Source: Alphaproteobacteria bacterium (GTDB taxonomy: Bacteria > Pseudomonadota > Alphaproteobacteria > Caulobacterales > Hyphomonadaceae). Taken from it: DNA of 64,000 nucleotides. Where the stretch lies: NCBI GenBank assembly GCA_018222605.1, contig JAAEZZ010000008.1:186001-250000 (forward strand). The letters run 5' to 3'. The translations under genes and the position numbers were made by a program. Shown here one piece after another: positions 1 through 64,000 of this stretch; positions within the stretch are counted from its first letter, which is position 1, and each line of letters starts with the position of its first letter. Under the pieces are notes generated by a model, which saw only the letters and a program-made list of their open reading frames with translations, had not been told where the DNA came from and did no database searches.

Positions 1-322
1 TTGCTCCGCTCCAGGACAGATCATAGCCGGGCGGCAGGCTTTCGCGGTGGCTCTCAAACCCGTCAATCGGTTCGCCGTCTTCCAGTAACGTCACAGACTC
101 GATCAGCGCAGGCCCAACCCCACTATTGCTGAGACGAAGGCCGAGGGAGCGTCTTGTCGGCGTACTGGACACAAAGCCGTCCACCTGCAGTACAGGATAA
201 ACCGATCCGTGCTGCTGCGCGCGCATCACGCGGCCCTGATCCCAGGCAACGAACAGGGCAATCACGCTGGTCAGCACCGCGCAGATCGCGATCAGCATTT
301 CCGCCTTGTTGCCATTGCCCAT
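1..322 (-). CDS. Membrane-anchored protein of unknown function (3' end outside window)
   Basis: The first 107 codons are visible; the gene runs off the left edge. It begins with ATG at 322, nine bases after the stop of the ASCH gene, behind a G-rich stretch (GGGGGCGGGC) that can serve as ribosome binding site. Residues about 8-24 (AEMLIAICAVLTSVIALFVAW) form one hydrophobic segment, so the rest (a soluble part with VYPVLQVDGF and LRLSNSGVGPALIESV) is probably membrane-tethered. The region after the segment resembles no family I can name. It is probably co-transcribed with pheS and the ASCH gene. Confidence 0.6.
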   Translation of the reverse strand, partial: MGNGNKAEMLIAICAVLTSVIALFVAWDQGRVMRAQQHGSVYPVLQVDGFVSSTPTRRSLGLRLSNSGVGPALIESVTLLEDGEPIDGFESHRESLPPGYDLSWSGA

Positions 323-331
323 GCCCGCCCC

Positions 332-781
332 CTACTGCGTCGCCCCGGCGCGTTCCTGCGCAAGGTGGTCAGCGGCCTTGGCCGCGAAATCAGAGTCCAG
401 CACATCGACCAGACGGAATGTCTCGAACAGAATGTCCATGTCCTCTGCGAACACACCGGCGCGGGTGAAATAGTCCCTGTGGGCGCGCTGCCAGTAATCG
501 AGGCTGAGGTCGCCCTCCCCTTCCAGCGCCGCCAGTTCCTGCGTCATGTCCGCGAATTTCATCCGCGTGACCGTCTGGGTTTCAAGGATTGCCACCGGCC
601 TGCCATCGCCGCTCATCAGATATCCGCGCTCGCCTTCAACCGGCGGCTCATCAATGCTCGCCTCGCTGCAGGACGCCGTCTTCACGCCAGCAACGATCAG
701 CGCGGCCAGACGGTCGGCCAGTTCGGGGGAATCCCCGAAGGTCCATTTCGGCAGATCAGATGACGCGGCGCTGTCTGTCAC
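332..781 (-). CDS. ASCH domain protein
   Basis: The 149-residue protein has the ASCH fold signature: a [18 protein letters not shown] opening, then GVKTASCS near residue 40, a [16 protein letters not shown] strand pair, and a central [22 protein letters not shown] block with a following HRDYF. ASCH proteins are beta-barrel RNA-binding domains related to PUA; bacterial members are thought to act on RNA or translation, and some are nucleotide amidohydrolases. The start is a GTG overlapping the pheS stop as GTGA, with GGAGGG six bases upstream, so a longer reading into pheS is not needed. Translational coupling to pheS is likely. The precise substrate is not deducible. Confidence 0.75.
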
Positions 782-1854
782 GACAGCCCTCCGCTGACAC
801 TCGGCGTGGCCCATGGCGCAAAGCCGTAATGGCGGGTCCATTGCGGGTCCGCTTCAAAATACGGGCGCAAATCCGGCATGCCGTATTTCAGCATGGCCAG
901 GCGGTCGACGCCCATACCGAAGGCAAAGCCCTGATACTCTTTCGGGTCGATGCCGCAATTGCGCAGCACATTCGGGTGCACCATGCCGGAGCCGAGGATC
1001 TCCATCCAGCTATCGCCGGCGCCGATCTCGATCGTCTCGCCCTTGCGGGTATATTTCACATCCATCTCGGCAGACGGCTCGGTGAACGGGAAGAAGTGTG
1101 GGCGGAACCGTGCCTCCACTTCGTCCACCTCGAAGAAGGCTTTCACGAAGTCGATCAGGCAGCCTTTGAGGTGGCCCATATGCGTGTTCTTCTCGATCAC
1201 GAGGCCTTCGACCTGGTGGAACATCGGCGTGTGCGTCGCGTCCCAGTCATTCCGGTAAACCCGGCCCGGCGCAATGATGCGGATCGGCGGCTTCTGGGTC
1301 ATCATGGTGCGGATCTGCACCGGCGATGTATGCGTGCGCAGAACCTTGGCATCATCCCCTTCCAGCGCCTTCATGAAGAAGGTGTCGTGCGTCTCGCGCG
1401 CCGGGTGGCCTTCGGGGAAGTTCAGCGCCGTGAAATTGTGCCAATCGTCTTCCATGTCCGGGCCTTCGGCCACAGCAAAGCCCATATCGCCAAAGATCGC
1501 CGCGATCTCTTCAAACACCTGCATCACGGGGTGCAGCGCGCCAGCCTTCGGGCCCGGCGCCGGCGGCAGGGAGAGGTCGACCTTCTCGCGGGCCAGTTGG
1601 GCTTCCAGCGCAGCGGCTTCCAGTGTTTCCTTGCGGGTGCGGATGGCCTCATCAACGCGCGTTTTCAGCGCATTCAGCTTCGGCCCCATTTCCTTGCGCT
1701 CTTCCGGGCTCATGCCGCCCAGCTGCTTCATCAGACCGGACACGCGGCCCTTCTTGCCAAGCTCCGCCACGCGGACGTCTTCAAGCGTGCCGAGATCACC
1801 GGCAGACTCGATTGACGCGAGGGCTTCTTTTTCAATCGTATTGATATCGGACAC
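778..1854 (-). CDS. pheS: Phenylalanyl-tRNA synthetase alpha subunit
   Basis: Charges tRNA-Phe as the alpha half of an alpha2beta2 class II synthetase in the cytoplasm. The coiled-coil N-terminus (residues 1-80) is followed by the catalytic core with [10 protein letters not shown], a motif 2 region ([26 protein letters not shown]) and motif 3 ([18 protein letters not shown]). I take the GTG at 1854 (protein start [11 protein letters not shown]), giving 358 residues, the usual size; the longer reading would start inside the upstream terminator. The beta subunit gene pheT does not follow directly: an ASCH gene and a membrane-protein gene come next, so pheT must lie beyond the left edge or elsewhere. 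Confidence 0.95.
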
Positions 1855-1921
1855 GGGGGAAATTCCCTTTTCTGTTCGCGCGGGCTTTTTAGGCGCTTCG
1901 AAGCAGGTTGCAAACGCCCTT

Positions 1922-1954
1922 AAAGAAAAAGCCCGGCTTTGAGGGCCGGGCTTT
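1922..1954 (-). terminator. Intrinsic terminator between rplT and pheS
   Basis: A 10-bp perfect stem (AAAGCCCGGC pairing with GCCGGGCTTT) is followed on the minus strand by TTTTTCTTT. It ends the rpmI-rplT transcript or acts as an attenuator in front of pheS, whose start is only about 70 bases downstream. Confidence 0.85.
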
Positions 1955-1977
1955 GTCACTTGTGCCTTGATGGCAAG

Positions 1978-2340
1978 TTAAGCGAGGGCAGCCTTGGCCT
2001 GTTTGACCAGGGCACCAAACGCTTCCGGCTCGCGCACGGCAATGTCAGCCATGACCTTACGGTCGACTTCGATGCCGGCTTTGGTCAGGCCGTTGATGAA
2101 CTGGGAATAGTTCATCTCGTCATCGTGAATACGCACAGCGGCGTTGATACGCTGGATCCACAGGGAGCGGAATTTCCGCTTCTTCACCTTGCGGCCAACA
2201 TAGGCGTACTGACCGGCTTCCCAGACAGACTGGTGCGCGATGCGGAACGTATTCTTGCGGCGGTTACGGAAACCCTTTGCCTGCTTCAGAATCTTCTTGT
2301 GGCGGGCGTGGGCGGGAACTTTATTACGTGAACGGGGCAT
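1978..2340 (-). CDS. rplT: Large ribosomal subunit protein bL20
   Basis: 120 residues, the normal size for bL20, which binds 23S rRNA early in 50S assembly. The diagnostic basic N-terminus ([19 protein letters not shown]) and the conserved [17 protein letters not shown] and [19 protein letters not shown] blocks are all present. It follows rpmI by 38 bases in the usual infC-rpmI-rplT-pheS order. bL20 often regulates its own operon by binding leader RNA; I see no obvious rRNA mimic here. Confidence 0.98.
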
Positions 2341-2378
2341 CTAGGCCTCCTTGGTCAAGATCTTGAACGGATACGGGC

Positions 2379-2582
2379 CTAGAGGCCGTAGGGCAGGAAT
2401 TTCTTCACAACGCGGGCAACATCAGCTTTAGCGGCCAGCTTGGTACCGCGGTTCTGACGGATGTATTTCGCATTGTGGCTGATCAGGCGGTGACGCTTGC
2501 CAGCGACGCCGTGCTTCAGCTTTCCGGTTGCCGTGATCTTGAACCGCTTTGCAGCGGCCTTTTTCGTCTTCATCTTCGGCAT
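2379..2582 (-). CDS. rpmI: Large ribosomal subunit protein bL35
   Basis: 67 residues with the standard bL35 pattern: PKMKTKKAAAKRFKIT at the start, then GKLKHGVAGKRHRL and a basic C-terminus ending in FLPYGL. Normal length. It heads the rpmI-rplT pair. The 465 bases upstream hold no convincing gene, so a separate promoter for this pair is likely despite the conserved linkage to infC. Confidence 0.98.
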   Translation of the reverse strand: MPKMKTKKAAAKRFKITATGKLKHGVAGKRHRLISHNAKYIRQNRGTKLAAKADVARVVKKFLPYGL

Positions 2583-2678
2583 TTCATCTCTCCTCTAATT
2601 GAGCTCACACCTTGCGGCGGCCCAGGGTTCATGAGCCAAAGGGGCATGCCGTTCGCCCGCATTGCTCGGAAGTGGCGG

Positions 2679-2707
2679 CTTATGACGGATCGGCGCGCAG
2701 GAATCAA
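2679..2707 (-). promoter_or_regulatory. Possible sigma-70 type promoter for rpmI-rplT
   Basis: On the minus strand TTGATT and CATAAG are separated by 17 bases, about 95 bases before the rpmI start. Matches to the housekeeping consensus are moderate and the call rests on position and spacing only. The remaining part of the 2583-2980 gap shows nothing I can name. Confidence 0.35.
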
Positions 2708-2975
2708 GGGGGTGAATCCGTTAAAAGCAGCGTCACTATTGGGGAAAGCCGCGCGGTCATTCCCCGGCCCTGACAGGCCTGCCCCGGCTTGTAAGCAGGG
2801 TTTTCACCTTTCCCAATCCGGCGCAGAGGCCCCGCTTGTAGGTTTGGCCCTGTCATTTCGGTGGTGACATGCCGGAATGGGGGTTTCCATGGCCCCGGCG
2901 CGCGGAGAGACAGGGTCGCTACCTGTTCCCTCCCCTCTCTATACTTACCGCGGCCTTTGTACTCTCCGCGTGTTA

Positions 2976-3010
2976 CAAACAAAAAACCGGAGGGCTTGAG
3001 GCCCGTCCGG
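2976..3010 (-). terminator. Intrinsic terminator after the I78 lipoprotein gene
   Basis: Minus strand: CCGGACGGGC, loop CTCAA, then GCCCTCCGG (one bulge) followed by TTTTTTGTTTG. It closes the infC-lipoprotein unit before rpmI. Confidence 0.8.
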
Positions 3011-3047
3011 CTTTTCGTGTTGCTTCAGACTGACAGGAAAACCTGCT

Positions 3048-3434
3048 TCAGCCGCACTTCATGCTGAGAATAAGGCCATCCTCATCGGTCAGTACGTTCA
3101 GGCGTGTCGGGCTGTAGTCTTCCGTCACAGGGGTATCCGGTGCCACAATACGGGCCCCTTCCGGCAGTTCATCTTCCGGAATGTCGCTGGCGGCCTGGCC
3201 GATATAGGCTTCCAGAGCTGCCATGCCGCAGGAATCTTCCACCTGGTCCAGCGGGTCCATTTCCGGTCTCACGGTCTCATCAGAGGCGGAGTCCTCTGGC
3301 GGCGCACCCTCAACAGCCTCAACAGGGGGCTGTTCAACTTGTGGGGCATCTGCCACCGGATCAGCGTTTTCGCCGCCACATGCGGCCAGCAGCAACGTGG
3401 CTGAACCGGCCAGAAGGATCGCGCGCATCTTCAT
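3048..3434 (-). CDS. Lipoprotein with peptidase inhibitor I78 domain
   Basis: 128 residues. The N-terminus is a lipoprotein signal with lipobox LLAAC and lipidation at Cys19. An acidic, proline-rich linker (about residues 22-64) leads to a C-terminal I78 inhibitor domain: an early [12 protein letters not shown], then [21 protein letters not shown] and the terminal [10 protein letters not shown], the family signature. I78 proteins are small potato-inhibitor-I-like serine protease inhibitors, so an envelope protective role is likely. The start codon overlaps the infC stop as ATGA, giving tight translational coupling to infC, an unusual partner. Confidence 0.85.
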
Positions 3435-3970
3435 CGCGGCGCCAGAACCATGGTCATCTGGCGGCCTTCGAGTTTCGGCTCCAGTTCAACCTTGGCCATT
3501 TCGTCAAAGTCTTCTTTCACGCGCTGCAGCAGCTCCATGCCGAGATGCTGGTGCGCCATTTCACGACCGCGAAAACGCAGCGTGACTTTCACCTTGTCGC
3601 CAGCTTCAAAGAAGCGGGTCATGGCCTTGGCCTTCACGCCATAGTCATGCACGTCGATATTGGGGCGCATCTTGATCTCTTTGAGCTCGGAAGACTTCTG
3701 CTTTTTCTTCGCAGCGGCCTTCTTCTTGCGCTCCTCGAACCGAAGCTTGCCATAGTCGAGAATCTTGACGACGGGCACCTCCTGATTTGGAGACACCTCC
3801 ACAAGGTCCATCGCGGCTTCACGTGCCGCGTCCAATGCAGCCGTGAGGGGCATCACGCCCTGTTTTTCCCCGTTCTCATCAATCAAGAGAACTTTGGCGG
3901 CGCGGATGTCATCATTGATACGTGGGCCGGCGGTTTTCTGCGGTCCACCCATGTCTGGTCTGCGAGCTAT
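3431..3970 (-). CDS. infC: Translation initiation factor IF-3, probable AUA start
   Basis: IF-3 binds the 30S subunit and rejects non-canonical start codons. The protein shows the N-domain ([39 protein letters not shown]), the lysine-rich linker helix, and the C-domain ([35 protein letters not shown]). The first ATG (3952) has no ribosome binding site. In the same frame 18 bases earlier, an ATA at 3968-3970 is preceded by AAGGAG with seven bases between, and adds I-A-R-R-P-D, the N-terminus I recall from other alphaproteobacterial IF-3s. I therefore place the start at ATA (179 residues). E. coli infC uses AUU for autoregulation, so this fits the family. Confidence 0.9.
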
Positions 3971-3977
3971 GGCGAAT

Positions 3978-3983
3978 CTCCTT
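3978..3983 (-). promoter_or_regulatory. Ribosome binding site deciding the infC start
   Basis: AAGGAG on the minus strand, seven bases before the in-frame ATA at 3970 and 25 before the first ATG. Its spacing supports the ATA start. Confidence 0.7.
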
Positions 3984-4000
3984 TGTCGCTATTTCAAGAA

Positions 4001-4037
4001 TGCCTGAATATGCCCGTAAATGCTGGCATATTCAAGG
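4001..4037. repeat. Inverted repeat in the infC leader
   Basis: TGAATATGCC and GGCATATTCA are perfect inverted copies around a short loop; the pairing extends outward to TGCC/GGCA with one bulged base. It lies between the glycosyltransferase stop and infC. No T-run follows on the minus strand, so a simple terminator is less likely than a leader hairpin or operator. Confidence 0.7.
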
Positions 4038-4104
4038 CAGAGCGCACTCCTTGAATTTTGGTTCCCGGTCAACCCCACAACTGATGAGCAGCAGGAAGGC
4101 CGGT

Positions 4105-5148
4105 TCACTGTGCTGCGTCCGGCAACACGCCCAAAGCGCGCACGGATTGCCAGACATCATCCACACTGAGTTCCGCCAGAGTCGGAGCGGAATTGATGAT
4201 GATCGTCTTCGGCCCGCGCGGGGCGGCATGGTCCGGATTGCTCTCATTCAGGGCAAACAGGGCGACGCCCGGCGCGCCGGCAATCGCGGCCATGTGCATC
4301 GGCCCGGTATCATTGCCGACAACGAAAAGCGCCTTCTCTGCCAGAGTAACAATCTGGAACAGGTCCGTCCGCGTGGTCAGACTTTTCGCCCGCGGCTCCT
4401 TGCGCACAATGTCTTGCGCCAACTGGCCTTCCGCCTTGCCGCCAATGATGACCGGCGTAATACCCAAATCTGCGACACGCTTTGCCAGTTCGGTATAATT
4501 CTGCACCGGCCAGCGCTTGGCCTCACGGTGCGCAGAGGCACCGGGGACCAGTAGCATGTAAGGCTGTTCCAGGCTGAAATAGGCCGGCTGAAGCCGCGGT
4601 GCATCGCGCAGCTTCGGGCGCACCCATGAAAGGTCCGGCTTCGGCGCGCTATTGCCCAGCCAGCGCCCCCCCGGCGCGACGCCCGCCACTTCCAGCTGCT
4701 CTGCCAGCCGGTCAATGGAGTGCATCGTCTTGCGGTCGGCATTGTCGTGGAAGAAGGCGGCCTTCTCATGATGGCCGGACCAGAGCGGCGCGCGACCGGT
4801 ACGGTTCAGCGCCGTGTAGTAATTCTTCGTGCGCCCGCTCGTCTGGAAGTCATAGATGATGTCATATTTTTCCTTGCGGATGCGCTGGATCAACGCGGCC
4901 GTGGCCTTCATGCCTTCCGGGCGGCCATCGGTTTCCACCTCGTCCACATAGGGGCACAGCTCGGCAAATTCCTTGTAGGGCGGCGTTGTCAGCAGGGTGA
5001 TGCGCGCCTTGGGGTGGGCTTCGCGCACAGCTTTCATTGCGCCCAGCGCAAGCACAAAGTCGCCTAGGGCGCTGAGTTTGATCACCAGCACCTTGCGCGC
5101 GCTCTCTCCCGGATTAACGGGACTGGCCGACTTGCCTGGTTTTGTCAT
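4105..5148 (-). CDS. Glycosyltransferase family 9 (heptosyltransferase-like)
   Basis: 347 residues, usual for GT9, the GT-B enzymes that add heptose or related sugars to the lipopolysaccharide core at the inner face of the cytoplasmic membrane. The N-domain has KVLVIKLSALGDFVLALGAM; the C-domain shows LLVPGASAHREAKRWPVQNY, VIIGGKAEG and the nucleotide-sugar pocket FVVGNDTGPMHMAAIAG. The gene sits 17 bases after a GT4 gene, so both likely serve one surface polysaccharide or core oligosaccharide pathway. The acceptor and sugar cannot be read from sequence. Confidence 0.88.
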   Translation of the reverse strand: MTKPGKSASPVNPGESARKVLVIKLSALGDFVLALGAMKAVREAHPKARITLLTTPPYKEFAELCPYVDEVETDGRPEGMKATAALIQRIRKEKYDIIYDFQTSGRTKNYYTALNRTGRAPLWSGHHEKAAFFHDNADRKTMHSIDRLAEQLEVAGVAPGGRWLGNSAPKPDLSWVRPKLRDAPRLQPAYFSLEQPYMLLVPGASAHREAKRWPVQNYTELAKRVADLGITPVIIGGKAEGQLAQDIVRKEPRAKSLTTRTDLFQIVTLAEKALFVVGNDTGPMHMAAIAGAPGVALFALNESNPDHAAPRGPKTIIINSAPTLAELSVDDVWQSVRALGVLPDAAQ

Positions 5149-5165
5149 GCTTGCCTCGGTTTTCC

Positions 5166-6326
5166 CTATTCAAGCAGGGTCTTATAGACGCCGAGCGTCG
5201 CCGCCTGAAGCCCCCGCTTGGAGAAATGCTTGCGAACATGCAGTTGGCCGGCCCGTCCCATGCCGCTGCGGGCATCTTCCCCTATGGAAATCAAGGCGCG
5301 GATGGCCCCGGCCAGCGACTGCGCATTGCCCGGCTCGACGCGCGCACCGGTTTCGCCCTCGATCACGGTTTCCCGTCCGCCGCCATGATCCGTCACCACG
5401 ACCGGGCGGCACATGGCAGAGGCTTCTGCGGCCACGCGCCCAAAGGCTTCCGGGCGGATGGACGGAGCCAGCACAATGTCGCTCGCCATATAGGCCGCCG
5501 GCATATCGGTAATGTGTTCTGACATAACCACGCCCCGGTCCAGTCCATTGGCGACCACGGCCTCTTCCAGCCGCGTGACATAATTCTTGCGGCCCTGCGC
5601 ATCCCCCGCCAGCACCAGCACCAGTTTCTCGCGCTCCTCCGGGGCCAGCAGTCCCAGCGCCTCGATCGCGACCAGCTGGCCCTTCCACTCTGTCAGGCGA
5701 CCCGGCAGCAACAAAACGAGACGGTTGTCATTCTCCAGCCCCATGGACTGGCGGATCGCGGTTACACGAGACGGCGCAACGGCAATCGGGTGAAACACCT
5801 CCAGATCCACGCCGCGCGGAATGGTGACGATCTTTTCGTCCGGCACGCCATGCTCTGCCTTCACATGTTCGGCAATCCATTGCGAATTGGCGATCACGAT
5901 GTCGCCCTTCGCCATCACCGAATTGTATTTTTTCTTGAGGGAAGATTTTCCGGAATACGCGCCATGATAGGTTGTCACGAACGGCACACCCATGGCGCGG
6001 GCGGCCTTGTAGGCACTCCAGGCAGGCGCGCGCGAGCGGGCATGTACAAGGTCCACCCCTTCCCGCGCGATCAGGCGCTTCAGCTTGCCTTCATTCAGTT
6101 TCAGCGTGATCGGGTTCTTGGTCTTGGCATCCATGCGGAAGAGTTCGCCGCCAAGCGATTCAAACTCCTTCTCCAGCCGTCCGCCCTTGCTGGCAAGCAG
6201 GGCCCTGCCGCCCGCGCTGACAATGGCTTCGGTGACTTCCAGCACGGTGCGCTCAACCCCGCCCGCAGAGAGTTCAGGGGCCACCTGAAGAATGGTCTTT
6301 CCGGTCAGATCCGGGAATTCGTCCAC
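5166..6326 (-). CDS. Glycosyltransferase family 4
   Basis: 386 residues with GT-B architecture. The N-domain opens with ILQVAPELSAGGVERTVLEV, whose glycine-rich loop binds acceptor or nucleotide, and continues with DLVHARSRAPAWSAYKAAR and TTYHGAYSG. The C-domain has VLLLPGRLTEWKGQ and the donor-binding E-x7-E pattern in SIRPEAFGRVAAEASAM. Such retaining enzymes build LPS core or exopolysaccharide. It is first in a two-gene unit with the GT9 gene and is divergent from an alpha/beta hydrolase, with 56 bases between them that must hold both promoters. Confidence 0.88.
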   Translation of the reverse strand: MDEFPDLTGKTILQVAPELSAGGVERTVLEVTEAIVSAGGRALLASKGGRLEKEFESLGGELFRMDAKTKNPITLKLNEGKLKRLIAREGVDLVHARSRAPAWSAYKAARAMGVPFVTTYHGAYSGKSSLKKKYNSVMAKGDIVIANSQWIAEHVKAEHGVPDEKIVTIPRGVDLEVFHPIAVAPSRVTAIRQSMGLENDNRLVLLLPGRLTEWKGQLVAIEALGLLAPEEREKLVLVLAGDAQGRKNYVTRLEEAVVANGLDRGVVMSEHITDMPAAYMASDIVLAPSIRPEAFGRVAAEASAMCRPVVVTDHGGGRETVIEGETGARVEPGNAQSLAGAIRALISIGEDARSGMGRAGQLHVRKHFSKRGLQAATLGVYKTLLE

Positions 6327-6382
6327 AGCGCGCTACCTCCCACTCGCTTGACAGGCGAGAGAGATGGAGGAACGGGAGAGGA

Positions 6383-7138
6383 ATGACAACGACCTATTTC
6401 ACTTCCCCTGAGGGACGCCGCCTGGCCTACCGGGCCTCGTCCCCGTCTCGTTCGGACCTGACCTTCGTCTGGCTGTCCGGTTTCAAATCCGACATGAGCG
6501 GCACAAAAGTGACCGAGTTGGAGAACTGGGCCAGCGCAGAGGGCCATGGCTTCCTGGCGTTCGATTATTCCGGCCACGGTGAATCCGATGGCGCATTTGA
6601 AGACGGCACGATTTCCGCCTGGCGCGAAGATGCACTCGCAGCCATTGACGCGCACACGTCCGGACCACTGATCCTTGTCGGCTCCAGCATGGGCGGCTGG
6701 ATGGCGCTGCTGTCAGGCCTTGCCCGCCGCGAGCGCATTGCCGGTCTCGTCCTGATTGCGCCCGCACCGGACTTTACCGAAAAGCTGATGTGGCCGGAAT
6801 TTTCCGCAGAGGCGCAGGCAGAGATCATGGACAAGGGATTCACGCTGCGCCCCTCCGATTATGGTGAGCCCTACACGATCACCCGCGCGCTGATCGAAGA
6901 TGGCCGGAACTGGCAAATCCTGGACGAACCGATTGATCTGGGCGTTCCGGTCCGTATCCTTCAGGGCATGCAGGATGCCGATGTGCCATGGCGGCACGCA
7001 GAGCGCCTTGTCGAGGCCATTACCAGCGAAGACCTCGTCTTTACCCTGATCAAGGATGGCGACCACCGCCTCTCCCGCGAGCAGGATATTGCACGCCTGA
7101 AAGCGACCTGCGCCGACATAGCAGAGGCTGCCCGCTGA
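6383..7138 (+). CDS. Alpha/beta hydrolase
   Basis: 251 residues without signal peptide. The fold is complete: an LSGFKSDMSG oxyanion region, DYSGHGESDG, nucleophile elbow G-S-S102-M-G, an acid at about D198-D200 in GMQDADVPW and H228 in DGDHRLS. It resembles the ABHD10-like esterases/thioesterases rather than haloalkane dehalogenases. GGGAGAGGA lies just before the ATG. The substrate is unknown. It stands alone on plus, divergent from the GT4 gene. Confidence 0.85.
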   Translation: MTTTYFTSPEGRRLAYRASSPSRSDLTFVWLSGFKSDMSGTKVTELENWASAEGHGFLAFDYSGHGESDGAFEDGTISAWREDALAAIDAHTSGPLILVGSSMGGWMALLSGLARRERIAGLVLIAPAPDFTEKLMWPEFSAEAQAEIMDKGFTLRPSDYGEPYTITRALIEDGRNWQILDEPIDLGVPVRILQGMQDADVPWRHAERLVEAITSEDLVFTLIKDGDHRLSREQDIARLKATCADIAEAAR

Positions 7139-7280
7139 AACAGGCAGACATTTCCGCTATTTAATCGGAACAAGGCATGGGCCTCACCCATTGATTGTGT
7201 GATGGACGGGATGATCCTGTCCGCCGCGCTCCCCCCAAAGGGTTGCAGCGCGGGTAACACGAAGCAAGGAGGCATATTCC

Positions 7281-7859
7281 ATGTCAAACCAACGCGCTGA
7301 AGGTCGTAAACTCGCAATTCTGGCTGCGGACGGATTTGAGCAGATCGAGCTGACATCTCCGAAAGAAGCCATCGAAGCCGCAGGCGGTGACACAAAGATC
7401 GTCTCCATTGAAAAAGGCTTCATCCACGCGAACAAGCACCGTGAGCATGGTGACAGCTTCCATGTCGACATGTCCCTGGAAGAGGCAAAGGCAGACGATT
7501 TCGACGCTCTGCTGATCCCCGGCGGTTTGTTCAGCCCGGACACCCTGCGTACAAATGACCGTGCGAAAGACTTCGTCTCAAAATTCTTTGAACAGAAGAA
7601 ACCTGTCTTCGCCATCTGTCACGGCCCACAGGTCCTGATCTCTGCCAATCTGGTGAACGGACGCGAAGTCACCGGTTTCCCGGCCATCCAGCAGGATCTG
7701 CGCAATGCCGGCGGTAAAGTGAAAGACCAGTCCGTGGTCGTTGATGGTGGCCTTGTCACCTCGCGCTCCCCGGATGACCTCGGAGACTTCAACGCCAAGA
7801 TTGTTGAGGAAATCTGTGAAGGCAAGCACGCTCGCCAACGCGAGTCTGTCACCGCCTGA
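7281..7859 (+). CDS. DJ-1/PfpI family protein
   Basis: 192 residues of the class I glutamine-amidotransferase-like fold, type YhbO/PfpI. Catalytic elements are E20 in AADGFEQIEL and C113-H114 in VFAICHGPQ, followed by GREVTGFPAIQQDLRNAGG and VVVDGGLVTSRSPDDLGDF. Members are reported as proteases, chaperones or deglycases that repair glyoxal-damaged biomolecules; a stress role is likely. AAGGAGG lies ten bases before the ATG, and a strong terminator follows the stop. Confidence 0.92.
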   Translation: MSNQRAEGRKLAILAADGFEQIELTSPKEAIEAAGGDTKIVSIEKGFIHANKHREHGDSFHVDMSLEEAKADDFDALLIPGGLFSPDTLRTNDRAKDFVSKFFEQKKPVFAICHGPQVLISANLVNGREVTGFPAIQQDLRNAGGKVKDQSVVVDGGLVTSRSPDDLGDFNAKIVEEICEGKHARQRESVTA

Positions 7860-7892
7860 TATCGCGACCGATAAGAATACCCCTCTATACCT

Positions 7893-7922
7893 GCCCCTTC
7901 CGAACACGGAAGGGGCTTTTTT
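7893..7922 (+). terminator. Intrinsic terminator after the DJ-1/PfpI gene
   Basis: Perfect 9-bp stem GCCCCTTCC / GGAAGGGGC with loop GAACAC and a six-T run. The facing SDR gene ends inside the T-run. Confidence 0.93.
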
Positions 7923-8778
7923 ATGAGGCAGTCTCTTCCGCCTGCAGCACGGCTCTAAATCCTTCACGATAGGTGCGGTAAGCTGGCTGCCAGCCCAGCG
8001 CGGACTTTGCCCGCGCATTGGAGACCCGCTTGCACTCAGCATAGAAGCTGCGCGCCATGGGGCTGAGATCAGCTTCGTCAAAAGGCACTTCAGGCGGCGG
8101 CGCAATGCCCAGCAGCTCAGCCGCATAGGCCGTGACATCCTGCGGCGGGGCGGGCGCGTCATCACACAGATGAAACACACCGCTGATCTGCGGACGCAGC
8201 ATCAGGGCCTCGAGGCCAGACGCAATGTCATCAACATGCACGCGGGAGAAAACCTGTCCCGGTTTCACTGTGCGGGTGGCCTTGCCTTTGCGCAGCTTGT
8301 CGAAGGGAGAGCGGCCAGGCCCGTAAATGCCTGGCAGGCGCACACTACGAAGGGCGCCATCTGTTGCCTCCAGCCATTGCTGTTCGGCCTTTACCCGCGC
8401 CGCTGCCCGGTCAGAGCCCGGATTGACGGGGCTCCACTCCATGGCCCATCCGCCATTCAGGTCTCCATAGACCCCGGTTGTCGAGAGATATGTGATCGAT
8501 GCGGCCGTTGCCTCGGCATAGCTGGCAGCCCGTGCGGCGGGGCAGCCATCCGCGTCCGGCGGCAGCGTCACCAGCCAGTGCGCCCCTTCCGGAATATTCG
8601 GCCGTCCCTCCCCGGCCCAGACCTGCGCGGCGATGCCCTCTGCCTGTAGTTTCTCGGCTTTTTCAGCCGTGCGCACCGTGCCATGCACCTGCCAGCCCTG
8701 CGGTTTCAGGCGCTCAGCCAGCTGCAACGCGCTATAGCCAAGTCCGAAGACAAAAAGCAGAGATGGCTGATCTGTCAT
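7921..8778 (-). CDS. SDR-family NAD(P)-dependent epimerase-like protein (YeeZ type)
   Basis: 285 residues. The Rossmann start FVFGLGYSALQLAERL has the reduced glycine motif of atypical SDRs such as YeeZ. TYLSTTGVYGDLNGGW carries the active-site serine/threonine and tyrosine, though the usual YxxxK lysine is not evident. RSVRLPGIYGPGRSPFDKL and VHVDDIASGLEALM are extended-SDR signatures. The substrate is unknown; a nucleotide-sugar epimerase role is not shown. It ends head-to-head with the PfpI gene and shares its terminator. Confidence 0.82.
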   Translation of the reverse strand: MTDQPSLLFVFGLGYSALQLAERLKPQGWQVHGTVRTAEKAEKLQAEGIAAQVWAGEGRPNIPEGAHWLVTLPPDADGCPAARAASYAEATAASITYLSTTGVYGDLNGGWAMEWSPVNPGSDRAAARVKAEQQWLEATDGALRSVRLPGIYGPGRSPFDKLRKGKATRTVKPGQVFSRVHVDDIASGLEALMLRPQISGVFHLCDDAPAPPQDVTAYAAELLGIAPPPEVPFDEADLSPMARSFYAECKRVSNARAKSALGWQPAYRTYREGFRAVLQAEETAS

Positions 8779-8839
8779 TTGCGCTGGCCTTTCCCGTCGG
8801 GTCTAAAGTCAGTCATATAGTCTCCGGAGCCCATGATCC

Positions 8840-9517
8840 ATGTCCCTCCTTGCCCTGGCCACAGCCTCGCTTTTCCTGTCGCAAAGCGCGACGGCCCGTC
8901 TCGACACTCGCGAAGCCGAACGTCTCGAAGCCTGTGTGGCCAAGATCGAAGTGGACGCTGAAGAGGCCTATGAAGACGGCCTCGCCTGGACTTATCAGGG
9001 CAACCGCCCCGGCGCGCGCCAGTGCACGGCCCTCGCCCTTATCGCCCTTGGCCGCGCGGATGAAGGCGCCGCCCGCCTGGAAAACCTGGCCAATGCGGTT
9101 GATGGCGGCACGCTGGAACAGCGCGCCGAATATCTGACACAAGCCGGCAATGCCTGGCTGCAGGCCGGCGCGCCGGAAGCGGCAGAACTGACGCTGACCA
9201 ATGCGCTGAAACTGAAACCGAATGTCCCGGACCTGCTGATCGACCGGGCAAGCGCCTATCTGCTGCAGGAAAAATGGGCCGAGGCCGAAGCCGATCTCGA
9301 CAAGGCCATCTCTCTGCAGCCCGGCCATGCGACGGCGCACCAGTTCCGCGCCGAGGCCCGCCTGAACCTCGACAAGCTGGACCCGGCCATGGCCGATGTC
9401 GAAGCAGCCATGGCGGCAGATCCGGAGAACGTCGACACGCTGGTGCTGCGCGGCCGCGTCCGGGAAGCCAAGCGCCTGTCAGAGGTGCAGATACTTAGCC
9501 CCGAAATTATCGACTGA
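8840..9517 (+). CDS. Secreted TPR-repeat protein
   Basis: 225 residues with a short signal peptide (LLALATASLFLSQSATA, cleavage near residue 19). The mature part is about four TPR units: AEYLTQAGNAWLQAGAPEAA, PDLLIDRASAYLLQEKWAEA and ATAHQFRAEARLNLDKLDPA are the clearest. TPRs scaffold protein-protein contacts, here probably in the periplasm. It ends exactly where the facing aminopeptidase gene ends. No specific partner can be named. Confidence 0.8.
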   Translation: MSLLALATASLFLSQSATARLDTREAERLEACVAKIEVDAEEAYEDGLAWTYQGNRPGARQCTALALIALGRADEGAARLENLANAVDGGTLEQRAEYLTQAGNAWLQAGAPEAAELTLTNALKLKPNVPDLLIDRASAYLLQEKWAEAEADLDKAISLQPGHATAHQFRAEARLNLDKLDPAMADVEAAMAADPENVDTLVLRGRVREAKRLSEVQILSPEIID

Positions 9518-10882
9518 TCAGGCCGAATAGCGGTTCTGCAGCGTCTTCCAGATCGCGCGCAGACCGCATGCGGCAGCGCCTTCCGGGCGGCCATATTTGC
9601 CAAGACGCCACGCCCAGACATCCAGATGCGTCCAGCTAGGTGCATCGACGAATTGCTTCAGGAACAGCGCTGCCGTGATGGAGCCTGCAAACCGGCCGCC
9701 TGAATTGACGAGGTCCGCGATCGGGCTTTGCAGGTCTGCCAGGTACGGGTCCCATAGCGGCATGCGCCAGACCGGATCGCCGGACACGTCTGAGCCTGCC
9801 TGAATCGCCTCGGCCATGGTCTCGTCATCGGTGTAGTAAGGTGCAAGATCCGGCCCCAGAGCGACACGGGCTGCGCCGGTTAGTGTTGCGAAATCGATCA
9901 GCACGTCCGGCTTTTCCTCACAGGCGCGCGTCAGCGCATCGGCCAGGATGAGACGGCCCTCGGCATCTGTATTGTCGATTTCGACGGTCAGGCCCTTGCG
10001 GCTGGTCAGCACGTCACCCGGCCGGAAGGAATCCCCCGCCACGGCATTCTCGACCGAGGGCACGTACAGCTTCAGGTGCACAGGCAGATTGGCGCTCATG
10101 ATCAGCTGCGCCAGCGCGATGACATGGGCAGAGCCGCCCATATCCTTCTTCATGATCCGCATGCCGGAGCCGGGCTTCAGATCCAGGCCGCCGGAGTCAA
10201 ACGTCACACCCTTGCCCACCAGCGCAATGCGCGTATTGGACGGGTCGCCCCATTCCAGCTCCATGAAGCGCGGCGCATAAGTCGCGGCGCGGCCGACGGC
10301 GTGCACCATGGGGTAATTCTCTTTCAGCAGATCGTCGCCGACAATGGTCGTCAATTTCGCGCCGAACTTCCCGGCAATCTCTGCAATCGCGCCTTCAACA
10401 TGCTGCGGCCCCATATCCTGGGCAGGCGTGTTGACCAGATCGCGCAACAGGGCGCAGGCATCAGCCTCACGGCTGAGCGCGTCGGCATCCTCGCCGTCCG
10501 GGATGACCAGTTGGGGCGGCTTGGCCTTGTCTTTCAAATAGCGGTCAAAACGGTACGCGCCGTCTGCCCAGCCTGCGGCCACCTGCTCAAATGGCAGGCC
10601 GCCCGTCTCGGCAATGCTGTAAACACCCTTGGGCAGCTTGCCTGACAGGGCCGCGACGGCCAGCGCATCCTGTCCCTTGCCCAGACCGAACAACACCTTT
10701 GCCAGCGTGCCCCCTTCCCCGGGGATCATCGCCACCTGTCCCGCCGCTGCGGTAAAGCCAAGCGCCTTGGCCGTCGCACGGGCGGACGGGAACGGATCGT
10801 TCTCAAGACTCTTGAAGGCGGCAGATGTGTAGAGGAAGACGTCAACGGCGCCCGTGGGGTCGGCGGTGAAACTCTTATGCAT
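9518..10882 (-). CDS. Leucyl aminopeptidase family M17
   Basis: 454 residues. Cytosolic two-zinc hexameric exopeptidase removing N-terminal residues from peptides. The metal and catalytic residues are visible: K224 and D229 in GKGVTFDSGG, D247 in KKDMGG, and D306/E308/R310 in NTDAEGRL; GALT/GAARVALG and NSGGRFAGSITAALFL follow. The N-domain is short, and the closest type is the PepA/PepB-like family common in alphaproteobacteria. No neighbours suggest a special pathway. Confidence 0.93.
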   Translation of the reverse strand: MHKSFTADPTGAVDVFLYTSAAFKSLENDPFPSARATAKALGFTAAAGQVAMIPGEGGTLAKVLFGLGKGQDALAVAALSGKLPKGVYSIAETGGLPFEQVAAGWADGAYRFDRYLKDKAKPPQLVIPDGEDADALSREADACALLRDLVNTPAQDMGPQHVEGAIAEIAGKFGAKLTTIVGDDLLKENYPMVHAVGRAATYAPRFMELEWGDPSNTRIALVGKGVTFDSGGLDLKPGSGMRIMKKDMGGSAHVIALAQLIMSANLPVHLKLYVPSVENAVAGDSFRPGDVLTSRKGLTVEIDNTDAEGRLILADALTRACEEKPDVLIDFATLTGAARVALGPDLAPYYTDDETMAEAIQAGSDVSGDPVWRMPLWDPYLADLQSPIADLVNSGGRFAGSITAALFLKQFVDAPSWTHLDVWAWRLGKYGRPEGAAACGLRAIWKTLQNRYSA

Positions 10883-10999
10883 TCAAACAGGCCTTTCAGC
10901 GGCGAGAGTTAATGGAAACTGCCGGGGCGTTAACTGATCCTTGACGCCATGCCGCCAGAGTCCCTGTGGCTATAACTGATACAAACCCGGAGCTTGTCC

Positions 11000-11935
11000 A
11001 TGTCCAGAGCCAAAACGTCACTGGCTGCACTCGCTGTCGTGCTGAGCGCCTGCGCGACCAGTCCGGACCCGGCTGAACAGGCAGAGCAGGACTATGCGCG
11101 CGCTGTCGAAGCCGCCATGCAGCCTGCCACGGAAGAAGAAGTCGCCGCGGCCAACCGCGCCGACCCTCTGACCAAGGCCAATTTCTGGGCCAAGGAACAT
11201 GCCAAGGACCCGGACAATCTGGAAAAGGCGCTGACCTTTGCCAGCGCGCTGCGTGGCATCGGCTCTGATGAGCGGGCGATTGAAGTTCTCTCTCAGGTTC
11301 TGGTCGTGCATCCCGGTGATCCAGACCTGCTGATTGCGCTGGGCAAGGCGCTCTCTGCGAAGAATGACATTGTGGCCTCTGCCCGCGCCTTTGAACAGGC
11401 AACCCGCACCGCGCCGGACCGGGCTGAAGCCTGGGCTGCGCTCGGCACGTCTCTGGACAAGCTGGACCGTCACAAGGATGCACAGCTGGCCTATACGCAG
11501 GCCCTGCTACTGGAGCCGACCCGCACCTCCACGCTGACAAATTACGGCCTGTCCCTGGCCCTCAGCGGAGACCTGAACAGCGCAGAGGAAAAGCTGCGCC
11601 TGGCCGCCGCGCAACCGGATGCGGATGTGCGCGTAACGGAAAACCTGGCCCTCATCCTGGGGCTGCAGGGCAAATATGACGAAATGGCCGAGATCAGCAG
11701 CCGTCACGCTCCGCAAGGCGTGGTGGAACAGAACGCAAAACTGCTTCAGGACATGATCCAGCCGGTGCGTTCATGGGAAGCGCTGGAGACCGAGACACCG
11801 GCGGCCAAGCCTGCAGTAACGCCTGTCAAGAAAACCAGGCCAAAGCCGGTCACGCCGCCTGCTGCCGCTGAGGCAGAAGACAGTGCGCCGGAAGCCAGCT
11901 CAACAGGCCTGCGCCTGCGACGCTCCGGCGAGTAG
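11000..11935 (+). CDS. tadD: TPR lipoprotein, probable Tad pilus assembly protein TadD
   Basis: 311 residues from the ATG at 11000; the TTG six bases upstream is too close to the GGAG site to be used. A lipoprotein signal with lipobox LSAC gives lipidation at Cys18. TPR units follow: LEKALTFASALRGIGSDERA, PDLLIALGKALSAKNDIVAS, AEAWAALGTSLDKLDRHKDA and STLTNYGLSLALSGDLNSAE. A Pro/Ala-rich tail ends the protein. It faces the minus-strand tad genes, and TadD is the TPR lipoprotein of that machine, supporting secretin or outer-membrane steps; the assignment is by domain and location. Confidence 0.75.
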   Translation: MSRAKTSLAALAVVLSACATSPDPAEQAEQDYARAVEAAMQPATEEEVAAANRADPLTKANFWAKEHAKDPDNLEKALTFASALRGIGSDERAIEVLSQVLVVHPGDPDLLIALGKALSAKNDIVASARAFEQATRTAPDRAEAWAALGTSLDKLDRHKDAQLAYTQALLLEPTRTSTLTNYGLSLALSGDLNSAEEKLRLAAAQPDADVRVTENLALILGLQGKYDEMAEISSRHAPQGVVEQNAKLLQDMIQPVRSWEALETETPAAKPAVTPVKKTRPKPVTPPAAAEAEDSAPEASSTGLRLRRSGE

Positions 11936-11966
11936 TATTTCGAAAATCAGGAAGAGCTGCAGCAGA

Positions 11967-12968
11967 TCAGGACTGGCGCGTAACAGGCGCCGGCGGCTCT
12001 TCATTCAGCTGTGATTTCTTGAAGGTGAGATAGGCCGGGCCCAGCACCACAAGAAACAGAACCGGCAGGAAGAACAGGATCATCGGCACGGTCAGCTGGG
12101 CTGGCAGCGCGGCGGCCTTCTTTTCAGCCTGCGCCATGCGCATGTCGCGGTTTTCCTTGGCCATGACGCGCAGGGCATCGCCCAGCGGCGTCCCGTAACG
12201 CTCTGCCTGTCCAAGGGCCATACAGACGGCCTTCACACCCTCATGCCCGGTCCGCTTCGCAAGATTCTCATAGGCCTGGCGGCGTTCCGGCAGATAGGCG
12301 AGTTCCGCCACGGTCAGGCCGAACTCTTCGGCCAGTTCGGGAGAGGCAGAGCCGATTTCCTGGCTGACCTTGGAAAAACCCACCTCGATCGACATGCCGG
12401 ATTCGACACAGATCAGCAGCATGTCCAGTGCATCCGGAAAGGCGCGCATGATCGACTTCTGACGCTTCTGGGCCAGGTTCGAGACGTAAATGTTGGGCGC
12501 ATAGAACCCCGCCGCCGCGCCAAACAGCAGCGAGCCATAGCGCATCGGCCCCTGCAGACCGTGATCATTCACATAGAAGATGTAGAGGAACATCAGGAAC
12601 GCACCGACAAAGGGCAGCGTCATCCGCGCAAAATAGAAGGCAGACAGCGGCCCGGGGCCACGCAGGCCTGCCTTGCTGAGCGTTGCAGTAACGTTCGGGT
12701 CTTCAAGGGCCTTGGCCAGGTTCAGCTTGGACGAGATGTTCCCGACCATGGAGTCATCGGTGCGACGAAGCCCGCGATTCTCCAGTGCGGCGCGGTTCTG
12801 CTTGCGCAATTTCTCGCGCTGCTCCGTCACCGCCTTGAGGCGCGTTTCGAGTTTGTCCGTCTTCAGATAGGGCAGCATGATGGACAGGACTGTGCCGAAT
12901 ACGGCCAGCGCCACCAGAATGGACGCGATGGCCTCAGGACGGGCCAGCGAAACAAGTGTGCTGTACAT
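11967..12968 (-). CDS. tadC: Tad pilus inner-membrane protein TadC
   Basis: 333 residues with a T2SS_F domain. Hydrophobic segments lie at the N-terminus (IASILVALAVFGTVLSIML), centre (LPFVGAFLMFLYIFYV, SLLFGAAAGFYAPNI) and C-terminus (ILFFLPVLFLVVLGPAYL), with the cytoplasmic F domain between (FPDALDMLLICVESGMSIEVGF, ALRVMAKENRDMRMAQAEKKAA). TadB and TadC form the platform that couples the CpaF ATPase to pilin insertion. It is the last gene of the minus-strand tad operon, 12 bases after tadB, and converges with tadD. Confidence 0.93.
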   Translation of the reverse strand: MYSTLVSLARPEAIASILVALAVFGTVLSIMLPYLKTDKLETRLKAVTEQREKLRKQNRAALENRGLRRTDDSMVGNISSKLNLAKALEDPNVTATLSKAGLRGPGPLSAFYFARMTLPFVGAFLMFLYIFYVNDHGLQGPMRYGSLLFGAAAGFYAPNIYVSNLAQKRQKSIMRAFPDALDMLLICVESGMSIEVGFSKVSQEIGSASPELAEEFGLTVAELAYLPERRQAYENLAKRTGHEGVKAVCMALGQAERYGTPLGDALRVMAKENRDMRMAQAEKKAAALPAQLTVPMILFFLPVLFLVVLGPAYLTFKKSQLNEEPPAPVTRQS

Positions 12969-12980
12969 CGCGCCCCTCCC

Positions 12981-14015
12981 CTACATGTCGAAATTGATCA
13001 TCTTGCGCATCGTCAGGACGCCCAAGGTCATCAGCACAAAGCCGATAGCGATAAACAAATGCCCGGTCTCTTCGGTAAAGAGCAGCATGATGTAGGCAGG
13101 GGTCGTCAGGAAGACGAGAAAGCCGACCACGAAGGGCAGGGACCCGATAATCATGGCAGACGCCTTCGCCTCGGAAGACATTGCCTTGACCTTCTCCCGC
13201 ATCATTTTCCGGGAACGGATCACATTGGAAAGGTTGTTCAGGGCCTCCGACAGGTTACCCCCGGCCTTGGACTGGATCAGCAGCACGATGACAAAGAAGT
13301 TCACTTCCTGCAGAGGAACACGCTTGTAGAAACTGTTCAGCGAGCGCTCCATGCCTGCGCCCATGGCCAGATTGTCAGCCAGAATGGCAAATTCGGTACG
13401 CAGCGGCTCCGGACTTTCCTTGGCAATGATCCGTACACATTCGTTCAGCGGCAGACCAGACTTCACACCCCGCACGATGATGTCCAGTCCATCGGCAAAC
13501 TGGTTGATCATCTTCTTGTTGCGACGATTGGTCAGCAGATTGATCAGGAAACGCGGAAACCCGAACATGCCGGCAAAAAAGGCGCCGGCCACAATGACTG
13601 GCTGGCTCTTCAGGACAATTCCGCTGATCGTCAGCCCATCAAAGCCGGTGAGATAGAGGAAGCCGCCACAAAATACACCGGCCACCAAAGAGAACAGCCA
13701 GAACATGGTAGGCGAGATATCGAGACCGGCCTGGGTCAGCTTGGTTTTCAGATCTTGCGGGCGAACGGATTTACGGCGCTCTTGGTCCTGCTTGCGCAGC
13801 TTGTCCAGCATTTCCTGCGTCTTCTGGCGGCGCTTGGCATTCTCATCCAGAATGCGTGTATCGCGACCCTTGCCATTGACGGTCTGCCCTGAGCCGATGG
13901 CCTTCACGCGCTTGCGGGCGGCCTCGTTCTTTTCTGAGGTCATGGCAACGCCAATGCCGGCAATCGCGAGGAAGGCCAGCGCGGCGACCATGTAGATGAT
14001 CATGTCACTGCCCAT
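12981..14015 (-). CDS. tadB: Tad pilus inner-membrane protein TadB
   Basis: 344 residues. One N-terminal membrane segment (IIYMVAALAFLAIAGIGVAM), two central ones (PTMFWLFSLVAGVFCGGFLY and VIVAGAFFAGMFGFPRFL), the T2SS_F domain (QFADGLDIIVRGVKSGLPLNE, ESPEPLRTEFAILADNLAMG), then two C-terminal segments. It pairs with TadC as the assembly platform. It follows cpaF by three bases, so the two are translationally coupled. Confidence 0.93.
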   Translation of the reverse strand: MGSDMIIYMVAALAFLAIAGIGVAMTSEKNEAARKRVKAIGSGQTVNGKGRDTRILDENAKRRQKTQEMLDKLRKQDQERRKSVRPQDLKTKLTQAGLDISPTMFWLFSLVAGVFCGGFLYLTGFDGLTISGIVLKSQPVIVAGAFFAGMFGFPRFLINLLTNRRNKKMINQFADGLDIIVRGVKSGLPLNECVRIIAKESPEPLRTEFAILADNLAMGAGMERSLNSFYKRVPLQEVNFFVIVLLIQSKAGGNLSEALNNLSNVIRSRKMMREKVKAMSSEAKASAMIIGSLPFVVGFLVFLTTPAYIMLLFTEETGHLFIAIGFVLMTLGVLTMRKMINFDM

Positions 14016-14018
14016 GCC

Positions 14019-15521
14019 TCAATTCCCCACGGCGTCCAGCGCAGCGGCCAGCTCTCGTTCCATGTTGTAGTAAGAAGCGCGTTCCCAGAAGCGCGGACGA
14101 CCAACGCCTGTGCCACGATGTGTACCGAGCACCCGGCCGTTTTCGTCTTCGCCTTCGATCTCGTATTTCAGCACATCCTGAAGCACGATCGTATCCCCTT
14201 CCAGACCCATCACCTCTGTGATGTTCATGATACGGCGAGAGCCATCGCGCAGGCGGGAGGCCTGTACGACAACATCAATCGAGCCGACAATCATTTCACG
14301 GATCGTCTTGGCCGGCAGGGAGAAGCCGCCCATCGTGATCATGGATTCCACACGGGACAATGCTTCGCGCGGACTGTTGGCGTGCAGGGTTCCCATCGAG
14401 CCGTCATGGCCCGTGTTCATGGCCTGCAACAGGTCAAACGCCTCCGGGCCACGCACCTCGCCCACGATGATGCGTTCCGGACGCATACGCAGACAGTTCT
14501 TTACCAGATCGCGCATTGTGACTTCGCCGGAGCCTTCAATGTTCGGCGGGCGGGTTTCCAGACGCACGACATGCGGCTGCTGCAACTGAAGCTCGGCGGA
14601 GTCTTCACAGGTGATAACGCGCTCGGTCGGGTCAATGAAGCCTGTCAGGCAGTTCAGGAGCGTTGTTTTACCGGAGCCCGTACCGCCGGAAATCAGCACA
14701 TTACAGCGGGCATGGCCGATGATGCGCAGGATCTCTGCCCCCGGCTCGGAAATGGAGCCAAAGTTTACAAGGTCCTGCAGCTTCAGCTTGTCTTTCTTGA
14801 ACTTACGAATGGTAAGGGTCGGACCGTCAATCGCCAGGGGCGGCGCGATGACGTTGACACGGGAGCCATCCAGAAGACGCGCGTCACAGATTGGCGAGGA
14901 GTCATCAACGCGGCGGCCAACCTGGCTCACAATGCGCTGACAGATGTTCATCAGCTGCGCATTGTCCCGGAAGCGGATATTGGTCCGTTCGATCTTGCCG
15001 TTGACCTCGATATAGGTCGTGTCGGCACCATTCACCATGATATCAGCAATGTCATCGCGCGCGAGCAGAGGCTCCAGCGGGCCGTAGCCCAGTACGTCAT
15101 TACAGATGTCATCGAGCAGCTGTTCCTGCTCCGAAATCGACATCACCACATTCTTGATACTGATGATCTCGACGACAATGTCGCGGATCTCTTCGCGCGC
15201 GCTCTCCGCATCCAGCTGCGCCAGCTGCGACAGGTCGATCGTATCGATCAGCGCGTTGAAGATGGTCGTCTTGGTGGCGTAGTATTGCTCAGACTGCTGA
15301 TTCACCTGACGCACAGGTTCCGGCTTTGGCTCCGGTGTCTTGACCTGAACAGGCTTTGCCTGCGCGGAGGGCGGCTTGGGCGCACCCTTTACGGCAACCG
15401 GCGCGGGGGTCTTCGGCTTTTGGGTCTGGGGACGCGGCACAGCAGCAGGCGCAGCCTTGGGCTTCGGCGCAACGGGCGCCGACGCAGGTGTGCTGGATGC
15501 TGATCGTTTGCCGAAGGCCAT
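14019..15521 (-). CDS. cpaF: Tad pilus assembly ATPase CpaF/TadA
   Basis: 500 residues. Hexameric type II/IV secretion ATPase that energises Flp pilus extension and retraction. A Pro/Ala/Lys-rich N-terminal tail (1-75) precedes the N-domain ([19 protein letters not shown]). The core shows Walker [10 protein letters not shown] (279-287), the Asp box, Walker [19 protein letters not shown] and the His box [18 protein letters not shown]. It is 18 bases from cpaE and 3 from tadB. Confidence 0.97.
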
Positions 15522-15539
15522 TCAGGGCTCCCTAATGGG

Positions 15540-16928
15540 CTATTTGCCAAGCAGTTTCTTGAAGAAGGATTTCTCGACCGGTTCGATTGTCCGGCCAGAC
15601 ATGGTGCAGGCCAGATGATCAATGGCCTGAGAGGATTTGGACGCCGCGTCCGTCTCGGAAATCATCTGGCCATTATTGGCCGCCGTCCCAAACAGCTCGG
15701 GCTCGAACGGGAGAATGATCTCTGGCTCGACACCGATGGCGGCCGCGAAATCCTTGACCGGAATTTCCGGACGTTTCGGCACACCGCTCATGTTCAGCAC
15801 GAGGCGGGGCGGATTGTCATTCGGCCGTTTGGCCTTCAGCTGATCGATAAAATTCTTGCCATTGCGCAGGGAGGCAAGGTCTGGCTGGCAAACAACGATC
15901 ACCTCATCGGACGCCACCAGCGTCTCCAGCATCCAGGCGGACCAGACATGCGGCAGGTCCAGCACCACATAGGGTACGTTGCGGCGCACGACGTCGATCA
16001 CCATGGAATAGGACTCGTCCGGGATATCCATGATCTGGTTGATCGTGGCGGGCGCGGTGAACAGTGACAGACGCTCCGTTGGCTTTGCCAGCAGGCGCTC
16101 GACAACAGCATCATCGGCACGCTCCGGTGCCAGCAGGGCATCTGCAATGGTCTGCGGTGTCTCCTGATTGAAGTCCAGCGCCGTTGTGCCGAAGGACAGG
16201 TCCAAATCCACCAGCGTGGTGCTGACCTTCACATTTTCTGCAAGGGCCCAGGCCAGATTGTGGGCAATTGTGGAGGCCCCTACCCCGCCCTTGGCGCCAA
16301 CTACGGAAATCTGCTTTCCGACAAAGGGCGCATCCGGATTGTGGAACAGCTCTCCAATGGACCGGATGATCTGAAGCGGTTCGAATGGCGGCACCAGATA
16401 CTCGCTGACGCCGCGCGCAATCAATTGGCGGTACAGCATGATGTCATTGACGCTGCCGATGACCATGACCTTCACGGTCTCATCACAATGCTCTGCCAGC
16501 TGATCAATCTCCCGCAGTACCTGACCGGCAGAATCAGACGATTCGATCAGCAACAGGTTCGGCGTCGGGTTCTCGCTCATATAGGCAATCGCGGCCGGAA
16601 TGCCGCCGGGAATGGATTCCACGGTAGCCCGGCCCATACGGCGATCATTGGCACAGGTTTCAAGCAATTGGCGCGTTTCATCTCGCTCATAGAACAGCTT
16701 GATGGAGATGGCAGGCAGCATGCTGTCGCCGCCCGCACGATCAACGGCACTGAACCGGAACGCATCATTGTCTGCAGCCGGCGGAGTCACCGCTTCAGCA
16801 GGCATGGCACCCGTATCAGCCGCAGGCTCCGCAGACGGGTTGACCAGATCCGCCAGCGGATCTTCTGCAAAGACGTCCTCGAAATCGGGATCGATCTCGT
16901 CGTCGAAAAGTGCTTTGTCATGTGACAT
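15540..16928 (-). CDS. cpaE: Pilus localisation ATPase CpaE/TadZ
   Basis: 462 residues. An acidic N-terminal region (1-60) leads to an atypical receiver-like domain (60-200) and a MinD/ParA-type ATPase domain. The P-loop reads GAKGGVGAST (211-220), with alanine in place of the second conserved lysine, the deviation typical of CpaE/TadZ. LVDLDLSFGTTALDF and YVVLDLPHVWSAWM follow. CpaE places the Tad machine, at the pole in Caulobacter. It stands between cpaD and cpaF. Confidence 0.94.
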   Translation of the reverse strand: MSHDKALFDDEIDPDFEDVFAEDPLADLVNPSAEPAADTGAMPAEAVTPPAADNDAFRFSAVDRAGGDSMLPAISIKLFYERDETRQLLETCANDRRMGRATVESIPGGIPAAIAYMSENPTPNLLLIESSDSAGQVLREIDQLAEHCDETVKVMVIGSVNDIMLYRQLIARGVSEYLVPPFEPLQIIRSIGELFHNPDAPFVGKQISVVGAKGGVGASTIAHNLAWALAENVKVSTTLVDLDLSFGTTALDFNQETPQTIADALLAPERADDAVVERLLAKPTERLSLFTAPATINQIMDIPDESYSMVIDVVRRNVPYVVLDLPHVWSAWMLETLVASDEVIVVCQPDLASLRNGKNFIDQLKAKRPNDNPPRLVLNMSGVPKRPEIPVKDFAAAIGVEPEIILPFEPELFGTAANNGQMISETDAASKSSQAIDHLACTMSGRTIEPVEKSFFKKLLGK

Positions 16929-16955
16929 GTTCAGCCCAATCCTCTCTCGCCCGGT

Positions 16956-17666
16956 CTAATTTCCAACCGCGGTGGAAACAGTCCCCGATTCATTGTCGGA
17001 CCGGTCAGCGCCTGTGACTTCACCTTGGCGGAATTTCTCAAGAATAACGCTGCGGCGTAGCGGATCTGCCGCATCCAGCGGGCGCTGCCCCAGCAGGTCG
17101 GCCGGATCGGCAATCATGGCGGCCAGGTTCGTGCGAACCGAGCAGCCAAGCGTCGGCTGCTCATTGTTGGAGGTAATGTCAGCAAAATCCATGCTGGCCA
17201 TGGACGGACAGTCCGGCGCGATAGCATCATATGTCTGGTAGGCCAGGATCAGCGGCTCTGTCAGGTCTTCTTCAGTGCCATGATGCGTATCCGAAATCTC
17301 TTCATATTGAACGCCATTCTCCCAAGCGATGGTACGCGCCTCGGTGATCGCGGCGACTGCCAGCTGCGGATTGGCGGATGAGGCCGGTAGCGACATGACC
17401 AGCGGGCCATGGCCCTTCTGGCGATAGTCGACCACGAAATTATTGATCCGCGCCTTGTCGACCAGGCTCAGTTCGCTGCCCGACGTGTCCAGTTCGATTT
17501 CCAGAAACTCGGTGCGCTTGGCAACGCCGATCGGGTTGCGGTCGAGCGCCGTACCCTGAAGGTAGGATTGCGGCACAGCTGTTGGCGCATAATTGGAACA
17601 GGCCGCCAGCGCGCCCAGTCCCGTCACTGCGGCCAGACCAAGAGATAGTGTCTTCAACCTGCTCAT
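16956..17666 (-). CDS. cpaD: Pilus assembly lipoprotein CpaD
   Basis: 236 residues when started at the ATG at 17666, ten bases after the cpaC stop and behind GGGGA; longer reading would overlap cpaC. The N-terminus is a lipoprotein signal with lipobox LAAC. The conserved CpaD region includes TAVPQSYLQGTALDRNPIGV, VDYRQKGHGPLVMSLP, CPSMASMDFADITSNNEQPT and GCSVRTNLAAMIADPADLL. CpaD is an outer-membrane-associated partner of the CpaC secretin. Confidence 0.92.
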   Translation of the reverse strand: MSRLKTLSLGLAAVTGLGALAACSNYAPTAVPQSYLQGTALDRNPIGVAKRTEFLEIELDTSGSELSLVDKARINNFVVDYRQKGHGPLVMSLPASSANPQLAVAAITEARTIAWENGVQYEEISDTHHGTEEDLTEPLILAYQTYDAIAPDCPSMASMDFADITSNNEQPTLGCSVRTNLAAMIADPADLLGQRPLDAADPLRRSVILEKFRQGEVTGADRSDNESGTVSTAVGN

Positions 17667-17676
17667 TCCTCGTCCC

Positions 17677-19242
17677 CTACTCCTCAATGAAGCCAACAGG
17701 GCTGCGATAATCGGAGGCGTCCACCGGGGCGCCATCCTTGCCATATTGTTCGTTCAGCTTACCGAAGAAGATTGTCTTCGCGTCCGATGCGTTCGCATAG
17801 CCATCTGCCGGTGTGCGCAACTGGTTCTTGGCAGCCGGGTCTACCAGATATGGCGTCACGATCACGACCAGTTCGGTTTCCTCCTGCAGGAAGTCCCGCG
17901 ACTGGAACAGCGCGCCCAGAACCGGGAGCTTCTTCAGACCGGGCAGCTGATCCAGATTCTGACGGGACCGGGACTGGATCAGACCGGCCATCATCATGGA
18001 GCCACCGGACGGCAACTCGATCGTGGATTCTGCGCGCCGGACCGTCAGCGCCGGCAGGGTAACCCCCTCCTGCGTGACCACATTGCCATCACTGTCGACC
18101 GTTGTCGTGCTGGCAGCCTGATAGGCCCCTTGCGAACTCAGCTCGGAAACTTCCGTGGACACTTTGAGAGAGATACGGCCTTCTGACAGCACGACTGGCG
18201 TAAAGCCGAGGCCGACGCCGTAGGGTTTGAACTCAATCGTGATACGGCCATTATTGTCCTGGCCGATAGGCACAGGGAACTCACCGCCCGCCAGGAATTT
18301 TGCGCTCTCTCCGGACATGGCGACCATGTTTGGCTCGGCCAACGTCTTGACAACACCAATCCGCTCCAGCGCGTTGATCGTTACACCGACCGCAGACTGA
18401 AGGTTTTCTCCGACATAGTTTGCATAATTGAAGGACGTATCCAGACCGCCAATGCTTCTCCCCTGCACAGGAAAGCCCAGACCGGTGTCAATCTTGCCCG
18501 AATAATCGAACGGCAGACCCGGGCCCAAAGCCGTCGTATCCTGATCGACGAAAACGCCATCCTCATTTGGAGAAAAAAGCTGTTGTTCAACCAGCTTTCC
18601 GAGGTCTCCGAAAGTTGGACTGCCGCTCAGATTGACGCCAAGCTGCTTTACCGCATTGCGCTGCATTTCCACGATGCGCACTTCCAGCAGCACCTGGTCC
18701 TTGGCGGAGATACTCATCATATTGACAATTTCGGCATCATTGCCAGAGCCTACATAGGCCTTGACGAGGCGCTCAACCGTATTGAATTCCGTCAGATTGC
18801 TGGCATTCCCGGTAATGACGATATTACCATTCATGCCCTCGACCTTGACGCGTGCGCCGGGCACCAACCGCGCAATGGTCGCGTGCAGATTTGCCATGTC
18901 CATTTCGACGCCAATTTCGAGATTCAGCATCTGGTTGCCATACTGGTCAAAGACGAACGCGTTCGTCTGACCATAGCTGACTCCGCGGAAAATGATCCGC
19001 TGCGCCGTCTGCACAACCGCATCTGCAATCTTGGGATTCGTAATCACGACATCCGCGGCTGGCTGGTCCAGGTCGATCACCATGGACTTGTTGAGGCCCA
19101 GCGTGACGCGCTGGCTGTAGTCAGACTCGCCCGGATAGGTAATCCGTGTTCCCTGCGTACCCGGCTCGGCATACGCAAAGGACGGCATTGATGCCGCCAT
19201 GGCCAAGACGAAGAGGCCCGTAATGCTGTTGCGTGATTTCAT
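17677..19242 (-). CDS. cpaC: Tad pilus secretin CpaC/RcpA
   Basis: 521 residues from the ATG at 19242 (GGGGA upstream; a TTG further up lacks a site). Signal peptide to about AYA. The N-terminal T2SS/T3SS pilus domain (LNKSMVIDLDQPAADVVITNP, RIIFRGVSYGQTNAFVFDQ) and a BON/secretin N domain precede the secretin core (ALERIGVVKTLAEPNMVAMSGE, GGEFPVPIGQDNNG, LPSGGSMMMAGLIQS, ELVVIVTPYLVDPA). It forms the outer-membrane exit pore. Its stop lies 10 bases before cpaD and its start just after cpaB. Confidence 0.96.
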   Translation of the reverse strand: MKSRNSITGLFVLAMAASMPSFAYAEPGTQGTRITYPGESDYSQRVTLGLNKSMVIDLDQPAADVVITNPKIADAVVQTAQRIIFRGVSYGQTNAFVFDQYGNQMLNLEIGVEMDMANLHATIARLVPGARVKVEGMNGNIVITGNASNLTEFNTVERLVKAYVGSGNDAEIVNMMSISAKDQVLLEVRIVEMQRNAVKQLGVNLSGSPTFGDLGKLVEQQLFSPNEDGVFVDQDTTALGPGLPFDYSGKIDTGLGFPVQGRSIGGLDTSFNYANYVGENLQSAVGVTINALERIGVVKTLAEPNMVAMSGESAKFLAGGEFPVPIGQDNNGRITIEFKPYGVGLGFTPVVLSEGRISLKVSTEVSELSSQGAYQAASTTTVDSDGNVVTQEGVTLPALTVRRAESTIELPSGGSMMMAGLIQSRSRQNLDQLPGLKKLPVLGALFQSRDFLQEETELVVIVTPYLVDPAAKNQLRTPADGYANASDAKTIFFGKLNEQYGKDGAPVDASDYRSPVGFIEE

Positions 19243-19244
19243 GT

Positions 19245-20093
19245 TCAGCGTCCCCAAGGCCGACTCGGCATATCCGGCTGTCCATTCTTGTAAACAACCA
19301 CCCCACTCTCCATCGGCGTATTGCCTGCAGAGTTGAGCAAATCTGACCGTGCCTTACGGCTTTCCCCCTCTCCCACATCGGACCAGGAGCGAAGCGAGAG
19401 GGACAGGACGCCCCGGCGCTCAGAATAGGCAATCAGTTCGGCCTCTTCCCCGGTAACTTCCAGCGTCGCGGTGCTGCCAATCTGCGTCGCACCGCCGAAC
19501 TCATCCATATTGTAAACTTGGTCGATTGCCAGAACACGCACGTTCTGAAGTACGGTTTTGGTGATCGGCATCTTGTCATCGCTTGATCCGCCACTTGAGC
19601 CTGCATCGACCTCATAGGTGAGAATGACGTCAACATGGTCATTTGGCAGGATGAACCCGCCCGTTGCAGATTCCACCGAAATCTCCACGGCGATGGCACG
19701 CATGCCAGGCGTCAGCAGCGCGGCCATGGTGCCTGTATCGCCTTTCATGACCAGCTTGGTATCCATGATCGGCTCTTTTTCATAGATCGGGATACGCACG
19801 ATACTGCCGGACAGTTTCTGCATCGCGTCCGGGTCGGCGGCCTCCGTGCTGTACGTGTTGAGAACATTGCTCTCCGGCCAATCGGCCCAGCGCATGTCCT
19901 CCGGCACGATCATCTCGCCAACCTGCAGGTTGCGCTTGGCAACCAGGACCCGCGTCTGGGAAATCTCCCGGGTCTCAACGACCGGCGCAGGCGCTTGCGG
20001 CGCGGGAGCCTGCGCCATGTTGCGCACAAGAAACGCCGCGGCGATGGCTGCAATAGCGGCACCAACAAGAATGATCAAACGTATCGGCGACAT
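19245..20093 (-). CDS. cpaB: Flp pilus assembly protein CpaB/RcpC
   Basis: 282 residues. One N-terminal membrane segment (LIILVGAAIAAIAAAFLVRN), a Pro/Ala linker, then an SAF domain (residues 45-110: RVLVAKRNLQVGEMIVPEDM and EKEPIMDTKLV) and the RcpC region (MRAIAVEISVESATGGFILP, DHVDVILTYEV). CpaB is a periplasmic partner of the secretin, and SAF domains may bind glycans. The upstream 100-base gap to cpaA holds a degenerate CtrA-like site. Confidence 0.94.
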   Translation of the reverse strand: MSPIRLIILVGAAIAAIAAAFLVRNMAQAPAPQAPAPVVETREISQTRVLVAKRNLQVGEMIVPEDMRWADWPESNVLNTYSTEAADPDAMQKLSGSIVRIPIYEKEPIMDTKLVMKGDTGTMAALLTPGMRAIAVEISVESATGGFILPNDHVDVILTYEVDAGSSGGSSDDKMPITKTVLQNVRVLAIDQVYNMDEFGGATQIGSTATLEVTGEEAELIAYSERRGVLSLSLRSWSDVGEGESRKARSDLLNSAGNTPMESGVVVYKNGQPDMPSRPWGR

Positions 20094-20181
20094 CAGATGT
20101 CACTCCCCTAGATACATGTTCCGAGTAGACACACTTGCATCATGTACCCACCCGATTTGACTCGACAATTTCACACCGGGC

Positions 20182-20196
20182 CTAAAGCATCGTTAA
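20182..20196. promoter_or_regulatory. Degenerate CtrA-like site before cpaB
   Basis: CTAA-N7-TTAA on plus (TTAA-N7-TTAG on minus), overlapping the cpaA stop codon. It matches the CtrA TTAA-N7-TTAA pattern with one mismatch. CtrA controls pilus genes in Caulobacter, so the location is suggestive only. Confidence 0.3.
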
Positions 20197-20708
20197 CCGA
20201 AAAAACTGATCTGCCTTAAGACTCCGCTAAGGAATGGAGATCCGGAGCCAGCGACGAAAACGCCAATGGCAATCGCCACCCCATACGGAACACCTGCCTT
20301 TTCCTGAAAAGGCGCGCGGACAGCCCCCGGCAACGCTTCCACCGGCATGGTCTTGCGCACCAGCAGGATCAACAGGGCACAGACCCCGCCCGCGATAGCC
20401 ATCGCAAACAGGAATTCAAAGGCCACGTTGGGGCCGAGCCATAACATCACGGCAGGGATCATCTTGGCATCCCCTCCCCCGAAGACATTGAAGGCGAACA
20501 GGGCAAAGGCGATGACGAACGCACACAGCGCGGCAAGAAGATGACCGCCAAGAATTTCGAGAGGCAAGCCAGAGACAAACGCGGCCGGAACAAACAAGGC
20601 CGCCAGGGTTAGGTTCAGCCAGTTCGGAATGGTCAGGCGGTTTACATCATGAAGGGCGGCAAACACACAGAGCGCCAAGAACAGGCCGCCAAGAATTGTC
20701 AGGATCAT
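20193..20708 (-). CDS. cpaA: Prepilin peptidase CpaA/TadV
   Basis: 171 residues, the short form lacking the N-methylase domain. Aspartyl protease of the A24 family in the inner membrane. The catalytic aspartates lie in FAALHDVNRLTIPN and FGGGDAKMIP (the GGGD motif); about six hydrophobic segments are visible. It processes PilA and the TadE-like pseudopilins after the glycine before their hydrophobic segments. It lies between pilA and cpaB. Confidence 0.94.
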   Translation of the reverse strand: MILTILGGLFLALCVFAALHDVNRLTIPNWLNLTLAALFVPAAFVSGLPLEILGGHLLAALCAFVIAFALFAFNVFGGGDAKMIPAVMLWLGPNVAFEFLFAMAIAGGVCALLILLVRKTMPVEALPGAVRAPFQEKAGVPYGVAIAIGVFVAGSGSPFLSGVLRQISFFG

Positions 20709-20785
20709 GATCTCGCTTCCCCAAGCTTTGACTTTCCCGAACCATGCCGAAAAAGATTGAAGGAAGTTTTATCCGGACAGATATG

Positions 20786-20815
20786 AAAAAAGCCGCCAGG
20801 CGAAAACCTGGCGGC
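20786..20815 (-). terminator. Intrinsic terminator after pilA
   Basis: Perfect 9-bp stem GCCGCCAGG / CCTGGCGGC with a six-base loop, followed on minus by TTTTTT. It would cap the abundant pilin message and limit read-through into cpaA. Confidence 0.93.
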
Positions 20816-20844
20816 CCTTTATGAAGCGGTTAAGCGTTTAAAGC

Positions 20845-21000
20845 TTAGCCGATTGCGGTCGAAACTTCAGTGAACTTAGCGTTCGTAGCCGTACCAAGAG
20901 CGGTAACACCGCCGATGATAGCAACAGCAATCAGAGCAGCGATCAGGCCGTATTCGATAGCCGTGGCGCCAGACTCGTCTTTAAGAAAACGTGCAAACAT
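20845..21000 (-). CDS. pilA: Flp pilin PilA
   Basis: 51 residues, the normal size of Flp-type pilins. The leader MFARFLKDESG ends at the glycine where CpaA cuts; the mature protein begins [18 protein letters not shown], with the invariant Glu five residues and Tyr six residues after the cut, then a short polar tail (TNAKFTEVSTAIG). It is the major subunit of the type IVc adhesive pilus. GGGAG lies nine bases before the ATG. It heads the minus-strand locus, separated from cpaA by a strong terminator, so the pilin is likely made in excess. Confidence 0.95.
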   Translation of the reverse strand: MFARFLKDESGATAIEYGLIAALIAVAIIGGVTALGTATNAKFTEVSTAIG

Positions 21001-21310
21001 TTGGAAACTCCCATCATGCATTTCTAACTGCCCCGGTTTTGGATTTCTCTGCCCGGAACAGTGATCACATTAGGGTATCAGTCTCAATATCAGGTGAAAG
21101 AAAACAGAAAATCCATAAAGGCAAATGAGTGATTCGTTTACCAATTGAAGCCCTGCAAATATTGGCCTTTTTGATTCGCCGCCTTAGTGCCTCAGTACAC
21201 TTATAAAGTATAGACCGTCCTTCCTGATGACCTTCTGGAAACCCTATTAGGAAAGGCGCAACCTTATTCAGCGAATGTCGAAAGGCTGATTTACTCTGGA
21301 GACGGCAGAC

Positions 21311-21754
21311 ATGAAGTTCGCGGGGAAACTTTGCGCATTGCCGCTGGCGGGCGCCCTTATGGCACAAATGGCCATGGCGGAGCCCTTGACGCTGCAAGCT
21401 AACACAACGGTTCCCGTCAAGCTGCATGGGAAAGCCAACAGCGTCGTGCTCGGCAATCAGAGAATTGCCGATGTTGCGGTTCATAATGAAAACCTGATCT
21501 TCATTACCGGTCGCTCGGCAGGCACGACGAATGTCATGGTTTTCAATGAAAACGGTGACCAAATCTATGCGGTCGACATCACTGTCACGGTCGATACGAG
21601 CAATCTCGTCACGGTTAATCGCTCCGGCGAAGACTATACATATGATTGCGCGCCAGAATGCGTGCCAATGCCCTCCCTGGGAGATGAGCGCAGCTTCTTC
21701 TCCACAGTGATCGGCCAGGAAAACAGTCTCGATCGGCGCGCACAGGGCAAATAG
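21311..21754 (+). CDS. Secreted protein with CpaC-type N-terminal pilus domain
   Basis: 147 residues with signal peptide (LCALPLAGALMAQMAMA). The mature part matches the T2SS/T3SS pilus N-terminal domain seen at the front of CpaC: VPVKLHGKANSVVLGNQRIA, VAVHNENLIFITGRSAGTTN and MVFNENGDQIYAVDITVTV. The secretin core is absent. Two cysteines (ECVPM region and DYTYDCAPEC) may form a disulfide. It heads the plus-strand branch before the TadE-like genes and probably helps the secretin or pilus in the periplasm. The 310 bases shared with pilA hold both promoters; no convincing CtrA site is seen there. Confidence 0.85.
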   Translation: MKFAGKLCALPLAGALMAQMAMAEPLTLQANTTVPVKLHGKANSVVLGNQRIADVAVHNENLIFITGRSAGTTNVMVFNENGDQIYAVDITVTVDTSNLVTVNRSGEDYTYDCAPECVPMPSLGDERSFFSTVIGQENSLDRRAQGK

Positions 21755-21887
21755 CGCCCTACCCTGCCCCGGGATCATGGCCGCCTGCGGGATTTTGTAA
21801 AATTTCATCTAAGTCTGCAACGGCCTGAAAACTGTGCTTTGCTACAGTCCCATCTGGACCCGCATGTCCTTTTGGGGAAGCCGCGCA

Positions 21888-22445
21888 ATGACCATGCCGT
21901 TTACAATCCTGACCGCTCGCCTGCGGCGCAAGGCGGAAGCCTGGTGCCAGGACCACAAAGGGGCCGCCGCAGTCGAGTTCGCGCTGGTGGCCATCCCGTT
22001 CTTCTTCCTGATCTTCGGCATTCTTGAAGTCTGCCTGATCTTCATCATGTCGACCGTCCTCGAAAATTCGGTCAGCGAGGCCGCCCGTAAAGTCCGCACA
22101 GGGCAGGCTCAAGAAAGCGGGTATACGGAAGTCGAGTTCCGACGTGACATCTGCAATGAGTTCTTCAACCTGCTGAGCTGTGACAACAAGCTTCATATTG
22201 ATGTCCGCTCCATGACCAAATTCAGCGCCGCAGACATGAGCACCCCCAAGGACGCAGACGGCAATCTGGATGATGTCGGCTTCATCTACGATCCGGGTGA
22301 TGCAAACGAGATCGTGGCGGTTCGGGTCTATTATGAATGGCCACTGATTACGCCGATCATTTCTGCCCCTCTGGCAAACCTTCCCGACAATCGGCACCTG
22401 CTTCAGGCCAATGCCGTATTCCGCAACGAGCCTTTCGGAGACTGA
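21888..22445 (+). CDS. TadE-like pseudopilin
   Basis: 185 residues from the ATG at 21888 (GGGGAAG eight bases upstream; the GTG and ATG further upstream have no site). A basic cytoplasmic leader ends in HKG, then AAAVEFALVAIPFFFLIFGI: glycine cut site, Glu at +5 and a hydrophobic stretch, as in TadE/TadF pseudopilins processed by CpaA. The periplasmic part has cysteines in RRDICNEFFNLLSCDN. It overlaps the next gene at the stop/start (TGATG), so the two are coupled. Confidence 0.9.
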   Translation: MTMPFTILTARLRRKAEAWCQDHKGAAAVEFALVAIPFFFLIFGILEVCLIFIMSTVLENSVSEAARKVRTGQAQESGYTEVEFRRDICNEFFNLLSCDNKLHIDVRSMTKFSAADMSTPKDADGNLDDVGFIYDPGDANEIVAVRVYYEWPLITPIISAPLANLPDNRHLLQANAVFRNEPFGD

Positions 22446-23053
22446 TGGACATGGCCAAGAAATCCCTTCTTTCCCGGCTGAACCCGCGTCTGAAATGGCG
22501 CGGCGTGCGGGGCATCCGCTATAATGAAAAAGGTGTCTCGGCCGTTGAGTTTGCCCTCATCGCCCCCATTCTCATTCTGCTTTATCTCGGCGCTGTTGAG
22601 CTCAGCCTGTTGATGCGGGTGGACCGGCGGGTCACCTCAACCAGCTCCAGCCTGGGTGACCTGACAGCCCGTCTCGCTAAAGTAACCGATGATGACATGC
22701 GCGAGATGTTCGCAGCCGCTGACGTGATGATGCAGCCCTATAGCGCCCGGACCGCCCGCATGCGGATCACCAGCATCGTCGACAATGGCGACGGCAATGC
22801 CCGCGTGGCCTGGTCAGATGCCTACCTGATGACACCATATTCCAAGGGCACAATCCTGGCTGTTCCGGATGGCATCATTTCGTCTCCCGGTTCGGTGATC
22901 TTTTCAGAAGTCGAATACAATTATGATGGTGCCCTTGGGGGCTTCCTGACCAATGACAAGAATTTGCGCAGCCAGTTCTATCTGCGTCCACGCCGGGTTC
23001 GCGAAATCGAGCGCGTCTCAGGTGGCGGGTCCGTTTTCGGCCCGACCAGCTAA
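22445..23053 (+). CDS. TadE/TadF-like pseudopilin
   Basis: 202 residues. Start at the ATG overlapping the previous stop, with GGAG four bases upstream; a second ATG two codons on is possible. The leader ends in NEKG and is followed by VSAVEFALIAPILILLYLGA, again the pseudopilin pattern with Glu at +5. The rest (TSTSSSLGDLTARLAKV, ARMRITSIVDNGDGNARVAW, YNYDGALGGFLT) matches the TadE/TadG-like minor pilin group. It is the last gene of the plus-strand tad branch. Confidence 0.9.
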   Translation: MDMAKKSLLSRLNPRLKWRGVRGIRYNEKGVSAVEFALIAPILILLYLGAVELSLLMRVDRRVTSTSSSLGDLTARLAKVTDDDMREMFAAADVMMQPYSARTARMRITSIVDNGDGNARVAWSDAYLMTPYSKGTILAVPDGIISSPGSVIFSEVEYNYDGALGGFLTNDKNLRSQFYLRPRRVREIERVSGGGSVFGPTS

Positions 23054-23076
23054 GTCTGATGGGGATCGCCCCTGCC

Positions 23077-24582
23077 CTATTCCGCAGGGGTCTTGCTGAC
23101 GCGCACCCGGGTCAGAACAGCGAAGCCGCAAAAGAACAAAAGCGCGATGGCAGACATGCCGACCCGCTGGCTGTTTGACCATGTCGTAAACAATTCAATC
23201 AGCAGCGGCCCGATCCAGACTGTCACCGTACCGGCAATGGCGTAGAGGCCGAAAAACTCCCCCCGCATATGCTTGGGCGCGACATGCACCAGCATGGAAC
23301 GGCTGGAGGAAATGTTCGCTGTCGCAAAGACACCGATCAGCGCCCCGGTCATCAGATAGGTCACATCCGACAGGCTGGAGAAGACTGGCGTGTTCCACAA
23401 TTCCCGGTTCTCGATCAGGCCGTAGAAGATGGAGTCCCGCGTGACCGACAGGCTGAGGAACATGATCAGCACGATCGCCATCAATTCCATCAGAAGGGCA
23501 TTCTTGGGGCCCAGTTTTGAGTCGAACCAGCCACCGGCTACACCGCCAACGGCGGCCCAGACCGATGCCCAGATCGCATACACGGTCAGCTCGACAATGC
23601 CCCAACCGAGGAACAGGCTGACATAGACCGCCGCCAGCGCCAGCAGGGCAAACATGCCATCGGCATAGATCGTCCGCGCGATCAGGAATTTGAATGCTTC
23701 GCGGTGCTGGCTGGCCTTGCGCACCGTACGAATGACATTCTGGGCCCCCTGCTTGACCGACGGGAAGAATTTCGTGCCCTTGCGGCCGGTATCTTTCGCA
23801 TAGAGGAAGAAGGGGATGATCATCACGATCAGCCAGACGGCACAGATCGGGCCCGCAATCCGGAAATGCTCATATTCCGACGTATCAATGCCGAACAGCG
23901 GCTCTGCGAACGGCCAATGCATCATGTCCGGCAGGGCGAACATGAAGACGATGGCAATAAACAAAACGGTCGAGGCTGCATTGCCGAGCGCGAGGCCCAT
24001 GCCCGACACCGCAGGCAAGGCGGAGGGCCGTGCCGCATCCGGCAGCATGGAATTGTGCGTCACTTCGCTGAATGTATAGCAGACATAAGCCGCAATCAGG
24101 ATGCCAATGATCGCGCCCGTGGGCAGCCCCTCCTCGCCGGGAATAGCCCACCAGAGCAGGAAGCTGAGCACCGAAAGCCCCCCGAGAACTAAAAGCAGCA
24201 GCGGCTTGCGACGCAGGCCCCGGTCAAAGGCCGCGCCCAAAAAGGGCGCCGTCAGCGCCGCAATCGCGCCAGCCCATTTCGACAGGGAGGCCACCACCGC
24301 CTGCCCTTTCGCCCCTGCCAGCTGCGCAGCCGTGTCCGCATCCAGGCCGTCCAGCTGTCCGCTGGCCAGAATGTCTGCGCCGATAATGTCGCGCGCGAAA
24401 TAGGGCGCGAAGACATAGATGATGATGAGAATGTAGTAGGGATTGCGCGCCCATTCGAACCAGGCCCAGGCAAAGCCCGTCTTGCCGAAAGCGCCGCCTT
24501 CACCGCCTGGCACCACACCCTGCTTGGCTGCGACAATCGCCGCTTCTTCATCCTGGCCGGGTGACAGTGATGTCTCAGTCAT
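23077..24582 (-). CDS. UMF1-type MFS transporter
   Basis: 501 residues with about 12 membrane segments. Family signature of Atg22/UMF1: FAWAWFEWARNPYYILIIIY near the start, CYTFSEVTHNSMLPD and DGMFALLALAAVYVSLFLGW. Substrates are unknown; yeast Atg22 exports amino acids from the vacuole. It lies in the position after murC where other alphaproteobacteria carry murB and ddl, converges on the pilus branch, and has 92 bases to murC. Confidence 0.88.
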   Translation of the reverse strand: MTETSLSPGQDEEAAIVAAKQGVVPGGEGGAFGKTGFAWAWFEWARNPYYILIIIYVFAPYFARDIIGADILASGQLDGLDADTAAQLAGAKGQAVVASLSKWAGAIAALTAPFLGAAFDRGLRRKPLLLLVLGGLSVLSFLLWWAIPGEEGLPTGAIIGILIAAYVCYTFSEVTHNSMLPDAARPSALPAVSGMGLALGNAASTVLFIAIVFMFALPDMMHWPFAEPLFGIDTSEYEHFRIAGPICAVWLIVMIIPFFLYAKDTGRKGTKFFPSVKQGAQNVIRTVRKASQHREAFKFLIARTIYADGMFALLALAAVYVSLFLGWGIVELTVYAIWASVWAAVGGVAGGWFDSKLGPKNALLMELMAIVLIMFLSLSVTRDSIFYGLIENRELWNTPVFSSLSDVTYLMTGALIGVFATANISSSRSMLVHVAPKHMRGEFFGLYAIAGTVTVWIGPLLIELFTTWSNSQRVGMSAIALLFFCGFAVLTRVRVSKTPAE

Positions 24583-24674
24583 TCGGTATCCTCCACTTCG
24601 CCTCTATCGGACGCTGGAGAAGAACCTGCGACATTCGCGGGCAAAGGGAAAGCCGTTTTAACCTTGTCGCGGCG

Positions 24675-26099
24675 TCAGGACTGTAGCTTTTCCGCCAGTT
24701 CACCCGCGTAACGCGTGATGTCCCCGGCGCCCAGACAGACCACCATCGCGCCCGGCTGAGCCAGCGCTTTCAGCGCATCTGGCAGCACGTCCAACGACGA
24801 CAGAGCCTGCGCGCCCCGATGACCGTTACGGGCAATGCTGGTGACGAGGCTTTCATGCGTGATACCCTCAATGGGGCTCTCCCCGGCCTCATAGACCGGC
24901 GCGACCAGCACATTGTCGGCTTGATCAAAGCAGCGCGAGAAATCTTCGAAAAGGTCCCGAAGGCGGGTGTAGCGGTGCGGCTGGCAGACGGCGATCAACT
25001 GGCCCTGGCCCAGCATCGCGCGGGCGGCTTTCAGCACGGCCTCGATCTCGACCGGGTGATGGCCATAATCATCAATGATGCGCACAGGCGCCTCGCCGTC
25101 GACAGGCGTCCACTCCCCTACCGGTGTGAAACGGCGTTTCACCCCGCCAAACTGGTTGAGGGAGGTGCGGATGTGCTCATCACTCGCGCCCAGCTCCAGT
25201 GCCACAGCGATGGCGGCCAGCGCGTTCTGGACATTGTGCTCCCCCGCCATGGGCAGGGTCAGCCCCTCGATCATGCGCGGCTGGGCAGAGCCCGGACAGC
25301 GCAGCGCCACATCAAAATGCGCGCCAGAGAGGTCTGTATTGAGGTTCACGGCCCGTACATCGGCCTGGCGGTTGAAGCCATAGGTAATGCGTCGGCGGTC
25401 TGTCACGCGGGAGGCAAGGCCCTGCACTTCTGGGTGGTCCGTGCACAGCACCGCAAAACCGTAGAAGGGCAAATTCTCGACGAAGACATCAAACGCCTCG
25501 CGCAGTTTTTCCATGGAGCCATAATGATCCATGTGCTCGGGATCGATATTCGTGACCACGGCGCAGGTCGGGTGCAGCTTTGCGAACGTGCCGTCACTCT
25601 CATCGCTTTCCACGACCATCCAGTCGCTTTCGCCCGCCTTGTAGTTGGAGCCATAGGCATGAATGATCCCGCCATTGATGACGGTCGGGTCGATACCGGA
25701 ACCATCCAGCAGCGCAGCCACCATGGAGGTCGTCGTCGTCTTGCCATGTGTGCCGGCAATGCAGACCGTGTATTTCAGGCGCGTGATCTCTGCCAGCATA
25801 TTGGCCCGGCGCACCACGGGGATACCTGCCGCGCGCGCAGCCGCAACTTCCGGATTGTTGCCCTTGATGGCGGAAGAGATGATGACGGTGCCCGCCCCTT
25901 TCACATTCTCTCCGGAATGGCCGATGAAAATCTTCGCGCCACGATCCCGCAGGCGCTGGATATTGTCGGACTCCCTGATGTCAGAGCCCTGCACTTCATA
26001 GCCCATCGTGATCATCACATCGGCAATGCCCGACATGCCAATGCCGCCAATACCGACAATATGGGCCGGGCCGAGATCGAAAGGCGTGGGAGATGTCAT
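24675..26099 (-). CDS. murC: UDP-N-acetylmuramate-L-alanine ligase
   Basis: 474 residues, the standard size. First Mur ligase, adding L-Ala to UDP-MurNAc in the cytoplasm. N-domain [23 protein letters not shown] loop [44 protein letters not shown], and the C-domain [20 protein letters not shown] are all typical. A DUF3291 gene on plus separates it from murG, so it may need its own promoter in the 180-base gap. Normal dcw neighbours murB, ddl, ftsQ, ftsA and ftsZ are absent after it. Confidence 0.98.
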
Positions 26100-26279
26100 A
26101 CAGAAATCCGCTCAATCAGAGAAAACACAAGACACAGCGTTACCTTGCTGCACATTGGAGTGGCAAGCGTTCCGGGCGATTCAAAGTCAGCCGTCTCTCC
26201 TGCGACAGAACGGCCTGCCAAGGTGCGTTGAGCATCCTTTTGAATCGTGGCTATTCATTGGCGCAACAGGAGGTTGTTT

Positions 26280-26798
26280 ATGACGCATGAGACTGAAATG
26301 AAAAAGCCGATGGAAATGCATCTCGCAGAACTCAATATCGGCCGCCTGATTGCGCCAACCGACGATCCGCGCGTCAAGGAATTCATGGACAATCTCGATT
26401 TCATCAATGGTCTGGGCAAGCAGATGCCGGGCTTTGTCTGGATGATGGAAGGCTCTGGCGAGCCGGGCAAAGGCAATACCGAGAACAAGATCGGCGGCGA
26501 TCCGCAATTCGTGTCCAACCTCACCGTCTGGGAAGATGTGGAAAGCCTCGAACGCTTTGTGTGGGGCACAGTGCACCGCAAATTCTATGAGCGCCGTGAG
26601 GAATGGTTCGAAATCCTCGGCGGCATGCATTTCGTCATGTGGTGGGTAGAGCCGGGCCATCAGCCGACACTGGACGAGGCCCTGGAGCGACTGGCCGCAC
26701 GCCAGCGCGACGGAGACTCAGACTTCGCGTTCGGATGGGACTGGCTGCGCGACGCAAAGATGCATCGCACCCATGCCTGCCGCCCCTCAGCGGCTTAG
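26280..26798 (+). CDS. DUF3291 protein
   Basis: 172 residues from the ATG at 26280 behind GGAGG. DUF3291 features: [79 protein letters not shown] and [13 protein letters not shown]. The fold is a ferredoxin-like monooxygenase-type barrel; function is not established. It sits on the opposite strand between murG and murC, and its end overlaps the murG end by four bases. Confidence 0.9.
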
Positions 26799-27892
26799 AG
26801 TTCTGCCACGCGCTCGGCCATGTCGGCGAGATCACGGGTCGCGTTGATTTTCGCTGAGGCCTTTGCGGCGGCGGCGCGGGCCTTCAGATCATCCGTATCC
26901 TGCAAGCGCGCCGTGATCAGCGCGCCGAGCAGTTTCGGGTAGAGATTGCTTTCCAGCACCATGTCCGCTGCGCCAACATCGACCAGCGCTTCGGCATTGG
27001 CGGCCTGATGGTCATCCATGGCAATTGCCAGCGGGATCAGGATGGAGGGCCGCCCAACCGCCGCGATCTCTGACACAGTGCCCGCGCCAGACCGCGCGAT
27101 TACAAGATGGGCCTCTGAGAGTTTCTCCGGCATGTCGGAGAAGAAGGGCGCGAGCTCTGCCTCAATCTTCATCCGGCGATACATATTGTCGACAAAGGCA
27201 TATTGCTCCTTGCGCACCTGCTGGATCACCTTGAGGCGAGCCTGCAACGGCGGGGGCACATGATCGGCAATGGCGGAGGGGATGATGTCTCCAATGATCT
27301 TGGAGCCCTGACTACCGCCGGTAATCAGGATCGTCAGCTTGCCATCCGTGGAGGGATACGGGTCTTCCCGGCGGGCAAGAATGGGCGCCCGCACCGGATT
27401 GCCGACCGCCAGATGCGCGCTCCAGTTCGGCAGGCGGTCCAGCCGGTCAAAGCCGCTGGCGACCAGTTTGGCATGTTTGGCGAACTGGCGGTTCACCCGG
27501 CCCAGCACAGCGTTTTGCTCATGAATGATGATCGGCACTTTCTGACGGCGCGCCGCCGCCAGCGCCGGAAAGGCCGGATAGCCGCCAAAGCCGGCCACTA
27601 GCAGGGGCTGTGTCTCGCGGATCAGCGTCACCGCGCGGGAAATGCCCGCATTGATCTTCAGGGCTGCGCCCGGAACGGTCCAGGGCTTGCGGAAATTTGG
27701 GGAGGCCGCCTGCACCTGCTCCATCCATTTGGCGGGGAAGCCCTCGGCATATTTCACGCCGCGCTTGTCAGAGATCAGGCCGACCTTCCAGCCACGCTCA
27801 CGCATCTCATCGGCAAAGGCCCTGGCCGGGAACAGATGCCCCCCGGTACCACCTGCTGCAATGATGACGAGCTTGTCTCTGCCTTCAACCAT
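26795..27892 (-). CDS. murG: Undecaprenyl-PP-MurNAc-pentapeptide GlcNAc transferase
   Basis: 365 residues from the ATG at 27892, which overlaps the ftsW stop by eight bases with AAGGGG upstream. Peripheral membrane GT28 enzyme making lipid II from lipid [20 protein letters not shown] is the first glycine-rich loop, [14 protein letters not shown] and [15 protein letters not shown] follow, and [13 protein letters not shown] plus [25 protein letters not shown] form the UDP-GlcNAc site. Confidence 0.97.
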
Positions 27893-29036
27893 ACCGGCCC
27901 CTTGTGCGCGTACCTTGTCCGCGCACAAGTGCCAGGGCGAGGCCAAGTGTCAATCCCGTGCCGATCATGGATGAGCCACCACTGGAAACAAATGGCAGTG
28001 TCATCCCCTTTGGCGGGATCAAGGCCAGATTAACGGCTATATTTATGGCAGCCTGAAGACCAAAAAGCGTGAAGAGTCCGGCGCTCGCAGCGCGGGCATA
28101 CCCATCATCCACGCGCGCACTGGCGCGAAAGCCCCGGATAATCACCAGAACGAAAATACTCATCAGCACCAGGGCGGCAATCAGGCCATATTCTTCGGCC
28201 ATGACGGCGAAGATGAAATCGGTATGCGCATCCGGCAGGTGCAGCTTGACCTGCCCCTCCCCCGGACCAACGCCGAACAGGCCACCCCGGCCAATGGCCT
28301 CCGCCGCCTTGTCGATCTGGTAGGTATCTGCCGAAGACGGGTCGATGAAGCTGTTGATGCGCACGCGCACATGCGGCAGCAGCATGTAGAGCAGCGCCGA
28401 CAGGCTGATCCCGCCCACGCCGAATCCTGCCGCCCAGCGCCAGGGCAGCCCACTGACAAAGAAGGTGACCACAAAGGCCGCCGTCAGCAAGGCGGACTGA
28501 CCCACATCCGGCTGCAGCAGCAAAAGGCCCAGCGTTACCGCATAGAAGAGGAAGGCAATGATCGCCCATGGCCCGCTGGGATACAGCTCCCGCTGGGCCA
28601 GCAGCCAGCCGCTCAGCACGATCAGGGCAGGCTTGACCACTTCGCTCGGCTGTACGGTGAACCCTGCCACCAGCAGCCAGCGCTGCGCGCCCTTTGCCTC
28701 ATGCCCCCAGACCAGGATGAAGAACATCATCGCCAGTCCGCCCATGAAGACCAGCGTTGCAAAGCGCCTTGCCCAGGACCTGTCCAGCATGCTGACGCCG
28801 ATCATGATCACGCCGCTGGCGGCCACGAAGATCGCCTGCCGGAAAACGAAGTAATATTCATTGTCATAGCCGATGCGCGCGGCCGCGCTGGGCCCGGCAG
28901 CGAGCGACAACAACATGCCAATGGCCATGAGGAATAAAGCACCGCCGACCAGACCCCAATCAAGCGTCCGCCTCCACTCGGTCAGCCAGGATGTATCCGA
29001 GCGTGCGAGCAATGGGGCGGACGATACGTAGGTCAA
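27885..29036 (-). CDS. ftsW: Lipid II polymerase FtsW
   Basis: 383 residues, about ten membrane segments, SEDS family. Septal peptidoglycan glycosyltransferase working with FtsI. Signatures are [26 protein letters not shown] and [20 protein letters not shown], whose Asp is the catalytic residue of SEDS proteins, and [20 protein letters not shown] and [19 protein letters not shown] near the end. The start overlaps the murD stop by four bases. Confidence 0.97.
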
Positions 29037-30448
29037 GCCAACTCCTTCAACTCCTGCGGCATCATCGATTGGACGATGCTCCGAAACACATCCCCGCGAT
29101 GTTCAAAATCGCGGAACTGGTCGAAACTCGCACAAGCAGGTGAAAGAAGAATGACCGGCTGCTCATCGCCTGCAGCACTTGCATCTTTAAATGCAGCCTG
29201 GACGGCATGTTCCAGCGTGCCGCATTTCTGCAGCGCCACCTTGCCCTTGAGCGTATCGGCAAAGGCCTCTTCGGCATCGCCGATCAGATAGGCCTTGGTA
29301 ATATTCGGAAAATGCGGCGCCAGGGATTTTATCCCGTCTGCCTTGGGAACGCCGCCAGCGATCCAGTACGCATTCTTGTAGGCCTTTAGCGCCTGTTCGG
29401 CGGCCTCGGCATTGGTCGCCTTGGAGTCGTTGACGAATTTCACGCCGTCAATCTCTCCCACCATTTCCAGGCGGTGCGCCAGGCCGGGGAAGGATTTCAG
29501 GCCATCCATGATGGTTTGCGGATCAAGGCCCAGCGAACGGCAGGCCGCATAGGCCGCAGATGCGTTCTGGTGATTATGCCGCCCCGGCAGCGCCGTGCAG
29601 TCAGCCAGCTTGCCGACAAAGTTCGCCTGGCCGGTCGTGCTGTCATAAAGCCGTCCGTCCACGGCGCTGACCCCGCGGCCCAGCGCATAGGTGGACGAGG
29701 CCTGAACGACACGGGCCGGGCCATTCGCAGACAGGCCGATGGCGATGGACTGGGTGATCACATCATCAAACCCGATGACCGCAACATCCTTCGCCACCTG
29801 GTTCTGGAAGATGCGCATCTTGGCGGCCTGATAGCCTTCCATGCCGCCATGGCGATCCAGATGGTCCGGCGTGATGTTCAGCAGAACGGCCACGTCGCAG
29901 TGCAGGCTCTTCACCAGGTCCAGTTGATAGGAGGATAGTTCCAGCACATAGATCGCATTGGCATGTAGCGGAGCAAGGTCCAGCACACCCGTGCCGATAT
30001 TGCCGCCAATGCGCACGTCCCGGCCAGCCTGCTTCAGGATATGCCCGATCAGCGCCGTTGTCGTGGATTTGCCATTGGTGCCGGTAATGCCGATAATTTT
30101 CGGGCGTCCACGCTCCGGCAGGGACTGCACGGCGCGGGCGAACAATTCCATGTCACCGACAATCGGCACGCCGGTCATCTCGGCCATGCGCACGATGCGG
30201 TGCGGCTGGGGGAATTTGTAGGGCACGCCGGGCGACAGAACGAGCGCGGCAAAGGTCTGCCAGTCGCGCTTGTTGATGTCGGACAGGACGAGGCCCGCCG
30301 CCTCTGCCTTGGCGCGGGTTTCCTCATTATCATCCCACGCATGAACACGCGCGCCGCCTGCCCTCAGGGCCTTGGCAGCCGAGAGGCCTGTCCGGCCAAG
30401 GCCGAACACCGCAACATCTCTTCCCGCATATTCAGTAATCGGAATCAT
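29033..30448 (-). CDS. murD: UDP-N-acetylmuramoyl-L-alanine-D-glutamate ligase
   Basis: 471 residues. Adds D-Glu to the stem peptide. VFGLGRTGLSAAKALRAGGA is the N-domain nucleotide loop, ITGTNGKSTTTALIGHIL the ATP loop, LLNITPDHLDRHGGMEGY and FVNDSKATNAEAAEQALKA the usual C-domain motifs. Ten bases separate it from mraY; its stop overlaps ftsW. Confidence 0.97.
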   Translation of the reverse strand: MIPITEYAGRDVAVFGLGRTGLSAAKALRAGGARVHAWDDNEETRAKAEAAGLVLSDINKRDWQTFAALVLSPGVPYKFPQPHRIVRMAEMTGVPIVGDMELFARAVQSLPERGRPKIIGITGTNGKSTTTALIGHILKQAGRDVRIGGNIGTGVLDLAPLHANAIYVLELSSYQLDLVKSLHCDVAVLLNITPDHLDRHGGMEGYQAAKMRIFQNQVAKDVAVIGFDDVITQSIAIGLSANGPARVVQASSTYALGRGVSAVDGRLYDSTTGQANFVGKLADCTALPGRHNHQNASAAYAACRSLGLDPQTIMDGLKSFPGLAHRLEMVGEIDGVKFVNDSKATNAEAAEQALKAYKNAYWIAGGVPKADGIKSLAPHFPNITKAYLIGDAEEAFADTLKGKVALQKCGTLEHAVQAAFKDASAAGDEQPVILLSPACASFDQFRDFEHRGDVFRSIVQSMMPQELKELA

Positions 30449-30458
30449 GAGTCTTGGG

Positions 30459-31652
30459 TTACCTCAGCTTCAGGGTTGCGAGGCCCGCAAGGGCGAACAA
30501 AACGGACAGGATCCAGAAGCGGGCGACAACCCGGGTTTCTGGCCAGTTCTTTTTCTGAAAATGGTGGTGCAGCGGCGCCATCAGGAAGATGCGCTTGCCC
30601 TGACCGGTCAGCTTGCGCGTGATTTTGAACCAGCCAACCTGCATCATCACGGACATGGCTTCGATCACAAACAGGCCGCCAATGATGACGAGCGCAAATT
30701 CGTGCTTTGCGGCCACGGCCACAACGCCCAGCATGCCACCAAGGCCAAGCGAGCCAGTGTCGCCCATGAAGACCTTCGCCGGATAGGCATTGTACCAGAG
30801 GAAGCCCATGCCCGCGCCGATCATAGCCGACAGCAGAACCGTCAGCTCTCCCGTGCCGGGCGTAAACTGAATACCGAGATAATTGGCGAAGACGAAGTTA
30901 CCAGTCAGATAGGCGATCAGCGCATAGGCCGCCGCTGCGAACGTCATCGGCACGATGGCCAGGCCGTCCAGTCCATCCGTGAAGTTCACGGCATTGGCGC
31001 TGCCGACGACCACGATCATGCCGAAGAGGATGAAGAAGCCGCCAAGCGGCAGGAAATAGTCATTCACGAACGGCACAGCGACACCGCCGGAGAAGGACGG
31101 GTCAGCCGGCTTAACGCTCGTCTCTGGCGCCAGGCCTGCAATGATTTCCGCAAGACCGTTCAGCGGGCCCCACTCGGCATGTCCGGCCGGAGTATGCGCA
31201 CCTTGCAGGCCCATGATGAAGGCACAGGCCAGCGCCGCAATGCCGAAGCCGACAATCAGGCGTACCCCCGCAGACACGCCATCCGCGCTCTGCTTCGACA
31301 CTTTCGCAAGATCATCGAGGAACCCAAGGAAAGCATAGGACAGGGTCACGAACAGGGTGACCCAGACATACGGGTTATGCAGATTACCCCAGAGCAGAAC
31401 GCCGACGACCAGACCAAGCCAGATCAGGAAGCCGCCCATGGTGGGCGTGCCCTGCTTTGACAGCTGCGCCTCCAGCGACAAGTCGCGGATCGGCTGTCCC
31501 TTGCCCTGCCGGGCCCGGAGGAAATTGATGATTGCATCACCGAAGATCACGGTCACCAGGAAAGCCGTCACAACGGCGGCTCCCGACCGGAAGGTGATGT
31601 AATTCAGTAGATTGAATATACCGCTGTCAGCGGCCAGCCATTCATACAGCAT
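30459..31652 (-). CDS. mraY: Phospho-MurNAc-pentapeptide transferase
   Basis: 397 residues from the ATG at 31652 that overlaps the murF stop as TGATG. Ten-segment membrane enzyme linking phospho-MurNAc-pentapeptide to undecaprenyl phosphate (lipid I). Signatures are [39 protein letters not shown] and the [12 protein letters not shown] loop with its catalytic and Mg-binding residues. It carries a longer insertion ([20 protein letters not shown] to [15 protein letters not shown]) than E. coli MraY. Confidence 0.97.
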
Positions 31653-33085
31653 CACCCGACCTCTGCGGTACTTTCTGCACCGCTATCCATCTTGCCCAAC
31701 GCCGGCTCGCTCCATTGGCGTAGCCGGTCTGCTAATCTCCCCATCCCGGACGCATTCGAGCCCTTGATCAAGAGCACATCTCCATCCTGGAGGGCTTTTT
31801 CGAGCTGATTCCACAGCTCTTCCCAATTGGGTGCCCAGATCTGCTGCAACTGAGGCGGAAGTGAGTCCGCAAGGTGAGTCATTTTGTCACCAACGAGGAA
31901 GACTCCGGCTGCGCCCGTATCGGCAACAGGCCCTGCCAGCGCCGCATGTTCCTCGTCCGAGGTCGCACCAATTTCCAGCATTTCACCAAGGGCGACCAGG
32001 CGCCGGCCCTCAGGTCTACGCGTCAGCGCCGCGAGGGAGGCGCGCATGCTGGCGGGGTTCGCATTATAGGCGTCATCAATCAGCGTGATATGGCCTCCGC
32101 CCGGCAAGGCAAGGCGTTCTGACGTGCCACGCCCCGGCGGCGGGGTGTAGCCCGACAGCGCCTGTGCACAATCTTCCACGGTGAGACCGGACTGGCTGGC
32201 CGCCAGCACGGCAGCGGCCGCGTTCAGCGCCCAATGTTCGCCTACGGCATTCAGCGTCACCAGCACCGGCTTACCGACAACATCCAGCTGGATGCGGCTT
32301 TCCTGGCCATCCGTTTCATAGCCGACGATACGGGCCGTCGCATTCGCGGCATGGCCAAAGCTTTCCAGATTTCCGGTGGAGCAAAAGCGGCGCGCCCGGC
32401 CAGCGAGATATTCGAAGAATTCATCATCCGCCGGCAGGATGAAGGTGCCGCCTGCTTCCAGACCAGCAAAAATGTCTGCCTTTTCATGGGCCACCGCGCT
32501 GAGAGAGCCGAGCCCTTCCAGATGTGCCCCGGCAATGCAGGTGACGATGCCCGTATGTGGACGGACCATATGACTACGCGGAGCAATCTCGCCCGGCGTG
32601 GACATGCCGATCTCGAACACAGCACGGGCCGTCTCTTCCGGCATGCGCGCCAGCGTCAGCGGTACGCCCCAGTGATTGTTGAAGCTTTTGACATTCCAGT
32701 GCGCCGGGCCAAAGGCGCGGTAGATCTGCGCCAGCATTTCCTTGACACTGGTCTTGCCGGCAGAGCCGGTGACGGCCGTGCGGTGTGCGCCGCACCGGAT
32801 GCGGGCTTCGATGCCCATCTGCTCCAGCGCCTTCAGAACATCGTCGACCACAATTTGCGGCCCGTCGCCCACCTTGCGGGAGACCAGAGCGCCAGACGCC
32901 CCAGCGGCAAAGGCGGCCTCGACAAAGTCATGCCCGTCGCGCTGGTCGGTCAGCGCCACGAACAGATCGCCCGGCTTCAGCGTGCGTGTATCAATGGACA
33001 CGCTGCCCGTGACATTGAAGTCCGCCGTCGCAGTGCCGCCGGTGGCAAGCGCAATATCTGCAGAGGTCCAAAGTGGCGCGCTCAT
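31652..33085 (-). CDS. murF: UDP-MurNAc-tripeptide-D-Ala-D-Ala ligase
   Basis: 477 residues. Adds D-Ala-D-Ala, completing the pentapeptide. [25 protein letters not shown] is the MurE/MurF N-domain, [16 protein letters not shown] the ATP loop, [16 protein letters not shown] and [16 protein letters not shown] (the MurF signature) follow. The start overlaps murE by four bases. Confidence 0.97.
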
Positions 33086-34521
33086 CTGGCACCGCCTTCC
33101 AGCGCAGCCAGCGCCGTATCCTGATCAGAAAACGGAATGATGTCCTTGCCGATGATCTGGCCCGTCTCGTGGCCCTTGCCCGCGATGACCAGCGTGTCAC
33201 CCTTTTGCAGCTCTGCAATGATGGTGCGGATCGCTTCGCCGCGATCGCCTATCTCGCGCGCATCCGGCGCAGCGGCCATGATGGCCTTGCGGATCAGCGC
33301 CGGGTCTTCAGAGCGCGGATTGTCATCCGTCACAATCACATCATCGGCCTGGCGTGCAGCAATCTCGCCCATCAGTGGACGCTTCTTGGCATCGCGGTCA
33401 CCACCGCAGCCAAAGATCACCTTCAACCGCCCCGCCGTGTGCGGACGGACCGCGCGTAGCAGCACATCCAGACCGTCCGGCGTGTGGGCATAGTCCACGA
33501 ACACACCTGCGCCAGCCTCGGTCTTGCCGACCAGTTCCAGGCGGCCTTTCACAGGCTTCAGGTTTTGCAGGCCCAGTGCCACTTGCTCGAACTCCATGCC
33601 CAAGGACAGGCAGATCGCGGCCGCGGCCAGCGCGTTCAGGGCCTGGAACTCGCCAATCAGCGGCAGTTCAAAGGGCTTCTGTTCCACGTCGCGCCAAAAC
33701 AGGTTCAGCACCTGACCGGTCGCGCGCGGCATGATCTCGTCAATCCAGAGGTCTTCCCCGCGCCAGCCGAAGGATACCACTTTCAGGCCATGTTCCGTTG
33801 CGGCCTTCTCAAATATGTCGCGATGGTCGCTGTCCGCATTCACGATGGCGGGCATGCCCGCTTCGCCAAAGTCGCGGAACAGGCGCAGCTTGGCATTCAG
33901 ATAGTCTTCCATCGTCGCATGGTAATCGAGATGGTCCTGCGTGAAGTTCAGGAAGGCGACCGCCGACAGATCCACGCCGTCGAGGCGGTGCTGTTCCAGG
34001 CCGTGGCTGGAGGCCTCCATCGCGCAATGCGTGACGCCCTGCCCTGCAAGTTCACGCAAGGTTTCGTGGATGGTCACCGGGTCCGGCGTCGTGTGGCCGA
34101 CATCAATCTTACCCTTCGGGCCGATCGCGCCCAGCGTCCCCATGGAGGCCGCCGGCAAGCCTGCCCCGGCCCAGATCTGGCGGCAGAAATCTACGGTCGA
34201 GGATTTGCCATTCGTACCGGTCACGGCAGCAATCGTCTTCGGTTGCGAATTGTAGAAATGCTTCGCGGCCAGGGCCAGCGCCCGGCGCGGCTCATCGGCC
34301 ATGACATGCGCCGCAGCCGTCACATCCACGCCGCTATCGGACAGGATCGCGGCCGCGCCTTTTTCAATCGCCTGCGGAATATAGTCCCGCCCGTCAGATA
34401 CCGTGCCCTTCAAGGCAGCGAACAGATAGCCCGGCCGCACCCGGCGGCTGTCCGCCGTCATGCCCGTGATCTCGGTCTCCCCATCCTCGACGAGAGGGAA
34501 CAGGTCTTTCAGTTTGGTCAC
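33082..34521 (-). CDS. murE: UDP-MurNAc-L-Ala-D-Glu diaminopimelate ligase
   Basis: 479 residues. Adds meso-diaminopimelate. ADSRRVRPGYLFAALKGTVSDG, ATP loop GTNGKSSTVDFC, MEASSHGLEQHRLDG and VDYAHTPDGLDVLLRAVRP are visible, with DNPRSEDPALIRKAI, the motif (DNPR) that marks diaminopimelate rather than lysine specificity. Its start overlaps ftsI by four bases. Confidence 0.97.
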   Translation of the reverse strand: MTKLKDLFPLVEDGETEITGMTADSRRVRPGYLFAALKGTVSDGRDYIPQAIEKGAAAILSDSGVDVTAAAHVMADEPRRALALAAKHFYNSQPKTIAAVTGTNGKSSTVDFCRQIWAGAGLPAASMGTLGAIGPKGKIDVGHTTPDPVTIHETLRELAGQGVTHCAMEASSHGLEQHRLDGVDLSAVAFLNFTQDHLDYHATMEDYLNAKLRLFRDFGEAGMPAIVNADSDHRDIFEKAATEHGLKVVSFGWRGEDLWIDEIMPRATGQVLNLFWRDVEQKPFELPLIGEFQALNALAAAAICLSLGMEFEQVALGLQNLKPVKGRLELVGKTEAGAGVFVDYAHTPDGLDVLLRAVRPHTAGRLKVIFGCGGDRDAKKRPLMGEIAARQADDVIVTDDNPRSEDPALIRKAIMAAAPDAREIGDRGEAIRTIIAELQKGDTLVIAGKGHETGQIIGKDIIPFSDQDTALAALEGGAR

Positions 34522-36146
34522 AGCGAACTCCTCTTCTCCTGGGCAGAGCCGAGGGCGGCACCAGCTGGACGGATATCCTCAAAACGCGGGGCCAGGCCGA
34601 GCAATGGCGCGACCCGCTCAATGATCCGTCCGGCTGTGGGGGCCGCATTATATGCTGCGGTGACGCCAATCTCATTTCCGGCCTGCGGATCATCCAGAGT
34701 CACGATCAGGGCATATTGAGGACGATCATAGGGAAAGATCGCCGCAAAGCTCGCAACGTTTTCCGTATCGGAATAGCCGCCAGGAATGGGCTTCTCTGCC
34801 GTGCCCGTCTTGCCGGCGACGCGGTAGCCGGCCACTTCGGCATTCTTGCCGGTGCCGGTCACAACGGCTTCGCGCATCATAACATTGACGATTTCCGCCG
34901 TCAGGGCAGACATCACACGCACCGGCTGGGGCCGCTCGCGATGGTTCATGATCAGGGTCGGCTTAACGCGCTCGCCACCATTCGCAAAGGCCGAGAAGGC
35001 CTCCAGATACGCCATCGGCGTGACGGCGATGCCATGGCCATAGGAAATGGTCGCAGAATAGAGATCATCGAACCGTTCAGGCAGGATCGGCGCCGCGCTG
35101 CCGGATAGTTCGATATGCGCACGATCCAACAGACCGGCCTGCTTCAGGAAAGCCTGCTGGCGCCGCGTGCCGAGCTTCTCATTGATCCGCACCGTCCCGA
35201 TATTCGAGCTTTCCGAGATGATGTGGGTGACATCCGCGTCACCATAGAAGGGATGATCATCCTTGATCGTATAGCCCTTGATCTCCAGAGGCTTGCGAAC
35301 ATCGAACAGGTCTTTCGGATGCACAACGCCGCTCTCTATGGCCGCTGCCACGGTGAACGGCTTGAACACCGATCCCAACTCATAGACAGCGCCCACGGCG
35401 CGGTTCATCCGGGAAGGATCACTGACGCCAATATCCAGCGAGCGGTTCGGATCGAAAGGTGGCCAGCTGGCCATGGCGCGCACTTCGCCGGTCTGCGCAT
35501 CCATCAGGATCACGGCGCCGCCCTGAATGTCATGCTCTGCCGCCGTTGCGGCGAGTTCGGCCTCGACAGCAGCCTGAACGCCATTATCGATGGTCAGGCG
35601 AATGGGCTCACCGCCCTGGGCCAGGCGATCATTCTGGCTGTATTCAATGCCCCCTGCCCCGACGCCATCAATATTGGTGAAGCCCAGCACATGACCGGCC
35701 AGCGTGCCTCGCGGATAGGCCCGGCGGCTTTCCTCTTCAAAGCGCAGGCCCTCAAGGCCCAAGTCGAACACGGCCTTGCGCTGGCGCGGGGTGAGGCCGC
35801 GCTTGACCCAGACAAATTCCCGCGTCTGATCAGACAGGCGCTCACTCAGGCTATCGACATCGATCTCGGGCAGCACCGTGGCGAGCGCTGCAGCGACTTC
35901 GCCGCCATCCCAGATCAGTTTCGGGTTCGCGACCAGCGAATAGGCGCTGACGGATGTGGCCAGCAATTCGCCATTCCGGTCAACAATGTCGGCGCGCATG
36001 ACATGGGGCGCCTCCTTCGGGGCATCATGCACAGGTGCCCCCCCGCCATCCAGCGCCAGATAGCCAGCCTTGCCCGCCAGGACGACAAACAGCGCGCCGA
36101 TGCCAAGACCAGCGAGCCGTGTCCGGTTGCGGGAGGCTTCGCTCAC
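34518..36146 (-). CDS. ftsI: Penicillin-binding protein 3 (septal transpeptidase)
   Basis: 542 residues. N-terminal membrane segment (LAGLGIGALFVVLAGKAGYLAL), a PBP dimerisation domain (MRADIVDRNGELLATSVSAY), then the transpeptidase domain with S259-V-F-K262, S313-S-N315 and K446-T-G448. Class B monofunctional enzyme working with FtsW at the septum. Four-base overlaps on both sides show a continuous translation unit. Confidence 0.97.
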   Translation of the reverse strand: MSEASRNRTRLAGLGIGALFVVLAGKAGYLALDGGGAPVHDAPKEAPHVMRADIVDRNGELLATSVSAYSLVANPKLIWDGGEVAAALATVLPEIDVDSLSERLSDQTREFVWVKRGLTPRQRKAVFDLGLEGLRFEEESRRAYPRGTLAGHVLGFTNIDGVGAGGIEYSQNDRLAQGGEPIRLTIDNGVQAAVEAELAATAAEHDIQGGAVILMDAQTGEVRAMASWPPFDPNRSLDIGVSDPSRMNRAVGAVYELGSVFKPFTVAAAIESGVVHPKDLFDVRKPLEIKGYTIKDDHPFYGDADVTHIISESSNIGTVRINEKLGTRRQQAFLKQAGLLDRAHIELSGSAAPILPERFDDLYSATISYGHGIAVTPMAYLEAFSAFANGGERVKPTLIMNHRERPQPVRVMSALTAEIVNVMMREAVVTGTGKNAEVAGYRVAGKTGTAEKPIPGGYSDTENVASFAAIFPYDRPQYALIVTLDDPQAGNEIGVTAAYNAAPTAGRIIERVAPLLGLAPRFEDIRPAGAALGSAQEKRSSL

Positions 36147-36484
36147 TCGGGCGCCTCCCCTTTGGTTTCCGCTGCCGGGATTTGGCCCAGCTCCGTGACC
36201 GGCACGCCAACCATCGCGTCCAGATCCCCTTCAGAGGCCATCTGTTCCGGCTTTGGCGGCCCCATGCCCAGCTCCTTGCGGGCATATTCCTCGATCCACT
36301 CACGGCGGCTCATGTGTGACAGCTCGGTTTCGAGCAGCGCCTTCTCGTGAAGGGCCTCCTCGATCTGGGCTTCGACAGCCATCAGTTCCGCAGCCGTATC
36401 TTTCGCGCCATATTTCGCGCGGTAAAGGCTCACAATCAGCAAGCCAATGACAACAAGTCCAAACAGGAACGCTCGGCGGCTCAT
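36143..36484 (-). CDS. ftsL: Cell division protein FtsL
   Basis: 113 residues, small bitopic membrane protein. Membrane segment at residues 4-22 (RAFLFGLVVIGLLIVSLYR), then a coiled coil (AAELMAVEAQIEEALHEKALLETELSHMS). The family is weakly conserved in sequence; the call rests on size, topology and position between rsmH and ftsI. FtsL joins FtsB and FtsQ and activates FtsWI. Four-base overlaps with both neighbours. Confidence 0.88.
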   Translation of the reverse strand: MSRRAFLFGLVVIGLLIVSLYRAKYGAKDTAAELMAVEAQIEEALHEKALLETELSHMSRREWIEEYARKELGMGPPKPEQMASEGDLDAMVGVPVTELGQIPAAETKGEAPE

Positions 36485-37512
36485 ATAGCATCCTCCAGCG
36501 CTGAGAGTGGCGGCAAATTCATGCCATCACTCGCGTCTTCCACGATAACGGGGGCTTCGGTCCGGATCGCCGCCCGCAACTTGGCTGAGCGTGCCCGTGG
36601 ATTGCCTTCCACTTCGTTAGCAGACGGCAGAACCGCTTTAGAAACAGCGAGTTCGAATGTGGAATCAGGCCCTTTTTGTGCCAGGGGCATGTGACGCGAG
36701 CCCCCACCGGTCTTCCCGGAACGGTCACGCAGCCATTGCTTCACCATCCGGTCTTCCAGTGAATGGAAGGTGACAATCACCAGCCGCCCACCGGGGCGCA
36801 GCAAGCGTTCCGCCGCATGGAGCGCCCGCGCCAGCTCTCCCAGCTCGTCATTCACATACATGCGGATGGCCTGGAAGGTCAGCGTGGCGGGATGGATACG
36901 CGCGCCCTTGCGACCGCCAACAGCGCTCTCGACCGTCTCGGCCAGCTCTGTCGTCGTTTCGAATTTGGCTTCCTCGCGGCGGCGCACAATGGCCTTGGCA
37001 ATGCGGCGCGCCTGCTTCTCCTCGCCCAGACGGAAGATGACATTGGCGAGATCGCGCTCGCTCATATAATTGACGACATCTGCCGCCGTCGGCCCGACCG
37101 CGCCCATGCGCATGTCCAGGGGGCCATGTTTCATGAAGGAAAACCCGCGTGCGGCCTGGTCAATCTGAAAGCTGGACACGCCAATATCCAGCACGACGCC
37201 ATCGACCTGCTCAAAACCCGCTTCCGGGACGATTTCGTCCATTTCGCCAAAGCGACCAAGCAACGGAACGAGGCGTTCCATATCTTCCGCCATCTTTTCA
37301 GCCCGCAGAATGGCGTCCAGATCGCGGTCAATTCCGATCAGCGTGCACATGGCCGACTGCAGGATGGCGCGGCTATAACCACCGCCGCCAAATGTGCCGT
37401 CGACGATGACATCGCCATCCTTCGCGGCGAGCCATTTCAGAACTTCATCCAGCATGACCGGCTTGTGTCCGGCCGGCTCGCCCAGAGTCGGGGTTGCAGT
37501 GTCTTGCGTCAT
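36481..37512 (-). CDS. rsmH: 16S rRNA (cytosine-1402-N4) methyltransferase
   Basis: 343 residues (MraW). SAM-dependent methylation of C1402 in the P-site of 30S. KPVMLDEVLKWLAAKDGDVIVDGTFGGGGY is the SAM site region, VVLDIGVSSFQIDQAARGFSFMKHGPLDMRM the signature, and IHPATLTFQAIRMYVNDELGEL and IVTFHSLEDRMVKQWLR close the fold. The start overlaps the mraZ stop. Confidence 0.97.
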   Translation of the reverse strand: MTQDTATPTLGEPAGHKPVMLDEVLKWLAAKDGDVIVDGTFGGGGYSRAILQSAMCTLIGIDRDLDAILRAEKMAEDMERLVPLLGRFGEMDEIVPEAGFEQVDGVVLDIGVSSFQIDQAARGFSFMKHGPLDMRMGAVGPTAADVVNYMSERDLANVIFRLGEEKQARRIAKAIVRRREEAKFETTTELAETVESAVGGRKGARIHPATLTFQAIRMYVNDELGELARALHAAERLLRPGGRLVIVTFHSLEDRMVKQWLRDRSGKTGGGSRHMPLAQKGPDSTFELAVSKAVLPSANEVEGNPRARSAKLRAAIRTEAPVIVEDASDGMNLPPLSALEDAI

Positions 37513-38024
37513 CAGCCCTCCCCTCCATCAATGATTGTGAGACCCGGCGCGCCGCCGACCTGCTGGCGCAGCACTTCATTATAGGCCTGGCCCAGCGCTT
37601 CCAGCGTGTCTTCCTTCGCAGCCTCTGCTGCCATGGCATCGAAATGGGCGGCATGCCGTTCGGGGTTCCAGATCTGGAAACTGTCCATATTGCCGGCAAA
37701 CTTTACCCGGCCTTCAAGGTCAGCGGCTTGCATCAACTCATCGGTCAACTTGATACGGCCCGTATCATCCATTTTCAGGTCGGCAGAGCCTGCAATGATG
37801 CGGGTGACAAGCGCCTTGCGGGCCGGGGATTGCGGCGCAAGGCGGGTGAGTGTCGCGCGGTACATGGCCATCAGCGCTTCGCCGCCCCCTTCGAGGCAGC
37901 CAGAACCGTCCAGCGCAGGCCAGAGGAAAATCCGGTTCCCACCGCCCAGCGCAGCGCGAAAGGAGGCGGGTATGGAAACCCGTCCTTTTGCATCAATAGC
38001 GCTTTCATAGGTGGAAACAAACAC
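37512..38024 (-). CDS. mraZ: Transcriptional regulator MraZ
   Basis: 170 residues from the GTG at 38024, read as M-F-V-S-T-Y-E-S-A-I-D-A-K-G-R-V, which matches the MraZ N-terminus; an upstream ATG at 38132 would add 36 unrelated residues through the operator. Two SpoVT/AbrB-like repeats are visible: DAKGRVSIPASFRAAL and MDDTGRIKLTDELMQAADL. MraZ binds TGGG repeats upstream of its own gene and represses the mra operon; an array of such repeats lies 57-91 bases before the start. Confidence 0.93.
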   Translation of the reverse strand: MFVSTYESAIDAKGRVSIPASFRAALGGGNRIFLWPALDGSGCLEGGGEALMAMYRATLTRLAPQSPARKALVTRIIAGSADLKMDDTGRIKLTDELMQAADLEGRVKFAGNMDSFQIWNPERHAAHFDAMAAEAAKEDTLEALGQAYNEVLRQQVGGAPGLTIIDGGEG

Positions 38025-38080
38025 CCGCCAACCCTGACTTATTCTGCCTAAACCCCGCATGGGTAAACCATGTCTTAATT

Positions 38081-38115
38081 TGGAGTACCATGGGACAGGA
38101 TGGGCCTCAATGGGC
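38081..38115 (+). promoter_or_regulatory. MraZ box array (10-bp-phased TGGG repeats)
   Basis: Read on plus: TGGAG at 38081, TGGGA at 38091, TGGGC at 38101 and TGGGC at 38111, each exactly ten bases apart. A further TGGGT stands at 38060. TGGGN repeats with five-base spacers are the known E. coli MraZ boxes. Here the repeats lie on the strand opposite to mraZ. Confidence 0.8.
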
Positions 38116-38380
38116 GCTGTGGATGATTCCAAATATCCACAAACCCAGAAGCACGAAATAAACAGGGAATATTATGCGAACAAAAGCGAACCCTTTCTCT
38201 ACCCTATTTGGGACGCGTGAAAATTTCCTTTCTGAATCAGCCGGCTGCCAGTCGCGTGGCAGGAACATGGGACAGAATGAAAAAATCCTGCCTTTTTTCC
38301 GCTTTTTCACAGCTTGCACACAGCACGCAGAGAAATGACCCAAATCAATGGCAGGAGAACTTCCCGAATGCTTGGCGGCA

Positions 38381-38411
38381 AAAGAAAAGACCCCGAAGCA
38401 ATGCTTCGAGG
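38381..38411 (-). terminator. Intrinsic terminator after ahpD
   Basis: Minus strand: CCTCGAAGC, loop ATT, GCTTCGGGG, then TCTTTTCTTTT. The rest of the 300-base gap to mraZ is AT-rich and must hold the mraZ promoter, which I cannot pin down. Confidence 0.8.
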
Positions 38412-38441
38412 CCCTTGAAACCTTGGAGGCGTCAGGACGTA

Positions 38442-38984
38442 TCAGGCGCCCTCGGATTCTGATGCTGCTTCTGCTGCCATGACGCGGGAAACGGCATTCA
38501 CAACAGCGCCGATGCGGATGGCGGCCTGGATCTGCTCGCTGGTCATGCCGTGCTTGCGCAGCTCGGCCTCATGCGCGTCGAGACACATGCCACAACCATT
38601 CACGGCTGAGACACCGAGGGAGTAAAGCTCAAAATCCGCCTTCTCGATGCCGGGCGCGCCGATGACATTCATCCGCAGCTTGGCGGGTAGCGTCTTGTAG
38701 ACGTCATTCTTCAGAAGGTGGACCGTGCGGTAATAGACATTGTTCATGCCCATGATGGCGCTGGCAGCCTTGGCCGCTTTCAGGGCCTCGGGGCTCAGCT
38801 TCGGCGATACTTCTGCTTCAATGGCAGCCAGCGTGACCGGCTCTCCCACAGCATGTGCACAAGCCAGGAAAGTCCCGAGCTTTTGCTGATCCGACAGGAT
38901 CGTCTCGTTCAGCAGGGAGCCAAGATTGAGCTTCAGATCCTTGGCATAATCGGGCAGCGCAGATTTCAGGGATTCAACAGACAT
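38442..38984 (-). CDS. ahpD: Alkylhydroperoxidase AhpD
   Basis: 180 residues. Peroxidase/reductase of the AhpD family. The redox pair C131-x-x-C134 lies in [13 protein letters not shown], with E119 and H138; these sit one residue after the mycobacterial E118, C130, C133 and H137. [16 protein letters not shown] and [14 protein letters not shown] match the N-terminal half. AhpD reduces AhpC with electrons delivered through a lipoyl carrier. It follows ahpC on the same strand with 243 bases between. Confidence 0.95.
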
Positions 38985-39227
38985 GAATCATCCTTTCGAT
39001 AGGAATATGCAGGTTTTGCGGGGGAAGCGTATTGGCCCGACAAGCCAGAGGCTTGGGTGGGGGACGAGTGCCTATGTCCATGGGGTAGGACATGCGACCT
39101 GCCGGGCCTATCGCGACGCTTTTCTGACGATGCCCCTTGGGGTGGGGGAGGGAGAGAGACACCGTCTTTTCATCTGCGTGCGAGGGGTATACGCGTGAAC
39201 CGGAGATACGGTTCCAAAATAGTTTGC

Positions 39228-39776
39228 TTACAATGTGTCGCCGCCGAGCGGACGGTTACACGGGCAAAGTTCGTCCGTTTGCAGGGCGTCAAGAACGCGC
39301 AGCGTGTCAGACGGGTTACGGCCCACATTCAGATTCGTGACATAGACGTGCTGAACCACATTGTGCGGGTCGACGACATAGGTTGCACGATAGGCAACGC
39401 CTTCTGACGGCTCGCGGATACCAAGACCGTCAACAAGTTCGCCGCGCGTATCAGCGAATTGCCAGATCGGCAGCTCGTTGAGGTCCGCATGATCGCGGCG
39501 CCATGCGAGTTTCACGAACTCGTTGTCGGTGGAGCCGCCCAGAACAACAGCGTCCCGGTCTTCGAACTCGCCGGACAAACGGGCAAACTCAGCGATTTCG
39601 GTCGGGCAGACGAAGGTGAAGTCTTTCGGGTAGAAGAAGATGACCTTCCATTTGCCCTCAAAGGAATCCTGCGTGATCGGCTCGAAAGCGCTCTCGCCGT
39701 TTTGTTCGTGCTGCATGAATTTCGGCTTCACACCGGTGACAGTGAATTCGGGAAGCTTCTGGCCAATACCGAGCAT
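39228..39776 (-). CDS. ahpC: Peroxiredoxin AhpC (CxC type)
   Basis: 182 residues from the ATG at 39776 behind AGGAG. Peroxidatic C57 in FYPKDFTFVCPTEIAEF; resolving cysteines C171 and C173 in the C-terminal LCPCNRP. This CxC tail is the mycobacterial AhpC form that is recharged by AhpD, and ahpD lies downstream. The longer reading upstream of 39776 crosses the intergenic region and oxyR and is not real. Cytoplasmic removal of alkyl and hydrogen peroxides. Confidence 0.95.
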   Translation of the reverse strand: MLGIGQKLPEFTVTGVKPKFMQHEQNGESAFEPITQDSFEGKWKVIFFYPKDFTFVCPTEIAEFARLSGEFEDRDAVVLGGSTDNEFVKLAWRRDHADLNELPIWQFADTRGELVDGLGIREPSEGVAYRATYVVDPHNVVQHVYVTNLNVGRNPSDTLRVLDALQTDELCPCNRPLGGDTL

Positions 39777-39880
39777 GTAAATCTCCTGGGTTGTGTTGTG
39801 CTGCCGGCACGGTGGGGCCGGTCGCCCCTTCACTTGCGCAGTTCGGCGAAAAAGAAAAATTGATAATCCCAGAAAGAGAT

Positions 39881-39895
39881 ATAGAAGGAATCTAT
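39881..39895 (+). promoter_or_regulatory. OxyR-like half-site over the oxyR start codon
   Basis: ATAG-N7-CTAT, the OxyR half-operator spacing. It overlaps the oxyR ribosome binding site (AAGGAA) and start codon in the 117-base ahpC-oxyR gap. The second expected half-site is poor, so this may be a weak or autorepression site. Confidence 0.4.
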
Positions 39896-40793
39896 GATTA
39901 TCCCGACGCTTCGACAATTGCAGTATCTGGTGGCCCTTGGAGAGACGGGATCCTTCTCCCGCGCGGCCGAGGCGTGTCATGTCACGCAGCCGACACTTTC
40001 CGCCGGAATCAAGGAGCTGGAAGACATGCTGGGGGTCAAGCTGGCCGAACGGGAGGCGCGCGGGGCCAAGCTGACCCATGCCGGGCAACTGGCCGTCACA
40101 CGTGCCACGGCGCTGATCAATGATGCCCATGCCCTGGTACAGGCCGTACAGAGCGCCGGCGCGCTGCTGACCGGCCCGTTCCATCTGGGCGCCATTCCGA
40201 CGATTGCACCTTTCGTGCTGCCCGCCGCCGTGCGCGCCCTCAGCGAGACCTATCCGAACCTCAAGCTCTACCTGCACGAAGACAAGACGTCCCGCCTGAT
40301 CGACCAGCTGCGCACCCGCACGCTGGACGCGGCCCTGATCGCCCTGCCCTGGGATGTGCACGGCGTGGAGACCCTGCCCCTGTTCGATGACGAGTTCCTG
40401 TTTGCCGCACCGGTGAATCACCCGCTCGCCAAGAAAAACGGCCTGTCACCGGAAGACCTCGCGAATGAGGACATTCTGCTGCTGGAAGACGGCCACTGCC
40501 TGCGCGATCACGCCCTGTCGATCTGCCGGATGAAAACCGGCGAGAACAAGGGACAGGTGGCCGCGACATCGCTGGGCACACTGGTCAACATGATTGCCGG
40601 CGGCCTGGGTGTCTCACTGCTGCCGAAGCTCGCGACGGATAATGGCCTCTCCACCGGCCCGGATGTGGCCCTTCGGGAATTCGTCCGCCCGGTCATTGGC
40701 CGCCAGATCGGCATCGCCTGGCGCACCGGCAGCCCGCGAGAGGCCGATGCCCGCAAGATTGGCGAGATCGTCAAGTCGGCTGTCCGGCACTAG
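39894..40793 (+). CDS. oxyR: Peroxide-sensing LysR regulator OxyR
   Basis: 299 residues. N-terminal winged helix (FSRAAEACHVTQPTLSAGIKELEDMLGVKL) and a periplasmic-binding-like effector domain. The redox cysteines are C202 and C211 in EDGHCLRDHALSIC, matching C199 and C208 of E. coli OxyR with the same spacing. The gene is divergent from ahpC, the classical target. It is probably the activator of ahpC-ahpD under peroxide stress. Confidence 0.95.
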   Translation: MIIPTLRQLQYLVALGETGSFSRAAEACHVTQPTLSAGIKELEDMLGVKLAEREARGAKLTHAGQLAVTRATALINDAHALVQAVQSAGALLTGPFHLGAIPTIAPFVLPAAVRALSETYPNLKLYLHEDKTSRLIDQLRTRTLDAALIALPWDVHGVETLPLFDDEFLFAAPVNHPLAKKNGLSPEDLANEDILLLEDGHCLRDHALSICRMKTGENKGQVAATSLGTLVNMIAGGLGVSLLPKLATDNGLSTGPDVALREFVRPVIGRQIGIAWRTGSPREADARKIGEIVKSAVRH

Positions 40794-40878
40794 CGAGGCC
40801 AGCGCGGCTTCTCCCTATCCAAAAATCCTATACCGCCGCACAACCCGACTTGACGGGGGCATGGCCAAAGCCTAACCA

Positions 40879-40904
40879 CATAACACGTTATATAACTGAT
40901 TATG
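40879..40904. promoter_or_regulatory. Palindromic operator candidate before the MarR-GNAT gene
   Basis: CATAA...TTATG flank a perfect ten-base GTTATATAAC at 40887-40896, a 26-base dyad. It overlaps promoter-like TA-rich sequence, after a TTGACG at about 40851. A MarR-type dimer could bind it and autoregulate. Confidence 0.55.
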
Positions 40905-40917
40905 GATTCTCCCCCCC

Positions 40918-41886
40918 ATGGCACACGATATTCTTCGCGACGTTGGCTATCTCGGCCTCGCCAGCCGCCTGAAGCGTCTCGCCGACAAGCTGCAGGCCGA
41001 CGCGGTGAGCGTGTTCGATGCCCGCAATTATTCCATTCAGACGACGCACTTCCCCTTGATTGCGGCACTGGAGGCGAATGGCCCGCTCAGCGTCAACGCC
41101 GCCGTAGAGGCAACCGGCGTCAGCCAGCCGGCCATTACGCGCATCCACAATGCCCTTCAGAAAATGGGCCTGACCGATACGCGCCCCATTGAAGGCGACA
41201 ATCGGCAGAAGGAAATCTTCCTGACACCGGCAGGCGAAGCCCTGGTCAGCGAAATGCGGGCAAGTTTCTGGCCTGCCGTGCGCGAAGCCGCTCAGCAGCT
41301 CTGCCTTTACCCGGAGCATGATTTGCTCTCCGAAATCGCCATGGTCGAAGACCGCCTCGCCGAGCAAAGTCTTGCCGCTCGTATCGAACAGACCGCCAAT
41401 CCGGGCGGGCTGAGCATCGTTGAATATACCGACGCGCTGGCGCCACACTTCGACACCATTTCCCGCGAATGGGTGGAAGACATGTTCCGGCTGGAACCGG
41501 AAGACATCGCCATGATTGAAAATCCTCGCAGCAAGGTCATCGACCGTGGCGGCACCATTCTGTTCGTTGAGGACCCGGAACTCGGGATTATCGGCACCTG
41601 CGCCCTGATGCCTGCAGAGGATGGCGCGTTCGAGCTGACCAAGATGGGCGTCCTGAAATCCGCGCGCGGTCGCAAGGCGGGCGACTTCCTGATGAAGCAG
41701 ATCCTGCGCCGCGCCCGTGAAATGAAACTGCGCGAACTGTTCCTGCTGACCAACACAAAATGCGACACGGCCATCCGCCTGTATGAGAAGTACGGCTTTC
41801 GTCATGATGACGACATCATGCGCCGCTATGGCCACCGCTATGAGCGGTGCGACGTGACGATGTCCTACGCTATGCCAGCGATCTGA
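40918..41886 (+). CDS. MarR-GNAT fusion protein
   Basis: 322 residues. Residues 1-150 form a MarR winged helix (FPLIAALEANGPLSVNAAVEATGVSQPAITRIHNAL, DTRPIEGDNRQKEIFLTPAGEAL). Residues 165-320 are a GNAT acetyltransferase with RDRGGTILFVEDPELGIIG-like beta strands, FELTKMGVLKSARGRKAGDFL (CoA loop) and FLLTNTKCDTAIRLYEKYGF. This fusion is a known bacterial architecture; the acetyl acceptor and ligand are unknown. No clear ribosome binding site precedes the ATG. A bidirectional terminator follows. Confidence 0.9.
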   Translation: MAHDILRDVGYLGLASRLKRLADKLQADAVSVFDARNYSIQTTHFPLIAALEANGPLSVNAAVEATGVSQPAITRIHNALQKMGLTDTRPIEGDNRQKEIFLTPAGEALVSEMRASFWPAVREAAQQLCLYPEHDLLSEIAMVEDRLAEQSLAARIEQTANPGGLSIVEYTDALAPHFDTISREWVEDMFRLEPEDIAMIENPRSKVIDRGGTILFVEDPELGIIGTCALMPAEDGAFELTKMGVLKSARGRKAGDFLMKQILRRAREMKLRELFLLTNTKCDTAIRLYEKYGFRHDDDIMRRYGHRYERCDVTMSYAMPAI

Positions 41887-41906
41887 ACTTGCCGGACATG
41901 AAACAT

Positions 41907-41945
41907 GAAAAAAGCGGCCCCGAAAGGCCGCTTTTCTTTTTCCCT
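41907..41945. terminator. Bidirectional terminator
   Basis: AGCGGCC / GGCCGCT stem with a CCGAAA loop, T-rich tract on plus (TTTTCTTTTT) and TTTTTT on minus. It ends the MarR-GNAT gene and the facing regulator gene. Confidence 0.9.
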
Positions 41946-41973
41946 TTAACCTCGGTTTGTAACCTTGGTGTGC

Positions 41974-43452
41974 CTAGCTGGCCTCACGCTCTGCGCGGAC
42001 GTCCAGGTCATATTCGCGGACCTTGCGGTACAGGGTCGATCGACCGATTCCCAGTCTTCGGGATACTTCACTCATGTGTCCGTCATAGAAATCAATCGCA
42101 TACTGCAGAATGTCTCGTTCAATATCCTGCAGGGCACGCAGTTCGCCATTCTCATCCTTGATCGGAATCGGGCCTTCGCCTTCAGACGACGGCGCCATTT
42201 GCGGCGCGCTCTCTGACGCAGCCGGGGCGGCCGCCGACATGGCCGGAGCCTCCGGCAAGCTGGCCAAATCCGGCATTTGGCCGGAAATCTGCGGGAAATC
42301 CTGCGGGCGCAGCATGTCGCCCTCGCACAGAACAACCGCCCGGAAGACGGCATTCTCCAGCTGGCGCACATTGCCCGGCCAGTCATAGGAATACAGCAAC
42401 TTCAGCGTATCATCTGCCGCACCGGTGACCTTGGCCCCCTCGCTGGCATTGAAGCGAGAGATGAAGTGATCCACCAGGGCCGGAATATCCTCGCGCCGTT
42501 CACGCAGGCTCGGCATGTCGACCGGATAAACGTTCAGGCGGTAGAACAAATCCTCCCGGAAGGTCCCGTCCTTCACCTGCTGGGCAAGGTCGCGATTGGT
42601 GGCGGAAATGATCCGCACATCCACCTTGGTCGGACGGCGGGAGCCAACGGCATCCACCTCGCCTTCCTGAAGCGCACGAAGCAATTTTACCTGCGCGTCC
42701 AGCGGCAGTTCGCCCACTTCGTCCAGGAACAGGGTGCCGCCATCGGCCTCTGCGAACTTACCGAGGGATTTGGTCACAGCGCCGGTAAAGGCCCCCTTCT
42801 CGTGACCGAACAGGATGGATTCGACCAGGTTTTCCGGGATGGCCCCGCAGTTGACAGTCACAAAGGGTTTTCCGGCACGGCCTGAAGCGCCCTGAATGCA
42901 GCGGGCAACAACTTCCTTACCCACACCACTTTCGCCGAGGATCAGCACCGGAATGTCAGATGTCGCCGCACGCTCTGCCAAGCGCAGCACCTGGCGCATG
43001 GGCGGGGCAGCTGCGATCATGTCGTCAAAGGCCATTCCGCCTTCAGCCTTTCGGGCCAGGCGCTTCACTTCTCCTGACAGGGACTGCATCTTCAGGGCAT
43101 TGCGAATGGAGACGACTACGCGCTCGGGATTGGCCGGCTTCACGATGAAGTCGACGGCACCACGGCGCATGCTCTGCACAATCGTGTCGATACCGCTTGT
43201 CGCTGTCAGCATAATGACCGGCAGGTCCGGGCGCTTTGACGCCAGGCGCTCCAGCGTGTCCATACCGGACATGCCGGGCATGGTCAGGTCCAACAGCACG
43301 ACATCAATGCCGTCTTTGGGGTCAGCCGCCAGCGCAATGCCGGCCTCGCCGTCCGGTGCGGTACGGCATGCAAAGCCAGCCTTCTCCACAGCTGCCTGCA
43401 GCAGGCGACGCTGGGTCGGATCGTCATCAATTACCAGGACCGTCTTGGCCAT
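41974..43452 (-). CDS. Sigma-54-dependent response regulator (NtrC family, TacA-like)
   Basis: 492 residues from the ATG at 43452; upstream codons are unrelated. Receiver domain with phospho-acceptor D55 in [13 protein letters not shown], sigma-54 AAA domain with Walker A GESGVGKE (173-180) and GAFTGA loop (220-225), Pro/Ala linker, then a Fis-type HTH ([19 protein letters not shown]). The opening [18 protein letters not shown] resembles Caulobacter TacA, the stalk and cell-cycle sigma-54 activator. No kinase gene lies beside it. Confidence 0.9.
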
Positions 43453-43805
43453 GTTCAGTATCACCCTTTCCGTATCCGGAGCAGGCGGGACGCTGGCCGG
43501 ACATGCATATTTTTTGACGCAATACGAAACACCCCCGTCCCGTATCGTTACGCCCCGTTCTGACACATGGGTGTGGAATTACGGTTGAATGGAAGGATGA
43601 AATTTCAATCAAATCCTACGCGTACACTGATATGCCAGCGCGCCCACAAACCGGGCGGGCACCCGTAACCTGCATTAATTTTGCGACAGACAGGAAGTTT
43701 TTGCTCCTGCTGCCTGGACAAGCAGACAGCGGTTACGGCAGCAGCATTGGAAATAAACTTTTGGTTGGATTTCAAGATTTCAGACCTCATGGTGAAATCA
43801 CGCAA

Positions 43806-43825
43806 TCTGTAGTCATGACTACAGA
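43806..43825. repeat. Perfect 20-bp palindrome
   Basis: TCTGTAGTCATGACTACAGA is its own reverse complement. It lies in the 618-base gap between the NtrC-type gene and the NepR gene, about 245 bases before the latter. The gap holds no gene I trust; the reading frames in it lack start sites and family features. The palindrome is a likely operator for a dimeric regulator. Confidence 0.7.
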
Positions 43826-44070
43826 ATCTGAACTCCCATACAGGCTGGCCATGTCAGCCCTTTTTACTTTCGCCGCCAAAACGAACTGTCCCAAAGGTTG
43901 ATCCGGTCCATTTCCATATCGCGAATGCGTCTCATCTACTCCATTTTGAAGTGAAAATCTTTTGGGTCTGACGGTATCGACAGAGCCAGAATTTACGCCT
44001 AAAGGGCCAGGTCTGGCTGGGGGTCAGGGTCCAGATTTGGACCGCGTCCCCTGAGGAATTGGGACCCGGT

Positions 44071-44265
44071 ATGATGCAGGACAGAAAAGGCAAGCGGGCT
44101 GTCTCCGGCACAGGAAAGCCGCCCCAGAAGGCTGACATTGTGGGACAGGCCATGCGCGAGACATTCGACCGACTTTCCCAGGAACCCCTACCCAAGCGTC
44201 TTAGCGACCTGATGGACGCCCTGAAGAAAAAAGAACAGCAAAACAGCCGCGACAAGAGCGACTGA
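44071..44265 (+). CDS. nepR: NepR-family anti-sigma factor
   Basis: 64 residues from the ATG at 44071. The core IVGQAMRETFDRLSQEPLPKRLSDLMDALK matches the NepR pattern (helix, Glu-Pro-x-Pro turn, second helix). NepR binds and holds the extracytoplasmic sigma factor EcfG until phosphorylated PhyR takes it away, switching on the general stress response. The usual partners ecfG and phyR are not adjacent, so this copy is an orphan or belongs to a dispersed system. Confidence 0.72.
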   Translation: MMQDRKGKRAVSGTGKPPQKADIVGQAMRETFDRLSQEPLPKRLSDLMDALKKKEQQNSRDKSD

Positions 44266-44302
44266 ATCGTCTCGGTCCTCGCCCCGCGCGTTCCACTCCA
44301 AA

Positions 44303-44347
44303 ACAGAAAAACCGCCGAACCCGGATATGAAATATCCCGGCCCGACG
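44303..44347 (-). terminator. Intrinsic terminator after the PilZ gene
   Basis: Long imperfect hairpin whose core is GGATAT / ATATCC with outer ACCG/CGGT pairs, followed on minus by TTTTTCTGTTTT. Confidence 0.6.
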
Positions 44348-44399
44348 GTTCCTGCATGATCCCCCAGCAAGTGCTGGACGGAAATTCAGAGCCAGCCTG

Positions 44400-44768
44400 T
44401 CAGCCTGCCCTGGAGAGAGTCACCTCGCTGACGCCCGTGAGGCTTCGGAGAAGGTCCGCAGGCAGCGTGTCGGAGAAGACGACACCCACCACCGGGCCCA
44501 CTCTCCAGCGCACCTTGCAGTGCAGCCTGGACGCCGGGCCGCCAGGGCCCGTGCGCACCAGAAGGTAAAACGTATCGGCAAGCCCCGGCCACTCGCCAAT
44601 TGTGAGGGCAGCGCCGTCCATGGATATGTTGCGGATGACAACACTGCGCGCCTGGCTCATGTCTTCCAGGACGACACGCCCAGCGACCTGCCGGTGGACC
44701 CGAAGGCTCCGGCGCAGATCGACGGGTGTGCCATCCTGATCGAGTTCGAGGGGCGTATCCTTGCTCAT
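44400..44768 (-). CDS. PilZ domain protein
   Basis: 122 residues. PilZ c-di-GMP receptor motifs are present: R19-x-x-x-R23 in LRRSLRVHR and N47-x-S49-x-x-G52 in RNISMDGA. WRVGPVVGVVFSDTLPADLL matches the end of the barrel. It is downstream of a GGDEF-EAL gene on the same strand and may read the signal that protein makes; partner unknown. Confidence 0.82.
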   Translation of the reverse strand: MSKDTPLELDQDGTPVDLRRSLRVHRQVAGRVVLEDMSQARSVVIRNISMDGAALTIGEWPGLADTFYLLVRTGPGGPASRLHCKVRWRVGPVVGVVFSDTLPADLLRSLTGVSEVTLSRAG

Positions 44769-44857
44769 ACCCAGCCTATGCAGTAGCCGGCCAAATCGTT
44801 CAAAAAAACTTTTTCAGGTCCGCGGACGAACGTGCCTATCGTTGTAAATACTGCAGC

Positions 44858-46465
44858 TCAGGCGATGCCACGAGTCGAGGTCGGGAAGGCTTCCACCTCC
44901 TCATGATCCTCATTTGCCGCGTCTTCCGTGACGCGTCGATGCGACGTCTCAACCGGCCGGCCATAGAGGAATCCCTGCCCATACTCACAGCCAATTCCCT
45001 TCAGGAAGCTGACATGCGCGTCATCCTCGATGCCCTCCGCCGTCACCTTCAGGCCCAGATTGTGCGCCAGTGTCGTCACCGTCCGCACGATCGTGTCAGA
45101 GGCCTCGTCATTGCCCAGCCGGACGACGAAGCTCTTGTCGATCTTCAGCTTGTCAAAGGGCAGTTCGCTCAAATGCCGCAAGCTGGAATAGCCCGTACCG
45201 AAATCATCCAGAGAGATGCGGATGCCCTGGCTCTTAAGCTTCATCACCATGGCGTGCGCAGCCTCGAAATTCGCGACCAGCGCAGTCTCGGTGATCTCGA
45301 CCTCCAGCCGGCCCGGCGCAACACCTGTCTCAGTCAGCGTCGCCAGGATCTGCTCGGCCAGCCAGTCATCGTTCAGCTGCAAAGACGACAGATTGATCGC
45401 CATCGTCATATGTGGCGGCTTGAGACGCAGCACGAGACAGCCCTTCCTCAGTATCTGCAGGAACAGGCGCGAGATCAGGCCCGACTGTTCTGCAATCGGA
45501 ATAAACTCCTCCGGCATCAACAGGTTGCCATCTGAGGCGCGGCAGCGCGCCAGCGCTTCAAAGCCAATGACTTCACCGGTCTCCAGATCTATGATCGGCT
45601 GGAAGTAAGGCTCCATACGGTCATCGATGATCGCACTGCGCAGCTCGCTTTCGATCATCGCGCGCCGCTTGGCAGCCTCTTCCATGCCCGGCTCGTAGAA
45701 AGAGATTGAAACGCCGCCTTTGTTCTTGTCGCGATACATGGCGACATCTGCGCGGCTGAGCAAGCCCTCCTCACCGAGGTGTTCATCATCGGTTTGCGAC
45801 ACGCCAATGCTTGCGCCGACAGAGCAGACGACATGCTCCAGCTCAAACGGCGCATTGAAAATGCCCGGCAACTGGTTGATCACATCACTGATCGGCGGGT
45901 GGTAAGCAGAGCCCTTCAGGATCACCACAAACTCGTCACCGCCCATACGGCACACCATGCCCAGATCGCCCACCAGATCAACCAGCCGCTCACTGACAGC
46001 CACCAGCAGCAGGTCGCCGGCATTGTGGCCATGCAGATCATTCACGCCCTTGAAGCGGTTGAGGTCCACGCCGACAATAGTGACCGGCGTTGTGGAAGCA
46101 TTCTTTAGTAACTTCTTCAGATGGCTCATGCCCTTGCGGCGATTGGCCAGGCCGGTCAGCGGGTCGTGCAGCGCAATGCGCTCAGTTGCTTTCTCGGCCT
46201 CCTTGCGGGCATTGATTTCCTGACGCATTTCCTGGGCCCGCCTGACCATGAAGATCAGCATGGCGAGCGGCATGATCATCATGACGACGAGCATTTCGTC
46301 GATTTCCCATGACTCATGCGTGTCAGAAAAATTCACAACATATTCAAATGCTTCGGTCACAACGGCCGCGATAAACAGCAATATGGCCGAGACGGTGAGG
46401 ATCACGGCATCGCGGCGGGCCCGCCTTTGAGCGGCCTCAATCTTCTCTTTCACCCGATGCGGCAT
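44858..46465 (-). CDS. GGDEF-EAL c-di-GMP turnover protein
   Basis: 535 residues from the ATG at 46465 (GGAAGG ten bases upstream); an earlier GTG has none. Two membrane segments (VILTVSAILLFIAAVVTEAF and MLVVMMIMPLAMLIFMV) precede the GGDEF domain with intact GGDEF at 175-179, and the EAL domain with EAL at 303-305 and the metal and base motifs LEVEITETAL, SLDDFGTGYSSL and KIDKSFV. No RxxD inhibitory site is visible before GGDEF. Both activities could work. Its 89-base gap leads to the PilZ gene. Confidence 0.93.
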   Translation of the reverse strand: MPHRVKEKIEAAQRRARRDAVILTVSAILLFIAAVVTEAFEYVVNFSDTHESWEIDEMLVVMMIMPLAMLIFMVRRAQEMRQEINARKEAEKATERIALHDPLTGLANRRKGMSHLKKLLKNASTTPVTIVGVDLNRFKGVNDLHGHNAGDLLLVAVSERLVDLVGDLGMVCRMGGDEFVVILKGSAYHPPISDVINQLPGIFNAPFELEHVVCSVGASIGVSQTDDEHLGEEGLLSRADVAMYRDKNKGGVSISFYEPGMEEAAKRRAMIESELRSAIIDDRMEPYFQPIIDLETGEVIGFEALARCRASDGNLLMPEEFIPIAEQSGLISRLFLQILRKGCLVLRLKPPHMTMAINLSSLQLNDDWLAEQILATLTETGVAPGRLEVEITETALVANFEAAHAMVMKLKSQGIRISLDDFGTGYSSLRHLSELPFDKLKIDKSFVVRLGNDEASDTIVRTVTTLAHNLGLKVTAEGIEDDAHVSFLKGIGCEYGQGFLYGRPVETSHRRVTEDAANEDHEEVEAFPTSTRGIA

Positions 46466-46577
46466 AGAGAGCAGCCCTTCCAGAATAAGTGCCGCAAGGT
46501 AAGCAGGAAGGGTAAATTCGGCGTTAGGCACATAGGCGCAATTGCTTGCAAATCAGGACCCAGCTGCAAAAGCCCGC

Positions 46578-47015
46578 TCAGGCGAGGTCCAGCGCCCGCA
46601 GCACTGCGCCCTGATCGAAATAGGGCCGTTCGCAGATGATCCGGTCACTGCCGGGCGCGAACTCGAAACTTGCGGCCATGCGCACACGGAAGCTCCGCCC
46701 CGTCGGCGCGATCTCCCTGTCCCCTACTCTCAGGGGGCCGGTATGTGTGCCGGTCAGCCAGAATTCGACCAGCACCGTATTGGCCGCCTCGTCAGCCGCG
46801 ATGGAGATGATCTCATTGTCCTGGTCCGGAAAGGGCGTGCGCGACAGCTCGAAATAGCGCCGCACCGCCGCCTCCCCATCAAACACCTGCCCGCCGCCAT
46901 GCATCTCGTACCGCGGATGCTCAAACGTCGCGATCACCGCATGCCAATCATGCGTCACCTCAAGCGCCATATGATTGCGAACATTTTCTATGCGGGCGGT
47001 AGTGAGGGGATTCAT
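46578..47015 (-). CDS. SnoaL-like (NTF2-fold) protein
   Basis: 145 residues from the ATG at 47015 behind GGAGG; the 34-codon extension upstream is not used. NTF2-like cone fold: ARIENVRNHMALEVTHDWHAVIATFEHPRYEMHGGG, FDGEAAVRRYFELSRTPFPD, VLVEFWLTGTHTGPL and FRVRMAASFEFAPGSDRIICERPYFD. Ligand or reaction unknown; similar genes serve as isomerases or steroid/polyketide enzymes. Confidence 0.8.
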   Translation of the reverse strand: MNPLTTARIENVRNHMALEVTHDWHAVIATFEHPRYEMHGGGQVFDGEAAVRRYFELSRTPFPDQDNEIISIAADEAANTVLVEFWLTGTHTGPLRVGDREIAPTGRSFRVRMAASFEFAPGSDRIICERPYFDQGAVLRALDLA

Positions 47016-47153
47016 GGTGTTTCCTCCAGTCGGGTAGCTATCCCGTAACAGCATATGCCGCTTCAATCGCGCTGCCGTCAGACTCGCTATATCAATCTGC
47101 GGCCTTGCTTTTTCCATGTAAACGGGATTTTCTGTGGTTAACAGGGGCGCGTC

Positions 47154-47738
47154 ATGGAAATTATCAAGCCGGAAAGGAAGCTATACCCATTGGTATGGCG
47201 CTGGCTTAACTCGCAGTTCTCCCATTCGGAACTGGTTCCCAGTTTCCCGGGAAGGGCTCAGATTTTCACGTCCAATACATCTCAAGCACCCGCAATTGAT
47301 GGCGGCTACTGGTCAAGGCCAGACTTGGCAGCAATGCTATATTCCCGTGCTCGGTTCGTCCCAACTCTGACAGCATCTCTCTATACATTTGAGATCAAGA
47401 CATCGGACGGCATATCAGACTCTTCCGTATACGAGGCGGTAGCTCACAAACGTTACGCCAATTACTCAGTCCTCGTTTGGCAGGCCGAACCGAAGGACAC
47501 AAGAAACAACGGCATCTTCGAATTATGCAAATATCATGGTGTGGGCGCCGTCACCGCGGAAGACCCATCAAATCCGCACGACTATGTCGTACATGTCGCT
47601 GCAGAGCGCTCCGAAGTTGATCCATTTGTTATTGATCAATTCGTAGATCGTCGGTTCCCCCGCGAAACGCGGATGAATATGGAAAAGTGGCTCCAGGAGA
47701 TGGGCTGGAAAGCGATACCCCGGGAGGGCATCATTTGA
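47154..47738 (+). CDS. Unknown protein with PD-(D/E)xK-like core
   Basis: 194 residues, no family I recognise. The centre reads WSRPDLAAM with P56-D57, then a strand YTFEIKTSD with E80-I-K82, followed by a helix (VYEAVAHKRYANYSVLVW). PD, a spacing of about 22 residues, E-x-K and an amphipathic helix is the PD-(D/E)xK nuclease order, but the catalytic acid at PD is my inference. The gene is more AT-rich than its neighbours and overlaps the next start by TTGA. Confidence 0.65.
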   Translation: MEIIKPERKLYPLVWRWLNSQFSHSELVPSFPGRAQIFTSNTSQAPAIDGGYWSRPDLAAMLYSRARFVPTLTASLYTFEIKTSDGISDSSVYEAVAHKRYANYSVLVWQAEPKDTRNNGIFELCKYHGVGAVTAEDPSNPHDYVVHVAAERSEVDPFVIDQFVDRRFPRETRMNMEKWLQEMGWKAIPREGII

Positions 47739-48640
47739 AGAAGATCGCGATAGCCAACATGAAAGGTGGGGTGGGCAAGTCTACCTCTGCCATGATGTTG
47801 GCAGACGTCCTGTCACATCATTACGAGAAGCGCGTTTTACTCATCGATTGCGATCCGCAGTCTAATTTGAGCCAAATGATCTTGAGTTTTCCGGGGTTGA
47901 AGAGTTCAAAGGCAGCGGGCTGCACAATCACCGACTGGGTAGAAAGCTTTGGCAATGGGACAATGCTGGGGCACAGCCCCACCCCTGACATCGATGCCGC
48001 CAGAACGATCCAGTCGAATGTATCCGCATTGGAAAGCCTTCGAATGAACAATCCACGCCGCAGGAGCGGACAGATTTCCATTTGGGCTGCGACACCAGAT
48101 CTCCGCTTCGCAGAATTGGCTTTCGACCATCTCTACTTCGTCGCGGGCGACAGGGCGTCTCCTCGCAATGCACTGAATGCGCTTTTGCAGGATGCTCTGG
48201 CCTCCGTTGAGTCACAATTTGATTATGCCATTTTTGACTGCCCACCCGGCTTCTCCACTCTCAGCCAATCTGCGCTTCTTCAAGCTGACCTCATCTTGTC
48301 CCCTCTCAATATTGACAGGGTATCTCTCTGGAGCCTGATGAATTTCTGGAAGCAGGGCCTTGAAGAAACGCTCTCACTTGGCGTTACCCGCAGGTACGCC
48401 TTCCTGACAATGGTCGCGGGCGGGCATGGAGCCAAGCGGGAGAAATTGAAACTGAGAGAAGACCTCAGACGCTTCGCAGGCACATCAGTGCTGGAAACCG
48501 AAATTCCCTTCTCGGTCCAGGCTCTGCGATTTGTCCGGCGCGTAGACGAGCAATCCTATACCACGTTCAACCACAAATATGGCGGCATAAGAAAGACTGT
48601 AGAGAGTTTCGGCAATGAAGTTCTAAACTTGGTCTACTGA
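47735..48640 (+). CDS. ParA/Soj-like ATPase
   Basis: 301 residues from a TTG that overlaps the previous stop (TTGA) behind GGAGGG. Deviant Walker A KGGVGKST (residues 10-17), Walker A' LLIDCDPQSNLSQM and Walker B FDYAIFDCPPGFSTLS mark the ParA/MinD family, which segregates DNA or positions complexes. No parB or parS site is near, so this is not a plain partition pair. It is coupled to the PD-(D/E)xK-like gene and followed 17 bases later by a SAP-like gene. Confidence 0.85.
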   Translation: MKKIAIANMKGGVGKSTSAMMLADVLSHHYEKRVLLIDCDPQSNLSQMILSFPGLKSSKAAGCTITDWVESFGNGTMLGHSPTPDIDAARTIQSNVSALESLRMNNPRRRSGQISIWAATPDLRFAELAFDHLYFVAGDRASPRNALNALLQDALASVESQFDYAIFDCPPGFSTLSQSALLQADLILSPLNIDRVSLWSLMNFWKQGLEETLSLGVTRRYAFLTMVAGGHGAKREKLKLREDLRRFAGTSVLETEIPFSVQALRFVRRVDEQSYTTFNHKYGGIRKTVESFGNEVLNLVY

Positions 48641-48657
48641 CGATATGGAGTTCACAC

Positions 48658-49017
48658 ATGACGCACAATGAAATTGACGCCCAGAAGGCAATCAACGGTT
48701 TCCTCGCAGCCATTCGAGACGCAGCGGCAGAGAACCCGGCATTCAGAGCCAGACTTATCGAGGCCATGCAAGTTACAGTTCTCTATGAGGGGCAGGAACA
48801 GTTTCAAGGGGCGAACCCAGCCGTGCAGGCGGCCCGCTGGTCCAAGGATGCTTTCTGTCGAATCTGGAGCAGTGCAAAAGTCACCGAATTGAGAGCCGCT
48901 CTCAAGGAAAATGATCTGGCGACCGCAACAGATATGAAGGGTATGAGGAAGAACGATCTCGTCGAACTCCTTTATAAACGCGCATTATCACGCGCTGAGG
49001 AATTGCGTCTGGCATAA
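48658..49017 (+). CDS. Unknown protein with SAP/Rho-N-like helix-extension-helix end
   Basis: 119 residues. The N-terminal half ([27 protein letters not shown]) is helical and unassigned. The C-terminal [35 protein letters not shown] has the helix-extended-loop-helix pattern of SAP or Rho-N DNA/RNA-binding domains. GGAG lies before the ATG. Third gene of the cassette with the ParA-like gene; role unknown. Confidence 0.65.
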
Positions 49018-49025
49018 CCACCTCC

Positions 49026-49040
49026 GAACACAACAAGAAC
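49026..49040 (+). promoter_or_regulatory. LexA (SOS) box before uvrB
   Basis: GAAC-N7-GAAC, the direct-repeat LexA operator of alphaproteobacteria, 40 bases before the uvrB start. It marks uvrB as DNA-damage inducible. Confidence 0.88.
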
Positions 49041-49079
49041 ACCCTAGACAGGTCCCCTCCCCTGCACCATATCTGGCGG

Positions 49080-51281
49080 ATGGCTCCTCCCCCTCCTTCC
49101 AAGGGCGTTTCTGAAGCGCCCAGCGTGTTCTCGCTTGATGGCTTCGCCCGCGATGCGGCCGGGGCCCTGCCCTCTGACAACTGGACCCCTCACCGGCCGG
49201 ACCGTGACTGGGTCAAGCTGGAAGGCGGCAAGCGCTTCAAGGTGCATTCCGAATATGAGCCGGCGGGCGACCAGCGCACCGCCATCCCCGAACTCGTCGA
49301 CGGCATCCAGGCCGGCGAGCGTGACCAGGTCCTCCTCGGCGCGACCGGCACCGGCAAGACCTTCACCATGGCCAAGATCATCGAGGCGACCCAGCGCCCG
49401 GCCCTGATCCTCGCGCCGAACAAGACCCTCGCCGCCCAGCTCTATGGCGAATTCAAGTCCTTCTTCCCGGAAAACTCGGTCGAGTATTTCGTTTCATACT
49501 ATGATTATTACCAGCCGGAGGCCTATGTGCCGCGGTCGGACCTCTACATCGAGAAGGAATCCTCCATCAACGAGGCGATTGACCGGATGCGCCACTCGGC
49601 CACCCGCGCCATTCTGGAACGCGATGACGTGATCATCGTCGCCTCCGTCTCGTGCATTTACGGCATCGGCTCGGTCGAGACCTACACCTCGATGACGTTC
49701 AAGCTGGAAGAGGGCCAGCGCATTGATCCGCGCGCTGTGGCCGAACAGCTGGTCGCCAATCAGTATACGCGCAATGACATGAACTTCGTGCGCGGCACCT
49801 TCCGCGTGAAGGGCGATGTCGTGGACATCTTCCCCGCCCACTATGAGGACCGCGCCTGGAAGCTCTCCTTCTTCGGCGACGAGCTGGAAAGCATCACAGA
49901 GTTTGACCCCCTCACCGGCCGCACCATGCAGCGCATGCCGGCCATCAAGATCTACGCCAACAGCCACTATGTGACGCCCCGGCCGACGCTGAACCAGGCG
50001 ATTGAGAAGATCAAGGCGGAGATGAAAACCACGGTCGCCCATTTCGAAAAGCACGGCAAATTGCTGGAGGCCCAGCGCATCCAGCAGCGCACGCAATATG
50101 ACCTCGAAATGCTCGCCGCCACCGGCAGCTGCAACGGCATCGAGAACTATTCCCGCTACCTCACCGGCCGCAAGCCGGGCGACCCGCCGCCGACCATGTT
50201 CGAATACCTGCCCGACAATGCCCTTGTCTTCACCGATGAGAGCCACCAGACCGTGCCGCAGATCGGCGCCATGTACAAAGGGGACTTCAGCCGCAAGTCG
50301 ACGCTGGCCGAATATGGCTTCCGCCTCCCCTCCTGCCTCGACAACCGGCCGCTGAAATTCGAGGAATGGGACGCCATGCGCCCGCAGACGGTGCACGTCT
50401 CCGCCACGCCCGGCAGCTGGGAGCTGGACCGCACCGGCGGCGTGTTCACCGAACAGGTCATCCGCCCCACCGGCCTGATCGACCCGCCGGTCGAGGTGCG
50501 CCCCGTCTCGAAGGATGGCGCCAACCAGGTGGATGATGTCATGGCCGAGGTGAAGGAGGTTGCCGCCAAGGGCTATCGCAGCCTGATCACCACGCTGACG
50601 AAAAAGATGGCGGAAGACCTGACGGAATTCCTCAATGATCATGGCGTGCGCGTGCGCTACATGCACTCTGACATCGACACGATTGAGCGGATCGAGATCA
50701 TCCGTGATCTGCGCCTGGGCGAGTTTGACGTGCTGGTCGGCATCAATTTGCTGCGCGAGGGGCTGGACATTCCGGAGTGTGGTTTTGTCGGCATCCTGGA
50801 TGCGGACAAGGAGGGCTTCCTCCGCTCAGAGACGAGCATGGTGCAGACCATTGGCCGCGCGGCGCGGAATGCCGATGCGCGGGTTGTGCTCTATGCGGAC
50901 AAGATCACCGGCTCCATGCAGCGCGCGATGGACGAGACAGAGCGCCGCCGCACCAAGCAGATCGCCTATAATGAAGAGCATGGCATCACGCCGACCACGA
51001 TCAAGCGCGCCGTTGCCGATATTCTGGGAGAGCTCGGCGAGAAAAAGGATGGCGCCCCGAAAGCGCGCGGACGCGGCAAGGATACGGGCAAAGGCCGTGG
51101 CCGCGGCGTCAAGGAAACAAAGGCCTTGCCACTTGCGGGCGAAAGCGGGCACAATCTCAAAGCCGCCATCGCGGACCTGGAAAAACAAATGCGCGAAGCC
51201 GCCGCGAATCTGGAATTCGAAGAAGCTGCGCGTTTGCGGGACGAGGTGAAGCGGCTTAGGGAGGAGGAACTGGGACTTTGA
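49080..51281 (+). CDS. uvrB: UvrABC system protein B
   Basis: 733 residues. Nucleotide excision repair helicase-like protein that verifies damage with UvrA and recruits UvrC. Walker A GATGTGKT (87-94), the beta-hairpin [45 protein letters not shown], and the motif VI region [19 protein letters not shown] are present. A 50-residue N-terminal extension and a Lys/Gly/Arg-rich insert ([16 protein letters not shown]) precede the C-terminal UVR motif ([21 protein letters not shown]). It is GC-rich, unlike the genes on either side. Confidence 0.98.
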
Positions 51282-51313
51282 CATCTCACCTCCAAGCGTA
51301 GCTGGAGGCAAGA

Positions 51314-52777
51314 ATGACATCTTTGCAACCGATAGCCTTTTCCCAAGCCTATGGGATCAGTTCCCAAGCGATGATGAAGGCAAAGGTCTTCGATCCGCTA
51401 TTGAACGCGGATACAAAATTGTTTGTCGATCCGCTTCTTCTTCCCATCAGCAGCGCTGAAGAAATTTCGGATCAAGCCTCTGACTTGTTCCAAGACCACT
51501 TTTCGAATGTCTTCAAGCTTCTTAGCCATTCAAAAAGGACAGATGACGTCGCATGGAAAGGTGCAAAGGCACTTCTCGATTACAAAGAAGTTCCATACAC
51601 ATGCATAGGATACGGATCCTCTTCTATTCGAGGCTCCTCGCTCTCGGAAGAGAAAAAATCCGATATTCTTGAGTTAGCGAAGGAAATTGCCGATCTAGGC
51701 GTTATCGACCCATACTTACTACCGCTTTTGAGTCTTTTGGAACCGGGGATCGGCCCTGACAATATAAGCGACATGGTGACAGGTATCGCCTACCCAGCCA
51801 TATGTGCGTTTACAGAAAATACTTGCAAGGAACTGAAAGTACCTCTCGAGGAATTCTATCTAGATGGCAAGAAATATCAGCTTCCACGAAACTTGGCACA
51901 GAGGGACAAGAACATGCCCGTCCTACTTCTGCCGCTCGACATTCTAAAACACCTTCCCGTCGCAAGCGACTGGAACGATGTTTGTGACATTGCCACTCAA
52001 AACGAAGATTTGCGCAGGCAGGTCAACCAGAGAATCGGACAGATTTTTCGTGATACGGCGTTAACTGAACAAGAAAAAGCTCGGGCGCGCGTTGCAATTT
52101 TTAGAAACAAAGCCGCGCTCGAACTAATCGCGGAAGCGCTCAAATCAAAAAGTCTAAAACCATACGACTTCACACGAGATCCTCACGGTTTTCTGCTATT
52201 GCAAGCGATTTCAGACAGCCTTCCAAAGCAAGTTCCGCTACAAGCAGTTGCAGCTAATCTTAAAACTCCCAAAGACACCGTTGTAGCAATCTTGGATCAG
52301 TTCAAGCTTCTTATTGAAAAGCACGGTTACTGGAAGGAGCTATGGACCGGAGAGCGTTTCAAGAACGAGTCGGCATTGCAGCGAATGCTTTATCTCGTTG
52401 CATATTCATATGCCGAAGCGAATGATTTGGATGTTTCCCCAGAAGTCGATTTGTCCTCTGGACGAATCGACTTCAAATTCAGCAAGGGAGCGGACAAAAT
52501 TATTGTAGAGATCAAGAAATCGTCTAACGGGCACCTGGTGTCCGGCGTCAGATCACAACTGCAATTCTATTGCCAAGCTGAAAATTCAAAACTCGGATAT
52601 TATCTAGTAGCGGACCATTCCGACAAGCAAGACACGTGGCTACAGAAGCTGGTCGACGAAGCCAATGCGGTCCGCAAAGAGACTAAGATAAACATAGAAA
52701 TTTTCGTCATTGATGCCAATAAGCAGTCACCCCCAAGCAAAGGCGGCGGGCGGAAAAAAACTAAGAAAAAGAACTGA
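51314..52777 (+). CDS. Unknown protein with C-terminal PD-(D/E)xK nuclease domain
   Basis: 487 residues, not recognised overall. The C-terminal domain has E352 in KNESALQRM, D386 in SSGRIDFKF, E399-I-K401 in IIVEIKKSS and a helix SQLQFYCQAE, the E-D-ExK pattern of restriction-endonuclease-like nucleases. The N-terminal 340 residues are mostly helical and may sense or contact a target. A Lys-rich tail ends the protein. AT-rich with unusual codon use; it begins 32 bases after uvrB behind GGAGG. A defence role is plausible but unproven. Confidence 0.7.
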   Translation: MTSLQPIAFSQAYGISSQAMMKAKVFDPLLNADTKLFVDPLLLPISSAEEISDQASDLFQDHFSNVFKLLSHSKRTDDVAWKGAKALLDYKEVPYTCIGYGSSSIRGSSLSEEKKSDILELAKEIADLGVIDPYLLPLLSLLEPGIGPDNISDMVTGIAYPAICAFTENTCKELKVPLEEFYLDGKKYQLPRNLAQRDKNMPVLLLPLDILKHLPVASDWNDVCDIATQNEDLRRQVNQRIGQIFRDTALTEQEKARARVAIFRNKAALELIAEALKSKSLKPYDFTRDPHGFLLLQAISDSLPKQVPLQAVAANLKTPKDTVVAILDQFKLLIEKHGYWKELWTGERFKNESALQRMLYLVAYSYAEANDLDVSPEVDLSSGRIDFKFSKGADKIIVEIKKSSNGHLVSGVRSQLQFYCQAENSKLGYYLVADHSDKQDTWLQKLVDEANAVRKETKINIEIFVIDANKQSPPSKGGGRKKTKKKN

Positions 52778-52791
52778 ACACATAAACCTAG

Positions 52792-52820
52792 GGTGGGTTG
52801 AGGCGGAGCCGACACCCACC
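52792..52820. repeat. REP-like inverted repeat
   Basis: GGTGGGT / ACCCACC arms with an inner GGCGGAGCC stem, preceded by CTAG. This GGTGGGTT...CCCACC type is a palindromic element scattered in many proteobacterial genomes. It stands just downstream of the PD-(D/E)xK gene. Confidence 0.65.
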
Positions 52821-52877
52821 GTTCGGGAGCGCGGCAAGGAATTTGGTGCGTATCGGCGGAAACCGAGCGCCTCGGCC

Positions 52878-53228
52878 TCATCTACAACCTTTGGGGCTGG
52901 TAGCAGTCGTCGGCATCGCTGTACGGATCAGTCCATCATTGTCGTACAAAGACAACCGCCCGGTGGCGTGAGTTGTATAATATTCGCCAAAATCGTTGCC
53001 AGTCAGATAACTCGAGCCGTCCTTACGAACCTTTACTGTCCTAGATGAGCCATCACCGTATACGAACAACAGAGAATACTTGCCGGAATTGTCTACGGCG
53101 AGTGAGATGACCGAATCTGTTCCTCTGTACCCAGGCACAGGAGTATCGCACCATCGCCCCACCACTTCGGCTGAAGCCACTCCCGACAGTACAATCGCCG
53201 CAATGCAGATGATTGAATATTTCAACAC
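52878..53228 (-). CDS. Small secreted protein of unknown function
   Basis: 116 residues from the GTG at 53228 (GGAGG five bases upstream); a TTG one codon on is also possible. Signal peptide YSIICIAAIVLSGVASA. The mature part (VVGRWCDTPVPGYRGTDSVI, SLLFVYGDGSSRTVKVRKDG) has two cysteines, at the start and the very end, that could pair. Beta-rich, probably periplasmic. No family recognised. It is in the AT-richer accessory region. Confidence 0.65.
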   Translation of the reverse strand: MLKYSIICIAAIVLSGVASAEVVGRWCDTPVPGYRGTDSVISLAVDNSGKYSLLFVYGDGSSRTVKVRKDGSSYLTGNDFGEYYTTHATGRLSLYDNDGLIRTAMPTTATSPKGCR

Positions 53229-53385
53229 GCCACCCTCCACCTTTTGGTTGCATACACATTACAACCACGACACCACATAGCGCAAGCGCAGGGCGGGGCC
53301 CCACACGGAACCACAGTGACTACTCCGTGAATGCCCTGAGTCCGACAGGCGGGTATCACTTCGTGTAGGCCCGCACTCGCCCCCC

Positions 53386-54300
53386 TCACGCCTCCCCCTG
53401 CCAGACATAGCCATGCGCCTCGCACCAGGCGAGCAGTTCCGGAAGGGCCTCTGCCTCGTCCTGAAGGTCCTCTTCGATGCGGGCGGCCAGATCGCCCTCG
53501 CCCATCTCGCGCAGGCGGGGCAACAGGTCTCGCATCGCGCCGGCATAGTTTTCAAACCAGCCCGTCTCGGCCAGCATCAGCGCCACATTGGTCAAATCCT
53601 CATCGGAGGCATCGGCCACCTCCTCCATCACCAGCGGCAAGAACTGCCGCGCAAAGGCCAGCCGTTTCTGGAACATGCCGCTGACCACCCAGGGCAGATG
53701 GTCCGGCGCGGTGTCGCCCTCCTGCCAGCAGCCGCACACCAGCAGCGCCGCCCGGTACAGCGCCGCATTCGTCTCGTCCCGCTCCAGCCGCCGGCCCGCC
53801 GCATAGGTCGCCTTGCGCACCGGCCCGGCAAAGCCCGCCAGGCTGGTCAGCTTGCGGGCTGCGCGCATGTCGGCCTCGGCCTCGGGGATCAGCCCGGCCT
53901 CCAGCAGGGCGCCGACGCGGGCGCGGGCCAGAACGATTTCCTGCTCTGCGGGGCTGCGGGGCATGTCTTCCTCTTCCGCCAGCACGGTGCGGCGGGCGGC
54001 CTCCTCGGCGCGGCGGCGCACGGCGTCTGCCTCGGCCTCTTCACGGGCGGCGGCGGCCTTGCGGGCGGCAATATCCTGTTTGCGAAAGCCGTCTTCCTGC
54101 GCCCAGCGGGCCAGCGTGGTGCGCGGAATGTTCAGCCTGCGGCCGATGCGCGCCAGCGGTTCGCCCGCCTCCGCCGCCTCACGGGCCAGCTGGCGCATCG
54201 CGGTCAGCGTGTCTGTCTTGCGGCGCGGGCGGCCGGGCGAAGGCTCTGCCGGGGCCGGATGGGGCGCCGGGAAGCGTGTCGGGGAAAATCTGTCTGTCAT
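53386..54300 (-). CDS. HTH protein of unknown function
   Basis: 304 residues. An N-terminal disordered Pro/Arg stretch precedes a helix-turn-helix (EPLARIGRRLNIPRTTLARWAQEDG, residues 47-71) like those of terminase small subunits and transposase-type proteins. A charged Ala/Glu/Arg coiled coil (75-110) and a helical region follow (EIVLARARVGALLEAGLIPEAEADMRAARKL; FARQFLPLVMEEVADASDED). Codon use is normal GC-rich. Function unknown. Confidence 0.65.
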   Translation of the reverse strand: MTDRFSPTRFPAPHPAPAEPSPGRPRRKTDTLTAMRQLAREAAEAGEPLARIGRRLNIPRTTLARWAQEDGFRKQDIAARKAAAAREEAEADAVRRRAEEAARRTVLAEEEDMPRSPAEQEIVLARARVGALLEAGLIPEAEADMRAARKLTSLAGFAGPVRKATYAAGRRLERDETNAALYRAALLVCGCWQEGDTAPDHLPWVVSGMFQKRLAFARQFLPLVMEEVADASDEDLTNVALMLAETGWFENYAGAMRDLLPRLREMGEGDLAARIEEDLQDEAEALPELLAWCEAHGYVWQGEA

Positions 54301-54484
54301 GGGGCAAGCCTCTCATGGCGGCGTCTCCGTCGGATTGGGCCGGTGGCTTTCCGCCGATTTGGGGCCATGGGACATGCGCGGGGCTGTTTGGGCCGGATAT
54401 GGGCCTGTTTCGGGTCTCTTTTGGGATAGTTTCGGGGCTGGGTTTAGAGCTGTTTTCGTGCCCTCCCGCCCGGAATTCCACAGC

Positions 54485-54512
54485 TTGCCACAAAACTGTG
54501 AAATTCTACTCT
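54485..54512 (+). promoter_or_regulatory. Promoter-like sequence for the structured RNA
   Basis: TTGCCA and TACTCT with 16 bases between; transcription would start near 54519. Confidence 0.4.
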
Positions 54513-54518
54513 CAGGGG

Positions 54519-55077
54519 ACTCGACTCTTAGGGTTAATTGGGGAATCATTTCGGTTAGCCAACGAAATCCGGGTGGAAGCTCACCCACTTAAGGAGCGTC
54601 GGCCAGTACATCGCCCTCGCCAGAGGGCCAGGGTCAGGGGCAACGCCGTGAGAGCGGCCGCGCGAAAGACCTAGGCAGCAAGGCGGGATAAAGAGCAGGC
54701 GATGTCTTCGATGAGGGGAGCTAGACCCCGATGCGAAGGGCTGTATGTCGTGACCGGAGCGCGATCCGAAACACGACACCAAAGGAAAATCCGCAAGGAT
54801 TTCCAGCGGTTAGGTCAGGCCTGAACGCAGATGCCTTGTGCAAATGGTGTGTAGGTTTGGCCGTAGGGAGATGGCCCGGGCGCTTGCCCCGTTCGCAGAG
54901 CAGTGGCAGCGACCAGCCGGATCCTGACATGGGGAAAAGAAAAGGCCCGCTTTCGCGAGCCTGATCTGGAACCCGGTGTCGATCGAAGACCGGCAACGAG
55001 TGCATGCACAGTGTCTCGGTAGTCTGATTCGAAGCACCAGAGAAGGTGTGGGCCTCACCGCTCACACCTTCTTTTTT
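54519..55077 (+). ncRNA. Candidate long structured non-coding RNA
   Basis: No credible reading frame crosses this stretch. From left to right it can form ATTTCGGTT/AACGAAAT (54548-54568), GGGTG/CACCC (54571-54586), GCCCTC-GCCA-GAGGGC (54613-54628), GGGG/CCCC inside TTCG/CGAA (54707-54737), TGTCGTG/CACGACA enclosing CGGA/TCCG (54746-54778), AAATCC-GCAA-GGATTT with a GNRA loop (54787-54802) and AGGC.CGC-TTTC-GCG.GCCT (54943-54962). It ends in a strong terminator. I find none of the RNase P, tmRNA, SRP or 6S signatures. Boundaries rest on the promoter-like start and the terminator. Confidence 0.55.
55041..55077 (+). terminator. Strong intrinsic terminator
   Basis: Perfect 10-bp stem AGAAGGTGTG / CACACCTTCT followed by TTTTTT on plus only. 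No protein gene lies before it on plus, so it must end the structured RNA. Confidence 0.9.
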
Positions 55078-55222
55078 GACTGAAGGCCGGGCCGGAAGGC
55101 CGCCGCGGGCTCGCCTCTGACGCGAATATTTCAGCGCCGCCTGCGCCCAATCTGCAACTTCCCCCTCAGGCGCGCGTAATCTGGGTTAATCGCTCCCGTC
55201 TCGCCCAGCCGAAAGCCCGCCC

Positions 55223-56200
55223 ATGTTTGCCCTTCTGGAAATCCTGTTCCTGCTTATCGGCAGCTTCGGCCTGTTCGCGGCGATCAGCCCCAAACTACGC
55301 ACCGAAGCCTGGTGGCTGCGCATCTGGACCTATTCCCGCCTGCAATTCTGCATCCTGCTGGCACTATCGGCTCTGCTCTATGTCGCGCTGTTTCCAGTGA
55401 GCAGCCTGCTCTCCATCATTATACTCAGCCTGCATAGTATAGCCTTCGTTATGTGTGCGGCGGATATCTGGCCTTATCTTCCCGGCCAGCCGAAGGAAGT
55501 GCCCCGCGCGCCGCACGATGCGACCGGGGCGAAGCTTTCCATCCTCTTGATCAATGTATTACAGGAAAATCAGGACCATGCCGCCGTTCTGGACCGCATA
55601 CATGACGCCAATGCGGACATCGTCTTCCTGTGCGAGACCAGCGACGCCTGGCGCAACGCCCTGTCGGATATGGAGGCGGACTATCCGTATACTTATCTGC
55701 TGCCACGTGAGGAACATAACGGCTTGCTCTTCTATTCCCGCCTACCGATCCAGACTGTGCAGGAACGCTATCTCTGCCAGGATCACATCCCCTCCCTCAC
55801 CATTGATGTGGACCTGCAGGGAGAGGAAATCCGCCTCTATTGCATCCATCCGCGCCCGCCCCGCCCGCGCGACAAGCCGGAACATCTGGATGATGAGCTC
55901 ATGATCGTCGCGGATGAGCTGCGCGAGCAGGACCGCCCGGCCATGGTAATCGGGGATTTCAACGAGGTGGGCTGGTCATGGATGGTGCGCGAGTTCAAGC
56001 GTCACGCGCGGCTGTGCGACCCCAAACGCGGGCGCGGCCTGTACAATACTTTCAGCGCGCAGAACCCGCTGCTCGCCTGGCCGCTGGACCATGCCTTTGT
56101 GACGAATGATTTCTATCTCACCGGCATGCGCCGCCTACCTGCCTGCGGGTCTGATCATTACCCGATCCTGTACGGATTCCAGCGCCGCAAGACGGGCTAA
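55223..56200 (+). CDS. Membrane protein with endonuclease/exonuclease/phosphatase domain
   Basis: 325 residues. Three N-terminal membrane segments (FALLEILFLLIGSFGLFAAI, LQFCILLALSALLYVALFPV, SLLSIIILSLHSIAFVMCAA) then an EEP domain: LSILLINVLQENQD, DIVFLCETSDAWRNAL, VIGDFNEVGWSWM and CGSDHYPILYGF, with the metal Glu and the catalytic Asp, Asn and His of the family. Substrate unknown; phosphodiester or phospholipid cleavage is possible. The active domain probably faces the periplasm. Confidence 0.87.
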   Translation: MFALLEILFLLIGSFGLFAAISPKLRTEAWWLRIWTYSRLQFCILLALSALLYVALFPVSSLLSIIILSLHSIAFVMCAADIWPYLPGQPKEVPRAPHDATGAKLSILLINVLQENQDHAAVLDRIHDANADIVFLCETSDAWRNALSDMEADYPYTYLLPREEHNGLLFYSRLPIQTVQERYLCQDHIPSLTIDVDLQGEEIRLYCIHPRPPRPRDKPEHLDDELMIVADELREQDRPAMVIGDFNEVGWSWMVREFKRHARLCDPKRGRGLYNTFSAQNPLLAWPLDHAFVTNDFYLTGMRRLPACGSDHYPILYGFQRRKTG

Positions 56201-56295
56201 GCGCCCTCTGCCTACCCCTTTTCCGCGACGCCATGGCTTGCCAGACACAAGGAAGCAGCTATTAAGTTCCAATTCAGAACTAACTTCTTCACTCA

Positions 56296-56757
56296 ATGAG
56301 CAAAGCCATGTCTTCTTCCGACTATTTTCTGCCAGATGCCAATTTGGAGCCTGGTGCCGCGAATGCGCGAAACATACCCTATCTGCCGGGCCATATGGGA
56401 CTGGAAATCACGCGAATTGGCCGCGATGGCGCAGAGGGCGGCTTCACGATTGCTCCGCACCATCATGCGCCGAACGGCTTCCTGCATGCCGGCAGTCTCG
56501 TCACCCTGGCGGACAGCCTTTGCGGTTTGGCGTGCATGGCCTCCCTGCCCGCAAGTGCCAGTGGCTTCACCACGATCGAGTTGAAATCCAATTTCTTTGC
56601 CACGGCTCTGGAAGGCCGCGTGCACGGCGTTGCCAGCCCGGTCCATCTCGGCGGCACGACGCAGGTCTGGGATTGTGACGTCACCCATCTCGACACCGGC
56701 AAGCGGCTGGCCTTGTTCCGCTGCACCCAGATGGTTCTGAAGCCTCGCAAGGCCTGA
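56296..56757 (+). CDS. PaaI-type hotdog thioesterase
   Basis: 153 residues. YLPGHMGLEITRIGRDGAEGGFTIAPHHHAPNGFLHAGSLVTLADSLCGLACM contains the HGG-like substrate region (N-G-F-L-H-A-G) and the active-site Asp of PaaI thioesterases; GFTTIELKSNFFATALEGRV and WDCDVTHLDTGKRLALFRCTQMV complete the fold. It hydrolyses an acyl- or aryl-CoA. Standalone gene. Confidence 0.9.
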   Translation: MSKAMSSSDYFLPDANLEPGAANARNIPYLPGHMGLEITRIGRDGAEGGFTIAPHHHAPNGFLHAGSLVTLADSLCGLACMASLPASASGFTTIELKSNFFATALEGRVHGVASPVHLGGTTQVWDCDVTHLDTGKRLALFRCTQMVLKPRKA

Positions 56758-56828
56758 AACGATCAACGCATTGGCCACCACCCCGATTTGAGTGTAACTT
56801 CTCCTTAACCATCAACCGGGGGAAGGTG

Positions 56829-58958
56829 ATGAGGCATATCTGGTACACTTGTATAGGTCTGGCGGTTGCGATGTCGCTGTCAGGCTGTGCCCTTTCGGAT
56901 CAGACAGAAACCTCCAACACGCAGGCCGCAATGGAGCCGGTTGCCACCGAGGACGTCATCGTGTTCGAAGAAGACGATGAAGAGTATATTGTCGGTGCCC
57001 CCCCGGAAGAACCGCCCCGCGGCGGTTCCGGCATAATCTCCTTGCCCGAAGATATTTATGCGCCCGGTCCTGGAGGCGCACCCGGCAAGCAATCGCCCCG
57101 TCCTGACAAGGACGACCCACCCTCACCGGTTGCTGCGCCAGCCCCCGCGCCAGCCCCGCAAATCCCCGATGATATTCCCCCGGAATATGCGGAGATACTG
57201 GAACAGTATAAAGATGACCCTGAAACACAGGCCGTTATTCTGGCCATGCTGATGGGCCAGGATGACGGACTGGAAGCGACCGCTGCCGCCGGACCGACCT
57301 TCGACAAGGCCTGCCAGGCCGAAACCACGCCCCGCCGCACTCTGCTGATCACCTGCCAGGATCTGATCACAGGCGAGCTGTCGCAGGCAACCCATCCAAT
57401 CGGGACCGACCTCAAGGCCTCACTGGAAATGGTGGCAAGAGATCTGGCGGGCCCTGGCGCAGATATCGGCCGCGTGGAAGTGCCGCTTTGCTTCTGGAGT
57501 GAGACCATTCAGTTCACAGATAGCCTTTACTTCGGCATGTGCCCTGAATGGGACTATCGCTATTCCGTCCTCGCCGAAGAGGCGGCAGAGGATTTTGATA
57601 CCGGGCGCATCGCCCATCACGCGCCGCAGCAAATGGTTCTGGAGCAGCCCTACTTTCTGGAAGTTGCCATACAGCCCCTGCAAAAGGACAGCGACCAGGA
57701 CAGCGTCGACACATCACTGACGGCCGCCATGGGCACGGGCCTTGCACCGGGCAGTACGGAAGGCGCTCTGGACCTCTCGTTCGATACGATCCGTGCCGGG
57801 AGCGTGATGTCTGTCTCCGCAAGCGGGGCCGGTTATGAGATCATCGCCACAACGCCCGCCGAACAGCCCGTGCTGGCTGGTTCCCCCACGGTCTGGCAGT
57901 GGCAGGTCACGCCGCATCAGGTGGGCTCGCCGCTGCTGATCTTCACGGTCTCTGAAACCGTCAAGGTGAATGACCGAAGCCTCGCGCGTACGGTCAAAAC
58001 CATTCCGCTCAACATCACTGTCACGCGGCTGGATGATTTGCTGGCAGACAGCGGCCCGCCCGATGTTTCGGCAGGCATCGCCACCCGCTCCCCTGCCCCG
58101 GAGACGCCACTGAGCACAACAGAAGCGGCAAGCACTGCCTCCATCGCCAGCACCCTCGCACCGGACACCCTCGACCCGCAGGAGGGTGCGGGCCTGATAC
58201 ATGCATCTACAGCATCTGGGCCGGATACGGACATTCCCGGCTGCACCTGGGTGATCGGCCCCGATCCTGACCGCCAGGCCATGGTGCTCAGCAATCTGGC
58301 CTATTCCCCGCCGGTCAGCCGCCTCGCCGTTACGCATGAGGATGGCGCGCGGATGACAGAGGCACTCAGCGCCGTCGGCTTCTCAGTGCTACAATGCGAG
58401 GATCTTGGCCAGCGCCAGACAGTGCGTGCGCTCAGCATGCTGGGCCGAATGGCCAAGGCGCGAACCGATATGGGCGCGCATCCTGTCACTTTCTTCTATT
58501 ATTCCGGTCATGGCGTGAACATTGAAGGCACGAATTTCATCCTGCCGACCGACATTCCCGGTGCATCCCCGGATGATATTCGCGACATGGGCGTCAGCTT
58601 TGAACAGATCTTCAACCGCGTCTCGTCCACGGTCGCGCCAACCTCATTCGTCGTGTTTGATGCATGCCGCACCGTGATGGATGATCAGAGCCGCGGCCTG
58701 ATGCGCGCCTACAGCCCGGTCGGCTGGGCGTCAGGCGTATTCCAGGCTTTTGCGACTGAGCCCGGCAAGACCGCCGCTGATGATGGCGTCTATTCAGAGG
58801 AACTCGCCAGCAATCTCAGTAGCCTGCCAGACCCGGCCAATGTCGTGTTCAAGCGCGTACAGGATGCCGTCGCCGCACGGACAGGCCAGAAACAGCGCCC
58901 AGTCTATACAGACGGCACAACGGGCGGGGATTTCTACTTCAAACAGGCCAGTGAATAG
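56829..58958 (+). CDS. Caspase-domain (metacaspase-like) lipoprotein
   Basis: 709 residues. Lipoprotein signal with lipobox LSGC, lipidation at Cys20. An acidic stretch and a Pro/Ala linker (to about 115) precede a large beta-rich region of unknown fold with cysteines (CQAETTPRRTLLITCQDL, CFWSETIQF), then a C-terminal caspase domain with H561 in FYYSGHG and C613 in VFDACRT. The catalytic pair is intact. Such domains cleave after basic or acidic residues; here at the envelope. GGGGGA lies before the ATG. Target unknown. Confidence 0.85.
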   Translation: MRHIWYTCIGLAVAMSLSGCALSDQTETSNTQAAMEPVATEDVIVFEEDDEEYIVGAPPEEPPRGGSGIISLPEDIYAPGPGGAPGKQSPRPDKDDPPSPVAAPAPAPAPQIPDDIPPEYAEILEQYKDDPETQAVILAMLMGQDDGLEATAAAGPTFDKACQAETTPRRTLLITCQDLITGELSQATHPIGTDLKASLEMVARDLAGPGADIGRVEVPLCFWSETIQFTDSLYFGMCPEWDYRYSVLAEEAAEDFDTGRIAHHAPQQMVLEQPYFLEVAIQPLQKDSDQDSVDTSLTAAMGTGLAPGSTEGALDLSFDTIRAGSVMSVSASGAGYEIIATTPAEQPVLAGSPTVWQWQVTPHQVGSPLLIFTVSETVKVNDRSLARTVKTIPLNITVTRLDDLLADSGPPDVSAGIATRSPAPETPLSTTEAASTASIASTLAPDTLDPQEGAGLIHASTASGPDTDIPGCTWVIGPDPDRQAMVLSNLAYSPPVSRLAVTHEDGARMTEALSAVGFSVLQCEDLGQRQTVRALSMLGRMAKARTDMGAHPVTFFYYSGHGVNIEGTNFILPTDIPGASPDDIRDMGVSFEQIFNRVSSTVAPTSFVVFDACRTVMDDQSRGLMRAYSPVGWASGVFQAFATEPGKTAADDGVYSEELASNLSSLPDPANVVFKRVQDAVAARTGQKQRPVYTDGTTGGDFYFKQASE

Positions 58959-58972
58959 CCCGCCCTGCCACT

Positions 58973-59006
58973 CAAAAGAAAACCGCCGGCCCATGAAGAC
59001 CGGCGG
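58973..59006 (-). terminator. Intrinsic terminator after the Ala-rich lipoprotein
   Basis: CCGCCGG / CCGGCGG stem with a ten-base loop and TTTTCTTTT on the minus strand. Confidence 0.85.
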
Positions 59007-59037
59007 CTGATTATCTTCTTGCTGAACCTGGACAGGC

Positions 59038-59655
59038 CTACGGGCTGACAGGAATGTCTTCCACTTTCTTTTCACGCTTCGGCTTGGCCGATGGCGGTAC
59101 ATCATTTTCAATCAGCGCATCTTCCGGTGCCGGGGCAGAGCCGGAAACGGAGCAGCAACGCACCTGCATTTCCAGAACGCGCGTATTGAAGCGGCACTTC
59201 TCGTCATTGATCTCGCGCAGGATGGAGAGCCCCCCTGCCCGCGTCGTGTAGCGTGTCTGCGTGCAGCTGGTCAGCGCATAGCCGGGTCGGCAGGTGCCGG
59301 TGTCGCTATTCTGGATCGTGCGGGTTTCGCACTGGACCTGTTTGGAAAAGGCCTCGTCGGCGCGGGACATGGCCGCATCGGCCTGGGCTCGGGCCGCATC
59401 GGCGCTTGCCTGCGCGCGGGCCGCCGCTGCGCCGGCACTGTCAGCCATGGCGCGGGCCTCGGACAGGCGCATGTCCGTATCGGCCAGCGCGGTCGTATTG
59501 CCGTCGATTTCGACTTTCAGCTTGCAGACCGCCTCGTCTGCTTTCCCCGGATCGGCGCAATATTGGGCAACCGTCTGGTCGCTTGGGATCATCTGGCAGC
59601 CTGCCAGAAAGGCACTCGCAGCCAAGGCCCCTGATAGAATGATGCTGTGACGCAT
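59038..59655 (-). CDS. Ala-rich coiled-coil lipoprotein
   Basis: 205 residues. Lipobox LAGC (lipidation at Cys20) after IILSGALAASAFLAG. A heptad coiled coil rich in Ala, Arg and Asp (AMADSAGAAAARAQASADAARAQADAAM, residues 70-100) then a cysteine-rich globular part (VQCETRTIQNSDTGTCRPGY, CTQTRYTTRAGG, QVRCCSVSG) with six or so cysteines probably in disulfides, and a charged tail. It recalls murein-type lipoproteins in the coil. No function known. Confidence 0.75.
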   Translation of the reverse strand: MRHSIILSGALAASAFLAGCQMIPSDQTVAQYCADPGKADEAVCKLKVEIDGNTTALADTDMRLSEARAMADSAGAAAARAQASADAARAQADAAMSRADEAFSKQVQCETRTIQNSDTGTCRPGYALTSCTQTRYTTRAGGLSILREINDEKCRFNTRVLEMQVRCCSVSGSAPAPEDALIENDVPPSAKPKREKKVEDIPVSP

Positions 59656-59748
59656 GTCATCTCCTCTGAAGTTACCCCAGCCAGGACAAGCGGCATAGAA
59701 AGGGGCAAGACGGGAGACGTCAATACGGCTCCCGTATCAGGGGAGTCC

Positions 59749-60585
59749 TCAGGCTTTCAGCTTGTAGCCGGACCGGAACATCAGCCAGACCGCGAAAACG
59801 CCCGCCACAGACAGCAATCCGGTCACCCAGACACCCACGACGAGAGAGCCGTTGGAGACGCCCAGAAAACCGTACCGGAAGCCGTCAATCATGTAGAAGA
59901 AGGGGTCCAGCAAGGCGAGTGTGTGGAACGGCTCCACCATCACCTTGATGTCGTAGAAGGTGCCGGACAGGAAGGTCAGCGGCACGATCACGAAATTGGT
60001 CACAGCAGACAAATGGTCGAACTTTTCGGCCCAGATGCCGCCGATCGCACCCAGCGCACCCAACACGATGGCTGAGGTCAGGCTGTACCAGATGATCGGC
60101 CAGACATGCACGACATTCAAATCCGCAAGGCCGCTCAGCTGGATGCCCAGCGCGGAAATCGCCGCCACAATCAGGCCGCGCACGACAGAGCCACCAATAA
60201 AGCCCACCGTCAGCTCCAGCGGAGACAAAGGCGGCATCAGAAAGTCCACATAGGTGGAGTTGAACTTCGCCTGCACGAGGCTGGAACTGGTATTCTGAAA
60301 GGCGTTCTGCAGGATCGCCATGACGATCAGGCCCGGCGCGAGGAAATTGATATAGTTGAGGCCTTCAAAGTCGCCCATCAGGCGGCCGCGGTCGCCAAAG
60401 GCAAGCTTGAACACGGTCATATAGAGCAGCGTCGTCACCACGGGGGCAAAGACGGTCTGCATCCACACCTTCATGAAGCGGCCGATCTCACGCTTGAACA
60501 GGGTCCAGAGCCCCACTCCGTTGATCTTGCCATACTGGCGGACATGACGTTGGGCGGAGGAGAGTTCAGCAACTGTATCGGTCAT
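59749..60585 (-). CDS. ABC-2 type transport permease
   Basis: 278 residues from the ATG at 60585. Six membrane segments, family features GLWTLFKREIGRFMKVWMQTVFAPVVTTLLYM, FLAPGLIVMAILQNAFQNTSSSL, FLMPPLSPLELTVGFIGGSVVRGL and FVIVPLTFLSGTFYDIKVM. The matching ATPase gene is not in view, so it may lie beyond or elsewhere. Typical cargo is polysaccharide, lipid or a drug; unknown here. Confidence 0.9.
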   Translation of the reverse strand: MTDTVAELSSAQRHVRQYGKINGVGLWTLFKREIGRFMKVWMQTVFAPVVTTLLYMTVFKLAFGDRGRLMGDFEGLNYINFLAPGLIVMAILQNAFQNTSSSLVQAKFNSTYVDFLMPPLSPLELTVGFIGGSVVRGLIVAAISALGIQLSGLADLNVVHVWPIIWYSLTSAIVLGALGAIGGIWAEKFDHLSAVTNFVIVPLTFLSGTFYDIKVMVEPFHTLALLDPFFYMIDGFRYGFLGVSNGSLVVGVWVTGLLSVAGVFAVWLMFRSGYKLKA

Positions 60586-60666
60586 GACGCTGTATCTAGG
60601 CCTCCCGATGCGAATCTGCGAGGGGTAGCGGCAGGAAAATTCTGGAAAATTACCGCTGCGCGCATT

Positions 60667-60695
60667 TTGTCCACAAGCTGACGCAGTTAACCACA
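60667..60695 (+). promoter_or_regulatory. DnaA-box-like pair upstream of gcrA
   Basis: TTGTCCACA (60667-60675) and TTAACCACA (60687-60695), each one base from TTATCCACA. A GANTC CcrM site (GAATC) lies at 60612-60616. DnaA activates gcrA in Caulobacter, so the placement fits. Confidence 0.4.
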
Positions 60696-60814
60696 ATATG
60701 TAGAAAGCCTGTGGAAAGCCATCTCTGCATATTGTGTTTCGTTTCGCTGCTGATACGATATCTAGGTGTTGAGCGGATGGCGCGTACCTGCCATCTCAAT
60801 ATCTAGGGGCTGAT

Positions 60815-60836
60815 GGGTTGTATTGGTTAACAACCC
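60815..60836. repeat. Inverted repeat before gcrA
   Basis: GGGTTGT / ACAACCC, seven-base perfect arms around an eight-base loop containing GGTTAA; 26 bases before the gcrA start. A leader hairpin or operator. Confidence 0.55.
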
Positions 60837-60862
60837 TGATCCGAGCTGGGAGACTGAGAAAC

Positions 60863-61396
60863 ATGTCCTGGACCGAAGAACGGGTAAGCGTGCTGAAGAA
60901 ACTCTGGGCAGAGGGCCATTCCGCCTCCCAGATCGCCAAGCAGCTGGGCGGGGTCACCCGCAATGCAGTCATCGGCAAAGTCCACCGCCTGGGCCTGTCT
61001 GGCCGGGCGACACCATCGCGCCCCGTCAAACGCCCGCCACGTCTGGCCCGTCCGAAGCCACGTGTGATGCCGGATGGTAGCGTCAAGCAGGCCGCGCCGG
61101 CCGTTGCCGAAACAGTGGAGCCACGCACCGCGCCGGAACGCACACCGGCTGACATCATGGCGCCTCTGCCGCCGCTGCAACAGGCAGATGGCGAGCCGGC
61201 CTCCATCCTGACGCTGCGGGATTCCATGTGCAAATGGCCGATTGGCGACCCGGCCGATCCTAAGTTCGCCTTCTGTGGCCGCAAGGCTGATTGCGGGCCT
61301 TACTGCGCAGAGCACGCCAAAGTGGCCTTCCAGCCCGCCCGCAAGCGCGACACGCGCAAGGGCGAATACGATTATGTCCGCCGCATCGCCGGTTAA
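60863..61396 (+). CDS. gcrA: Cell-cycle regulator GcrA
   Basis: 177 residues from the ATG at 60863; upstream codons are not conserved. N-terminal DNA-binding domain SWTEERVSVLKKLWAEGHSASQIAKQLGG then VTRNAVIGKVHRLGLSGR, the GcrA signature. A Pro-rich linker and a C-terminal region with the Cys-rich patch (CKWPIGDPADPKFAFCGRKA, YCAEHAKVAF) that contacts RNA polymerase sigma-70. GcrA activates promoters carrying CcrM-methylated GANTC sites, in step with the cell cycle. Confidence 0.95.
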   Translation: MSWTEERVSVLKKLWAEGHSASQIAKQLGGVTRNAVIGKVHRLGLSGRATPSRPVKRPPRLARPKPRVMPDGSVKQAAPAVAETVEPRTAPERTPADIMAPLPPLQQADGEPASILTLRDSMCKWPIGDPADPKFAFCGRKADCGPYCAEHAKVAFQPARKRDTRKGEYDYVRRIAG

Positions 61397-61434
61397 TTCC
61401 GGCATCGCACCCTAACCCCATGCGGCTGACAGGA

Positions 61435-61465
61435 AGCCCCCGAAGTATTTCTTCGGGGGCTTTTT
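61435..61465 (+). terminator. Intrinsic terminator after gcrA
   Basis: Perfect 11-bp stem AGCCCCCGAAG / CTTCGGGGGCT with a five-base loop and a T-run. Confidence 0.93.
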
Positions 61466-61529
61466 ACTGCGCAGTCCCCTGTCCCTGGCCCCCTCGCCAT
61501 CACCGCAAAACGCCGCTAAGGCTTCAGAC

Positions 61530-62873
61530 GTGACGACACTGCCCGCTGACCCGAACGCAATCTATGCGACCCCTGCCAAATGGGTGGCCAGTGGCGCCGG
61601 CGCGCAGGGCAACCTCTTCCTCACAGGCCGCGCCGGCACCGGCAAGACGACGATGCTGCGCAAATTCCTCTCTCAGGCCGGAGAGAAAGCCATCGTGTTG
61701 GCGCCCACCGGCGTCGCGGCGATGAATGCCGGCGGGCAGACGATCCACTCCTTCTTCAAATTCCCGCCCCGCCTGATCGAGCCGACCGACATCAAGCGCC
61801 TGCGCTCAACGCGCCTCGTCAAGGCCATCGACACGATGATCATCGACGAGATCTCGATGGTGCGGGCGGACATGCTGGATGCCATCGACAAGAGTTTGAA
61901 GCTGAACCGAGCTTCCAAACGCCCGTTCGGTGGCGTCAGGATGATCCTGTCGGGAGACCTGCACCAATTGCCGCCGGTCGTCTCCGGCCAGGAAGCGCCG
62001 ATCCTGCGAGAGCGCTATGGCGGCAGCTATTTCTTCAATGCGCCGGCCTTTCGAGATGCAGAGTTCGCCCTGTTGGCGCTGAAGCATGTCTTCCGCCAGG
62101 AAGAGCCGCGCTTTCTGGCCCTGCTCGGCGCGCTGCGCACAGGGCGCGTGACGCCGAATGACGAGGCCGTTCTGCGCGGTCTCGTCAGCTCAAAGACGGC
62201 GGTCGAGGCCTCCGAAACGCATGTCGTTCTGACGCCCAATAACGCGAATGCCTATCGTATCAATCAGGCCCGTCTCGACGGGCTGGACACACGCTCGCAA
62301 ACCTATAGCGCGGATGTGCAGGGCCAGTTCGACGAGAAATCCTATCCCACCGAAGCCGACCTTGAACTGAAGGAAGGCGCGCGGGTCATGCTGATAAAGA
62401 ACGATCCGGAAGGCCGCTGGGTGAACGGCACGCTGGCCACCGTGGCCGGCTTTTCCGGCAGCCGCGTGATCGTCGAGATCGATGACCATGTCTATGAGAT
62501 CGAACCGACGGCCTGGGAAAAATACCGCTACGAACTGGACCCGGAAACCAAGCAGGTGAAACGCGAAGTGGTCGGCACGTTCAAACAGATGCCGCTGCGC
62601 CTCGCCTATGCCGTGACCATCCACAAGGCACAGGGCCTGACGCTGGACAAGGTGTTTATCGATTTCGATTCCGGCATGTTTGCACACGGCCAGGCCTATG
62701 TTGCCTTCTCCCGCGCACGCTCTCTGGACGGACTATCCATCAGCCGCGAACTTCGTCCGCGTGACCTGGTATTGGACCGCGAAGCCTTCGCATTCGGCAA
62801 GTTGGAAGCCATAGAAGACAATGACGCCTATCTGCTGGCGCGCTTTGCCAAGGCCGATAACGCCCTGCTCTGA
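61530..62873 (+). CDS. PIF1/RecD-like helicase
   Basis: 447 residues, GTG start. Superfamily 1B helicase: Walker A GRAGTGKTT (33-41), VLAPTGVAAMNAGGQTIHSFF (motif Ia), MIIDEISMVRADMLDAID (motif II), ILSGDLHQLPPV (motif III), and YAVTIHKAQGLTLDKVFIDF plus YVAFSRARSLDGLSI (motifs V-VI). A winged or beta-barrel insert is between. It likely unwinds forked DNA in replication or repair. The start is behind a gcrA terminator, so it has its own promoter. Confidence 0.93.
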   Translation: MTTLPADPNAIYATPAKWVASGAGAQGNLFLTGRAGTGKTTMLRKFLSQAGEKAIVLAPTGVAAMNAGGQTIHSFFKFPPRLIEPTDIKRLRSTRLVKAIDTMIIDEISMVRADMLDAIDKSLKLNRASKRPFGGVRMILSGDLHQLPPVVSGQEAPILRERYGGSYFFNAPAFRDAEFALLALKHVFRQEEPRFLALLGALRTGRVTPNDEAVLRGLVSSKTAVEASETHVVLTPNNANAYRINQARLDGLDTRSQTYSADVQGQFDEKSYPTEADLELKEGARVMLIKNDPEGRWVNGTLATVAGFSGSRVIVEIDDHVYEIEPTAWEKYRYELDPETKQVKREVVGTFKQMPLRLAYAVTIHKAQGLTLDKVFIDFDSGMFAHGQAYVAFSRARSLDGLSISRELRPRDLVLDREAFAFGKLEAIEDNDAYLLARFAKADNALL

Positions 62874-62979
62874 CAGGTCTTTTTCTCACCCTGAACAAAT
62901 ATCGAGCGAAACCGGACGATTCTGGAAAAGTTCTGCACACTGCGCCATTCCGTTAAGGAGTCTTAAGGAAACGATCACA

Positions 62980-63186
62980 ATGATGACGCATTGTTCTAGT
63001 GTGATGAGCATAACGAAACGATATAAAGGCCATCTTGCCATGCCACCGATTTACGAACGTCGTCAGCGCCGGGCACAACTCAGACTGGAAGTCGGGTCCA
63101 GCCCGGCCGCCAAGAAAACACCAGCCCAGCTTGCCGCCCAGCGCCGCAAGATGCGCATTCCGGGCGGCGGCGGCACAGGCGACTGA
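62980..63186 (+). CDS. Small basic protein of unknown function
   Basis: 68 residues if started at 62980 (AAGGA ten bases upstream), or 48 from the ATG at 63040 (AAAGG upstream). The conserved-looking part is PPIYERRQRRAQLRLEVGSS, a Lys/Ala stretch and a RRKMRIPGGGGTGD tail. Positively charged, perhaps nucleic-acid binding. Start uncertain; reality moderately supported. Confidence 0.5.
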   Translation: MMTHCSSVMSITKRYKGHLAMPPIYERRQRRAQLRLEVGSSPAAKKTPAQLAAQRRKMRIPGGGGTGD

Positions 63187-63206
63187 GTTCGCCTGCCGCT
63201 TAGAGA

Positions 63207-63437
63207 TCAGGCCAGTTTCCGGATTTCTTCCGAGAGCTGACGCTCCTGATCGGTCACAATTTTCTCAAGCACGCGAACCCGTTCCTTGAGACGATCCACT
63301 TCGCCCAGCACACGGTCCATATCTGCATCCGCGGCTGCATTGGCCTGCCGGTTCGCATTCATGCGAAGATAATTCTTTACCACGCCGGCACCGAAAACAA
63401 TCAGCACGATCGCAACAACCATTTCAAAAGGGCCCAC
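63207..63437 (-). CDS. PspB-like small membrane protein
   Basis: 76 residues. One N-terminal membrane segment (MVVAIVLIVFGAGVVKNYL) and a charged coiled coil (VLGEVDRLKERVRVLEKIVTDQERQLSEEIRKL), the PspB layout. PspB stabilises PspC and links envelope stress to PspA; no pspA or pspC is near. Sibling of the next gene, 84 bases away. Confidence 0.75.
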   Translation of the reverse strand: MGPFEMVVAIVLIVFGAGVVKNYLRMNANRQANAAADADMDRVLGEVDRLKERVRVLEKIVTDQERQLSEEIRKLA

Positions 63438-63521
63438 AGGCTCTACTCCTTCTCATCAGGTCTCCGCCAGGGCGGACATCCTTGTCATGTATAGCCAGTC
63501 TAGCGGAAAACTGCCTGACTT

Positions 63522-63719
63522 CTAAGACAATCCATCAATATCCTTGCGCAATTGCCGGTCACGATCGGTGATGATCGCCTCCAGCGTGCGGATACGCTCT
63601 GAAAGATTGGCGATCTGTTGCGAGGCTTCGCGGGGAACATCCGGCTCACGGCCCCGCCTGCGCAGTAACATCACACCCAGGATAATCAGGAAGAAGACAA
63701 GGGGAAGATATACAGTCAC
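63522..63719 (-). CDS. PspB-like small membrane protein, second copy
   Basis: 65 residues from the GTG at 63719 behind AGGAG; an earlier start has no site. Membrane segment YLPLVFFLIILGVMLL then ASQQIANLSERIRTLEAIITDRDRQLRKDIDGL. The last 30 residues align with those of the neighbouring PspB-like protein (RxRxLExIxTDxxRQL), so the two are a tandem duplication. Confidence 0.75.
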   Translation of the reverse strand: MTVYLPLVFFLIILGVMLLRRRGREPDVPREASQQIANLSERIRTLEAIITDRDRQLRKDIDGLS

Positions 63720-63889
63720 GGGCAGGCTCCTTTTCAGCAACACACAAACTTTCGATCTCGAAAGCCAGTTGGCTGGAGCCTCCCCGTTTCATGGCTGGAC
63801 CCGCGAATACGGCGGATGCCCAATCTCCTGAACTTATCGATAAACAATATATGGATATCGATCAGAGCCGGTTCAAGAAAAAATCGGAA

Positions 63890-64000
63890 TTATCTCCCGG
63901 TGGAGCCAAATCCCCCGGCGCCGCGCTCTGTTTCGTCCAGGCTTTCCACTTCTTCCCAGGCCAGTTGGGTGACCGGCGCCAGCACCAGCTGGGCGATACG
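63890..64000 (-). CDS. dut: dUTP diphosphatase, C-terminal end (partial)
   Basis: The last 36 residues are visible; the gene runs off the right edge. [12 protein letters not shown] is dUTPase motif IV and [10 protein letters not shown] is the flexible motif V that closes over the nucleotide. The enzyme splits dUTP to dUMP, keeping uracil out of DNA. The 170-base gap to the PspB-like gene shows nothing else. Confidence 0.92.

Follow-up and report, generated by a model that had tools for sequence, protein, structure and literature searches.

The plus-strand segment 54515-55077 of the 64,000-nucleotide stretch of Hyphomonadaceae DNA analyzed here (contig JAAEZZ010000008.1; hereafter the window) carries every computable mark of a genuine non-coding RNA gene. 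The gene spans ~563 nt from its inferred start to the end of a T-run and was recognized by its fold, its relatives in other genomes, and covariation. We hold it to be very probable that the segment is a free-standing gene whose product is a large structured RNA, read from the plus strand, equipped with its own terminator, and most likely acting in trans. A first-pass annotation based on the letters of the window had proposed a large structured non-coding RNA at this position, and this proposal is supported by abundant compensatory changes, conserved relatives, and a search of Rfam that gave no match.

The plus strand of 54485-55077 is predicted to fold with an energy of -244.8 kcal/mol (z = -4.23), and none of 100 dinucleotide shuffles folded as well; the minus strand folds less well (z = -2.70), yet better than all of its 100 shuffles. 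Because the minus strand also beats its shuffles, the assignment to the plus strand is based on terminator conservation and covariation and not on energy alone. A protein-coding reading of 54485-55077 was dropped, since none of the seven ORFs tested is conserved: each is open without a net frameshift in just 1-6 of 28 sequences, the window copy counted, in agreement with the first-pass view that the segment contains no credible reading frame.

Consensus folding of 28 sequences with RNAalifold gave two hairpins near the 5' end of the RNA. The first (54522-54548, CGACTC..GGAATC) reads CUCGACUCA..UGAGAUCG in most relatives; the second (54549-54567, UUUCGGU..AACGAAA) consists of seven pairs, three of which are disrupted in 7-9 of the 28 Hyphomonas sequences, and by eye is weaker in others. 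Further along is a central multibranch domain (54608-54705), the closing helix of which (54608-54615 with 54698-54705) changes on both sides at six of eight pairs with 98.8% of cells paired. A hairpin with a GNRA loop (54645-54658; loop 54650-54653) changes on both sides at all five stem pairs (93.8% of cells paired). Its loop is GAGA in Hyphomonas, GAAA in part of Henriciella, and GCAA in genome G049; the loop type is kept while the letters change, as would be expected of a loop that makes a tertiary contact. The two-part hairpin that follows (54706-54738), with the 7-nt loop AGCUAGA (54719-54725), changes on both sides at seven of eight pairs, with just 86.7% and 77.2% of cells paired, and a covariation-supported hairpin at 54747-54777, changed on both sides at five of six outer pairs with 98.4% of cells paired, holds a pseudoknot in its apical loop. 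The earlier count of at least seven strong stems, one of them GNRA-capped, was borne out, the cap being the GAGA loop of 54645-54658. The folded part is succeeded by a variable middle (54785-54930), where insertions differ between clades, and a conserved 3' block (54978-55040).

The pseudoknot (54740-54760), a feature overlooked in the first pass, consists of 3 bp between 54740-54742 (GCY) and 54758-54760 (RGC) and is indicated by covariation: the column pair 54742-54758 ranks second of 1099 complementary covarying pairs and forms a stack with a pair that all 28 sequences have. It was proposed from 28 Hyphomonas sequences, and the 13 sequences from other genera, which played no part in finding it, all pair, with A-U and C-G replacing G-C in two of them. 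In total, all three positions are paired in 32 of 32 sequences (13 from other genera), with both-side changes at two positions.

Compensatory changes in relatives, which the first-pass annotation had named as a check, are abundant. The whole model, including the pseudoknot, shows changes on both sides at 30 of 39 pairs in 32 diverse sequences, with 94.3% of cells paired, a share favoured by the fact that the 39-pair structure was drawn from alignments overlapping the test alignment; none of 500 shuffles equalled the 30 pairs and the best slid control had 15. Among the 28 Hyphomonas sequences, both sides change at 19 of 40 pairs in the central domain and at 10 of 21 pairs in the 3' domain. In a tree-aware test of our own, in the style of R-scape, in which substitutions are reshuffled along the tree, 11 of 44 pairs in the central domain passed at E <= 0.05 with 44 sequences (0 in six slid controls), and 8 of 141 pairs passed with 28 full-length sequences (at most 1 in any slid control). 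Just two pairs remain in a strict covariation test over all column pairs, both inside the structure. Of the top 60 complementary covarying pairs, 12 fall in the RNAalifold structure and 48 outside; the pseudoknot pair was the one taken into the model, and most of the others outside lack stacking and look like shared ancestry.

At its 3' end, the gene has an intrinsic terminator with a T-run on the plus strand (55041-55077; stem 55041-55072). Ten outer pairs of the stem are present in 28 of 28 Hyphomonas sequences, and of 11 outer pairs seven show changes on both sides; when the tree is taken into account, one terminator pair passes (E 0.019) and another comes near (E 0.12). The first-pass annotation had described a perfect terminator on the plus strand only. 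The plus-strand terminator stands, being conserved in relatives, whereas its exclusiveness was not reproduced by a simple terminator scan, which listed three sites on the minus strand, no excess over the 2.4 found in shuffles. The same scan missed the plus-strand terminator, apparently because the loop exceeds the length that the scan permits.

The promoter-like start noted in the first pass also fared unevenly, as a scan with the sigma-70 consensus found no promoter at 54485-55077, whereas by eye the plus-strand sequence CTTGCC-17-TACTCT at 54484-54512, which the scan missed, fits. From this candidate promoter, which would place the start near 54515-54520 and give an RNA of ~560 nt, we infer that transcription starts near 54515. 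A dyad, CCACAG-N12-CTGTGA (54478-54501), could be an operator. A similar dyad (YCACAG-N11-13-CTGTGR) lies upstream of 32 of 44 RNA copies, a count in which the right half was permitted to read CTGTG, TTGTG, or CTGTC, and the remaining 12 copies have no full dyad. Measured to the CGACTC at the RNA start, its distance is 20-21, 31, or 41-42 bases, with steps of about one helical turn, a spacing compatible with a regulator that acts at the promoter. The window's own genome contains six dyad sites, the one upstream of the RNA included, against two for the reversed control. Because 12 copies are without the full dyad and five more sites exist in the genome, the dyad is not specific by itself and we treat it as only a lead.

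None of the 4227 families of Rfam 15 matched anywhere in the window at curated cut-offs. A lax scan of the RNA-bearing segment up to E = 10 returned two chance matches only (E 4.6 and 8.7), and when the window copy was compared with nine relatives scanned equally laxly, no match on the RNA recurred; the Infernal search suggested in the first pass thus matches the RNA, in the window or in relatives, to no known class. A ctRNA_p42d match on the other strand of one relative (L049; E = 0.006, below cut-off) was seen in one of the nine relatives scanned and was dropped. The first pass had also reported that signatures of RNase P, tmRNA, SRP, and 6S RNAs are absent, and this proved right: RNase P RNA (RF00010), alpha tmRNA (RF01849), 6S RNA (RF00013), and SRP RNA (RF00169) have no match in the window, where ARAGORN likewise found no tmRNA, and all four are located elsewhere in the same genome (RNase P RNA at G000:C15:212305-212675, 321 bits; tmRNA, 255.5 bits).

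These results bear on the idea that the RNA is a known class diverged past recognition, for example a paralogue of RNase P RNA or tmRNA or the remnant of a ribozyme. Large size, a GNRA loop, and a pseudoknot are typical of ribozymes, and class A RNase P RNA is itself large with GNRA loops and pseudoknots; the RNA described here has these traits and in two Hyphomonas genomes lies beside rnpB. However, it reaches no Rfam cut-off in the window, the lax scans recur on nothing, and the RNase P, tmRNA, 6S, and SRP RNAs are all accounted for elsewhere in the genome, so that we consider such an origin improbable. In the open-access literature, among the matches listed, no report of such an RNA in Hyphomonas or its relatives was found; in the main text of PMC7200025, the RNA terms looked for are not present. 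The RNA appears to be a new sequence family, of a class absent from Rfam 15.

The conservation in relatives that the first-pass annotation had asked for exists, as homologues are present and conserved, and its suggestion that the RNA may be lineage-specific fits: in the genomes covered, no accepted match falls outside a single bacterial family. When 101 genomes were compared by DNA search, 38 gave a match, 37 of them from Hyphomonas, the genus of the marine budding bacterium that the window comes from. A covariance model of the central domain built from 28 sequences (R1) and run with the stricter filters of Infernal, at which some weak matches are lost, gave a match in 34 of the 299 genomes screened from the order, each at a single place and every one from this family (four genera), and in two of 385 genomes across the class, both Hyphomonas. 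A broader model from 32 sequences (R3) matched 56 of 105 family genomes, in four of 10 genera and with one copy each, and 53 of 398 genomes of the order. A pattern scan gave 14 records, including Hyphomonas beringensis, H. pacifica, H. johnsonii, H. jannaschiana, and H. chukchiensis as well as Henriciella mobilis and Henriciella pelagia; the RNAs of H. beringensis (G013) and H. pacifica (G009) are 97% and 94% identical, respectively, to the window copy.

Within Hyphomonas, 36 of 42 genomes have the central domain, or 37 of 42 with genome G037, in which only the 3' end is present at a contig edge. The other five (G002, G003, G015, G024, and G028) have no DNA match and no central-domain match, and the 3' model was never better than E = 0.009 in them; G015 is rated 9% contaminated and the other four 99% complete. 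Because the RNA was not detected in these five genomes, the genus can live without it. Applied to 19 family genomes without a central-domain match and to genome G306, the 3' model (R2) matched 17 of 20 at E <= 10, with a best value of 0.009. We took these weak matches for chance terminators; the four such loci checked (L111, L113, L114, and L117) lack the conserved 3' motifs, with a single CTCGACTC in L117. In six of nine non-Hyphomonas loci, a model of the 3' block and terminator found a downstream same-strand match (E 2e-5 to 5e-4 over 40 kb), with much of the score coming from the terminator, and in the other three (L059, L060, and L062) the 3' block was not found. Two of these, L059 and L060 of genus g8, keep the central domain and by eye have another terminator ~100-150 bases further on. 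Two matches outside the family were rejected: one in G306 (E = 8e-4) sits within a DNA polymerase III alpha gene, and a DNA match of 32 bases in G091 (E = 8e-4) sits at the junction of two long frames, with models R2 and R3 matching nothing within 3.1 kb around it.

In the window, the gene lies between genes for an HTH protein and an EEP protein, as the first-pass annotation stated; neither is a fixed partner across neighbourhoods. Among 30 neighbourhoods, one per genome, analyzed with our own simple gene caller and clustering, the clusters near the RNA included uvrB (16), the HTH protein (9), a caspase-like protein (7), and the EEP protein (4, an undercount by at least one because tblastn adds G019). 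The UvrB and caspase domains in the window are supported by Pfam. By tblastn, the HTH protein is present in 14 of the first 30 loci, and in H. pacifica, where the RNA is 94% identical, it is reduced to a remnant of 41 aa. We rejected the HTH protein as an obligate partner, given its cluster in nine of 30 neighbourhoods and this remnant. Because neighbourhoods vary while the RNA stays, the RNA is a single gene that has changed place.

It could be argued that the RNA is instead a long, riboswitch-like regulatory leader of the downstream gene, here the EEP gene, which follows on the same strand ~145 bases away. This arrangement is not general: the EEP gene follows the RNA in just four of 30 neighbourhoods (plus G019 by tblastn), and in 16 of 30 the first downstream gene that the simple gene caller predicts runs in the opposite direction. 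All 28 aligned Hyphomonas copies retain the terminator, and in two genomes it is RNase P RNA that follows it. We therefore regard a leader function as highly improbable and a free-standing gene as the better reading. Because the flanking genes change while the RNA and its terminator stay, action in trans is most likely.

Several neighbouring features deserve mention in their own right. In two Hyphomonas genomes (L090:5284-6318 and L095:5779-6924), the next gene after the RNA, in the same orientation, is that for RNase P RNA; in two Henriciella genomes (L085:5575-5764 and L089:6557-6785), the RNA is immediately preceded by two tRNA genes. A protein of 487 aa encoded between uvrB and the HTH gene in the window (51314-52777) is possibly an orphan defence gene product; it has sub-threshold Pfam matches to Cas4/PD-(D/E)XK nuclease, PADLOC matches to PDC-M36A (2.8e-10) and LmuA (3.1e-06), and no clustered relative among the 30 neighbourhoods. 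The caspase-domain (Peptidase_C14) protein of 710 aa (56826-58958), by eye apparently a lipoprotein, has a weak PADLOC match to 'caspase' (1.9e-09).

To our knowledge, bacterial RNAs longer than 500 nt with conserved structure are few. With a covariation-backed fold over several hundred nt, no fixed neighbouring gene, and its own terminator, the RNA belongs in kind with the few large 'ornate' bacterial RNAs, but the analysis gave no sign that it is related to any of these; the OLE, GOLLD, ROOL, and raiA RNAs, which have Rfam models, gave no Rfam match at cut-off or up to E = 10. RNase P RNA of class A (RF00010) is comparable in being large with a GNRA loop and a pseudoknot and differs in having no match in the window. 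OLE RNA is described in PMC9723947 as ~600 nt long, with a complex fold with conserved stretches and an exact function that is unsettled; the size and conserved stretches are comparable, whereas OLE RNA is found among extremophiles and anaerobes that are Gram-positive, is part of an RNP, and has no Rfam match here. The raiA motif or ModT RNA resembles our RNA as a structured, conserved non-coding RNA and, unlike it, is conserved in phyla including Bacillota according to PMC11706538, again with no Rfam match here. ROOL and GOLLD, as portrayed in PMC12286853, are likewise large, with a poorly conserved linker, some tRNA neighbours, and possible self-complementary contacts; their genes belong to phages and prophages and in many cases sit close to tRNA islands. 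The Hyphomonadaceae RNA, in contrast, is chromosomal, present once per genome, and has no phage or plasmid match. A plan of conserved, variable, and conserved parts and the size are common to OLE, ROOL, GOLLD, and the Hyphomonadaceae RNA; the host range differs.

We also considered that the RNA might be a domesticated ornate RNA of phage or mobile origin, similar to GOLLD or ROOL. Its variable linker is similar to the disordered linkers that PMC12286853 describes for ROOL and GOLLD, a pair of tRNA genes precedes it in two Henriciella loci, and the RNA has changed neighbourhoods; moreover, among 13 neighbouring proteins compared with Pfam, the HTH protein of L014 matches a transposase HTH weakly and below cut-off (E 0.009). 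On the other hand, coding by a phage or prophage was not seen by DNA or by exact-pattern match: a DNA search with the window copy matched none of 50,697 phage and 72,556 plasmid records, viral contigs contained no exact pattern match, and each genome carries one copy. We give this origin little probability.

Two self-complementary elements raise the question of self-association. The 3' block contains a perfect 10-nt palindrome, GUGCAUGCAC (55000-55009, plus strand), which reads GUGCUAGCAC in most Hyphomonas; of the 37 Hyphomonas and G049 loci, 36 have data and every one of these shows it without a mismatch (29 with a TA and 7 with an AT centre), whereas 18 of 19 copies from other genera do not have it. 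The 7-nt loop at 54719-54725 occurs in variants with CUAG, CUCGAG, UCCGGA, UUCGAA, UCUAGA, and ACUAGU, all self-complementary, and in two non-palindromic forms, UGCCAGG (L026) and GCCAGGA (L125); in some copies the segment folded alone gave no such hairpin and the loop was read from the alignment. Intramolecular pairing between these two elements was rejected, as the partners do not covary and the pairing is broken in copies with CAUG or CUCGAG. Separately, six Henriciella loci (L079, L080, L086, L124, L127, and L129) share a 10-nt palindrome, CTCAATTGAG, ~76 bases past the central domain, although chance alone would be expected to give one such palindrome in every ~1000 bases and the six copies are closely related.

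The RNA might form homodimers or larger homo-oligomers through the self-complementary loops 54719-54725 and 55000-55009, as OLE, ROOL, and GOLLD do. That the 3' palindrome remains free of mismatches despite a two-base change in each of the 36 loci with data, that the 7-nt loop changes among six self-complementary forms, and that pairing inside one molecule is broken in CAUG or CUCGAG copies would all be consistent with contacts between molecules. The loop signal is weak and post hoc, as 22% of random 7-nt loops hold a 4-nt palindrome; the loops of L026 and L125 are not palindromic, the hairpin does not form in every copy when the segment is folded alone, and 18 of 19 copies of other genera have no 3' palindrome. 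Because of this chance rate, the two failing variants, and the 18 of 19 copies, we give self-association low weight and consider it unlikely. Similarly tentative, in our estimate, is the broader proposal of a new large RNA confined to the Hyphomonadaceae that self-assembles through self-complementary loops or is catalytic, and that would be a chromosomal machine unrelated to known classes.

Our working hypothesis is the free-standing gene for a trans-acting RNA. Transcription would begin on the plus strand at the gene's own start and would end at its conserved terminator. The transcript would fold into the central multibranch domain with its GNRA loop, the two-part hairpin with its conserved 7-nt loop, and the hairpin locked by the pseudoknot, followed by the variable linker and the conserved 3' block, and as a stable folded RNA it would most likely act in trans, alone or with proteins encoded elsewhere. 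Several large structured RNAs of bacteria are still without a settled function. For the RNA described here, the structure model with its pseudoknot is well supported, the named records of hosts include isolated strains (Hyphomonas beringensis, H. pacifica, H. johnsonii, H. jannaschiana, Henriciella mobilis, and Henriciella pelagia), and there are relatives in which the RNA was not detected; together these make deletion, pull-down, and structure work straightforward. Because it is kept as one copy per genome in many related bacteria, the RNA probably has a job that is as yet undescribed, and its family-wide yet patchy presence points to a function that is useful and dispensable.
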